In this document: positions 1 to 32,081 of the stretch, piece after piece | Numbering within the stretch: position 1 is the stretch's first letter | How the letters are laid out: the number at the start of each line of letters is the position of its first letter | From: a virus | DNA length: 32,081 nt | IMG/VR virus record: IMGVR_UViG_3300009285_000258 | Span: 1-32,081 of that record | Strand: one strand, 5' to 3' | Notes under the pieces: model-generated | Seen by the model: only the letters and a program-made list of their open reading frames with translations | What the model was told of the DNA's origin: nothing | Database searches by the model: none | Position numbers and translations under genes: made by a program

Positions 1-510
1 GTATCGAAACTTGAGTGAGGTATCGAAACAGTAGGAGTTGCTGTTGGGGGAGGGCTTGGCCCGCCACAGAATATCCCGCTCGGTTGGCTCCCCGCACTCC
101 ATGCAGGCCCCAGATGGCCCCTGATAGCGTCTGTGGCCACTCTTACACACCCAGTCGAAGGCGTGAAGGTTCTTCATGGTCGGCACCATTGTCCAGTCAT
201 CCTGCATATCGGCCATTAACTTTGTATCAAAACCCTCATCGAAGGCGCAATGAGCGTCTATCTTCATCACGTATTTAGCTGTGCTCAGCTTGCAGAGCCT
301 GTTAGTCATGGCCCGCTGTCCGATGGGTTCTGAGACATAGACAACCGTTACATCGGGATGATCCTCGACTCCCGGCTCAGCCCACTCTCCATCTAGGCCG
401 ACGATAACCTCAGTTCGGCCGCGCTTGTTCTCCAGGATGTTCTCGACCGTCTTGGCGAGGAACATCTCCCCCCTGGCGGGTATCAGGATCGAGAGATCAT
501 ACATACTCAT
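1..510 (-). CDS. Family 2-like glycosyltransferase (partial, runs off left edge)
   Basis: The 170 visible residues have the start of a GT-A nucleotide-sugar fold: a first beta strand (LSILIPARGE), VIVGLDGEW, and at residues 83-87 KIDAH, which stands where the metal-binding DxD motif is normally found. It is a clear paralogue of the glycosyltransferase at 1521-2429, whose matching stretch is KLDEHC followed by a similar acidic segment. A Cys/His cluster at C122, H126, C136 and C139 looks like a small zinc knuckle inserted in the catalytic domain. ATG at 508-510 overlaps the preceding gene by 14 bases; a second in-frame ATG lies two codons later. The family transfers sugar from a nucleotide donor; the acceptor here is unknown. 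The C-terminus is outside the window. Confidence 0.8.
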   Translation of the reverse strand, partial: MSMYDLSILIPARGEMFLAKTVENILENKRGRTEVIVGLDGEWAEPGVEDHPDVTVVYVSEPIGQRAMTNRLCKLSTAKYVMKIDAHCAFDEGFDTKLMADMQDDWTMVPTMKNLHAFDWVCKSGHRRYQGPSGACMECGEPTERDILWRAKPSPNSNSYCFDTSLKFRY

Positions 511-991
511 CGACGATCTCCCTGACGGTCATGCGCCGTCCGGTGATATTCATCTCGCAGTTCCAGGGAGGGATAAGGTCTATCCAATGGAGAAACTCCT
601 CCTTGTTCACCATGTAGCGGTAGACATTCTGAATCTCCAGCTTCTCTCCTCGGTGCTTCTGCTCCCGAAAGTGATTGATAAGCGTGTCTGTGTTATTGCC
701 CCAGGTGATATTGCCGAGACGGATGATCGTCCAGTTCGTAAATCCCTTGACCAACCGCTCCATATGGCGCTTATGCTGGGCGTAGGGGGTGTCCGAATAG
801 AAGACGCAGAGTGAACTGAAGTAGACGATGTGCTTCTCGGGCTGCGAGAGGAGCAGATTGATCTCTCTCTGATACTCTGATCTCTTTGTTTCCCCGCTAT
901 AACTAACGCCCGAGGCAAAAAATAACAGATCGTCTCTGTCCTTTAGGGCGCTGGCGATGTCTCCGTGGCCGATAATCATTTCTGGAACCAC
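497..991 (-). CDS. Short NAD(P)-dependent epimerase/dehydratase-like protein
   Basis: This 164-residue protein resembles a shortened extended-SDR enzyme. It has an N-terminal Rossmann-like turn (IGHGDIASAL), an SS strand end (YFSSL), a YAQHK motif matching the catalytic YxxxK, and a following RLGNITWGNN segment like the RLGNI of sugar epimerases. The enzyme at 20542-21306 has the same order of motifs but is 90 residues longer, so this copy may have lost part of the substrate domain. It overlaps the methyltransferase upstream by 16 bases and the glycosyltransferase downstream by 14, which implies translational coupling in a sugar-modification cluster. Activity is inferred, not certain. Confidence 0.65.
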   Translation of the reverse strand: MVPEMIIGHGDIASALKDRDDLLFFASGVSYSGETKRSEYQREINLLLSQPEKHIVYFSSLCVFYSDTPYAQHKRHMERLVKGFTNWTIIRLGNITWGNNTDTLINHFREQKHRGEKLEIQNVYRYMVNKEEFLHWIDLIPPWNCEMNITGRRMTVREIVDEYV

Positions 992-1524
992 CAGCTAGGT
1001 TGTCTGTCATCTCGATGAGCGTCCTTATCATACCCCGTGGTCTGAAGATCGTAACCGTATTCCTTGGTATATTCATCCACCGCCCTCACCACCCCATCGT
1101 TACCGCTCCTGAAGATGTAGTAGTCATGTCCCGAGACAATCCCGCCCCTGCGCACCTTCGGCGCCCAGGCCGCAATGTCCGCCCTCACATATTCGTAGTC
1201 ATGGTTGCCGTCAATAAACACGAAGTCTAGGGCTTCAAATGGTACCAACTTGGCTGCCTCTACGCTCAAGGCCAGGACAAACTCGTAGTAGGCGTAGGGG
1301 GCCAGACGCTTCTTCGCCCCCTCGTAAGCCTTCCTGAGCGTATCCTGGCTTCGGTAGGATGTATACTCGGGATAGGTCATATACGGGTCAACGCCATAAA
1401 GCGTCAGCCCTGGGATCTCCTGCATCAGGATCTCTGAGTAGCGCCCATCGCAGACGCCGACCTCAACGCCCTTGGTAAACCCCAGCGCGGCGAAGTGTTT
1501 AGCGAGCTCGATACGATTCTTCAT
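976..1524 (-). CDS. Class I SAM-dependent methyltransferase (Methyltransf_24-like)
   Basis: The 182-residue protein has motif I (VEVGVCDGRYSE) near residues 20-31, an acidic end to strand 2 (YGVDPY), and a late FVFIDGNHDYEYV segment followed by RRGGIVSGHDYY. That set is typical of the small sugar or antibiotic O-methyltransferases grouped in Methyltransf_24. It probably methylates a sugar or small group made by the neighbouring glycosyltransferases. Its ATG overlaps the stop of the glycosyltransferase upstream (ATGA), and its end overlaps the epimerase-like gene. The real substrate cannot be read from the sequence. Confidence 0.75.
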   Translation of the reverse strand: MKNRIELAKHFAALGFTKGVEVGVCDGRYSEILMQEIPGLTLYGVDPYMTYPEYTSYRSQDTLRKAYEGAKKRLAPYAYYEFVLALSVEAAKLVPFEALDFVFIDGNHDYEYVRADIAAWAPKVRRGGIVSGHDYYIFRSGNDGVVRAVDEYTKEYGYDLQTTGYDKDAHRDDRQPSWWFQK

Positions 1525-2429
1525 TCTTCAGCCTTGTCTATTGCTAGCTGCTCTTGCCAGTTTTCCATCCAGCCGGGCATGGTCGGAAACTTCTCGATGA
1601 ACCAAGCGAAGTCACGAACGCGCTTGTCCCATTTGTCGCCCAGCCAGAAGTCGATTGTGAACAGCCGGCCCATCTCGTTATCCACGGCTCGCTTGGCATA
1701 TTGTCCTTTGGAGAAACGGTAGCCCTTGCCTCGGAACGTACCCTTGTGCATATGAGCATACCATGTTTTCTTATTAACTTTTAGAGCCCCACCCGAGAGC
1801 CAGGCTTTCATCCCGATCTCTTGAGCCTCGCAGGTAAACGGCCCGTAGTTCTCGTCCTCCATCCGAACGATAAACTCATCCCAGAAGGAACGCTTCATAA
1901 AGTAGCAGGAGCCCTGCATCGAGGGGGTATCATCGATCAGGATGTCCCTGCGTTCGTGCCACGGCTGCTTCCACTCGGCTCCATGTAGCCCACAAGTATG
2001 GTCTCGGCGCCGCTCGTAGGGATAGGAGAGGTACATATAGTCAATCGGTGGTCGACCATCCTCGATGATAGACCAAGTGTCAGGATCAAGGCGATAGCGT
2101 CTTGGAATCACCACCCAGTTATCCTCGCAGTCGGCTATGAGCTTATTATCCCAGCCCTGATCCATCATGCAGTGCTCGTCTAGCTTCATAATGTATTCAC
2201 CTCGGGAGATAGCGACCCCGGCGTTGATGGATGCCCTCATCCCTCTATTATCAAACATAGTTCCGTGGTGGATGACGGTTAGCCGCTTGTCCGGCCTGAG
2301 AACTGGAGACGTCCAGCAGCCGTCGAGGACAACAATAACCTCGACCTCCCCCTCCGCCTTCGCCAGAACGTCCTCTACGGTTGGTTGAAGATAGCGGTCA
2401 TCCCTCGAGGGGATAATCACCGAGACCAT
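1521..2429 (-). CDS. Family 2-like glycosyltransferase
   Basis: The 302-residue protein opens with a GT-A signature: VSVIIPSRDD, VIVVLDGCW and MKLDEHC at residues 81-87, where DEH takes the place of DxD. It is complete and is the closest relative in this window of the truncated enzyme at the left edge, suggesting tandem duplication. It likely moves a sugar from a nucleotide donor onto a phage virion or host surface acceptor. The ATG overlaps the TAA of the preceding small gene (TAATG), and the stop overlaps the methyltransferase start, so it belongs to one tightly coupled cassette. Confidence 0.82.
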   Translation of the reverse strand: MVSVIIPSRDDRYLQPTVEDVLAKAEGEVEVIVVLDGCWTSPVLRPDKRLTVIHHGTMFDNRGMRASINAGVAISRGEYIMKLDEHCMMDQGWDNKLIADCEDNWVVIPRRYRLDPDTWSIIEDGRPPIDYMYLSYPYERRRDHTCGLHGAEWKQPWHERRDILIDDTPSMQGSCYFMKRSFWDEFIVRMEDENYGPFTCEAQEIGMKAWLSGGALKVNKKTWYAHMHKGTFRGKGYRFSKGQYAKRAVDNEMGRLFTIDFWLGDKWDKRVRDFAWFIEKFPTMPGWMENWQEQLAIDKAEE

Positions 2430-2752
2430 TATGTTTTGGTGATCGAGGTAATCTTGTTACTAGCGTCAAAGGTGAGCGCCAGGGTGGCGGTCGTCGATCC
2501 CCCGGAGCCACCACTCTTAAAGGTGAGCGTCTGGTAGTTGCCGTTTCCATCGGCGTTGGTGAAGCCCAAGTAGTCAGAGCGCGGGATTCCAAGTCCATCA
2601 GCCGTCTCGACGTTGCCGGAAGCATCGACCTTGACTGGCTGCAGCGCCGTACCGTCGTAGCCGTATAAGAGCGTCTTGAGGATCTCGAAGGTAGGCTCGT
2701 AGCTACGATTTAATATTGATTGGGCGCTATCCTTGGTGTCAGGTTGTGGCAA
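2429..2752 (-). CDS. Hypothetical phage protein, Gly/Thr-rich C-terminus
   Basis: The 107-residue protein has a helical-looking N-terminus, a central YDGTALQPVKVDASGNV stretch of a type common in small phage structural proteins, and a Gly/Ser/Thr-rich, beta-prone C-terminus with LALTFDASNKITSITKT. There are no catalytic motifs and no signal peptide. It lies between a hypothetical gene, which it overlaps by 14 bases, and a glycosyltransferase. A minor virion or decoration protein is possible; function is unknown. Confidence 0.65.
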   Translation of the reverse strand: MPQPDTKDSAQSILNRSYEPTFEILKTLLYGYDGTALQPVKVDASGNVETADGLGIPRSDYLGFTNADGNGNYQTLTFKSGGSGGSTTATLALTFDASNKITSITKT

Positions 2753-3203
2753 GGAACTTCCTTCGCAATTCTTTAGATGACATCTCTTCGACTGGCTTCT
2801 GCTCGAACGCTTCCTTCTCGCGGACGGACTCTAAGATCTTGTTCTCGATCCGGACGAACTCGGCGAGTCGGTCTATAGCTATATACACGTTTTCGTATTC
2901 GGCTCCAGACTTCTTCATCAGAATCTTGAGTTCAGCGGCGTACCTCTCCTTGGTATCAGACTTGGAGTTGAGGTATGCATCTACTGAGTCGGCGAGTTCC
3001 TTGACGCTGAAGGTATCGTAGGCGAGAGTTCCGCCCGGGATAAGATCCATGAGGTAGGGCATCCTCCCGGCTTCCTTGTGAAGCTCCGGGGGCATCTCGT
3101 CCCCCCCTTCGGAGGCGATGTATGGGGGGGTATCGGAAGGCTTTTCCTCGGCTGGGGCGGGGACTGCTGGTTCGGCCTTGGGCTGGATGCTAAGATCGCT
3201 CAT
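2739..3203 (-). CDS. Hypothetical protein, proline-rich N-terminus and charged helical C-terminus
   Basis: The first 50 of 154 residues are Pro/Ala/Glu-rich and probably disordered. Residues 60-150 are charged and probably alpha-helical (KELADSVDAYL, RLAEFVRIENKILESVREKE), possibly coiled coil. No family is recognised. It starts four bases inside the small zinc protein gene and overlaps the next gene, so it is translated in the same late operon. A copy of the late-strand motif GTGTATATA lies inside it at 2880-2888, the only copy away from a gene junction. Confidence 0.65.
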   Translation of the reverse strand: MSDLSIQPKAEPAVPAPAEEKPSDTPPYIASEGGDEMPPELHKEAGRMPYLMDLIPGGTLAYDTFSVKELADSVDAYLNSKSDTKERYAAELKILMKKSGAEYENVYIAIDRLAEFVRIENKILESVREKEAFEQKPVEEMSSKELRRKFLATT

Positions 3204-3409
3204 ACGATCTTCCCGTCTTCAACTATAAACTCATCTCTGAGCCTCTTGCCCATTGGACAGTAGCGACATTTATAATTCATCACGCCCTCTTCGTCTCGAC
3301 CAATCGGCTCCAAGTGGTGGTCGCACTCGCCATCGAAGACAACTTCGGGCTTGAAGAGCCTGACCCCGTCCGTGTCTTCAGACTTTTCTAGGCGATCAAA
3401 CTCTTCCAC
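3200..3409 (-). CDS. Small zinc-ribbon-like protein
   Basis: The 69-residue protein carries a Cys/His set in its middle: GECDHHLEPIG followed about 15 residues later by KCRYC. This spacing fits a single structural zinc site (C-x-H-H then C-x2-C). The rest is acidic and polar. It overlaps the end of the 1269-residue virion-like protein by 22 bases and the next gene by 4. The fold call rests on the cysteines alone; the role is unknown. Confidence 0.62.
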   Translation of the reverse strand: MEEFDRLEKSEDTDGVRLFKPEVVFDGECDHHLEPIGRDEEGVMNYKCRYCPMGKRLRDEFIVEDGKIV

Positions 3410-6400
3410 GACTTCCTCTTCTTTGTCTTTAATCTTACCTTATTCTTGGGCTTGCTTCCACCCTTGGGAGCTGCGGCTAAGACCTTCGCGGTAGCGCTCT
3501 GACCCCCGCCGTACTTGGTGAGCGAAAGTTTTACTTTGGTGGAGGGGATAGAGACCTTTTTTGAGGAGGTCTTGGACCTCCTGCCACTCCTGGAGCCGTA
3601 ACCGCCATAACCCTTCCCATACTTTAATTCGTTGAATACTTTACGCTCATCTTCCTCGTAGCCGAAGGTTACATTATCGAACTGATTGGCAGAAATCGGG
3701 TCGTAACCCTCAATTTCTCGTTTAGCATTTATGACTTTTAGACGAGCGGCAGTATATACGTCAAACTCGGCGCTAAGATTGGTGGTCGCAAACATCGCTT
3801 TAGCAGCATCGGGGTTCTTGTCTCTTAACTGGAAGTATCTTTCAACTAATAGGGGTTGCTTGGCAATTCCTATTTTGTTCCATGCTTCAGCTCTAGCCCC
3901 TTGAGAACTTTTGACACCGAGCTTTTTGAAGTATTCAGTATTGGCGGTTCCATAGGCTCTCTCAGCGGTCTCAAAAGCTGTATACCAGGGTTGGGTGGCT
4001 CGTAAGATTTCTTCTCGCTCTATATCTTCACCCGTCGGTCGTGAGCGCAACTCCAAAACCAATCTAACCTGTTTCTCGGTGGGCAACTTGTATATGGGGT
4101 CAACGGGTTTTTTATCTCTACTGTGGGCATTTAGAGCCTTACCCTTTAGAAAGTCATATGTTTTAAGACTATGATCCGCAGACACTAACTTCCATTTTTC
4201 GGGGCTAACTATATCGTAGAGTATCTTGCCCGTCTTTCGGTCTTTTTCCCTGCCCAAAAACTTGTCTAAACTGGGGGCTAATCCAGGGTTCTCTCGTTTG
4301 AACTTTTCGATATCTTTGAACTCGCCGTCGAAATATTCGTTTCTGCCACGCTGTTCTTCGGCTTTCTTGCGTCCGAACTGTTCGACCTTAACACCGCCGA
4401 CTCGCAGTAGTGATTGTGGGAGAGAACGGGTCTGACCGTAATAGTTTTCCTTCTTATCCAGTGAGGCTTTGATTGAATTGGCATCTGAGGCATACGGCAA
4501 GAGCGACATCCCCAAATAGTTGAGCCTATTCTTCTTTTGTTCGTCCTTGGATAACGGTTGAGATGGATATTTTTCGGCATCTGGGTCGGCTATTTGTTTA
4601 CCCCTGAAATCTCTATTGGCAACCAACGACGCTAATGGCCCTAGGAGTGGGTCGGCGCTAATGGCTTGTGGGCTTAAGTGGATACCAGTTTCGTCTTTTT
4701 TGAGTGGAATCTGCCATGGTAGGTAACGCTTGACATCCTCTTGCAACCCGCCAGTCAGGTCGTTGTAGGTTGTTAGGCCGAGCAACCGTCCAAGATTTAT
4801 AGCCCCCCACGGAGATTGAATCTCTAGGCTCTGATTGGTAAACGGTACTCTCGGAGCGCCCAATCGCTCTTCACGGGTTTTACGGTCTTCGGGGGTTTCC
4901 CCAGACATTTTGCTTGCTACATTTACCAGGGTGGTTGCAGCCACCGCCGATGTTGCTAGTCTAATTGGGTTGTCAGCAGCAGTATTATGAGCGATACGCA
5001 ATAGTTCGGAAGAGAATCGGATAAAGGCATTACCAATAAGGGGGGTTTTGGCTCCTTGGTCAAACATAAATCCAACCAAATCATAGTTTTGTTGCATGCG
5101 TCTCGTTCGTTCGGCAGCTTCAGCGATAGGTAGCCCTCGCTCCCTGAAGGTTAAATAGGTCGCCATTTTAGCTTTATCATCGACCGCCTGGTAGGTATCG
5201 CCAACAATCTTTATCCCTCGTTTTGCAATATTCTGTTTGGGTACTATATCGCCAGTACGGTAGAGTTCTTTTTGGATCATGCTGGGGCTAAATATACCGG
5301 CTCTGGTAGCTTCCAGAAACTCGGGGGAGTTAGATTTCATCATCTTGCCCCCCCTAACCCAATTCCGGTTAAGAGTAATCGGGTTGATGCCATTTAACCC
5401 GGCAATTAGGTTGTTAAAAGTTCTGTTTCCCAGTCTAACCCCAGGATTAAAGATGGTCAGGACTGCTTTTCTGGCTCGACGTAATCCTATGCGGTCGTAG
5501 CGATTTAGGAGCGAGATGATGTCTTGTGCCACACCGGTCTCGTAAATAAACCCTTGTAGATCCTCGGCTTGCTCTTTGAGAACGTGCTTACCTGCCAAAC
5601 TACCATAGGCCTTATTATCCGGTATCTGGACATAACCCTTCTTGGGGGCGGGTGAAATAGAACCATTTTTACTCAACCAGTCAGAATATTGAACGAACGC
5701 TTTATTGCGCTGGAACTGCTGGACCCTCATGGCGGTTAAGAAATAGGGGTCAGTTTCGGCTGCCTTGATTACCTCGCTTGGTATATCGGACAGGTCTTTG
5801 CGGGGCTTGAATATGTTAAGTTCCATCTTGTTGTTCTTGGCAATTTGGCGCATGGGGTCATCTTCAAAGAACTTGCTCATATCCCTAGGGAAGTAGGTAC
5901 CTTTGTTTGCCTTATATCTGGTTTTGTCTAGTAACCCCAGTTTATAATTGCCCTCATGGGTTATATCCATAATCTTGCGTAAGCGAGCGGTTTCTCTGAC
6001 CTCGGCTGATGTTATAGTCAACGGCTTACCGCCCCTAGCGGTATAAAGCTGCGGGTCAAGAGCTGACGCTACCGCTTCTGGGCGAACACCGCCCTGTATA
6101 GCTTTTTCGCCACTTTTAGCAATGGATTTTCCATAAACATCTCCGAGTTGTCTCTCGCCAGCATAAACTCCTAGCCTTGACAGCTCCTCGCGGCTCTTAC
6201 CGGCTTGTTTGGAGACTCCGACAACGAACCGTCCGGGTGTCCTAGCTATACGACTACCCGATTCCAAGGAAGCTCTTACTAATTTATCTGCCCCTCGTTC
6301 GACTGGCTGAGTAAGTTTACGGGCTTGACGGTCAATTGATAGCTTTTCGGCTAATTTGCCCAGTGGTCGTTCTTTATAGGCGACCACTCCCCTGGGGCCG

Positions 6401-7197
6401 AGTATAGTTTCTTCTAGTCGTTGGTCTATACTCCCCTGACCCGCTTTTCTAACAGGAGCTTTAACCGGGGGAAGAGCGGGGGCTGTCTTACCTACTTGTG
6501 GGGGTTGGGTCGGCTTGGGGGCTAGCTTCCCCACCGCCCCTACCTCACCGAGCGCGGCATTACCCCTAGCAGCTGCTCTCGCTCCGACCGAGATGCCTCG
6601 CAGCACAGCCGGGGCGCCCCTCAAGACACCTCCGCCTGCCGCCGGAAGGGCTACATCGGTCAAAGTGGGGTTTCGATTCTCGCTGAGCGCGGTTGAGGTT
6701 CCCAACCCGCCTCCCCGAAGTATCTCTGATCCGACCTTGAGAGCAGTACCCCCCGCTCGAAGGATCGGAGCAGAGACCAGAACGGTGCCTCCGATGTCTC
6801 CAACGGCTTCTTTCCCAGTCTTCCACTGCCGAAGACCCAACTGATCCTGGAGTGCGACTCGGTTAGGTTCACTCTTGATTCCGAGAGCTTTGTTGGTAGC
6901 CCGTGATGCACCCCCCAGGACGTTGTAAGAGAGGTTGAGCGGTTGCCTAACAACGTCTGTTGTAAATCCCCCAACACCCCCTAGGATCCTCCCTGCGCCT
7001 GAGTTTATAAACTTGGGCTTGGGGCGGGCTAGGGACTGAGCTCTGGGTCCGTAGTAACCAGAAAGCTCCCGCTGCCTGATCTGCGGATTTGTAGCCCGGA
7101 AGTTACCGCTCGAGCGCGGAGGCGTTAGGTCAATGTAATCCTGCAGCGGACGGAGGGCCTTGCCAGCCTCTCGGGAGAGCCATGAGAGTACGCTCAT
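3388..7197 (-). CDS. Very large virion-associated protein (putative internal or ejected protein)
   Basis: At 1269 residues this is the longest gene in the window, placed just after the tail genes. The N-terminal 200 residues contain hydrophobic Gly/Ala-rich stretches (GGVGGFTTDVV, GGTVLVSAPILRAGG), then a proline-rich linker. Residues 250-800 are mixed and basic, with a hydrophobic segment near LATSAVAATTLVNVAS. The C-terminal 70 residues are strongly basic and low-complexity (KPKNKVRLKTKKRK). No enzyme motif was found. Its size, position and alternating hydrophobic and basic regions resemble the internal virion or ejection proteins of short-tailed phages and polyvalent phage proteins. That assignment is inference from context; no domain was identified. 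Confidence 0.8.
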   Translation of the reverse strand: MSVLSWLSREAGKALRPLQDYIDLTPPRSSGNFRATNPQIRQRELSGYYGPRAQSLARPKPKFINSGAGRILGGVGGFTTDVVRQPLNLSYNVLGGASRATNKALGIKSEPNRVALQDQLGLRQWKTGKEAVGDIGGTVLVSAPILRAGGTALKVGSEILRGGGLGTSTALSENRNPTLTDVALPAAGGGVLRGAPAVLRGISVGARAAARGNAALGEVGAVGKLAPKPTQPPQVGKTAPALPPVKAPVRKAGQGSIDQRLEETILGPRGVVAYKERPLGKLAEKLSIDRQARKLTQPVERGADKLVRASLESGSRIARTPGRFVVGVSKQAGKSREELSRLGVYAGERQLGDVYGKSIAKSGEKAIQGGVRPEAVASALDPQLYTARGGKPLTITSAEVRETARLRKIMDITHEGNYKLGLLDKTRYKANKGTYFPRDMSKFFEDDPMRQIAKNNKMELNIFKPRKDLSDIPSEVIKAAETDPYFLTAMRVQQFQRNKAFVQYSDWLSKNGSISPAPKKGYVQIPDNKAYGSLAGKHVLKEQAEDLQGFIYETGVAQDIISLLNRYDRIGLRRARKAVLTIFNPGVRLGNRTFNNLIAGLNGINPITLNRNWVRGGKMMKSNSPEFLEATRAGIFSPSMIQKELYRTGDIVPKQNIAKRGIKIVGDTYQAVDDKAKMATYLTFRERGLPIAEAAERTRRMQQNYDLVGFMFDQGAKTPLIGNAFIRFSSELLRIAHNTAADNPIRLATSAVAATTLVNVASKMSGETPEDRKTREERLGAPRVPFTNQSLEIQSPWGAINLGRLLGLTTYNDLTGGLQEDVKRYLPWQIPLKKDETGIHLSPQAISADPLLGPLASLVANRDFRGKQIADPDAEKYPSQPLSKDEQKKNRLNYLGMSLLPYASDANSIKASLDKKENYYGQTRSLPQSLLRVGGVKVEQFGRKKAEEQRGRNEYFDGEFKDIEKFKRENPGLAPSLDKFLGREKDRKTGKILYDIVSPEKWKLVSADHSLKTYDFLKGKALNAHSRDKKPVDPIYKLPTEKQVRLVLELRSRPTGEDIEREEILRATQPWYTAFETAERAYGTANTEYFKKLGVKSSQGARAEAWNKIGIAKQPLLVERYFQLRDKNPDAAKAMFATTNLSAEFDVYTAARLKVINAKREIEGYDPISANQFDNVTFGYEEDERKVFNELKYGKGYGGYGSRSGRRSKTSSKKVSIPSTKVKLSLTKYGGGQSATAKVLAAAPKGGSKPKNKVRLKTKKRKSWKSLIA

Positions 7198-7200
7198 GGC

Positions 7201-7986
7201 TTAACCTCCGTAGAGAAACTTGTCGAGCTCCGACTGAGGTTTATTCTGAGCCTGCCGGGTAGATGTGCCCCCTATATTGGCGTTTGGCGAGAACCGTGCG
7301 ATCCCCGGAGAGGCCATCAGCGGGGTGCTGGTGTTAATTGCCTTCGGCTGGAGCGTCGGGATGCTCGCGTTGAGACCCGAACTGTAGTCGCCGCCAGTAT
7401 AGCTTCCCCCGCTCAAATTATAGTCAGAGAGTGCTTGTGCGAGGGCATCCTGGTTAGCAGCCTCAAACTGGCCCTTGGCGAAGTCGATCTTGGTCTGATT
7501 ATTTCCAAAGTCCGTGTTAGTGTCGTCCACGCCCTGTTTGTAGGCACTTAGAATCTTCTGGTTGTAGTTGCCAATCTGGGACTGGAAGGCATCGGGAGAG
7601 ATCTGTGAGAAGTAAGACGAGTTCTGCTGATCAGCGGTCTCCCTGGAGGACTGGAGATCTCGGAGGTTGCGGTCCCGAGTATCTCTAATCATGTTCTGCT
7701 GGTCTTCAAAGCTCAAGAGTCCGGCCTGATACGCTCGATTGATAGCGGCCACCGTTCGGTTGTATCCTTCTAACGAAGCCTGGAGCTGTTCGGCAGTATA
7801 GATAGTCGATCCCCCAGTATCTGTGCTAGCCGTACCATCTCCAGTCGTGGTATCCGACGAGGTCGATATGGTGCTGCCGTCAGAAGGCTGGAGAGAACCA
7901 TAGGCAGGCTGCAAGTCGTAGCTAGATCCCTGTAGGTAAGGGTCCGATCCCTGTAGTGTGCCGTAAGCATCCTGTAATACTGCCAC
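7201..7986 (-). CDS. Virion-associated protein with N-terminal LQ repeats
   Basis: The 261-residue protein starts with GTG. The first 35 residues repeat a short unit (YGTLQGS, PYLQGS, YDLQPA, YGSLQPS), followed by a Ser/Thr/Gly/Asp linker and a Gln/Asn-rich helical middle (residues 65-175). The C-terminus is Ser/Gly/Asn-rich and ends in ELDKFLYGG. It lies three bases before the giant virion-like protein and behind the tail spike-like gene, so a structural or ejected role is likely. A weak SD (AGAGAG) precedes the start. The GTGTATATA motif lies about 30 bases upstream and directly follows the upstream stop. Confidence 0.68.
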   Translation of the reverse strand: MAVLQDAYGTLQGSDPYLQGSSYDLQPAYGSLQPSDGSTISTSSDTTTGDGTASTDTGGSTIYTAEQLQASLEGYNRTVAAINRAYQAGLLSFEDQQNMIRDTRDRNLRDLQSSRETADQQNSSYFSQISPDAFQSQIGNYNQKILSAYKQGVDDTNTDFGNNQTKIDFAKGQFEAANQDALAQALSDYNLSGGSYTGGDYSSGLNASIPTLQPKAINTSTPLMASPGIARFSPNANIGGTSTRQAQNKPQSELDKFLYGG

Positions 7987-8015
7987 GATGATCTCTCTTA
8001 TCTTGTGCTGCTATT

Positions 8016-8024
8016 TATATACAC
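8016..8024 (-). promoter_or_regulatory. GTGTATATA late-strand junction motif (spike / LQ-repeat gene)
   Basis: GTGTATATA on the minus strand, immediately after the TAG of the spike gene (TAGGTGTATATAAATAG). The downstream gene starts about 30 bases later. It is one of five copies at late gene junctions and is a possible phage late promoter -10 or an mRNA processing site. Confidence 0.55.
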
Positions 8025-8792
8025 CTAGGCCGCCTCATATAGAAATCCAAGATTGACCTCGTCTAAATTACCCCACGTGAACGGGATGGTGGTGCTTAGG
8101 GCCGAGACCTGTACATATGTGCTTGATGCGTTCCAGACAACAATGTCGGCGGTCGTTGTGCTCCTCCACCTAACTGGCCCCTCATAGGTATTTGTCCCAG
8201 TGTCTTCCATTCTTGCTCCTCCAATTGTCGATACGGCCGCCGTATAGAGAGCGGACGTACTTGTTACTGGAAGGGTAAACGTAGTATCAGCGTTCATGGC
8301 CGAGCTAGATCCAAGCACGAACTTAATCCTTGCGAAAACCGTCTTTCCAATCTGTCCATATTTAGCTGTAACCGTCCCGTTACCCACAGTTACGGCCGTC
8401 CAGCTTGGAGTCCAGGAAGCCCAGGCCCCGCCCAGATCCCCAGAATCCGTGTTAAGGTCTGCCTGCTTGATTAACCCATTCCCGAACCAGTAGGCACTTA
8501 CGCCCTGCTGCACCTTGGATCCGTTATCGTGGGCCACACCCGTAGTATCAGCCACTCCTCTCGTAAGACCGGCCAGCGCTCCCGTTCCCGAGGTGTAGGA
8601 GGTGTAAAAGATAGTCTCTGGCCCCTCATCTACCCCAACCGCAATGACGGAGTCATAGTCGATCTGAAGGACGCCGTTGGTAGCGGGGAGATTGAGGCCC
8701 GTGCCGATGGTGGCTGAGGTGGCCCCAGCGGTCAGCGCCCCATTGAGCGTACTGGTTACGAAATCAGCTGTTGGTTGCGAGATCTGTGCCAT
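8025..8792 (-). CDS. Putative tail fibre/spike or receptor-binding protein
   Basis: The 255-residue protein is rich in Thr, Ser, Gly and Ala and beta-prone throughout. Its N-terminal 100 residues (TLNGALTAGATSATIG, a DYDSVIAVG strand, GLTRGVADTTGVAHDNGS) look like the N-terminal domains of phage tail and adhesin proteins. Residues 125-250 contain WASWTPSWTAVTVGNGTV and SALSTTIPFTWGN, which look like a carbohydrate-binding or trimeric tip domain. It follows the nozzle-like gene and probably contacts the host. No clear SD precedes ATG; the junction motif GTGTATATA sits 10 bases upstream. Confidence 0.68.
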   Translation of the reverse strand: MAQISQPTADFVTSTLNGALTAGATSATIGTGLNLPATNGVLQIDYDSVIAVGVDEGPETIFYTSYTSGTGALAGLTRGVADTTGVAHDNGSKVQQGVSAYWFGNGLIKQADLNTDSGDLGGAWASWTPSWTAVTVGNGTVTAKYGQIGKTVFARIKFVLGSSSAMNADTTFTLPVTSTSALYTAAVSTIGGARMEDTGTNTYEGPVRWRSTTTADIVVWNASSTYVQVSALSTTIPFTWGNLDEVNLGFLYEAA

Positions 8793-8802
8793 ATCTGCTT
8801 GC

Positions 8803-8811
8803 TATATACAC
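8803..8811 (-). promoter_or_regulatory. GTGTATATA late-strand junction motif (nozzle / spike)
   Basis: Directly follows the TAA of the nozzle gene and ends 10 bases before the spike start, which has no SD. If this is a -10, the spike mRNA would have an almost leaderless 5' end. Confidence 0.55.
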
Positions 8812-10401
8812 TTATGTGACTGTCATCTTATGGGTCGAGGGGAAGGCGTAGTGAGACAGTGGCTTGAAGGTCGTGGTGATGGTATCGAGTCGCCAGTCTC
8901 CCGAAGATGAAATCTTGTACTGGACGGCAAACTTCTTGTCAGATACAGACATTCGGCGGGGAACACCCCGAGCGCTGTTAATGGTAGTGATGGTATTGGT
9001 AGCGCCCCCCAGAACCTTGACTCCCAAAGCATCTCTACCGAGCCCTCCCTGGGGGCGGGTCTGCGAGATCGAGCTTGATCCTGCCGTTTGGTTATCGTCA
9101 AAGATCACCGTAACCGTGATCGTGCCCTCGACGAGACCAAAGACAAACGTGTGGTCAAAGTAGACCTTCAGCACATCTGGCATATCCTCGTCGAATGACT
9201 TGGTGTTGAAATACGAGGAGATCGTAGTGCCGTCATCGGTCGTCCCGGAATACAGCTTGTACACCGCAGAGCTGGTGGGATGGCCGAAGTAGAGGTACTG
9301 AGCATTGGTCGAGTCGATGTACACCTGTGCTGCGTTGGCGGCCATGTTGCGCCAGTCCAGCCAGCCACCGTAGCGAATATCGTAGGCAACCACAGAGTCG
9401 TTGTTGGTACCGAACTGCGAGTAGAAGAGATGGTATTTGAAGTTGAAGTAGCGCCCCACCAACTTGGCTTTGTTGGTGGCCGTGAGGTTGGTAAACACAC
9501 CCTGGATCTTGGCCGACTTGTTGGTAGTACGTATCGAGATGTAGTCGACCACCTCTCCCAGCGCGTATACTCCGTCATCGGCGGCGAAATACAGGTCTTC
9601 TTCTAGCTGATCGATCGAGCGATGCGAAACACAGCCGACGGCATTGGTGATGAGGGTGATAGTAAAGGTGTTGGCCGCAGTGGCGGGAACAATCTTGTAG
9701 ATCGCATCCCGTAGGAAGACATAGAGAGCGTCTTTGAAGACCCGCAGTCCGGTGATCTCCGTTCCTGATCCGAACCGAAATGAGATCCAGCCCGATGTCG
9801 CATCCGAGAAGTCGGCCAACTTGTTCACCAGACTCCCACCGGTCAAGAGTTGCTCCGAATACTGACCCGAGAAGTTCAGTCGGTCTAGGTTGGTTTCGTC
9901 CTGTACCCAGAGTCGTTGGTTGTAGTAGGTTGGGTAGTACCCGATGGTGCCGTTGGTGGTAGTGTTCCAAGCGGAGCCGTCCCAATGCTTCATCGCGTCG
10001 GTGCCATTTCCAACGTAGAAGTTTCCGGAGGCTTGACAGCCGTCCATATTGATGTTCGTGAAGGTTGTGCCAGTAACCTGGGTCCAGGCCCCACCGTCCG
10101 TGGAGTGTTTCACGATGACGTTGCTCGCATTAGAGACGAAGGCTAGTGCCTGATGATAGGAGGCAGTATGCAACTCCCCTATCCCCTTGACCCCACTAGC
10201 ATACGAGCCCACCGTACTGATCTGGGCATATCCCTGACGGTTACCGATCCCCTCGGCGCCCTTGAAGTCGCAATTCGACATATCGGGGGACTCGCTGTCT
10301 TTGATTTGACGGACACCTAAATAGCTGTTCCAGCCACCCGCAAAGTTGGAGCGGAATTGTTTCTGGAGCTTTCCAGCCCCCCTGTTCAAGTTCTTAGCCA
10401 C
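8812..10401 (-). CDS. Tail nozzle/stabilisation protein, beta-propeller-like
   Basis: The 529-residue protein begins with a signature seen in podovirus nozzle and P22 gp10-like proteins: FAGGWNSYLGVRQIKDSESPD, MSNCDFKG and GNRQGY, a conserved type of N-terminus that introduces a beta-propeller. The rest is made of repeated beta strands with Trp/Tyr turns (KHWDGSAWN, RLWVQDE, DALYVFLRDAIYK, FAADDGVYALG), as expected for propeller blades. It would form the distal part of a short tail beneath the adaptor encoded just upstream, whose gene it overlaps by eight bases. Family assignment is by pattern only. Confidence 0.72.
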   Translation of the reverse strand: MAKNLNRGAGKLQKQFRSNFAGGWNSYLGVRQIKDSESPDMSNCDFKGAEGIGNRQGYAQISTVGSYASGVKGIGELHTASYHQALAFVSNASNVIVKHSTDGGAWTQVTGTTFTNINMDGCQASGNFYVGNGTDAMKHWDGSAWNTTTNGTIGYYPTYYNQRLWVQDETNLDRLNFSGQYSEQLLTGGSLVNKLADFSDATSGWISFRFGSGTEITGLRVFKDALYVFLRDAIYKIVPATAANTFTITLITNAVGCVSHRSIDQLEEDLYFAADDGVYALGEVVDYISIRTTNKSAKIQGVFTNLTATNKAKLVGRYFNFKYHLFYSQFGTNNDSVVAYDIRYGGWLDWRNMAANAAQVYIDSTNAQYLYFGHPTSSAVYKLYSGTTDDGTTISSYFNTKSFDEDMPDVLKVYFDHTFVFGLVEGTITVTVIFDDNQTAGSSSISQTRPQGGLGRDALGVKVLGGATNTITTINSARGVPRRMSVSDKKFAVQYKISSSGDWRLDTITTTFKPLSHYAFPSTHKMTVT

Positions 10402-11083
10402 TGGTGAACTCTACGCCGCCCGACACCTCGATTAAGCCGCCCGAGGACGTGCTAGCCAAGTTCGTCGATGCGATTGAGTTCATGCCATACTGAGGGCCAC
10501 TCTGTTGATCGAGGATCCAGAGCTCCTGGATGTACTTGTTAGCCTCGTCCTGGTACTCCTTCTTGAGCCCCTCGTCCCGCTCTCCCGGAATCCAGTTCTT
10601 CGCGGAAGCCTGGTAAGCTACGAGTTCGGTGCTGGGAACTCTGCAGATGTCGCTCGCCGAGCTCATGTCCGAGGGCGTGAAGTGGTAGTAGAGGGTGACG
10701 GTGCCGCTCTGGGTCAGGCTGTTGAAGTTATAGTCGTTGTTCGTAGTATCGAAGGTCAGCCAGTAGACATAGGAGTCCGAGTCGTACTTGTCTCGGTCAG
10801 CTACGTCGATCTTTTGGAAGATATTGTCATCGCTGGTCGAGCTCGCCACGATCCGAGCGTCGATGGGCCAGCGAGGATTAAAGTCAGAGGGCATATTGGC
10901 AGCCCCACCAGAGAGGGTTGTGGTGTCGGTCTTAACATTCCAAGAAAAGGGATAGCGGTTGAGGATGTCATTAACCGCTAGATTGATGTTACGATTGCCG
11001 AAAGCGTCAATCGTTCCGTCTGGCTGGCCCGTTAGATCGAGGTAACGCTGCTGGATGGTCGAAAAGATAGGATGAGAAGCCAT
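10394..11083 (-). CDS. Head-tail adaptor / tail tubular protein A-like
   Basis: The 229-residue protein starts with a helix (FSTIQQRYLDLTG), then INLAVNDILNRYPFSWNVKTDTTTL. This arrangement is characteristic of adaptor proteins of short-tailed phages, which form a ring under the portal. The C-terminal half has helices (ELVAYQASAKNW, LKKEYQDEANKYIQELW) and a Ser/Gly tail. The next gene encodes the probable nozzle, matching the usual adaptor-nozzle order. The leader carries a GTGTATATA junction motif about 26 bases upstream and only a weak SD. Confidence 0.68.
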   Translation of the reverse strand: MASHPIFSTIQQRYLDLTGQPDGTIDAFGNRNINLAVNDILNRYPFSWNVKTDTTTLSGGAANMPSDFNPRWPIDARIVASSTSDDNIFQKIDVADRDKYDSDSYVYWLTFDTTNNDYNFNSLTQSGTVTLYYHFTPSDMSSASDICRVPSTELVAYQASAKNWIPGERDEGLKKEYQDEANKYIQELWILDQQSGPQYGMNSIASTNLASTSSGGLIEVSGGVEFTSG

Positions 11084-11109
11084 GATATACCTAAGTTAGC
11101 TCTATCAGG

Positions 11110-11118
11110 TATATACAC
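11110..11118 (-). promoter_or_regulatory. GTGTATATA late-strand junction motif (GT-B / adaptor)
   Basis: Directly follows the TAG of the GT-B gene. A degenerate second copy (TTAGGTATATC) lies just before the adaptor start. The flanking AGGTGTATATACCT is nearly palindromic. It is placed to start transcription of the tail module after the sugar genes. Confidence 0.55.
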
Positions 11119-12174
11119 CTATCTCGGAGCTGGCAGATCCCGGAGTTTGAGCTGACCAAACCAGGCCAGTAGTGGCGTAGTGAGCTTTTTCATGTCGTAA
11201 TGATGTTTTACGTAGTTGTGGGTTGCTAGTCCGTTCTTCTTTCTTAGCTCGGCGCTCTTAATCAGCTGCTCGATCTGCTCGTACCAGCTGTGATTACTGG
11301 ACGCATAGAGTACGCCTTTAATATCTGCTTGGTTCTCTACCGGCGAGGCCACGCACGGAACTTTAAGCATCGAAAACTCCTGGATGGCAATATTAGACTT
11401 CGAGCGGTTGTAGGGCGAGTCGATCAGGGGTACGAGGGCGATGTCTAGGCGAAGATTGGCGAGGGTCTTCGGAAAGTCTAGGCATCCGACCCAGTCGTGG
11501 TGTTCGGTCTTAAACGACGGCGGGTGCCCCAAGGTGACCAGCTCAATGTTGTACTCCTTCTGGAGGGCTTCGAGAGCTGGCCCTAAGAGAGAAACGTCGG
11601 CGGCGTGACCCATGGCGCCCCTCCATCCGAGCCGGAGCTTACGGCTCTTCCCTAGCGGTAGGCTTTTAACGAGTTTGTCCCAGAAGCGGAGATCTTGGCC
11701 GTTAGGGTTGATGTAAATGTTTTGGTTCAGGTGCTTGTAGACATCCTTGAGTCTCGGGGTCGAGACGGTCACCCCATCGGCGATGGAGAGGCAGAGTTCT
11801 CCTTCGGATCTTAGGCTCTCGGCAGACTCCTTGCCTGGGTTATCGACCGGGATGCTGTAGAGATCATCGTCGATGTCCACCACCCAGCGGGCGCCAGACC
11901 ACTTGCGGAGGTTCAGCATCTTCACCATCTCCTCTCGGTCGTAGATCATCGTCGTCCAAAGGATGTCGGCGCCCTCACAAATCTCCATCAGGGTCTCGTC
12001 CGACCAGGCATCGCTGTTGGGGTAGCCGCTGAAGATCCTGACGATCTGACCCGTGCCGCTAAAGGGGGTGATGCGTGACTTCTCGGGGTTGACCTTGTCG
12101 ATAAACTGGATGGGCTGGGCGATGCGGTAGAATCCCACCCCGTTATCCTGTCGAATAATCCCCGCTACCTTCAC
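11119..12174 (-). CDS. GT-B glycosyltransferase (family 4/1-like)
   Basis: The 351-residue protein has the two-domain pattern of GT-B enzymes. The N-terminal half contains ADILWTTMIYDREE and VVDIDDDLY. The C-terminal domain has KLRLGWRGAMGHAADV and the donor-site region IALVPLIDSPYNRSKS followed by IQEFSMLKVPCVASPV, close to the usual end of family 4 enzymes. It would transfer a nucleotide-activated sugar. The start is GTG, forming a GTGA overlap with the small methyltransferase. It is the last gene of the post-capsid sugar cluster; the adaptor gene follows after the GTGTATATA junction. Confidence 0.82.
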   Translation of the reverse strand: MKVAGIIRQDNGVGFYRIAQPIQFIDKVNPEKSRITPFSGTGQIVRIFSGYPNSDAWSDETLMEICEGADILWTTMIYDREEMVKMLNLRKWSGARWVVDIDDDLYSIPVDNPGKESAESLRSEGELCLSIADGVTVSTPRLKDVYKHLNQNIYINPNGQDLRFWDKLVKSLPLGKSRKLRLGWRGAMGHAADVSLLGPALEALQKEYNIELVTLGHPPSFKTEHHDWVGCLDFPKTLANLRLDIALVPLIDSPYNRSKSNIAIQEFSMLKVPCVASPVENQADIKGVLYASSNHSWYEQIEQLIKSAELRKKNGLATHNYVKHHYDMKKLTTPLLAWFGQLKLRDLPAPR

Positions 12175-12590
12175 TTTGCCACCATAAACTTCAAAACATC
12201 TTCCGCGTCCTTAATCTCGACGACCTCTTGGGGTTTATAGATTCCGACATAGTCGTGCTTAAAGCCTATCGGTTCGACCAATAGGTAGGTCTGGGCCCAC
12301 CCCATCGGGAGGTTCTCTAGCTGCTCCATTGACACCGAGGAGAAAAGATAGTCAAACTTCTTATCAGGTTTCCACGTTTCGAGGTCAGCAAGCAACCACT
12401 CTCTCTCTGTCCAGTTAGCCTCGCACCACGAAATATTACCGGGAAAGCCGTCCACCCCTAAATATCCGTCCTCATCAAAGATGTCCGTGTATCTGCCCGT
12501 CCCACAACCGAAATCCAGAACCGAGCCGCCCTTGTAGTGCTTGGATAAAAGTTCAATTACATGAGGTACTGGTTCAGCCGAAAAGCTCAT
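12171..12590 (-). CDS. Small class I SAM-dependent methyltransferase
   Basis: The chosen start (ATG at 12588-12590) gives 139 residues and overlaps the upstream stop as TGATG, the normal coupling signal here. Longer versions would run far into the preceding glycosyltransferase gene. Motif I is GSVLDFGCGTGRYTD near residue 25, then LGVDGFP; WLLADLE and FDYLFSSVSMEQL match motifs II and III. It is short for a class I methyltransferase, whose core is usually about 200 residues, so the late beta strands are reduced. The substrate may be a glycan made by the neighbours. Confidence 0.75.
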   Translation of the reverse strand: MSFSAEPVPHVIELLSKHYKGGSVLDFGCGTGRYTDIFDEDGYLGVDGFPGNISWCEANWTEREWLLADLETWKPDKKFDYLFSSVSMEQLENLPMGWAQTYLLVEPIGFKHDYVGIYKPQEVVEIKDAEDVLKFMVAK

Positions 12591-13282
12591 CACTCCCATT
12601 CGGCGTACTCCTTGTCTAGTATGGCCTGCGTCTTGGCGATCTCTTTTAGTTTGTTCTTGGAGGTGTTGCCCGAGTGTCCCCGCTGGATGCCGAGGGGCTT
12701 CGGGATCACCTTGTAGGTGTAACCGGCCTTCCACCACGCCCAGCAGAGCCAGCCATCATCGTTGACTCGCCAGTCCTCTCTATATGGGTTCTCCTCGAAG
12801 CACTTGCGATGGGCGGTAATACAAAAGTGCGGCCACGCGGCATTGTTCTTGATGTCTTCAAGGGTCGTCTTGGTCGGCACCTGCATCACCTGCGAGAACT
12901 CCGGGGTTAAGTGCTTGTCAGATGTCCAGTAATACGAGGTACAGAAGTCCACCCTCTCCAGGGCTTTGACATTCTCCTTTATCCTATTGGGTAACATTAC
13001 ATCATCGCTGTCCATGACGGCTATAATCTCCCCCGTCGAAGCCTTGACCCCGGCGTTTCTGGCCTTGGAGATCCCGCCGTTCTCTTTCAGCTGGATGACC
13101 TTAACCCGCTTATCAGACTTCGTGTAGAAATCGTAAAGGTTCCGAACCCCATCTGTACTGCCGTCATCGACAAGAACAATTTCGGTGTTCTTATACGTCT
13201 GCGCCTGGATAGACCGAATGCACTCTGGGAGGTATGTTTCGCGGTTGAATACGGGGACGACGATTGAGACGAGCGGCTTCAC
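12590..13282 (-). CDS. Glycosyltransferase family 2
   Basis: This is a textbook GT2 catalytic domain of 230 residues. It starts VSIVVPVFNRETYL, has VLVDDGSTDG at residues 37-45, GGISKARNAGVKAS for donor binding, and VMDSDD at 89-94 as the metal-binding DxD. WRVNDDGWLCW near residue 175 supplies the late acidic catalytic segment. No membrane helices are present, so it is a soluble transferase. The ATG overlaps the DNA methylase stop, and its own TGA overlaps the small methyltransferase start. Confidence 0.88.
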   Translation of the reverse strand: MKPLVSIVVPVFNRETYLPECIRSIQAQTYKNTEIVLVDDGSTDGVRNLYDFYTKSDKRVKVIQLKENGGISKARNAGVKASTGEIIAVMDSDDVMLPNRIKENVKALERVDFCTSYYWTSDKHLTPEFSQVMQVPTKTTLEDIKNNAAWPHFCITAHRKCFEENPYREDWRVNDDGWLCWAWWKAGYTYKVIPKPLGIQRGHSGNTSKNKLKEIAKTQAILDKEYAEWE

Positions 13283-13944
13283 AGCAACACCTCCTGCGCC
13301 AAGCGACTGTTGGCTATCTGAACGTATTTTTCATCAATCTCTATGCCCAGATACCGCCTACCTAGTCTTTTTGCGGCGTAAAGCGTGCTCCCCGATCCGG
13401 CGAAGGGGTCTACAACCAGGTCTCCCCCCTCTGTCGTTGCTTCGATCAACCTACCCAGTAGATCAACCGGCTTCTCGTTTGGGTGCGACAGATCACCCGG
13501 TGATACTCGCTGTGTGCGGAATACGGTAGTGGGTCTCTTGCCTGGGAACTGGAATTTACCCTTCGTGGCAAACCAGATAACCTCGTGCTGGGGGCCAAAC
13601 TCACCCGTGAGGTCTCCCATGCCATGTACTACCTTGTCCCATATAATTTGACTGCGTACCTTAAACCCAGCCCCCTCGATGGCCGACCTAAGGGCGTCTT
13701 GAACGTCCCAACGACAGAAGCATAGTAGCGATCCGCCATCCTTCGTAATCCTGTAAGCCTCCGGCAGCCAGTCTATCGCTGGCTTATCGTCATTGGCAAT
13801 CTTGTCTTTGCGTTGCCATTCAGTCCGCCTGGCGGACTGGTAGCTTATCCCGTAGGGGGGGTCGGTCAGAACAAGTTGTGCTACGCTATCGCCAATCTCA
13901 CCAAGGGCTGTGGCGCAATCGGCATGGATTAGATTATCTATCAC
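13279..13944 (-). CDS. DNA adenine/cytosine-N4 methyltransferase (beta class)
   Basis: The 221-residue protein has the catalytic motif DPPY at residues 28-31, before the SAM motif DPFAGSGST at 179-187. HPNEKP at 154-159 is the conserved segment ahead of motif I. Catalytic motif first and SAM motif last is the beta-class order of the N6_N4_Mtase family. It methylates an exocyclic amino group in DNA, probably protecting the phage genome from host restriction. No partner endonuclease is adjacent. It lies between two glycosyltransferases, joined to both by ATGA overlaps. The recognition sequence cannot be predicted. Confidence 0.88.
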   Translation of the reverse strand: MIDNLIHADCATALGEIGDSVAQLVLTDPPYGISYQSARRTEWQRKDKIANDDKPAIDWLPEAYRITKDGGSLLCFCRWDVQDALRSAIEGAGFKVRSQIIWDKVVHGMGDLTGEFGPQHEVIWFATKGKFQFPGKRPTTVFRTQRVSPGDLSHPNEKPVDLLGRLIEATTEGGDLVVDPFAGSGSTLYAAKRLGRRYLGIEIDEKYVQIANSRLAQEVLL

Positions 13945-15572
13945 AGGAGCCCCCGGATCGTCCTCTGATACTTCTCGACCGAGATTTCCTTCCGCCAGTA
14001 CCTAGATACCGACTCATCCAGCGGTTTACTCTGGGCCTCGCGGATACCCGCAACGATCTGCTCTCGGTAGTCCGAAATGCCCATAGAAGTCTCGTTGAAC
14101 TTTGTTACAGTCTCCTCGACCCGGATCGCGCCCTTGACCGGGGTGTTGGTGACGACGTTTCGGCCTGCCATCAGAAACTCTAGCGGGGTGATCGGGAGGC
14201 CGTCGTGATCAGTGATTCTCAAGTTACAGGATAATTTCGGTAGCCACTCGTCTAAGTCTACATAACCGAGGTGCTCCCAGTTGTCCCCCTTCACCCCCCT
14301 TCGGCTCTCGTCTCCGAAGAAGTAGAACTGGACATCCGGCATACTGCGGGTCACCTCCATAATCAGCGGCTCCTTGTAGAGATCCCGTCCCGGCAGATAG
14401 ACTCCAACGCTGAACTCCTCAGGTAGCGGGAGGGTCTCTTTCGATTGTACGGGCAATGGTACAATCTTGGCCTCAATCCCGATCTCCTTGAGCTCCTTCT
14501 GGGTGAAGTCGGCTTCGCAGAGGTGGATGACCTTGTTATCCTTAAACCACTTCCTCAAAACCTTTAGTTTCATAAACGAGTCGAACCAGTATAGGTCGAG
14601 GATGTCGGTGCCGATCCAATGGACGATGTTCTTGCCCTTGTTTCGGGTGAAGATGTCCATGTGGGTCTGGGTCACTCGGGACTGGCCGTTCTCTCTCGAA
14701 TAGAACCCGAGCAGGTAAACCGCCTTGTAGTCGTGGGGCTTGAAGGAGGGCATCGGGAGGTAATCAGCACCTAGCATCTCGGAGATCTTATAGGCGTGGT
14801 GCTGGGCTCCGAGCGAGGTTACGCAGATGTCGTTGGCCGTGATGCCATTCTTTCTCTGGACATAGTTCCGCCGCTCAATCCAGTTTTCGGCTGAGTCGTT
14901 AGAAAGTCCCCCCTTCTGGGGCGTTTCGGCGGCGAAGAAGTGGTAGGGGATGTACTTCCAGTCGTCACCCCTGAAGTCGGACTGTTTTAGTAGTCTTATA
15001 GAGTATTCCCAGTCGTTGAGGCTCTTACAGTCCTCGTCCCAAGGGACGAAAGCCTCTTTGCGAACGGGGAACGAGGCGTCGGCGTAGGGCGACCACTGAA
15101 AGGCGGGATACCAGACCGACCCATCGGGTCTGACTGGGGCTTGACCAACGGGGAACATGGTGTTCCCGTCATCATCTATCACATCATACATCCCCCAGAC
15201 TCGGTTGATCTTGGGATCTTCAAAGGCGTTGGCCCACATTCTGAGAGTTTCGGGATACATCCAGCAGTCCGGTGAGAGGAAGGCGTAGAAGTCTCCGGTC
15301 GCATACTGGGCGCAGTTGTTTCTGGCCGCACAAGCCCCGGCGTGTTCGATCACGTGGTAGGAGATCTCAAGGTCGGGGTTGTCCTTGATGATCCGATCCA
15401 TAACCTTCTGGCCCTTAGCACTCTTTCCGTCAAATGTCAAGCACCATTCCCAGCTCTTGTACTCCTGTTTGACCAGCGAGTCGAGGAACTTATCTAAGTG
15501 CTTGTAGGTATCCTTGTAGCAAGGAGTCAGAATCGAGAACTTCTTTTCGGTCTCTGAAAATGGGTTAGTCAT
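13941..15572 (-). CDS. Two-domain glycosyltransferase (GT-A plus GT-B-like)
   Basis: The 543-residue protein looks bifunctional. Residues 10-240 resemble GT2: FSILTPCYKDTYKHL, a WCLTFDGKS strand, AGACAARNNCAQYATGDFYAFLSPD with a variant DxD. Residues 270-543 resemble a GT-B domain: VYLLGFYSRENGQSRV, FSVGVYLPGRDLYKEP, VQFYFFGDESR and a donor-site-like LPITPLEFLMAGRNVV. It is the first gene after the capsid terminator, with SD CGGAGG and the motif TGTTATGATAGATA upstream, so the cluster probably has its own promoter. Both domains may act in sequence on one glycan. Confidence 0.82.
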   Translation of the reverse strand: MTNPFSETEKKFSILTPCYKDTYKHLDKFLDSLVKQEYKSWEWCLTFDGKSAKGQKVMDRIIKDNPDLEISYHVIEHAGACAARNNCAQYATGDFYAFLSPDCWMYPETLRMWANAFEDPKINRVWGMYDVIDDDGNTMFPVGQAPVRPDGSVWYPAFQWSPYADASFPVRKEAFVPWDEDCKSLNDWEYSIRLLKQSDFRGDDWKYIPYHFFAAETPQKGGLSNDSAENWIERRNYVQRKNGITANDICVTSLGAQHHAYKISEMLGADYLPMPSFKPHDYKAVYLLGFYSRENGQSRVTQTHMDIFTRNKGKNIVHWIGTDILDLYWFDSFMKLKVLRKWFKDNKVIHLCEADFTQKELKEIGIEAKIVPLPVQSKETLPLPEEFSVGVYLPGRDLYKEPLIMEVTRSMPDVQFYFFGDESRRGVKGDNWEHLGYVDLDEWLPKLSCNLRITDHDGLPITPLEFLMAGRNVVTNTPVKGAIRVEETVTKFNETSMGISDYREQIVAGIREAQSKPLDESVSRYWRKEISVEKYQRTIRGLL

Positions 15573-15585
15573 ATATCCTCCGTTT

Positions 15586-15599
15586 TATCTATCATAACA
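15586..15599 (-). promoter_or_regulatory. TGTTATGNTAGATA motif, probable extended -10 promoter
   Basis: The minus strand reads TGTTATGATAGATA 14 bases before the start of the two-domain glycosyltransferase. TATGAT is one mismatch from the -10 consensus and is preceded by TGT, an extended -10; a -35 is not evident. The same 14-mer with one variable base occurs upstream of TerL and of TerS. It follows a terminator, the place where a new promoter would be needed. Confidence 0.6.
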
Positions 15600-15609
15600 A
15601 TTTACACCC

Positions 15610-15638
15610 AAAAGGAAAAGCCCCTCTTTCGAGAGGCC
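15610..15638 (-). terminator. Rho-independent terminator after the major capsid gene
   Basis: On the minus strand an eight-pair stem (15619-15638, including U.G or G.U pairs) is closed by a GAAA tetraloop and followed by TTTTCCTTTT. It starts about 30 bases after the capsid stop. It would limit transcription from the strongly expressed capsid gene into the sugar and tail genes. Confidence 0.8.
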
Positions 15639-15667
15639 ATTCCTTGACTCTAGCCTATGCTAGTGGT

Positions 15668-16651
15668 CTACGCGTCAGCCGTGATCAAGATCTTTCCGCA
15701 ACTCTTGTTGAGAAGTTTCGGAACGAAGTTGGCCTTCCAACCAATCGTGATGAACTGGTTGATCGGGTCAGACTTGGCTGCGCCACCGGCGACAGTGTAG
15801 TGCTTGACTCCACCATCGAGCTCGGTTGCTCCAACACAACCTCTACCAAGCAGAAGGCTGAAGTAGAGAGTCGCCCCGCCTGAACCGTTCGCGGAGGTGA
15901 AGATGTTATTATCGATAACAATCTTCGCCCCGGAGTAAGTTCCGGCGACACCCTTCCGCAGATTCTCTGGGTCGGTGTACTGGTACGCGGTCTGCCATTC
16001 GCTGTCAGCCTGTAGGCGCATAGCGGTGTTTGAGTGCACCACTAGGCCGAAGAAGCCGTCATCGAAGGGAGATACGTTGGCTGCGAGTAGCACAGCCACA
16101 CCATTACGGACAGTCGCGGCCTTCATTCGGAACTCGGTAGTACCTGTGTAGACTCCGTAAGCGGACATTGCTCCGCCATCGGCACCAGCTACAGTGTTGA
16201 ATGAGATTGCCGACAGACCAGCACCGGTAGGAGCGTTGGCTCCCGCTGAGGAGACTCCGTAACACTCATCCATGATGCGCTTGTCGATAATGTTGTTGGC
16301 TTGATCTCCGAGCGCCTTGACTGCCTCTTCAACCACACCGTTAATCGCGGTGAGTTCTGTGAGGTCAGTGATACCAGCGGCTCTACCGAACTGTTCGATA
16401 GTCGCTGACACCTGAGCGTCGTCGATCTTGTCGGGCGTGACTACAGTACCTTCGGTCAGCTTGTAAGCTGAAACCATGGTTGAGTCAACGACCATTCTTG
16501 GGAAGTAAGCTACCTTGCCCTGGTTCTGGGGAAGCGGTTTACTCGAGGTAAACTGCATCATCCGAGGTCCGGGCTGGAGCCTCTCCAAGAAGACTTTGCT
16601 GTAGTAATTGGGTAGGAACCCAGTTACGTCAGCTGTTGCTGTATAAGCCAT
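15668..16651 (-). CDS. Major capsid protein, N4-gp56 family
   Basis: The 327-residue protein matches the N4-gp56 pattern of HK97-fold capsid proteins. It has an N-terminal PRMMQFTSSKPLPQNQGK stretch followed by VAYFPRM, then LTEGTVVTPDKIDDAQVSATIEQFGRA and DLTELTAIN. It continues through EEAVKALGDQANNIIDKRI and the late FGLVVHSNTAMRLQADSEW and YSGAKIVIDNNIF. It self-assembles into the icosahedral head with the putative scaffold encoded just upstream. AAGGAAA supplies the SD. Downstream is a strong terminator, consistent with high separate expression. Confidence 0.88.
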   Translation of the reverse strand: MAYTATADVTGFLPNYYSKVFLERLQPGPRMMQFTSSKPLPQNQGKVAYFPRMVVDSTMVSAYKLTEGTVVTPDKIDDAQVSATIEQFGRAAGITDLTELTAINGVVEEAVKALGDQANNIIDKRIMDECYGVSSAGANAPTGAGLSAISFNTVAGADGGAMSAYGVYTGTTEFRMKAATVRNGVAVLLAANVSPFDDGFFGLVVHSNTAMRLQADSEWQTAYQYTDPENLRKGVAGTYSGAKIVIDNNIFTSANGSGGATLYFSLLLGRGCVGATELDGGVKHYTVAGGAAKSDPINQFITIGWKANFVPKLLNKSCGKILITADA

Positions 16652-16691
16652 TATTTTTCCTTGTTGTTGCCCACCCTAGGCTCGACCACTT

Positions 16692-17366
16692 CTAGTTAGC
16701 GGTGGGGATGTTGTACTTTTTGGCGAGCTCGGCGGCGGAGAGCTGATCGTCTGAGACATCAGGCACTTTTCCGGCCTCACCGACTGCACCTAGTTTTTGC
16801 TTGGTCTTGGCAATATCCTGACCCTCTTTAATGCCTTCCTCTTTGGCCTTGTCGGCAAGTTTAATGCCCCTAGCCTCAAGTCCGGCCTTCGCGCGGGTAA
16901 GAGCTTCCTCTCTATCGACATAGACGCCTTTTTGCATATCTTCTTGCACTTCAGTCATGTAGGCTGCGCGAAGCAGCTTATCCTGAGCGAAGGTCTTGGC
17001 GTGTTTCGACTCGAAGCGAGTGTTCTCTTGGCGCTCGTATACCCCTTGAGCTAATGTCTGGACCGCGGCTGCGGCTTCGGCATCTAGTTCGGGTGGGGGT
17101 GTCAATGGATTTTGCTGTGCCAAATGTGCTTCTAGCTGCCGATTCCGTTCCTCAAGAGCCTTTTTAGACTCGTTGACTTCCCTGAACCGGTCATAGGGCA
17201 CACTCTTACTATCGTCCTGAGACTCAGTTTCCGCACTGGCTGGCTCTTCAACCGGGGATTCCGCGGGGATTTCCTCGACTGACTCTGGATCGTTAGTGGT
17301 TTGTTCTGCGGGTGCTGATTCCGCGGCAGTTGGCTCTGCCTCTATTGCAGCGTCCTGTTCGCTCAT
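16692..17366 (-). CDS. Putative scaffolding protein
   Basis: The 224-residue protein is acidic and Ala/Glu/Pro-rich over residues 1-50, then has VPYDRFREVNESKKALEERN and a long charged helix likely to form a coiled coil. The C-terminal third is helical and ends LAAELAKKYN-like (SAAELAKKYNIPTAN). This composition and a position directly before the major capsid gene are typical of phage scaffolds, which guide prohead assembly and then leave. No protease motif is seen. An SD-like AGAAAGGG precedes the start. Confidence 0.75.
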   Translation of the reverse strand: MSEQDAAIEAEPTAAESAPAEQTTNDPESVEEIPAESPVEEPASAETESQDDSKSVPYDRFREVNESKKALEERNRQLEAHLAQQNPLTPPPELDAEAAAAVQTLAQGVYERQENTRFESKHAKTFAQDKLLRAAYMTEVQEDMQKGVYVDREEALTRAKAGLEARGIKLADKAKEEGIKEGQDIAKTKQKLGAVGEAGKVPDVSDDQLSAAELAKKYNIPTAN

Positions 17367-17496
17367 GCGAACCCTTTCTCATTTTTACGAGTTATGTCTC
17401 GATTGAAAGGTGATTACAGGACCAGCGGGCAGCTCCGGAGGACCAAAGCCGCCCGACAGTCCTACAATCTCCTCCATTAGTTGTTTACGTACCTAC
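17367..17496. other. Non-coding spacer between scaffold and the preceding small gene
   Basis: This 130-base stretch lacks both the GTGTATATA and TGTTATGNTAGATA motifs. A 28-codon minus-strand reading frame (17392-17478) has no SD and no recognisable features, so it is not called as a gene. No clear terminator or promoter is evident. Confidence 0.4.
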
Positions 17497-17769
17497 CTAC
17501 TCTCCTATGGACTCTGCTCTGTCTTGGCCTCCTCTCTCTAATTCTCTTTGGATGACTGCCTGCTCGAAGGCTTTGACGAAAAGCCCCTTTATGGAGAGCT
17601 CATAGAGGATCATCGCCTTGACATCGGCCTCGGAGAGCGCCAGGACGTTGAGCTTGGCCTGCTCGATCTTCTCCAGTTCGGGTTTGACGACTTGGTCTCG
17701 CCAGATCTGAAAGTCCTCACTGGCACTAAGCCGGATCAACCGGTCGTTGAAGTCCTCAAGTTGTTCCAT
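17497..17769 (-). CDS. Small helical protein downstream of portal
   Basis: The 90-residue protein is charged and almost entirely helical by composition (DFNDRLIRLSASEDFQIW, KPELEKIEQAKLNVLALSEADV). It is not recognised as a known family. Small helical genes in this position, between portal and scaffold, are common in phages and may help head assembly. The start has a strong SD (GGGAGGA), and a GTGTATATA motif lies 17 bases upstream, immediately after the portal stop. Confidence 0.65.
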   Translation of the reverse strand: MEQLEDFNDRLIRLSASEDFQIWRDQVVKPELEKIEQAKLNVLALSEADVKAMILYELSIKGLFVKAFEQAVIQRELERGGQDRAESIGE

Positions 17770-17785
17770 ACATCCTCCCGTTTCT

Positions 17786-17794
17786 TATATACAC
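17786..17794 (-). promoter_or_regulatory. GTGTATATA late-strand junction motif (portal / small helical gene)
   Basis: Directly follows the portal TAA and lies 17 bases before the next ATG, which has its own strong SD. It could start a transcript for the small helical gene, scaffold and capsid. Confidence 0.55.
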
Positions 17795-19596
17795 TTATGC
17801 TTGTGGTGGCATCTGAGGGGCTGCTGGCGTCTGGAGGGGGGGCGCCCCTGGAGCCATCTGGCCCATCTGGCCCACCGGAACGTCCTCCAGCTTCTTGAGG
17901 TACTGGGCAGGCTCCTTGAGACCAGCATCTATGGCAATGTCCTTCCACATCTTCTCGGCGTCGATTGGTACTCCCATCTGTACGCCCAGCTCCATCACCA
18001 TCCTTTTGTTCTCAATCTCTTTTTGGGTGTCCGACTCGGCTAGTGATCCGGTCTCGACTCGGATGATCCAGTCGGCGTCGAAGATGACATCATTGGCGGG
18101 GTCTTTGCCCTGCTCCATCATAAAGTTCACCATCGCCTGGACCTCGGGCCCATCGATCACGTTTGCGTCCATCAGGTCTTGGAGCTTGATGTCGCCAGTT
18201 AAGAAGCCCTTGGTCGCCTTGACCCAGCGCTGGCTCTCGCCGCCGACCAGGACCCACTTGAAGTCTCGGTCACTCATGGTTGCGCCCATCATCTTGAGGG
18301 ACTTGTTCACAAACGGCTCGATGATCGACTCTTCGATGTTCTGCTGCCGATCCGATACCGGGGAGGTCGACTGACTGATCAGGGCTTGGATTCCGCCCTT
18401 GGTCCCCAGCGTCTTATCCGAGACTTGGTTTGGGACCCCGGCTAGGTACGCGCCGATCCCCGAGACGCTCTCGGAGCGGCCTTCGATCCAATCCAGGACG
18501 TTAAAGCCGAAGTCGCCGAAGGAGGGCATTGTCATGTGCGAAATCGCGTCCTTCGGGACGGTTACGATGCCACCGAGCTTGTACATGTTGGCGACGGTGC
18601 GGAGGTTCTGGGGACCGACGTTCGGATCAACGATGGTCGGGGGGTTGAGTACCTTGGAGCCGTAGTCCACGATCTGGTTCAGGAACATATTTTTGGCTTT
18701 AATAAGCCCCGAAAGGAAGTCGAGGATCGAGAAGGCGTAGGGCTGCTTCGGTACCTCGATGTCCATGGCAAAACTAAGCGGGTGGGTTTTCAAGACATCG
18801 TTGGTGCCCTCTTGGATCTCGAGCGGCTCCATCTCGTCTCCGGCGAGAACGAAGCGGCAGTAGTCGGCTCCCTCATACATCGTAATCAGCGGGATCTGAT
18901 CGACATTCTGAACCTTGTCCGACCCGGAGCGGTTGACCTGCTGCGAGGTCGGGTCCTGCTTAAATCCGTCGTTGTCCTCAAACTGCCTCTCGAGCTTCTT
19001 GATGACTGAAGATTTGAAGAGTCCGGTCACGACCTCACCGTCCTGCTTGATCTCGACGTTATCTCTCAGATAGTCGAGCGATACGAACTGACGGACGTAG
19101 TAGCGGTTGGAGGTCTTGAGATTCTTGCTCGGATTGAAGATGACATCCTCAACCGCGATGTTTCGTAGGTCCGGAGCGTCGGAGACCATATTCCAGTAGG
19201 TCTCAATCGCCATATTCCCGGTGACACAGAACTCTCTGGCACCTACCTTGAGCTTGGAGCGCATGGTTCCAGTAGACTGGACCATATCCTGATTGGACCA
19301 GATGAACTCAGCTAGCGCGGTGATGACGTTCTTCACCTCGGGGGGAAGATTGGCTCCCTTGGTCTCGACGAAGAACTTCGGCTCCTTCTCGAAGAGCTTC
19401 TGGATCACCCGCTCGACGAGTTCGGGGGCGACAGGGTCGGTGATCTTCGACTCGGTGCCCTTGATTAAGTTGTAAGCGGTGTACTGGCGGTAGTTTGTAT
19501 CAAAACGCTTATGCCACTGGTCTAATTCATTCAACCACCGACTATACTCCGCCTTGTAACGCTCTAGTTTCTTGGAAGTTGACTCGGGTTTCGCCA
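17795..19596 (-). CDS. Portal protein
   Basis: The protein is about 600 residues, a usual portal length. Features include an N-terminal helical region (YSRWLNELDQWHKRFDTNYR), QKLFEKEPKFFVETKG, and RSKLKVGAREFCVTGNMAIETYWN of the beta-rich wing. Later come LIKAKNMFLNQIVDYG, LGGIVTVPKDA, the clip/stem-like VSDKTLGTKGGIQALISQSTSPV, and a Met/Gln/Pro-rich tail. It forms the dodecameric DNA gate at one head vertex. I chose ATG at 19594-19596 (MAKPEST) over an in-frame GTG at 19613-19615, because that GTG is the first codon of the conserved GTGTATATA motif. Neither start has a clear SD. The gene overlaps the sigma-like gene by 55 bases. Confidence 0.88.
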
Positions 19597-19952
19597 TTCT
19601 GATCGTTATATACACCCGCCATTATCAAAAGGCCCTCCATCATCTCAATTTCGGAGTAATTTTCAGCGTGATAGGCGATCCGGTCGTCAAAAGAGACCTC
19701 GGAGAGGCCGTTATGGCGTCCCAACTGGGTCTGATCGCGCAAAATGTTACGTAATCTGTTACGCATCACGGTATTTGCCCAGGTCCGCAGAGTTACGCCC
19801 CTGGTATGGTCGAAGTTGGGGAGCTTCACCCAGAGGTGCATCCGCAACTCCTGAGCCAGATCCTCGGCATCGTAGCGGGGGACAAAATACTTGCGTGATA
19901 GATAGACGATGTCTTTCTCGAGAAGCTCGAGTGCTTGTTCGGTGTAGCTCAT
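19542..19952 (-). CDS. Sigma-70 region 2-like protein, possible late sigma factor
   Basis: The 136-residue protein matches sigma region 2 over residues 10-75: RYDAEDLAQELRMHLW, then KLPNFDHTRGVTLRTWANTVMRNRLRN, equivalent to the region 2.1-2.4 helices of sigma factors. No region 4 follows; the tail is polar and runs 55 bases into the portal gene. T4 gp55 is a known late sigma reduced mainly to region 2. By analogy this protein could direct RNA polymerase to phage late promoters, possibly the GTGTATATA junction motif. An ATGA overlap couples it to the aminotransferase. The role is inferred; an HTH protein of other function is possible. Confidence 0.68.
   Translation of the reverse strand: MSYTEQALELLEKDIVYLSRKYFVPRYDAEDLAQELRMHLWVKLPNFDHTRGVTLRTWANTVMRNRLRNILRDQTQLGRHNGLSEVSFDDRIAYHAENYSEIEMMEGLLIMAGVYNDQNGETRVNFQETRALQGGV
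19607..19615 (-). promoter_or_regulatory. GTGTATATA motif before portal, inside the sigma-like gene
   Basis: This copy is preceded by GCG rather than a stop codon because it lies within the last part of the sigma-like gene. It ends 10 bases before the portal ATG, the same distance as at the spike gene, and again no SD is visible. Confidence 0.5.
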
Positions 19953-20545
19953 TTCCAGGGAGATTGCTGGGATAGGTCAGGATAATCTGGCTCGGGGGGC
20001 AACGGGTGGTTGTATTTCGGCAGGAAGTACAATCGCACTAGCGCATCAGCCGCATCCCGTGGGCTCATGGGGCAGTGCCACCCCAGAATCGGGTTGTCAT
20101 CCTTCGGGGCCACGCCCGGCTTTCGGCCATCGGCCCGCGCCCGCTCAAAGAACTCTTGGGCATCAGGGTCATCGTGGAGGATCACCCCACCGTAACCCAA
20201 GTTAAAGGTCTTGCCCCAGTGGAGAGAGAGGCAAGTAAAGGTTCTGGGTTTGTACATATCTGACGTACAAAGCCTCGCCGAGTCGATGATCGGGTAGGGT
20301 TTAAGCTCGTACTGGCCTGTGTGCTGCCAGTCGAGATCCTCAAACTTGACCGTCCCCCCAGCGTGGACGATGCTCATCGGCACCCCGATGTAGGTGTGCT
20401 TCGGGATAGTGACTTCTCTAACCTGTAAGTAACAGCAAGACAGAAGTAGGGCATTTGTGCAAGAGTTGACAACGGCGGCAAAGGGTGATCCACAGTAATC
20501 GGCGATCTCCCGCTCGAAGTCGAGGACAGGCTGGTAGGGGTTCAT
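19949..20545 (-). CDS. DegT/DnrJ/EryC1-like aminotransferase, half length
   Basis: The 198-residue protein has the N-terminal PLP domain of sugar aminotransferases. AVVNSCTNALLLSCCYL is the cofactor phosphate loop, IPKHTYIGVPMSIVHAGGTVKFEDLD follows, PIIDSAR holds the cofactor Asp at about 88, and SLHWGKTFNLGYGGVI holds the Schiff-base Lys at 112. Family members are usually about 370 residues; the C-terminal small domain is mostly missing. It overlaps the dehydratase by ATGA, and together they resemble the PseB/PseC or PglF/PglE pair that makes 4-amino-4,6-dideoxy sugars. Whether the short form is active is unknown. Confidence 0.75.
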   Translation of the reverse strand: MNPYQPVLDFEREIADYCGSPFAAVVNSCTNALLLSCCYLQVREVTIPKHTYIGVPMSIVHAGGTVKFEDLDWQHTGQYELKPYPIIDSARLCTSDMYKPRTFTCLSLHWGKTFNLGYGGVILHDDPDAQEFFERARADGRKPGVAPKDDNPILGWHCPMSPRDAADALVRLYFLPKYNHPLPPEPDYPDLSQQSPWK

Positions 20546-21306
20546 TCTTCCTCATGGCTCCAAAGCAAACGTTCACGGAGTTTCTCTCCGGGCCTCATCC
20601 CGACCTCAGCAACTCCAGGTTCGTAGTCCGAGGCTTTTTTGTATCCATGCCGCTTCAGAACTTCGGCTAACAGGTCGAGTAGTCTGATCTCTTTACACTG
20701 CGGGATTATCAGCCTCTTCCCGGCTTTATACATATCCCAAATCTGGTCGGCCGCCTCAAAGTCGTTGATCCAGTATCGAACCATCCGTTCGTCGGTTATC
20801 GGGACGGGTTGTTTGTTGTTGATCTTTTCTTCCCAAAGAGGGATGACCGAACCGGAGGAGGAGAGGATGTTGCCCAGTCTTGCTACAGAGCCACCATAGT
20901 GTTGTACTAGCTTTTCTCCAAGGGCCTTGGTGAAGCCATAAGTGCCCATGGGTTCCACAGCCTTATCCGAGCTCACGAAAAGGATGTCGGCTCCGCCGAA
21001 GTTGGCCTCCTTGAGCACCGCTTGGAGTTTGGTCAGGTTATTCTCGATGAAGGCTTCCGGGTTCTCTTCCCCGAGGTCTACGTGCTTGTAGGCGGACAGG
21101 ATAATAATCACATCAGCCGGGTCCTTATCGTAGCGCCAGTTGGCGTAGTCATCTAGAACAAAGCGACAGTCTGGGTAAATACCCCGGAGCTCCGCGACGG
21201 CCCACTCCGAGGAGTCCCAAATAGTTAGGTCGTGATCCTTGTGCAGCCGGGCGACGAAAGATCGTCCGAGACTGCCTGCGCCCCCGAATAGAATAATGTT
21301 GTTCAT
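20542..21306 (-). CDS. Nucleotide-sugar 4,6-dehydratase (PseB/CapD-like)
   Basis: The 254-residue protein has a Rossmann GGAGSLGRS at residues 8-16, ILSAYKHVDLGEENP (the AAYKHV-type motif of this family), VSSDKAVEPM at 111-120, catalytic YGFTK at 123-127, and VARLGNILSSSGSVIPLW. These are diagnostic of UDP-GlcNAc inverting dehydratases such as PseB, FlaA1 and CapD. MRPGEKLRE near the end is also conserved. The product would be a 4-keto-6-deoxy sugar, the substrate for the aminotransferase in the next gene. It is shorter than typical (about 330), mainly in the C-terminal region. Confidence 0.82.
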   Translation of the reverse strand: MNNIILFGGAGSLGRSFVARLHKDHDLTIWDSSEWAVAELRGIYPDCRFVLDDYANWRYDKDPADVIIILSAYKHVDLGEENPEAFIENNLTKLQAVLKEANFGGADILFVSSDKAVEPMGTYGFTKALGEKLVQHYGGSVARLGNILSSSGSVIPLWEEKINNKQPVPITDERMVRYWINDFEAADQIWDMYKAGKRLIIPQCKEIRLLDLLAEVLKRHGYKKASDYEPGVAEVGMRPGEKLRERLLWSHEEE

Positions 21307-21585
21307 TTAATGCTTTCCTCTCAAAGAAAAATCTAGCTTGTTATCGGATAAGACCTGGAAGAGCGAGAGGGATAGGAACTCTATAGTCTCCTCGCTAAAG
21401 GCCGGTTGGATGGCGTGGATTATCTCGTGCAGCAGGGTCTCTTGTGCTTGAGAATCCGACTGATTGGATGATATTGAAATCTCGCAATCTTCCCGACTGT
21501 GTCTACCCATAGCTTCGTTGTCTAGTTTTGGAACAACCAGCACCCGGTATCGGTGACCACCGATCTTGAGTGTCTTGGGAATCAT
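21307..21585 (-). CDS. Small HExxH metallopeptidase-like protein
   Basis: With ATG at 21583-21585 the protein is 92 residues. Its core is TLLHEIIHAIQ, where H53, E54 and H57 form an HExxH zinc site. Upstream, MIPKTLKIGGHRYRVL is a pattern recurring in small phage metallopeptidase-like proteins. The start is supported by a strong SD (CGGAGG). Earlier in-frame ATGs extend into the TerL region without an SD. A third zinc ligand may be Glu in FSEETIEFLS. The substrate is unknown; ImmA/IrrE-like or SprT-like relatives are possible. Confidence 0.72.
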   Translation of the reverse strand: MIPKTLKIGGHRYRVLVVPKLDNEAMGRHSREDCEISISSNQSDSQAQETLLHEIIHAIQPAFSEETIEFLSLSLFQVLSDNKLDFSLRGKH

Positions 21586-21631
21586 AGCCCCTGTCCTCCG
21601 GTAATGCATAAGAACTTTACCACAAAATCGG

Positions 21632-23101
21632 TCATAGTGTAAACCCCCCCACATTTGCGCCCCCAAATCCGGCGGCGACGGGGATATAGACCGGGCCAGT
21701 CTCCGGTTTAGCCTCGGACTGATACATCTGGAAGGCTCCGGCGAGGCTCATCACCAGGTCATCGTGGGCTCCCGACTCTGCTTGGGCCCGCCACGATGTT
21801 GAGGTCGGCACCACCACGAACGAGAACATCTCAGTGATCGTTGGCTTGTCGTAGATCTCAAGCATCTCGTTGTCGATTGCCTCCTTGAGGTCTTGGAGCA
21901 TCTTCGGGCGAGAGGCGGAGTTCGTATCCCATCCGAGCTTCGGAGAGTCAGAGGTCATCCGAGACGATCCGATGCCACGCTTCTGGTGGTAGATCTGGTA
22001 CTTGGCGAGTTTGTTGAGCCGGGCCAAGCGCTCGAGTTCAAAGACCCCCCCGTTGTTGCGCTCATAGGCGATGACCGGCGGGACTCCGGTGAGATCGGAG
22101 ATCCGCTCCAGTTCGTGGTGGAGAATCGGGGTCATCTCGGTGGCCAGGATCTTCTGGTGGAAGACCTGCGGGACATCGAGGTGACTATGGGAGAAGAACT
22201 GGGCCGCACAGTAGTCTAACCCCCCAGCCGCAGTGTCGGCAAAACAGACCACAAACTCCCCCGGCTCGAAATCCCGGTAGCGGCGGAAGCCATCCTTGTT
22301 GCTGGTTGGTTCACGCGTATTCTTGAGATAGCTCGCCAATGCCTCTTGGTCGAAGTAGGAGGACCCGGAGGTGATAAAAGCAGTCTGGGGGTCTTTGGGG
22401 TGCTCTTGGTCAAATAGCCTGCCCAATCGCTTACGCTCTCTGTCCAGATACTCTTCGGGATAGAACTCCTGCGAGGCGAAGAAATGCGGCTTAAAGCCAG
22501 TCTCACCGCGTTCGGAATCGTCCCAGAAAGATTTGAACTCATCGAATCCATTAGCGGTGGTCTCGATAAAGAAGTTCCCACCCGGCACGACAGCCGATCC
22601 AGCCCCGGCTAAGAGGCCTGATTTACTTGGGTAGAAGGCAAACTCCGAAAGATGGAGGTTAGAGATCGTCTTGGAGCGGCCAAAGGATTGGTTTTGGGCG
22701 GTGCCGATGATATAGCGAGACTCCTGGGCGGAGTTGACGATCTCATACTTGGAGTTATAGCGAAGTGGGATCTTGAGATCGTGCTTGCGCTCATAGCTCT
22801 TGATGAAATGCTTGACCCTGGTTAAGAGATCTTGGGCGTTATCGGTGGTATCGGCCACAACGGTTGAAAGCGAGTGCTTCTTCATCAGGAAGTCGGTGGC
22901 AAAGAGCGCCAAGATCAGGCTGGAGAATCCCATCTGACGCCCCTTCAGGATGATGTCTCGGCTGCTCTTTTGTTCCAGAAATCTCAGCTGCATAGGGTTG
23001 AGTTTGAAGGGAACCTCATGGCCGGACTTGTCGACAATGGTAAAATTCTCTTCGATGAATTCGCGGTAGCCCTTCTTCTTTTTTCCCTTCGCATTGCTCA
23101 T
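21632..23101 (-). CDS. terL: Terminase large subunit
   Basis: The 489-residue protein has both halves of a packaging motor. The ATPase has Walker A GRQMGFSS at residues 54-61 and a Walker B ending NLHLSEFAF with catalytic E153, followed by the coupling segment FFIETTANG. The nuclease (RNase H fold) has acidic residues at CFADT (D289), IAYERNNGG (E347) and SGAHDDLVMS (D447/D448). It cuts concatemers and pumps DNA through the portal. The start lacks an SD and lies two bases after a TGTTATGNTAGATA motif, so its mRNA may be leaderless. TerS is upstream, beyond a 703-base non-coding gap. Confidence 0.93.
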   Translation of the reverse strand: MSNAKGKKKKGYREFIEENFTIVDKSGHEVPFKLNPMQLRFLEQKSSRDIILKGRQMGFSSLILALFATDFLMKKHSLSTVVADTTDNAQDLLTRVKHFIKSYERKHDLKIPLRYNSKYEIVNSAQESRYIIGTAQNQSFGRSKTISNLHLSEFAFYPSKSGLLAGAGSAVVPGGNFFIETTANGFDEFKSFWDDSERGETGFKPHFFASQEFYPEEYLDRERKRLGRLFDQEHPKDPQTAFITSGSSYFDQEALASYLKNTREPTSNKDGFRRYRDFEPGEFVVCFADTAAGGLDYCAAQFFSHSHLDVPQVFHQKILATEMTPILHHELERISDLTGVPPVIAYERNNGGVFELERLARLNKLAKYQIYHQKRGIGSSRMTSDSPKLGWDTNSASRPKMLQDLKEAIDNEMLEIYDKPTITEMFSFVVVPTSTSWRAQAESGAHDDLVMSLAGAFQMYQSEAKPETGPVYIPVAAGFGGANVGGFTL

Positions 23102-23102
23102 A

Positions 23103-23116
23103 TATCTAGCATAACA
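23103..23116 (-). promoter_or_regulatory. TGTTATGNTAGATA motif before TerL
   Basis: The minus strand reads TGTTATGCTAGATA, ending two bases before the TerL start. TATGCT with a preceding TGT fits an extended -10, and TTGGGA lies 17 bases further upstream as a possible -35. If this is a -10, transcription would begin at or next to the ATG. It immediately follows a terminator. Confidence 0.6.
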
Positions 23117-23138
23117 TTTTTAGTCGCAAGTCCCAACC

Positions 23139-23160
23139 AAAAAACCCGCCAACTGACGGG
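23139..23160 (-). terminator. Rho-independent terminator upstream of TerL
   Basis: On the minus strand CCCGTC, loop AGTT and GGCGGG form a six-pair stem (one U.G) followed by six T. It would stop transcripts arriving from TerS or from a non-coding RNA in the gap, leaving TerL to its own promoter. Confidence 0.8.
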
Positions 23161-23328
23161 CTGGTATGAGGAGGGATGTTTACTAGCCGATTAGCGGTGG
23201 CTATCTCCGCATTTTCACGGCAGGGACTCACGACCCTCGTATATCCTTGGCTTAGATTGCCATCCTAAGTTGCAGCTGAACTTTAGTGTTTCAGCAACTA
23301 TCTCTCCCCATATCAACTCACCACGCCT
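23139..23328 (-). ncRNA. Candidate structured non-coding RNA between TerS and TerL
   Basis: About 190 bases without a credible reading frame lie between an extended -10 (23335-23343) and a terminator (23139-23160). At least four small hairpins occur in order: 23269-23298, 23251-23269 (CTTAG/CTAAG), 23222-23237 (AGGG/CCCT) and 23194-23210 (GCGG/CCGC). The second has a 7-base loop ATGGCAA when a G.U pair is added, resembling an anticodon loop, but D-, T- and acceptor arms do not fit a tRNA. No known RNA family is recognised. It may instead be part of a packaging site. Confidence 0.35.
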
Positions 23329-23334
23329 GAGTAT

Positions 23335-23343
23335 AGTATATCA
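23335..23343 (-). promoter_or_regulatory. Candidate extended -10 promoter in the TerS-TerL gap
   Basis: TGATATACT on the minus strand fits TGnTATAAT with one mismatch in the hexamer; no good -35 is visible. It would start the hairpin-rich transcript that ends at the terminator before TerL. Confidence 0.35.
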
Positions 23344-23389
23344 TTTTTGCTGACGTTTGTGGATCGTTCCATTTAGGAGTCCCAAGAGG

Positions 23390-23571
23390 GAGAGGCGAGG
23401 CCTCTCTTATTATTTATATATATGACGCATCGTTCCATCGGACGCTTGGGTTTTTGCCTACCCCAAGCCATTCATACCCCTTATGCTCCCACTAGGCTGG
23501 CGCGAGCCTACCCCATCTTATGCCTTACCATAGCCACAATCAGCTTAGTCGCACAAGGTGCATTGTGCGAC
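23390..23571. other. Array of perfect hairpins in the TerS-TerL gap
   Basis: Four perfect inverted repeats follow each other: 23390-23406 (GAGAGGC, loop GAG, followed on the plus strand by a T-rich stretch, so perhaps a terminator), 23444-23468 (GCTTGGG/CCCAAGC), 23493-23510 (TAGGCT/AGCCTA) and 23548-23571 (GTCGCACAA/TTGTGCGAC). The ten-mer ATCGTTCCAT occurs twice nearby (near 23363 and 23430). Reading frames here have no SD and no recognisable protein. Lying between the terminase genes, this is a candidate cos/pac region or part of an origin. Confidence 0.45.
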
Positions 23572-23679
23572 CCTGCGCCGCGCCGCCTTACTCTTTCCCT
23601 CTTCTCTGAAATCCCGTAAGGGTCCTTTATCTTTATAGTTATCTTTAGGCATCGTGGTTCCAAAGCTGACTACACCCAC

Positions 23680-23715
23680 ACCCTATTGGTGAATACGCCA
23701 ATACCCTATTGGTGA
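23680..23715 (+). repeat. Direct repeat ACCCTATTGGTGA, two copies
   Basis: Copies at 23680-23692 and 23703-23715 are identical, with a 23-base period; between them GCCAATACC is a partial inverted copy. The core TATTGGTG recurs inside the RepO gene at 26378-26385 and, inverted, at 26423-26430. The repeats may be binding sites for a replication or packaging protein. Confidence 0.6.
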
Positions 23716-23727
23716 GGATGACAACAG

Positions 23728-23764
23728 ACAAAAACCGAACATCACCAAACAAAAACCGAACATC
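23728..23764 (+). repeat. Direct repeat ACAAAAACCGAACATC, two copies
   Basis: Two identical 16-base copies at 23728-23743 and 23749-23764, period 21, about two helical turns, so a protein could bind both on the same DNA face. They lie between the TATTGGTG repeats and the end of TerS, where packaging sites are often found. Confidence 0.6.
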
Positions 23765-23769
23765 TCTTC

Positions 23770-23808
23770 CTAGAGATCATAGTCCTCTTGAGTAACTTTG
23801 GTGTTCAT
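23770..23808 (-). repeat. Duplicated TerS 3' end forming a 12-codon micro-ORF
   Basis: The last codons of TerS (CAAGAGGAG.. encoding QEEDYDL and stop) are followed by a second copy encoding QEDYDL and stop. The shared DNA core is GAGGACTATGATCT. An ATG overlapping the TerS stop (ATGA) opens a frame MNTKVTQEDYDL that ends on the duplicated stop. It may be a relic of a local duplication; translation is unproven. Confidence 0.4.
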
Positions 23809-24194
23809 AGATCATAGTCCTCCTCTTGTTGGTGTATATGCTGATGCAAGTTCAGGCTTACGCTTCCCGCGCCATGCACTCCTAGCAACCTTAATGCTCG
23901 ATCACTCCCCGCCAGCCTCAGCTTCTTATCATCTATCTCGCCACCTTCATGAGTAAGCGCATCGGCTACTGGCGCAAGCGCATTTCCTACCGTTATGTCG
24001 TACTTTTTGAGCGCCGTCTCTAGCGCCGCTTGAACACTAGGTTTACTCAGCACCCTATCAGCGTTAACTGTCATAGCGTGTTTGGTCCCGAGCGGCTTAT
24101 AGCCGGCCTCTATATGCGCTTCGGCCAGCTGCTTGCCCGCCGCCCTGGCTCTCACTAACTTCGCTTCTTTGACTGTCAGACGGCGTAGTTTCAT
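23805..24194 (-). CDS. terS: Putative terminase small subunit
   Basis: The 129-residue protein has an N-terminal helical DNA-binding segment (LTVKEAKLVRARAAGKQLAEA, then AGYKPLGTKHAMTVNADRVL) followed by SKPSVQAALETAL. This order resembles the HTH and conserved helix of small terminase subunits that recognise the packaging site. A central oligomerisation helix and an acidic tail (EEDYDL) follow. It is upstream of TerL on the same strand, separated by a repeat-rich gap that may hold the cos/pac site. The family call rests on these patterns and on location. Confidence 0.68.
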   Translation of the reverse strand: MKLRRLTVKEAKLVRARAAGKQLAEAHIEAGYKPLGTKHAMTVNADRVLSKPSVQAALETALKKYDITVGNALAPVADALTHEGGEIDDKKLRLAGSDRALRLLGVHGAGSVSLNLHQHIHQQEEDYDL

Positions 24195-24195
24195 G

Positions 24196-24226
24196 TATCT
24201 ACCATTTTATGGTATCTACCATAACA
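24196..24226 (-). promoter_or_regulatory. TerS promoter motif with duplicated operator-like sequence
   Basis: The minus strand has TGTTATGGTAGATA (24213-24226), the third copy of the motif seen before TerL and the post-capsid cluster. A partial second copy (ATGGTAGATA, 24196-24205) lies 17 bases closer to the start, directly before ATG. The sequence 24209-24222 is palindromic (ATGGTA TC TACCAT). The pair may be a promoter plus a repressor or activator site. Confidence 0.55.
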
Positions 24227-24264
24227 CTTTTGAAGCTATTATACGAGCTAGTACAATAAAACAC

Positions 24265-24293
24265 TTGACAACGTGTTTATGGAGGAGTATGTT
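24265..24293 (+). promoter_or_regulatory. Early rightward promoter, sigma-70 type
   Basis: A perfect -35 (TTGACA, 24265-24270) is followed by 17 bases and TATGTT (24288-24293) as the -10. It sits in the divergent gap after TerS and is the best housekeeping promoter in the window, so it should drive the early operon from about 24300. The -10 overlaps a small hairpin (GTATGT/ACATAC, 24287-24303). Confidence 0.7.
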
Positions 24294-24322
24294 GGACACA
24301 TACCGAGGAAGTAGCCGGAGGA

Positions 24323-24413
24323 ACCCCACAAAAGAAGCACCTAGCGACCAGCACCGCGGTTAGATCACCGCTTACCAAAGGATTAGCTGCCACCGCTCAC
24401 CGCTTCTAGGGGT
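24323..24413 (+). other. Leader stem U0 of the inverted-repeat chain
   Basis: ACCCC and AGAAGC (24323-24338) pair with GCTTCT and GGGGT (24402-24413), giving 5+6 pairs around an internal loop. Inside is a perfect hairpin GCGGT/ACCGC (24356-24371) and two of three copies of TCACCGCTT (24365-24373, 24397-24405; third at 24903-24911). No gene is enclosed. It is the weakest member of the chain. Confidence 0.45.
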
Positions 24414-24473
24414 CATCAGTTAACAACATATCATAGATCACAAGCTCCGAGGTAGTAAATAGGAGACGAGAAA

Positions 24474-24626
24474 ATGCAGATTGTAGTAACATGCCTCAAG
24501 GTAGCGAACGGCTGGAATGCGGTATGGTATCGGCCTAGCACTGGCGAATTCTACCGCGAAACCGCCGGATCAAAGACCGCCACCATCGAGAAGCTAGTCT
24601 CCACCTTGGAGGCAAAGCTAGCTTAA
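24474..24626 (+). CDS. Early hypothetical protein, 50 residues
   Basis: ATG at 24474 has a good SD (AGGAG, seven bases before it) and opens 50 codons: MQIVVTCLKVANGW at the N-terminus, then WYRPSTGEFYRETAG and a Thr/Glu/Lys helix ending EAKLA. It is probably a small alpha/beta protein; no family is recognised. It is the first gene after the early promoter, so it is likely expressed soon after infection, as are many host-takeover and anti-defence proteins, though no such activity is shown. The whole gene lies inside inverted repeat U1, and its stop codon is in the loop of a perfect hairpin. Confidence 0.62.
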   Translation: MQIVVTCLKVANGWNAVWYRPSTGEFYRETAGSKTATIEKLVSTLEAKLA

Positions 24627-24635
24627 TTGCTAGCT
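24616..24635 (+). other. Perfect hairpin containing the stop codon
   Basis: AGCTAGC, loop TTAATT and GCTAGCT form a seven-pair perfect stem; the TAA stop of the 50-residue gene is in the loop. No T-run follows, so it is not a classical terminator. Its last two bases overlap the 3' arm of U1. Confidence 0.55.
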
Positions 24636-24648
24636 CGGAGCTTGTGAG

Positions 24649-24932
24649 ATAGATAGCAGCAGCGAGAGCGAGCAGAAAGGGACAAACCAATGACCTATGT
24701 TAAGTCTGAAGTCGTCAAGCGAACCAAAAACACCATCAAGGGTCACTTCAAGCTCTCCGACAAATCGATCACGTTCTTCTCGATTGACAAAGAGTATGGA
24801 TGGCAGCAATGGGGTAACAACAGAGACAATCTAAGCCTAACCGTAGATAGGGTAGATACTCTTCAAGGAGAATTACTAGACTTCTAACCCAACCGCACGC
24901 AGTCACCGCTTGCTCTCACTCATGCTATCTAT
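24649..24932 (+). other. Inverted repeat U2 bracketing a 65-residue gene
   Basis: Arm 24649-24673 pairs with arm 24908-24932: ten pairs, a 2x2 internal loop, two pairs, one mismatch, then ten pairs including one G.U. The 5' arm ends 16 bases before the enclosed start codon; the 3' arm starts 20 bases after the stop. The arms have no sequence relation to those of U1 or U3. Confidence 0.7.
24690..24887 (+). CDS. Early hypothetical protein, 65 residues
   Basis: The protein is small and probably beta-rich: KRTKNTIKGHFKLSDKSITFFSIDKEYGWQQWG followed by NLSLTVDRVDTLQGELLDF. The alternation of charged and hydrophobic residues suggests a compact beta barrel or sandwich. It is not recognised. AAGGGA supplies a moderate SD. 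It is the second early cistron and lies wholly inside inverted repeat U2. Like its neighbours it may be a host-interaction gene; this is inference from position only. Confidence 0.65.
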   Translation: MTYVKSEVVKRTKNTIKGHFKLSDKSITFFSIDKEYGWQQWGNNRDNLSLTVDRVDTLQGELLDF

Positions 24933-24980
24933 AGATCATCTCTACCAAGTGAACCGAGGAAAGTCAGGAGAACAATCACC

Positions 24981-25163
24981 ATGAGTGAAGATTCCATTGA
25001 CCGCAACCCCCAACATGACGAGTGGCTGGATGAGCTTTTCCCAGAAATTACCATCGGACAGCTCATCTACTCGCCCAGCGAAACCCTCTACTCAGTCGAT
25101 CCTATCGCCTATCGGCAGTCCGTGCTTGATTGGGAGGATCAGGAGGGAAAAGACAATGACTAA
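24981..25163 (+). CDS. Early acidic hypothetical protein, 60 residues
   Basis: The 60-residue protein is strongly acidic (SEDSIDRNPQHDEWLDELFPE at the N-terminus, DWEDQEGKDND at the end) with a short hydrophobic middle (ITIGQLIYS). Small acidic proteins made early by phages can mimic DNA or bind host enzymes, but nothing here proves that. CAGGAG gives the SD, 11 bases before ATG. The last eight bases overlap the next gene, so the two are coupled and share the U3 inverted repeat. Confidence 0.62.
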   Translation: MSEDSIDRNPQHDEWLDELFPEITIGQLIYSPSETLYSVDPIAYRQSVLDWEDQEGKDND

Positions 25164-25356
25164 AAAAGACTTCGAGCTAATTGCGGAGAGCCTCCGAGAG
25201 TCATTCAACGACCTAAAACAGTTTGACCTTAGAGACGAAGTCGTACACGAGGCGTTTGAGCACATCGTCAACAACCTCGCCCTCGCCCTATCAGTAACAA
25301 ACCCCAAGTTCGACCAAGCCCGATTTATTAAGGCTTGCGGAGTCGAACCAGAATAA
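25156..25356 (+). CDS. Early helical hypothetical protein, 66 residues
   Basis: With ATG at 25156, preceded by AGGAGG, the protein is 66 residues and almost wholly helical (KKDFELIAESLRESFNDLKQ, VVHEAFEHIVNNLALALS), ending FDQARFIKACGVEPE. The arrangement is of a type common in unannotated phage proteins; no function is known. A longer in-frame extension exists but overlaps the previous gene completely and lacks an SD. It is the second gene inside the perfect U3 inverted repeat. Confidence 0.65.
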   Translation: MTKKDFELIAESLRESFNDLKQFDLRDEVVHEAFEHIVNNLALALSVTNPKFDQARFIKACGVEPE

Positions 25357-25389
25357 ACTAATCGCTCCTCGGTTCACTTGGTAGAGATG

Positions 25390-25495
25390 ATAGTCTTTCC
25401 CCGCCGCGTGGCAGTAGGTGCCTTAATGTGGCAGCCAACGCCGCTAGGCTAAATATAGTTGGATAGCCTACTGCTGCGCGCAGGGGAGAGACTAT
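25390..25495 (+). ncRNA. Long imperfect hairpin U4 without a gene
   Basis: Arm 25390-25419 pairs with 25466-25495: 13 pairs, a 2x2 internal loop, then 15 more, with four G.U pairs when read as plus-strand RNA. The apical part folds again: CCAAC (25435-25439) with GTTGG (25458-25462), capped by GCC/GGC around GCTA. The total is about 106 bases with no start codon and SD pair. This looks like a stable structured RNA, possibly a processed small RNA. No known family is recognised. Confidence 0.6.
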
Positions 25496-25498
25496 TCC

Positions 25499-25551
25499 TA
25501 GCTGATCGGTAGGTCTTGGAATTTGAGACTCCTTCTCCTACTGGTCAGCTA
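25499..25551 (+). ncRNA. Hairpin U5 without a gene
   Basis: Arm 25499-25513 pairs fully with 25537-25551 (15 pairs, two of them U.G or G.U) around a 23-base apical region with a possible short inner stem (25514-25517 with 25525-25528). It begins three bases after U4 ends and lies 30 bases before the next gene. No T-run follows, so it is not a classical terminator. Confidence 0.55.
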
Positions 25552-25581
25552 TAGAGTAAGCGTAAGAAAGGAGGTGAAAGC

Positions 25582-25716
25582 ATGTTAGGCAAGTACGCAC
25601 GAGGTTGGAAGAAAGTCAATTCCGCGAAAACCGACTGGGTTTTGACGTTCGCATTCGGAGCTTGTGGAATTGTGATCGGATGGTGGCTGGCCTGGATAAT
25701 GTGGTGGGCAATATGA
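25582..25716 (+). CDS. Small membrane protein, 44 residues
   Basis: ATG is preceded by an almost perfect SD (AAGGAGGTGA). The protein has a basic N-terminus (LGKYARGWKKVNSAKTD) and one long hydrophobic segment rich in Trp (residues 18-44, WVLTFAFGACGIVIGWW then LAWIMWWAI), so it should insert in the cytoplasmic membrane with its N-terminus inside. Its TGA overlaps the next ATG. Holin, superinfection exclusion or an accessory membrane role are all possible; nothing decides between them. Confidence 0.65.
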   Translation: MLGKYARGWKKVNSAKTDWVLTFAFGACGIVIGWWLAWIMWWAI

Positions 25717-25916
25717 AAAAGCTACACGTAATCGCAATCGGATTGCTGTTAGTCATCGTGGGAGCCGTACTGCTCGTGGGGATAAGAGATCAAGTGGCCT
25801 CTGGGTCCACGATTGCTCCGCAGCGCGGGACTATACAGCCAGCCAAGCAGGACTATCAGTATCAAGGTGACTGGGCTTACTTAATTCAGCCCGCCGTGGG
25901 TGGAAACAACCGATAA
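25713..25916 (+). CDS. Small membrane-anchored protein, 67 residues
   Basis: Starting at the ATG that overlaps the previous stop (ATGA), the protein has MKKLH, a 19-residue membrane segment (VIAIGLLLVIVGAVLLVG), then a polar, probably periplasmic or extracellular part containing Tyr and Gln (PAKQDYQYQGDWAYLIQP). No lipobox Cys is seen, so it is a signal anchor rather than a lipoprotein. It is coupled to the 44-residue membrane protein and followed by a strong terminator. A two-component lysis or exclusion pair is one option. Confidence 0.65.
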   Translation: MKKLHVIAIGLLLVIVGAVLLVGIRDQVASGSTIAPQRGTIQPAKQDYQYQGDWAYLIQPAVGGNNR

Positions 25917-25923
25917 CACCACT

Positions 25924-25957
25924 AACCCACAAGGAAATCAAGCCTTGTGGGTTTTTG
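25924..25957 (+). terminator. Strong rho-independent terminator
   Basis: AACCCACAAGG (25924-25934) and CCTTGTGGGTT (25943-25953) form a perfect 11-pair stem with loop AAATCAAG, followed by TTT. It ends the first early unit; RepO downstream therefore needs its own promoter or antitermination. Confidence 0.88.
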
Positions 25958-25983
25958 GTTGAGGGCGTAGCATAAGAATCATA

Positions 25984-26063
25984 CCGAGTACAGCGGCTTT
26001 TCGAAAGCAAGGGTCGGCCCCTCACTGTACTTGGGGGGCCGACTCGTGTTTTTAGGAGGAAAG
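25984..26063 (+). promoter_or_regulatory. Structured leader of the RepO gene with conflicting helices
   Basis: Two stems compete topologically. Stem A: CCGAGTACAG (25984-25993) with CTGTACTTGG (26025-26034). Stem B: 26011-26021 with 26035-26045, 11 pairs, GC-rich, then GTGTTTTT like a terminator. The 3' strand of A forms most of the loop of B. A third hairpin (GCTTT/AAAGC, 25996-26008) lies between. Stem B is followed at once by the T-run and the SD AGGAGGA. The arrangement suggests an attenuator, riboswitch-like or pseudoknot control of replication initiation; the ligand or trigger is unknown. Confidence 0.6.
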
Positions 26064-26495
26064 ATGGCAAGGCCACAGGTCAAAGAGGGATATATCAGAA
26101 TAGCTACTGAGTTATGGGAAGCTCTGGCTATGGCTCAGATAAGTGGTACTGATTTTAGGGTACTGTTCGCTATCAGTCGACTCACCTATGGCTACCATAA
26201 GAAGTCTGCCAAGATCAGTTACGGTAGGGTGGCCAAAATGTGCGGGCTAGACCGTAGCAACGCTTTTAGATCTATGCATAGCCTAAAAAAGCTAGGAGTT
26301 ATTTATTCACAGGATACTGCCCCAGGAGAGGCGCGAGTTTGGGGGCTCGTCAAAGACTACGAGCAATGGGGAGTGGCTATTGGTGAACCCACCACTAGCA
26401 AAAAGCCCCCTATTGGCAAGGACACCAATACCCCCAAGCCTACTAGCCCTAAAAAGAGGCCAGCGAACTATGACCCAATCTGGGACTCCTTCTAA
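26064..26495 (+). CDS. RepO-like replication initiator
   Basis: With ATG at 26064 (SD AGGAGGA) the protein is 143 residues. Residues 5-80 match the N-terminal domain of lambda O-type proteins: QVKEGYIRIATELWEAL, then DFRVLFAISRLTYGYHKKSAKISYGRVAKMCGLDR and a recognition helix (SNAFRSMHSLKKLGVI). That is a winged HTH that binds origin repeats. The C-terminal 50 residues are Pro/Thr/Lys-rich; lambda O uses its C-terminus to recruit helicase loading factors. The coding sequence contains TATTGGTG-type repeats, as the lambda origin lies inside O. The DnaB-like helicase is two genes downstream. Confidence 0.82.
   Translation: MARPQVKEGYIRIATELWEALAMAQISGTDFRVLFAISRLTYGYHKKSAKISYGRVAKMCGLDRSNAFRSMHSLKKLGVIYSQDTAPGEARVWGLVKDYEQWGVAIGEPTTSKKPPIGKDTNTPKPTSPKKRPANYDPIWDSF
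26378..26430 (+). repeat. TATTGGTG iteron-like sites inside the RepO gene
   Basis: TATTGGTG occurs at 26378-26385 and inverted at 26423-26430, with the variant TATTGGCA at 26411-26418. The same octamer is in the TerS-TerL repeats at 23684-23691 and 23707-23714. In lambda the O protein binds iterons inside its own gene, so this is a candidate origin. Confidence 0.4.
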
Positions 26496-26652
26496 CTTGG
26501 ACTTCCTACGCGAGATGCTGCGAGAGTGGCAGCATCTCCACGCCCAACGGGTAGTCGAGGGTGATGCGCCGAGAGTTAAGATATGCGAGATGGTACTCAC
26601 CATGCTCGGCGAGGAGATCAGGAAGGAGATCGCATGGCTCGCAAGCTCGTAA
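26470..26652 (+). CDS. Small helical protein between RepO and helicase
   Basis: ATG at 26470 lies inside the end of RepO in another frame, with AAGAGG as a possible SD. The 60 residues are mainly helical (NLDFLREMLREWQHLHAQRV, VKICEMVLTMLGEEIRKEIAWL). It overlaps RepO by 26 bases and the helicase by 19. Its place between initiator and helicase matches where phages often encode a helicase loader or small replication accessory, but it is far shorter than lambda P and no motif confirms such a role. Confidence 0.6.
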   Translation: MTQSGTPSNLDFLREMLREWQHLHAQRVVEGDAPRVKICEMVLTMLGEEIRKEIAWLASS

Positions 26653-27560
26653 ATATTGACCGCTTTCGCTGGACACCAGAGGAGAAGCAATTTGTATCAA
26701 ACGAACTGCTCGGCGATCCCGAGGTTATTCCTCAGCCGAAGAAGCTACCCGAGCTGGCCAGCGTTGATGAGTACCTTGATTTCGCCAAAGAGCGGGTGGC
26801 AAACTTTGGCCAGATGCAGGGACTCTCGACTGGCTACCCCTCACTCGATGATCTCACTAAGGGACTTGTGGGGGGCGAGCTTATCATCGTTTCAGGCCAG
26901 ACCGCTCACGGGAAAACTCAATTGGCGGTCAACATCTCCTACCGCGTGCTTAAGGAGCATCCTGTCCTCTTTGTGAGTCTAGAGATGACGAAGCCCGAGC
27001 TGACGGCGCGCTTCGAGAAGATGGCGAGTGATGAAGGGACTTCGATGGGTGGCAGGCCGCTTTTCTACCAGATGGCTGACGAACTTGAGTACGCCGACAT
27101 CGACCCACTCATTATGCAAGCCAAGCGGGACGGGGCGGCTCTCGTGGTCATCGACCACCTCCACTACTTCGTTCGCTCGATTGAGTTTGCGGCCTCCGAG
27201 ATCGGCAAGATCACCAAAGAGTTTAAGCGGGTGGCGATCAAGTACGACATTCCGGTGATGCTTCTGGCTCATGTCCGCAAGATCGTGCGGGGCGAGAAGC
27301 CTCACCTAGACGACTTGCGCGACTCCTCCTTTATTGCCCAAGACTCCGACATTGTGCTGATGATCTGGCGCGAACTAGAGAACCCCGAAAAGGACATTAA
27401 CGCGGTCAAGGTTACACTTCTTAAGAACCGCAATCGGGGCATCTTCACCCGCGGCTACAACTTCCGGTCCGAGAACGTCTGGCTGCACGAGGACAGTGCC
27501 GATCTTGACATGGTGCAGTCTATGTTCTCCGGCTCTAGGGTTATTGACAATAAGAAGTAG
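26634..27560 (+). CDS. Replicative DNA helicase, DnaB C-terminal domain type
   Basis: The 308-residue protein, with ATG at 26634 after AAGGAG, has the RecA-like motor of DnaB helicases. Walker A is GQTAHGKT at residues 88-95, LFVSLEMTKPEL is motif 1a, Walker B is LVVIDHLHYF with D164, VMLLAHVRK at about 199-207 is the DnaB motif 3, and RDSSFIAQDSDIVLMIWR plus LLKNRNRG carry the sensor and arginine finger. The N-terminal DnaB domain is absent, replaced by about 60 residues. It should unwind the phage replication fork after RepO loads it. Confidence 0.9.
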   Translation: MARKLVNIDRFRWTPEEKQFVSNELLGDPEVIPQPKKLPELASVDEYLDFAKERVANFGQMQGLSTGYPSLDDLTKGLVGGELIIVSGQTAHGKTQLAVNISYRVLKEHPVLFVSLEMTKPELTARFEKMASDEGTSMGGRPLFYQMADELEYADIDPLIMQAKRDGAALVVIDHLHYFVRSIEFAASEIGKITKEFKRVAIKYDIPVMLLAHVRKIVRGEKPHLDDLRDSSFIAQDSDIVLMIWRELENPEKDINAVKVTLLKNRNRGIFTRGYNFRSENVWLHEDSADLDMVQSMFSGSRVIDNKK

Positions 27561-27600
27561 GTGTGCTAGATTGGAAGCAAGTAAGGAACGGAGGACGCAA

Positions 27601-27834
27601 ATGGAGGACACTGTTAGGGCCATGAAGGTTGAGGCGATGAACGGCGCCCTTGTACGGCTCGGGCTGGCTCGTAGCCTACTTGATATGACTATGGCGGTCA
27701 CAATCACTTCCGATAATCAGGTGGTATCGATCCCGCTCGATGTCTTCCAGATAATCTCTGAGAAGCTCGAAGAGACTGACCGGCTGCTTCGCCAGATCAA
27801 GAATAAGGAGGAGCTAGATGCCCCTGGAGAGTAA
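27601..27834 (+). CDS. Small hypothetical replication-cluster protein, 77 residues
   Basis: Starting at ATG 27601 with SD CGGAGG, the protein is helical at both ends (TVRAMKVEAMNGALVRLGLARSLL and DVFQIISEKLEETDRLLRQIKN) with a short beta hairpin between (AVTITSDNQVVSIPL). It overlaps the nuclease gene by 17 bases. Upstream in-frame codons extend into the helicase gene without an SD and were rejected. Function unknown; location suggests a role in replication or recombination. Confidence 0.62.
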   Translation: MEDTVRAMKVEAMNGALVRLGLARSLLDMTMAVTITSDNQVVSIPLDVFQIISEKLEETDRLLRQIKNKEELDAPGE

Positions 27835-28759
27835 GCTCTACGATGGCAAAGTCGTAGTTCATCTGGCCGAGGAGACTCACCGCTACCAAGTCTCGGTTGA
27901 TGGTGGGCCGTTTGCCACCAAGCGGGGCGTGAACACCATCCTTAGCACCCTGTCCAAGCCGGGACTCATGCTTTGGCCGATGGACGAGGCATTGAAGCAT
28001 CTTTTTGGTCAGAAGTTTGAGGAGATCTACGGGGAAGATGAAACCAAGGTCAGGCCCGTCTACGACCCTCACCTTGCGGCGATCAAGCCTCTCTCTGAAT
28101 TTACTGTGGCGCACCTCCAAACACTTCTCGAGGATGCTCGATCTGCCCATTCCAAGAAGCGCGACAAGGGAGCCGATACTGGACAAGTAGCTCATGGGCT
28201 GATCGAGACCTACCTGCTCGTCCAGAGTGGCGAGGTCGAGCCAGATGTTCTTCCGCTAGCTGCGGACCTAGACGCCTCCGATCTTGAAGCCCTGAAATCC
28301 TACGAAGCCTTCGTGAAGTGGTACGAGTCACAGTCTGGCATTAAGACGCTTGAGGCCGAGCGGGTCGTCTACTCTAAGGTCTGGGATTATTGCGGGACGG
28401 CAGATGCACTCCTGAAGATAAACGGCAAACTTGTTTGGACGGACGTTAAAACGTCAAACTATTCCCGAACAGCTCCGCTTGGGATCTACGCCGACAACTT
28501 CATTCAGCTCGGAGCTTACGCCCTGGCCTACGGGGAAGAGACAGGGGAATATCCCGATGACTTGCTGGCGCTGGGCTGCTCTAAGCAGGGCAAGGTCAGC
28601 CCCGTCTACGCTTCGGCTCTGGGGCTGTCGGTGAATCAGTGCATGGATATGTGGCGACATACCTTGGCGTTGTGGCGGGGCAGGGAAGAATTAGGTAAGG
28701 AGTTACGTAAATTAAAGCGACCAGAGATGGTCGGAAAGGAGGCTAGTCATGGCAAGTGA
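27818..28759 (+). CDS. PD-(D/E)XK nuclease, RecB/Cas4-like
   Basis: The 313-residue protein carries the RecB-type nuclease pattern. GADTGQVAHGLIE (residues 118-130) includes the conserved His at 126; an upstream acidic strand (EAERVVYSKV) precedes YCGTADALL with D196, then WTDVKTS with D209-x-K211, and QLGAYALAY (Q230-x3-Y234). These are the metal-binding and catalytic residues of the superfamily. In phages such enzymes often act as exonucleases in recombination, with an SSB encoded beside them, as here. The SD AAGGAGG is strong. An iron-sulphur cluster, as in Cas4, is not evident. Confidence 0.8.
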   Translation: MPLESKLYDGKVVVHLAEETHRYQVSVDGGPFATKRGVNTILSTLSKPGLMLWPMDEALKHLFGQKFEEIYGEDETKVRPVYDPHLAAIKPLSEFTVAHLQTLLEDARSAHSKKRDKGADTGQVAHGLIETYLLVQSGEVEPDVLPLAADLDASDLEALKSYEAFVKWYESQSGIKTLEAERVVYSKVWDYCGTADALLKINGKLVWTDVKTSNYSRTAPLGIYADNFIQLGAYALAYGEETGEYPDDLLALGCSKQGKVSPVYASALGLSVNQCMDMWRHTLALWRGREELGKELRKLKRPEMVGKEASHGK

Positions 28760-29165
28760 CAGTGATTGGCAGAAGGTGGAGTTGGGCTCAGCGTGGAAGC
28801 CCGAGGCAGCGGGAGATGAGGTAGGTGGTGTCTACGTCGGGAAGAAAGAACACGTGGGCGAGAATGACTCGAATATGTACACCCTGCAACAGCCAGATGG
28901 TTCGGTCCAGGATGTCTGGGGATCGACAGTCATTGACGGACAGATGAGACAAGTTACCATCGGCTCCGAGGTGCGAATCGTCTTCCTGGGAACCAAAGAC
29001 TCTCCGAAGCGCAAGGGCAAGTATTACAATGACTATGAGATCTTCTTCCGGGCAGCTCCGATGCAGAGTGCTAAGACGACCGCCGACCAGTCAACCCCCG
29101 AGAAGGCCCCTCTGCCCGAGCCTAAGGGCGATGATGAGATCAACATTGACAACATCCCATTCTGA
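28749..29165 (+). CDS. Single-stranded DNA-binding protein-like
   Basis: The 138-residue protein has a beta-rich N-terminal domain compatible with an OB fold (GGVYVGKKEHV, MYTLQQPDGSVQDVWGSTV, SEVRIVFLGTKDSPKR), then a Pro/Thr-rich linker. It ends DDEINIDNIPF, the acidic amphipathic tip with terminal Pro-Phe characteristic of SSBs, which binds partner proteins. It is encoded directly after the exonuclease and near the helicase. It should coat single strands in replication or recombination. Confidence 0.75.
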   Translation: MASDSDWQKVELGSAWKPEAAGDEVGGVYVGKKEHVGENDSNMYTLQQPDGSVQDVWGSTVIDGQMRQVTIGSEVRIVFLGTKDSPKRKGKYYNDYEIFFRAAPMQSAKTTADQSTPEKAPLPEPKGDDEINIDNIPF

Positions 29166-29410
29166 TGGAACAGCTTGCATACGACGACCCGCAATTCCTC
29201 GCCGACCTGCACCTTTGGGCCCAAGAGTACATGCCAAGGCGTGTGGAGATTATCAAGCTGCGCCAGCAAGGCATTAGTTGGTCGAAGATCGGTCAGGAGG
29301 TTGGATACACCAACGAATGGGCTCGGCAGTGCTTTTTGGGGACTATCAAAGAACGAGACTTCTGGCTTAAGCACGGACGGGTGCGCAAGCGCTGGGAAAG
29401 GGTGGCGTGA
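29165..29410 (+). CDS. Small HTH protein, 81 residues
   Basis: The start overlaps the SSB stop (TGATG). Residues 25-58 look like a helix-turn-helix: RRVEIIKLRQQGISWSKIGQEVGYTNEWARQCF, with the IxWxxIGxxxG spacing of a resolvase or sigma region 4-like HTH, then a basic end (HGRVRKRWERVA). It is likely DNA-binding and could regulate phage transcription. Its targets are unknown. Confidence 0.68.
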   Translation: MEQLAYDDPQFLADLHLWAQEYMPRRVEIIKLRQQGISWSKIGQEVGYTNEWARQCFLGTIKERDFWLKHGRVRKRWERVA

Positions 29411-29451
29411 AGTGGATTGCTCCAGCAACGGTGTTCTTGGGAGGAGTTACG

Positions 29452-29610
29452 ATGAGTAACCCTACAACTAAATGTAGGCACGACTGGCGAGTGCAGAGTC
29501 ATTGCCAACCATGGGAACCGGGCGTGCCTTCCTATATTCAGGGGACCGTTACTTACTATTGCACCAAGTGCCTAAAAATAAAGAAAGTGCAAGATTTGCA
29601 AGATGAGTAA
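29452..29610 (+). CDS. Small zinc-ribbon protein, 52 residues
   Basis: The start is ATG at 29452 with SD GGAGG; an upstream GTG at 29407 gives an N-terminal extension without support. Cysteines and histidines are spaced for zinc: C-x-H (KCRHDW), a single C (SHCQPW), and C-x2-C (YYCTKC). The rest is polar. Small zinc ribbons of this kind are common in phages and of unknown role. It begins MSNP, like the next protein. Confidence 0.62.
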   Translation: MSNPTTKCRHDWRVQSHCQPWEPGVPSYIQGTVTYYCTKCLKIKKVQDLQDE

Positions 29611-29785
29611 CCCCTACCCGTCTGCCGAGATAGAAGAAGTGATTGAAGAAGTCGAACGCCGAGGCTATAAGCGGGGGCAGATAAATGCGTTAGAGTGGCT
29701 CGATTCTCATGCTTCTGGTGGTGGAAGTTGGCGGAGACTGATTGTGATGAAGTTGGCTGAACTTAATCGAGAGGAGAGAAAATGA
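29603..29785 (+). CDS. Small helical hypothetical protein, 60 residues
   Basis: The start is ATG at 29603, overlapping the end of the zinc-ribbon gene by eight bases. The protein has an acidic helix (SAEIEEVIEEVERRGYKRG), then ALEWLDSHASGGGSW and a basic C-terminal helix. The first eleven bases (ATGAGTAACCC) match those of the preceding gene, hinting at local duplication. No family is recognised. Confidence 0.6.
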   Translation: MSNPYPSAEIEEVIEEVERRGYKRGQINALEWLDSHASGGGSWRRLIVMKLAELNREERK

Positions 29786-29925
29786 ATAATCTACGAATTG
29801 TCCTTGGTTCTATTATAATCTTCGTCTACGCCCTTCTGGGAATCATTATTTTGTTTTGGGGTTTGATTTGGTTCGCAAACTTACTCCTTTGGCTCTCAGG
29901 CTTACTTCCTTGGCCGCAATCATGA
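29782..29925 (+). CDS. Small membrane protein, 47 residues
   Basis: ATG at 29782 follows SD GAGGAGAG and overlaps the previous stop (ATGA). The 47 residues are almost entirely hydrophobic: LRIVLGSIIIFVYALLGIII and LFWGLIWFANLLLWLSGLL, enough for one long or two close-packed membrane helices. Its stop overlaps the next start as ATGA. It could be a holin or a membrane accessory protein; evidence is only the hydropathy. Confidence 0.62.
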   Translation: MNNLRIVLGSIIIFVYALLGIIILFWGLIWFANLLLWLSGLLPWPQS

Positions 29926-30614
29926 CTAAGCACTACAAGTTCCTCAACCTCAAGCGAGGTAAGATAGTCTCAGCTTCCGGCAATCAGAAGTGGAAGCTGG
30001 GCGAGTGGGTAAAGCATGACGGGAAGTTGGAGATGTGCAGTTCCGGTCTTCACTCCTCCCCGACTGTCTACCAAGCCCTCTCCTACGTCCCAGGAAGCGT
30101 GCTATCTCAAGTCGAGGTCAAGGGTAAGAGCCTCAAGGATAAAGATAAGTGGTGCTCCTCCGAGATGCGGATCATCCGGGCTTGGAAATGGCAGAAGAAA
30201 GACTCTATGGCTTTGGCTATCTTTGCGGCAGAGTCGGTTCTAAAGAACTTCGAGAAGAAGTATCCAGATGATAAACGACCCCGTGAGGCTATCGAGGCTG
30301 CCAAGAAGGTTCTAGCCAGTGATACAGCTAAAAATAGAGAGGCCGCCTCCTCCGCCTCCTCCGCCGCCTCCTCCGCCTACGCCGCCTACGCCTCCTCCGC
30401 CTACGCCGCCTCCGCCGCCTCCTCCGCCGCCTCCTCCGCCTCCTACGCCGCCTCCGCCGCCTCCTCCGCCTCCTCCTCCGCCTCCGCCGCCTCCTACGCC
30501 TCCTCCGCCGCCTACGCCGCCTCCTACGCCGCCTCCTACGCCTCCGCCCTTATCAAGAGAGTAGACCGATGGATGACTGACCACATTAAGGAATTGGGGG
30601 AGATAAAATCGTGA
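29922..30614 (+). CDS. DUF7666-like protein with an Ala/Ser/Tyr repeat tail
   Basis: I chose ATG at 29922 because it forms an ATGA overlap with the membrane protein. The N-terminal 110 residues (HYKFLNLKRGKIVSASGNQKW, LEMCSSGLHSSPTVYQALSY, SVLSQVEVKGKSLKDKDKW) match a pattern I recall for DUF7666-type phage proteins, in which a cysteine-containing core is followed by Ala-rich repeats. Residues 141-209 consist only of Ala, Ser and Tyr (30342-30548). A charged C-terminal helix follows. The function is unknown; the tail may be a long Ala-packed coiled coil. Confidence 0.7.
   Translation: MTKHYKFLNLKRGKIVSASGNQKWKLGEWVKHDGKLEMCSSGLHSSPTVYQALSYVPGSVLSQVEVKGKSLKDKDKWCSSEMRIIRAWKWQKKDSMALAIFAAESVLKNFEKKYPDDKRPREAIEAAKKVLASDTAKNREAASSASSAASSAYAAYASSAYAASAASSAASSASYAASAASSASSSASAASYASSAAYAASYAASYASALIKRVDRWMTDHIKELGEIKS
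30342..30548 (+). repeat. Three-codon tract (GCC, TCC, TAC), 69 codons
   Basis: From 30342 to 30548 every codon is GCC (Ala), TCC (Ser) or TAC (Tyr), in frame for 69 codons. The other possible codon of this pattern, GAC, is absent. The tract is purine-poor on the plus strand and resembles an expanded microsatellite. It should be prone to slippage in 3-base steps that keep the frame. Confidence 0.9.
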
Positions 30615-30850
30615 AAGGATGTCTTACTAACGAAGAGTTCGTCAAGATGTGGGTGCTAGCGTGCCGTTCGGGGCAGACCGCCCAGCAGCTGGCGGAACTC
30701 ATGAATGTGAAAAAGCAATCTGTGATTGGTAGGGGGCACAGACTACGAAAGATAGGAGTGCGTCTTCCGAAGCTTGCTCACTCTCTTTGGAAGGTAGCGG
30801 TTGATGTTGATCATCTCAATTCGATCATTGATGGGGAGGAGAAGGGATGA
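30611..30850 (+). CDS. GcrA-like / HTH DNA-binding protein, 79 residues
   Basis: The start is GTG, overlapping the previous stop (GTGA). Residues 5-60 carry a helix-turn-helix: NEEFVKMWVLACRSGQTAQQ, then LAELMNVKKQSVIGRGHRLRKIG. The VIGRxHRL segment resembles the GcrA-type HTH found in many phage regulators. It probably binds DNA and may control phage or host transcription. The C-terminal 20 residues are not recognised. The next gene starts by ATGA overlap. Confidence 0.66.
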   Translation: MKGCLTNEEFVKMWVLACRSGQTAQQLAELMNVKKQSVIGRGHRLRKIGVRLPKLAHSLWKVAVDVDHLNSIIDGEEKG

Positions 30851-31215
30851 CCGATTACACCGCAGAGATTGAGAAGCTGAAATACGACCCAAAGGATTAC
30901 CCCGAGCTAGAAGAGTGGGTGCCACTAACTAACGGATTGATTCGTGTGGAGGACCTCCACGCTCTTATTCTTAGGGCGCAAGCCGAAACAGCTGATTGGG
31001 CAGTTCACGTGGTAGACGAGATTGAAAACTCCGAGACTCGGGCTAGCTTTGAGGAATGGAAAGAGTTTAAGAACATCCGCGGTACCCTTCGGGAGCGGTT
31101 CAGGGCTGCCTACGGGGTAGACCCCTCGCCTACATACAACCCGAAGAGAGCCCGGCTCCAAGCACTCCCTGACTACAGGGGGGACAGTAATAAGAGTAAC
31201 AAGGAGGAAGTATAG
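30847..31215 (+). CDS. Hypothetical protein, 122 residues
   Basis: The protein is charged and mostly helical: PKDYPELEEWVPLTNGLIRV, HALILRAQAETADWAVHVV, SFEEWKEFKNIRGTLRERF. The basic C-terminus (YNPKRARLQALP, SNKSNKEEV) is probably disordered. No catalytic or metal motifs were found. It follows the HTH gene with an ATGA overlap and ends in the SD of the next gene. Function unknown. Confidence 0.62.
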   Translation: MTDYTAEIEKLKYDPKDYPELEEWVPLTNGLIRVEDLHALILRAQAETADWAVHVVDEIENSETRASFEEWKEFKNIRGTLRERFRAAYGVDPSPTYNPKRARLQALPDYRGDSNKSNKEEV

Positions 31216-31427
31216 TGAGTGTTCTGACTCTCGGGAAGAAAGATTTTAAGAAGGGCGATTCCTATTGGAGTGACTATGTTGGGAGGGTCGACCTTTCTAC
31301 GAAGTACGAGGGCCACATCGAGATCGAAGGAGGTCTCGGGTGGGTCAAGTTCGACCGACTATGGGCCGACGGCAACATATGTATCGAGGCTGGCGAGGGT
31401 ATCAAATCATTAACCCGTGGTCTATAA
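31215..31427 (+). CDS. Small beta-rich hypothetical protein, 70 residues
   Basis: GTG start at 31215 with a strong SD (AAGGAGG) that lies in the preceding gene; start and stop overlap by one base. The sequence alternates charged and hydrophobic residues (SYWSDYVGRVDLSTKYEGHIE, LGWVKFDRLWADGNICIEAG), typical of a small beta barrel or SH3-like fold. It is not recognised. The gap to the HNH gene is 27 bases. Confidence 0.6.
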   Translation: MSVLTLGKKDFKKGDSYWSDYVGRVDLSTKYEGHIEIEGGLGWVKFDRLWADGNICIEAGEGIKSLTRGL

Positions 31428-31454
31428 GGTTAATAGAGGAAGGGCGTGAGATAG

Positions 31455-31829
31455 ATGAGAAAACACAGCAAGCAGTCCTGCATCGACTTGGCGAAAAAGA
31501 TCGTCAGGGAATCGGGAGATACCTGCGAAAGATGCCACAAGCAGTCTCCCGTTTTCCATGCGGCGCATATTATGCCAGTTACCTATGCTGCCACTTGTGC
31601 CGATCTGAATAACTTACTTCGTCTCTGTCCCTCCTGCCATTCTGTCGGTCCCAAGTCTTCTCACCAGAACCCGGCCTCGTTCGGGATATGGCTAAACGAC
31701 GAGTTCCCTGGACGGTATGAGCGCCTGGAGAAGAAGGCTCACGGATATGCTAAGAATAAGCTAAAAATAGACTGGAATGAGGTCTGGGAGGAGCTTAAAT
31801 TGGATGAAAGTACCACTCTCCTAGATTGA
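31455..31829 (+). CDS. HNH endonuclease
   Basis: The 124-residue protein has the HNH metal-finger set: C24-x2-C27 (TCERCHKQ), HAAHIMPV at residues 35-42 with the first catalytic His pair, N52/N53 in LNNLLRLCPSCHS, C58-x2-C61 with H62, and SHQN at 69-72. Structural zinc is held by the four Cys. Such small enzymes nick or cut DNA and often assist phage packaging next to terminase, though here the gene is in the early region. The upstream SD is weak. Confidence 0.82.
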   Translation: MRKHSKQSCIDLAKKIVRESGDTCERCHKQSPVFHAAHIMPVTYAATCADLNNLLRLCPSCHSVGPKSSHQNPASFGIWLNDEFPGRYERLEKKAHGYAKNKLKIDWNEVWEELKLDESTTLLD

Positions 31830-31842
31830 TACATAACCACAA

Positions 31843-31870
31843 TTGACTTTTCCCCCCAGTTCTCTAAACT
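31843..31870 (+). promoter_or_regulatory. Candidate promoter before the secreted protein gene
   Basis: TTGACT (31843-31848) and TAAACT (31865-31870) are separated by 16 bases, close to sigma-70 spacing; the -10 is only fair (four of six). A perfect small hairpin (AACTG/CAGTT, 31867-31880) begins inside the -10 and could be an operator. Confidence 0.4.
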
Positions 31871-31894
31871 GATCGCAGTTAGTGGAGAAGTCAT

Positions 31895-32081
31895 ATTAAT
31901 CGCTTCGTGTGGATCTTGGCCCTCGCCATCATCCTCCTGCCAGGGGCCGCCCATGCCGCCCCGAGTCTGCCCTCGAGACTTACCGCCCAGATAAAAAGTA
32001 TCGCCATCGAGTCGGGAATCATTAAGCCCGAACCCCCGAAACCGAAACTACAACCCATTACCGTCCCCCTACCCGAGCCAG
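31895..32081 (+). CDS. Secreted protein, partial (runs off right edge), possible ATT start
   Basis: After an in-frame TAG (31880-31882) the open frame reads INRFVWILALAIILLPG, AAHA and APSLPSRL. This is a classical signal peptide with a likely signal peptidase site after AHA, followed by a Pro/Lys-rich segment. The only ATG upstream of the cleavage site lacks its n-region; the choices are ATT at 31895, seven bases after GGAG, or GTG at 31907 without a well-spaced SD. ATT is a rare but known start codon and keeps the positive n-region. The mature protein is cut off; a cell-wall hydrolase is possible. Confidence 0.5.
   Translation, partial: MNRFVWILALAIILLPGAAHAAPSLPSRLTAQIKSIAIESGIIKPEPPKPKLQPITVPLPEP

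What the first reader, a model, noticed from the sequence alone, without database searches (positions are those of the whole stretch)
24323..25551. Chain of abutting inverted repeats, each bracketing its own early gene unit
Five consecutive long helices (U1-U5, plus a weaker U0) cover the first early genes. U1, U2 and U3 enclose one, one and two complete genes; the 5' arm ends 16-22 bases before the start codon and the 3' arm starts 7-20 bases after the stop. Neighbouring helices are separated by only 0-3 bases and their arm sequences are unrelated, so this is not one repeat copied. Imperfect positions include seven G.U pairs when read as plus-strand RNA against one C.A, the expected bias if RNA folding is selected. 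Possible roles: RNase III release of individual mRNAs (as for rRNA precursors), protection of 5' and 3' ends, translation timing, or a DNA cruciform element. I know no described phage element of this design.
Basis: partly seen in the sequence, partly recalled or inferred. Interest (0 to 1): 0.88.

Follow-up and report, generated by a model that had tools for sequence, protein, structure and literature searches.

The report
Stem-wrapped early genes of a phage
The first early genes of an uncultured virus, apparently a bacteriophage, lie one unit after another inside the loops of long back-to-back RNA stems with unrelated arm sequences, an arrangement that is real, rare and probably serves to cut the early transcript into separate end-sealed messages, although nothing about its function has been tested.

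Summary
Between a sigma-70-like promoter (24265-24293) and a terminator (25924-25953) five strong helices (U1-U5; arm-duplex energies -24 to -52 kcal/mol) cover 24438-25551 with 0-5 bases between them. U1, U2 and U3 enclose one, one and two complete small genes. U4 and U5 are gene-free hairpins. U0 is not supported. The arms are orthogonal: cognate pairs -24 to -52, non-cognate -6 to -17 kcal/mol. No dinucleotide shuffle of the region (200) came near it, and 1.09 Mb of other phage DNA holds one comparable long-loop stem per ~37 kb. Plus-strand G.U pairs exceed C.A pairs only weakly when scored neutrally (6:2). Conservation could not be tested: closest relatives are 5-kb fragments without the early region, and a relative with 57% identical major capsid protein has a different early region without the stems. 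The design is not unique: two otherwise unrelated viral contigs carry single stems of 21-31 nt around small genes, including homologues of gene 4. Best reading: RNA elements on the early transcript, most likely RNase III-type processing or end-sealing stems, giving separate, end-paired short mRNAs (topology of pre-rRNA stems, purpose like T7 early mRNA). Cleavage is inference. New variant of a known kind.

The parts
24265..24293 (+). sigma-70-like promoter TTGACA-17-TATGTT; transcription expected to start near 24300
   Evidence: consensus scan, 10 of 12 matches, no + strand promoter-like site between the helices
24312..24422 (+). U0, weak leader structure; not supported as a long helix
   Evidence: z -1.48, 14 of 200 shuffles fold as well
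24438..24463 (+). U1 5' arm
24474..24626 (+). gene 1, 50 aa, inside U1; no homologue found
24622..24647 (+). U1 3' arm (innermost 4 bp overlap the stop codon of gene 1)
24649..24673 (+). U2 5' arm
24690..24887 (+). gene 2, 65 aa, inside U2; weak similarity to Gordonia phage hypothetical proteins
   Evidence: E 6e-3
24908..24932 (+). U2 3' arm
24935..24960 (+). U3 5' arm, 26 of 26 paired
24981..25163 (+). gene 3, 60 aa, inside U3; phrog_37123/phrog_9294, homologues in Vequintavirinae
25156..25356 (+). gene 4, 66 aa, inside U3, overlaps gene 3; small phage family with N-terminal motif MTKKDFELIA (phrog_19432)
25366..25391 (+). U3 3' arm
25389..25496 (+). U4, gene-free hairpin with branched loop (arms 25389-25419 / 25466-25496)
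   Evidence: z -8.0
25499..25551 (+). U5, gene-free 15-bp hairpin
   Evidence: z -5.9
25582..25716 (+). gene 5, 44 aa, outside the stems, strong ribosome-binding site AAAGGAGGTG
25713..25916 (+). gene 6, 67 aa, overlaps gene 5
25924..25953 (+). intrinsic-terminator-like hairpin that closes the early unit

Best explanation
The chain is a set of RNA elements in one early transcript that starts near 24300 and ends near 25953. As each gene unit is transcribed, its 3' arm pairs with its own waiting 5' arm, so that each gene or gene pair, with its ribosome-binding site, sits in the loop of a stem of about two helical turns. A double-strand-specific nuclease, most likely host RNase III, cuts within the stems and U4/U5, releasing short mRNAs whose 5' and 3' ends are base-paired to each other and so shielded from exonucleases and 5'-end-dependent decay. 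Orthogonal arm sequences keep each 3' arm from pairing with the wrong 5' arm. Shown: the helices in the sequence, their rarity, their orthogonality, their placement round whole genes between promoter and terminator, and the recurrence of single units elsewhere. Inferred: that they form in vivo, that they are cut, and that end-sealing is the benefit.
For: Helices far beyond shuffles and beyond the rest of the genome and dominant in the predicted ensemble. Arm sequences orthogonal: cognate duplexes -24 to -52, non-cognate -6 to -17 kcal/mol. Arms fill much of the intergenic spaces, leave ribosome-binding sites in the loops, and most 5'-arm bases of U1-U3 are free of local competitors (61-71% unpaired when pairing is limited to 130 nt). 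No promoter-like site between units and a single terminator at the end, so separate mRNAs would need processing. U1-U4 stems are 25-31 positions long, enough for RNase III: a 12-bp stem allows single-strand cleavage and full pairing allows double cleavage, and loops of bacterial targets range from four to thousands of nt (PMC8708148). Independent instances: L038, from a 143.8-kb contig, has 27-nt and 21-nt stems round single genes with the 5' arm ending 17 nt before the start in both; L028 has a 31-nt stem round two overlapping genes, the second a gene-4 homologue, at the start of a divergent early operon as in U3. G.U exceeds C.A on the transcribed strand 12:4 over the three contigs, one-sided p 0.04.
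Against: No close relative with the early region was found, so there is no covariation test. A relative with 57% identical major capsid protein (L013/L014) has a different early region and no such stems. Only 2 of about 30 gene-4 loci in other phages are strongly bracketed, so the stems are not needed by the gene family. U2 is imperfect (2 mismatches and a C.A). Nothing shows cleavage; long stems could instead hinder translation or hasten decay, as in icaR (PMC3868564).
Confidence: 0.5

Rival explanations
1. The stems form in the early RNA but are not cut for release; they act as end-to-end structures that tune translation or lifetime of each cistron (5'-3' pairing as in icaR), or as barriers against read-through ribosomes and exonucleases.
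For: Same geometry would result; 5'-3' UTR pairing with RNase III sensitivity and decay is documented for S. aureus icaR (PMC3868564). In L038 the 5' arm begins 11-12 nt after a repeated promoter-like motif, so at or very near the probable 5' end of a single-unit transcript, where release from a polycistronic RNA is not needed.
Against: Ribosome-binding sites are mostly left outside the helices, unlike icaR where the Shine-Dalgarno is paired. Back-to-back placement of 25-26 bp stems looks like cutting sites.
Confidence: 0.3
2. DNA-level elements: cruciforms, recombination or inversion sites, or ends of mobile cassettes round each gene.
For: They are inverted repeats in DNA, and U4 and U5 could extrude.
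Against: Loops of 158-405 bases in U1-U3; arm sequences of the units unrelated, so no common recombinase or transposase site; G.U tendency on the transcribed strand; arms of the other contigs also unrelated.
Confidence: 0.07
3. Chance or neutral by-product with no function as a chain.
For: No conservation evidence; long inverted repeats do occur (29 strong long-loop stems in 1.09 Mb of phage DNA).
Against: At one per about 37 kb, three in 1 kb bracketing consecutive genes plus two strong hairpins are not expected; shuffles never produce it.
Confidence: 0.08

Closest known systems
Bacterial pre-rRNA processing stems (RNase III duplexes flanking 16S and 23S rRNA)
   Same: Long-range duplex brackets a functional unit within one polycistronic transcript; successive units have their own stems; released by RNase III (PMC8708148).
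   Different: Here the units are protein-coding mRNAs of 150-400 nt in a phage; no rRNA; cleavage not shown; no match to any RNA family (Rfam negative).
T7 early mRNA processing by RNase III (R-sites such as R1.1)
   Same: Phage early transcript divided between genes at structured sites; processing matures and protects mRNAs (PMC8708148); T7 has 10 such sites (PMC9135205). U4 and U5 resemble such local hairpins in position.
   Different: T7 sites are local intergenic hairpins. No stem of score 36 or more with span up to 600 exists in T7 1-8000, so none of comparable strength brackets a gene.
icaR mRNA 5'-3' UTR pairing in Staphylococcus aureus
   Same: Upstream and downstream ends of one cistron pair and form an RNase III substrate (PMC3868564).
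   Different: Short motif that covers the Shine-Dalgarno and represses; here 25-26 bp stems outside the ribosome-binding site, in chain.

Membership tests
RNase III-processed phage early mRNA (T7 type) | structured double-stranded sites between early genes of one transcript | tested here: met
   predicted from sequence:
RNase III-processed phage early mRNA (T7 type) | sites are local hairpins between genes | tested here: not met
   U1-U3 pair across whole genes, loops 158-405 nt; only U4 and U5 are local
RNase III-processed phage early mRNA (T7 type) | cleavage by RNase III in infected cells | not testable with these tools
   needs RNA end mapping in rnc+ and rnc- hosts
pre-rRNA-type bracketing stems | long-range duplex formed by sequences flanking each unit of a polycistronic RNA | tested here: met
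   predicted from sequence:
pre-rRNA-type bracketing stems | enclosed unit is ribosomal RNA | tested here: not met
   Rfam negative; small ORFs, genes 3 and 4 with phage homologues
conserved structured RNA family | covariation across relatives | tested here: inconclusive
   no close relative with the region in IMG/VR or GTDB scans; distant relative lacks it
transposon or cassette inverted repeats | shared terminal sequence among units | tested here: not met
   non-cognate arm duplexes only -6 to -17 kcal/mol

The most novel reading that the evidence does not exclude
Some phages package early genes as stem-sealed mRNA units: orthogonal end-to-end stems round each cistron, in this phage chained into a self-dividing polycistron, and evolved more than once (also the contigs behind L038 and L028). 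This would be a general, undescribed way to make monocistronic, end-protected mRNAs without a promoter and terminator for each gene.
Probability: 0.35. Interest if true: 0.82.

Novelty: new variant of a known kind. Interest (0 to 1): 0.62.

Why it matters
If the stems form and are cut, this phage turns one promoter and one terminator into several separate mRNAs whose two ends are paired. That would extend the pre-rRNA principle to protein-coding genes and offer a compact, orthogonal part for building operons. It also gives a concrete, easily tested question on how early phage mRNAs survive host ribonucleases.

Tried and rejected
Close relatives with the early region: scans of IMG/VR with gene 2, helicase, terminase, nuclease and major capsid protein, and of GTDB genomes with the capsid protein, gave only 5-kb fragments, contigs that are distant or share single genes, or nothing, so no covariation model was built. 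The 39.9-kb capsid relative G006 has no chain. Gene-4 homologues in general are not bracketed: 2 of about 30 loci. Rfam: nothing. U0: rejected. G.U strand bias as strong evidence: weakened by neutral scoring. MFE z-score as proof of unusual structure: rejected because ordinary coding windows of this genome also fold well. Cruciform, invertible or mobile cassettes: rejected on loop size and unrelated arms. Amplification or assembly chimera: judged unlikely, because short unrelated arms round intact ORFs are not what such artefacts give (inference, not tested). The stem in L118 and the terminator-like pair in phage V18 (L040) were found by the survey but are not convincing examples. No described phage element of this design was found in the paper searches, which cover open-licence papers only.

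Full report
What is there. The window is a 32,081-base virus record, by its terminase, portal-like and replication genes a tailed phage. Structural genes read leftwards and the early and replication genes rightwards from about 24.2 kb. A sigma-70-like promoter (24265-24293) precedes six small genes, and a terminator-like hairpin follows the sixth at 25924-25953. Within this unit lie five strong helices: U1 round gene 1, U2 round gene 2, U3 (26 perfect pairs) round genes 3 and 4, then two gene-free hairpins U4 and U5. Genes 3 and 4 have homologues in other phages; gene 2 has weak similarity; gene 1 has none.

More than chance. With a stem score that allows G.U, the five helices score 64, 57.5, 47, 40.5 and 34. 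In 200 dinucleotide-preserving shuffles of the region the best stem averaged 27.6 and never passed 40. Five of the seven best plus-strand stems of the whole window with span up to 500 fall in these 1.1 kb. In 1,085,225 bases of other phage DNA, 29 long-loop stems of score 40 or more were found, one per 37 kb; six met a loose criterion of bracketing a sense gene, three of them from the two contigs chosen because they have it. U4 and U5 have folding z-scores of -8.0 and -5.9; U0 has -1.5 and is dropped. The total energy of the region (z -9.6 against shuffles) is a poor argument, since it is only about 2 SD from other windows of the same genome.

Anatomy. Neighbouring helices are 0-5 nt apart, so the intergenic spaces are mainly two back-to-back arms plus a ribosome-binding site. 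Every 5' arm pairs strongly only with its own 3' arm: -24 to -52 against -6 to -17 kcal/mol. If pairing is limited to 130 nt, 61-71% of the 5'-arm bases of U1-U3 are unpaired, so they could wait for their partners. No promoter-like site lies on the plus strand between the helices.

Relatives. Capsid relatives at 84-86% identity exist only as 5-kb fragments without this region. The 57% relative G006 has a different early region and no chain. Covariation therefore could not be tested. A scan with gene 4, whose family has a strikingly constant N-terminus MTKKDFELIA, gave 17 contigs. Two show the same principle. In L038 (143.8-kb contig) a 27-nt stem surrounds the gene-4 homologue, with arms 17 nt before the start and 20 nt after the stop, and a 21-nt stem surrounds another small gene, again 17 nt before its start; both stems begin 11-12 nt after the same motif GAAACTTAACAATTT, as if the 5' arm lay at the start of the transcript. 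In L028 a 31-nt stem surrounds two overlapping genes, the second a gene-4 homologue, at the head of an early operon that diverges from the terminase genes, as in the window. Arm sequences are unrelated between contigs. Most other gene-4 loci have no such stem.

Mechanism. The geometry is that of pre-rRNA, where RNase III duplexes flank 16S and 23S rRNA (PMC8708148), applied to protein genes. The purpose may be like T7, whose early transcript is matured and protected by RNase III cuts (PMC8708148; PMC9135205). T7 sites are local: no stem of score 36 or more and span up to 600 lies in T7 1-8000. The stems are long enough for RNase III, and loop size is no obstacle. I therefore prefer processing with end-sealing (about 0.5), then stems that seal or tune without release (0.3). 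icaR shows that 5'-3' pairing can also repress and trigger decay (PMC3868564). All steps after the existence of the helices in the sequence are inference.

Verdict. A real and rare architecture, seen in single-unit form in two other viral contigs, with no published phage counterpart found in the open-licence papers searched. I file it as a new variant of RNA processing and stabilising stems. It is neither a T7-type site (bracketing instead of local) nor an rRNA stem (mRNA instead of rRNA).

Noticed in passing
window 24636-24647 and 25655-25666: Twelve bases of the U1 3' arm (TCGGAGCTTGTG) recur exactly inside gene 5, so the U1 5' arm could alternatively pair with gene 5 mRNA (pair I8); by a rough estimate rarer than chance for all arms together.
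   Followed up: no
window 26011-26045: A second strong terminator-like hairpin lies directly before the ribosome-binding site of the replication O-like gene at 26067, which could be an attenuator of the replication operon.
   Followed up: no
L038 about 3600, 4930 and 6345 (G023 94165, 92833, 91418): A motif GAAACTTAACAATTT (one mismatch in the third copy) precedes three small genes, probably a phage-specific promoter; two of the three units carry bracketing stems.
   Followed up: partly
L028 4727-4739: The 5' arm of the bracketing stem contains TGTTCTTTGATAA, close to the rRNA antitermination boxA as remembered; not tested.
   Followed up: no
window 21635-23101, L010: The terminase relative at 48% identity (L010) lies in a phage that is otherwise almost unrelated, while the capsid relative G006 has another terminase: module exchange.
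   Followed up: partly
window 30312-30584: Alanine/serine-rich repetitive C-terminal part of a protein with DUF7666 and weak Imm5-like matches (29922-30611).
   Followed up: no
L040 3248-3618: In Escherichia phage V18 two similar terminator-like hairpins flank gene V18_00175 and can cross-pair.
   Followed up: no
window 25156-25356, alignment A2: Gene 4 belongs to a small phage protein family with a near-invariant MTKKDFELIA start and a conserved C-terminal FDRxRFLxACG-like part across very different phages; function unknown.
   Followed up: partly

Follow-up and report, generated by a model that had tools for sequence, protein, structure and literature searches.

A chain of abutting inverted repeats around small genes in a viral contig, and a possible likeness to rRNA leader-trailer helices

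The locus and its enclosed small genes

The window, by which we mean the whole stretch of DNA that was analysed, is a virus contig of 32,081 bases. Its leftward genes encode terminase, portal-like and head functions, its rightward genes encode replication protein O, a DnaB-like helicase and an exonuclease, and between these two groups lies a run of small rightward genes embedded in inverted repeats. A sequence-only reading had singled out one of these repeats, described as a perfect 26-bp match across a 405-base interval with two overlapping small genes, and an inverted-repeat search of the window bore this out: the arms at 24935-24960 and 25366-25391 are complementary at 26 of 26 positions, with 405 nt between them. 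The enclosed ORFs, 24981-25163 (60 aa) and 25156-25356 (66 aa), overlap by 8 nt and can be taken as real genes, because both of their proteins, P0001 and P0002, have relatives in other phages. The picture of a lone repeat did not survive, since a region scan at lowered threshold placed it as one of five inverted-repeat domains lying end to end between 24438 and 25551 (24438-24647, 24649-24932, 24935-25391, 25390-25495 and 25499-25551), with gaps of 1, 2, -2 and 3 nt. What calls for explanation is therefore a whole chain of helices that close genes, not a single isolated repeat; its features are as follows.

24265-24293, plus strand: sigma-70-type promoter-like site (TTGACA-17-TATGTT), matching the consensus at 10 of 12 positions; the first arm lies about 145 nt downstream; a likely, putative transcript start
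24420-24425, plus strand: TTAACA hexamer, equal to the rrn boxA core; the first 5' arm follows after 12 nt; may be a boxA-like element
24438-24461, plus strand: closing helix 1, 5' arm, from the repeat search; pair probabilities 0.87-1.0 over 24438-24457, except 0.0 at a single G-G mismatch
24474-24626, plus strand: ORF of 50 aa in helix 1; SD GGAG directly 3' of the arm; no relatives found
24624-24647, plus strand: closing helix 1, 3' arm, starting at the stop codon
24649-24673, plus strand: closing helix 2, 5' arm, 1 nt past helix 1
24690-24887, plus strand: ORF of 65 aa in helix 2; no firm relatives
24908-24932, plus strand: closing helix 2, 3' arm, from the repeat search
24935-24960, plus strand: closing helix 3, 5' arm (the repeat first singled out), 5 nt before the SD
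24981-25163, plus strand: P0001, the upstream gene of helix 3; related proteins occur in Vequintavirinae and other phages; phrog_37123, E 5e-9
25156-25356, plus strand: P0002, second gene in helix 3; predicted all-helical, pLDDT 90
25366-25391, plus strand: closing helix 3, 3' arm, 9 nt past the stop codon
25390-25418, plus strand: helix 4, 5' arm; no ORF inside, 48-nt loop
25467-25495, plus strand: helix 4, 3' arm, from the repeat search
25499-25551, plus strand: hairpin 5, last abutting domain; arms 25499-25513 and 25537-25551
25582-25716 and 25713-25916, plus strand: two small unenclosed ORFs (44 aa and 67 aa) downstream of the chain, read from the sequence and the ORF list
25924-25953, plus strand: intrinsic-terminator-like hairpin; likely candidate transcript end

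With a promoter-like site before it and a terminator-like hairpin after it, the chain probably lies on a single rightward transcript of about 1.7 kb (about 24300-25955). The promoter-like site is weak on its own, given that eight such sites were found in the region against a mean of 3.9 in shuffles.

Domains 1-3 each enclose exactly one translation unit, from the Shine-Dalgarno sequence (SD) through the stop codon, and domains 4 and 5 have no gene inside. In the gene-bearing units, 12-20 nt separate the 5' arm from the start codon, and the 3' arm starts between -3 and 20 nt from the stop codon. The 5' arms end 0-5 nt before the SD, which is merely touched by helix 1 and left free in units 2 and 3. 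Because the arms hug the SD and the stop codon in this manner, each loop is scarcely longer than a complete translation unit requires. The gene-closing helices contain 22-26 Watson-Crick pairs and close loops of 158-405 nt, and the arm sequences differ between neighbouring units. A side observation, read directly from the sequence, concerns the 5' arms of helices 1 and 3 (24438-24466 and 24945-24972), which look alike (CAAG..CCGAGG...AGGAGA); their 3' arms show matching differences, as would be seen if one unit had been derived from the other with compensating changes.

Rarity of the layout and its recurrence in other phages

An exact 26-nt inverted repeat within 1.1 kb is expected by chance about 8e-9 times in the window, and the best stem score observed, 27.6, compares with a maximum of 19.5 in 400 locally shuffled windows. 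Stems scoring at least 16 number four within 1.06 kb and zero elsewhere in the 32 kb; shuffled windows held a mean of 0.185, and none of the 400 reached four. An earlier scan with different scoring likewise returned 4 stems against 0.017 expected. Domains 1-4 are the sole stems in the window with a score of at least 14 and a loop of about 50 nt or longer, a scan outside which domain 5 falls as a short-loop hairpin.

P0002 belongs to a family of small proteins with the near-invariant start MTKKDFELIA, and a relative of it is bracketed likewise in each of two further viral contigs, G001 (locus L016) and G002 (locus L006), the arm sequences being unrelated. In G001, a contig of 143 kb, 27-29 bp surround the relative encoded by ORF 5001-5312, with departures that are mainly G-U; other bracketed units of G001 contain ORF 3664-3837 and a pair of ORFs, and gene-closing helices lie at 93877-94138 and 107491-108258 of the contig. 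In G002, 26 bp surround ORFs 4799-5008 and 5001-5255, a pair overlapping by 8 nt whose second member is the P0002 relative. Most P0002 relatives carry no bracket, which indicates that the bracket is not required for the gene; a genome scan for P0002 added one Nocardiaceae MAG, also unbracketed.

The exact arm sequence was absent from the viral contigs, DNA similarity to known phages was not detected, and the collections searched contained no near relative of the window. Relatives of TerL and of the helicase, sought as guides to near kin, amounted to one each and were too distant, the TerL one being without the chain. Rarity was surveyed in two sets of 79 viral contigs, each set centred on a different common phage protein (689 kb and 1.03 Mb, about 1.7 Mb in all), where brackets with both arms between genes were nearly absent; those scoring at least 16 were at L115, L136 and L202. 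Gene-closing helices were not found in rV5-like phages/Vequintaviruses, the relatives through P0001, or in cluster H mycobacteriophages, the relatives through P0002.

Several candidates were set aside. Those at L202, L246 and L136 are repeats of palindromes or RBS elements, a 15-bp pair at L009 is borderline, with a 3' arm that falls in the next ORF, L056 has a gapped duplex score only, and the G001 pair 91434/91845 is doubtful, its motif being repeated there.

Other structures noted during the survey are reported here in their own right. At L115, a perfect 17-bp inverted repeat (2267-2283 and 2711-2727) surrounds one minus-strand ORF (2404-2706); in the sense orientation its 5' arm seems to include the Shine-Dalgarno sequence, so this may be an icaR-like arrangement, not a bracket that spares the SD. 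In L173 (Mycobacterium phage Predator, NC_011039.1), gaps between small genes hold a tRNA-like minihelix of acceptor plus T-arm, e.g. GGGTG...CGGGGTTCGACTCCCCGACACCC, mostly with a short hairpin after it (near 5423-5540, 5902-5980, 6474-6566, 6886-6981, 7241-7336 and 9007-9149). ARAGORN reports no tRNA for these minihelices and Rfam only a weak tmRNA fragment; they look like RNase P/Z-type punctuation of phage mRNA.

Predicted fold and base-pair bias

When 24430-25560 was folded as RNA, all five domains were closed in both the MFE and the centroid structures, with a z score of -7.5 for the sense strand and pair probabilities near 1 in the closing helices. The antisense strand folds as strongly (z -9.9), and total folding energy therefore cannot choose the strand; as a strand test this comparison is uninformative, reflecting coding composition.

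Across ten stems scored symmetrically, with G-T and A-C at equal cost, the sense orientation holds 18 G-U against 3 A-C (two-sided p 0.0015), in a set that was picked after the data were seen and that includes the doubtful G001 pair 91434/91845. Leaving the window out gives 12 G-U against 1 A-C (p 0.003), while the window alone, with 6 against 2, is not significant. Since DNA sites should show G-T and A-C equally on the sense strand, the excess favours selection on RNA as the better reading; strand-biased C-to-T change could add to it but would have to be strong. Of the explanations first offered for the perfect repeat, strong selection holds up, whereas recent origin or gene conversion between the arms is not needed, given that neighbouring arms are imperfect yet keep RNA pairing through G-U and not A-C.

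A model of end-paired messages and its competitors

rRNA maturation is built on helices that close whole genes, and isolated regulators such as icaR and the type I toxins also use them; in ordinary genes the layout has seldom been sought, and no description of chained, abutting gene-closing helices in mRNAs was found in the open papers searched. The leader-trailer helices around 16S and 23S rRNA are cutting sites for RNase III. The reading proposed here, to which we assign a probability of about 50%, is that the chain is a row of leader-trailer helices closing translation units, probably host RNase III sites that leave paired, protected ends. The rightward transcript would fold as a row of abutting domains, in each of which the sequence before the SD would pair with sequence at or after the stop codon, making the translation unit the loop of a 24-26 bp helix. 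The helices would form once their trailer arms leave RNA polymerase and would be cut by host RNase III as those around 16S and 23S rRNA are, so that the polycistronic RNA would come apart into mRNAs of one unit each, still base-paired at their 5' and 3' ends, which may confer resistance to decay from either end. With 5' arms that end ahead of the SD and 3' arms that start no earlier than the stop codon, ribosomes translating the loop could leave the helix largely undisturbed. The enzyme is presumed to be the host's because no RNase III gene was found in the three phage records (the window record, G001 and G002). Additionally, a boxA-like element that precedes the first arm may, like its counterpart in rrn operons, keep the leader bound to the polymerase.

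If this model is true, cutting a polycistronic RNA into separately stable messages would take no more than a simple rule of layout (arm, SD, gene, stop, arm), and the arm-gene-arm pattern would offer an easy annotation signature in other phages; the mechanism is highly testable. In its general form, some phages would combine an antitermination boxA with chained leader-trailer helices, from which host RNase III and an rrn-type polymerase complex mature stable, end-paired unit mRNAs, a proposal that is tentative and rather doubtful.

The likeness to rRNA operons extends to flanks that are complementary over more than 17 bp and close a long loop, to consecutive enclosed units on one transcript, and to variable arm sequence. 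The differences are that the loops here hold protein-coding units of 50-126 codons instead of rRNA, that the arms of neighbouring units abut, and that the boxA match of the window is weak; Rfam gave neither rRNA nor any other family for the region at gathering score. In E. coli and its kin, boxC, the 5' strand of the rRNA leader-trailer helix, lies 18-19 nt after boxA (PMC10250234). Two units of G001 have a boxA-like element, GAAACTTAACAATTT, with TTAACA 15-16 nt before the arm, and a third unit has GTTCATTAACAATTT beside it, which matches the E. coli boxA at 13 of 15 positions. The G001 matches (11-13 of 15) are better than that of the window (8 of 15), for which a universal boxA rule fails on the full consensus. 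What the window does hold is the TTAACA core 12 nt before the arm, with p about 0.001: the hexamer occurs three times on the plus strand of the 32 kb, and about 0.1% of positions have one 10-20 nt upstream. A pattern search with the G001 promoter and boxA-like element returned 22 stretches, one being G001 itself; the other 21 are without a strong bracket and look like chance. The rRNA-like part of the model is accordingly offered as a lead, while the closing helices as such are well supported.

Phage transcripts punctuated by intergenic double-stranded RNA have a precedent in T7, where RNase III sites between the early genes are local intergenic hairpins, whereas the helices here span a gene. 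Cluster K mycobacteriophages have extended start-associated sequences (ESAS), inverted repeats of about 17 bp that accompany some of their small genes; both arms lie upstream of the gene and follow a shared consensus (PMC3203893). In the present chain the gene lies between the arms, and the arm pairs differ from one another.

Pairing of leader with trailer could instead act as a translation switch that keeps the mRNA closed, and quiet or stable, until processing or a factor opens it, as in hok/AapA1-type systems and icaR. The pairing of 5' with 3' sequence around small genes is common to both cases. In icaR of Staphylococcus aureus, regions flanking one coding sequence pair intramolecularly into double-stranded RNA, and this 5'UTR-3'UTR pairing both blocks translation and makes an RNase III site (PMC3868564), through a short motif, UCCCCUG, that covers the SD and represses. 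In the window, no 3' arm pairs across the SD in that way: helices of 24-26 bp stop short of it, apart from that of unit 1, which just reaches it, and they recur from unit to unit. Type I toxin mRNAs such as hok and AapA1, which rely on long-distance folding (PMC6733600), are likewise small genes with paired mRNA ends, but their helices are shorter and unchained, and from sequence alone, in which an antisense RNA would not show, neither an antitoxin RNA nor toxin similarity was found here, P0001-P0004 giving no match to a toxin family. A switch is therefore an unlikely, though precedented, account.

It is quite improbable that all of 24438-25551 is a structured RNA element, whether noncoding or dual, and the helix 1 and helix 2 ORFs only incidental to it. 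Those two ORFs lack relatives and helix 4 and hairpin 5 enclose no gene, features that would suit such an element, as would a bracket in G001 around about 360 nt without a convincing ORF. Yet the helix 3 genes have clear relatives, every ORF has an SD at the right spacing, and Rfam, as noted, returned nothing at gathering scores. The G001 bracket itself (64192-64597, equivalent to L025:10192-10597) has a 23-bp closing stem with 3 G-U pairs, a good promoter-like sequence upstream and no Rfam family, in a phage that is tRNA-rich; a phage noncoding RNA is possible there.

At the DNA level, the inverted repeats might be recombination or transposition sites of invertible or mobile gene cassettes. 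A perfect 26-bp repeat around a gene pair invites this comparison, hix-type sites being also 26 bp long, and such sites need no internal sequence similarity. We nevertheless consider it very improbable. Tyrosine (PF00589) and serine (PF00239) recombinases were absent from the window record (G000), G001 and G002, contigs that may be incomplete, as was Y1 transposase, and no transposase appeared among the window ORFs scanned against Pfam. The flanks outside the helix 3 arms (CTATCTATAG and AGTCTTTCCC, read from the sequence) contain no target-site duplication, so the initial judgement that the repeat is not a transposon stands. The suggestion of a mobile cassette fared worse: arms vary from unit to unit, most relatives of the enclosed gene are armless, the three phages with armed homologous genes share no arm sequence, and mismatches lean to G-U in the sense orientation. 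Finally, although the window is a single metagenomic contig, chance or assembly artefact is hardly credible, chance being excluded by the shuffles. A fold-back artefact would not readily yield the imperfect arms of the neighbouring domains, and misassembly does not give five distinct, mostly imperfect repeats that are fitted to gene borders and recur independently in other contigs.

Elsewhere in the window, terminase-adjacent genes on the minus strand encode a sugar epimerase (Polysacc_synt_2) together with part of a DegT-type aminotransferase, and the structural genes have an N6/N4 DNA methylase in their midst (19949-21306 and 13279-13944, both minus strand). GC-rich tandem repeats of 9/12 nt at 30342-30548, in ORF 29856-30614, encode a tract rich in Ala, Ser and Tyr; outside this tract the protein matches DUF7666 and bears a weak likeness to Imm5. 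In lambda, the origin iterons lie inside the replication O gene. Four palindromic copies like CTATTGGTGnnnnCGCCAATA were observed in the window at 23683-23726 and 26377-26430, two of them inside the replication-protein O gene and two between the terminase genes.
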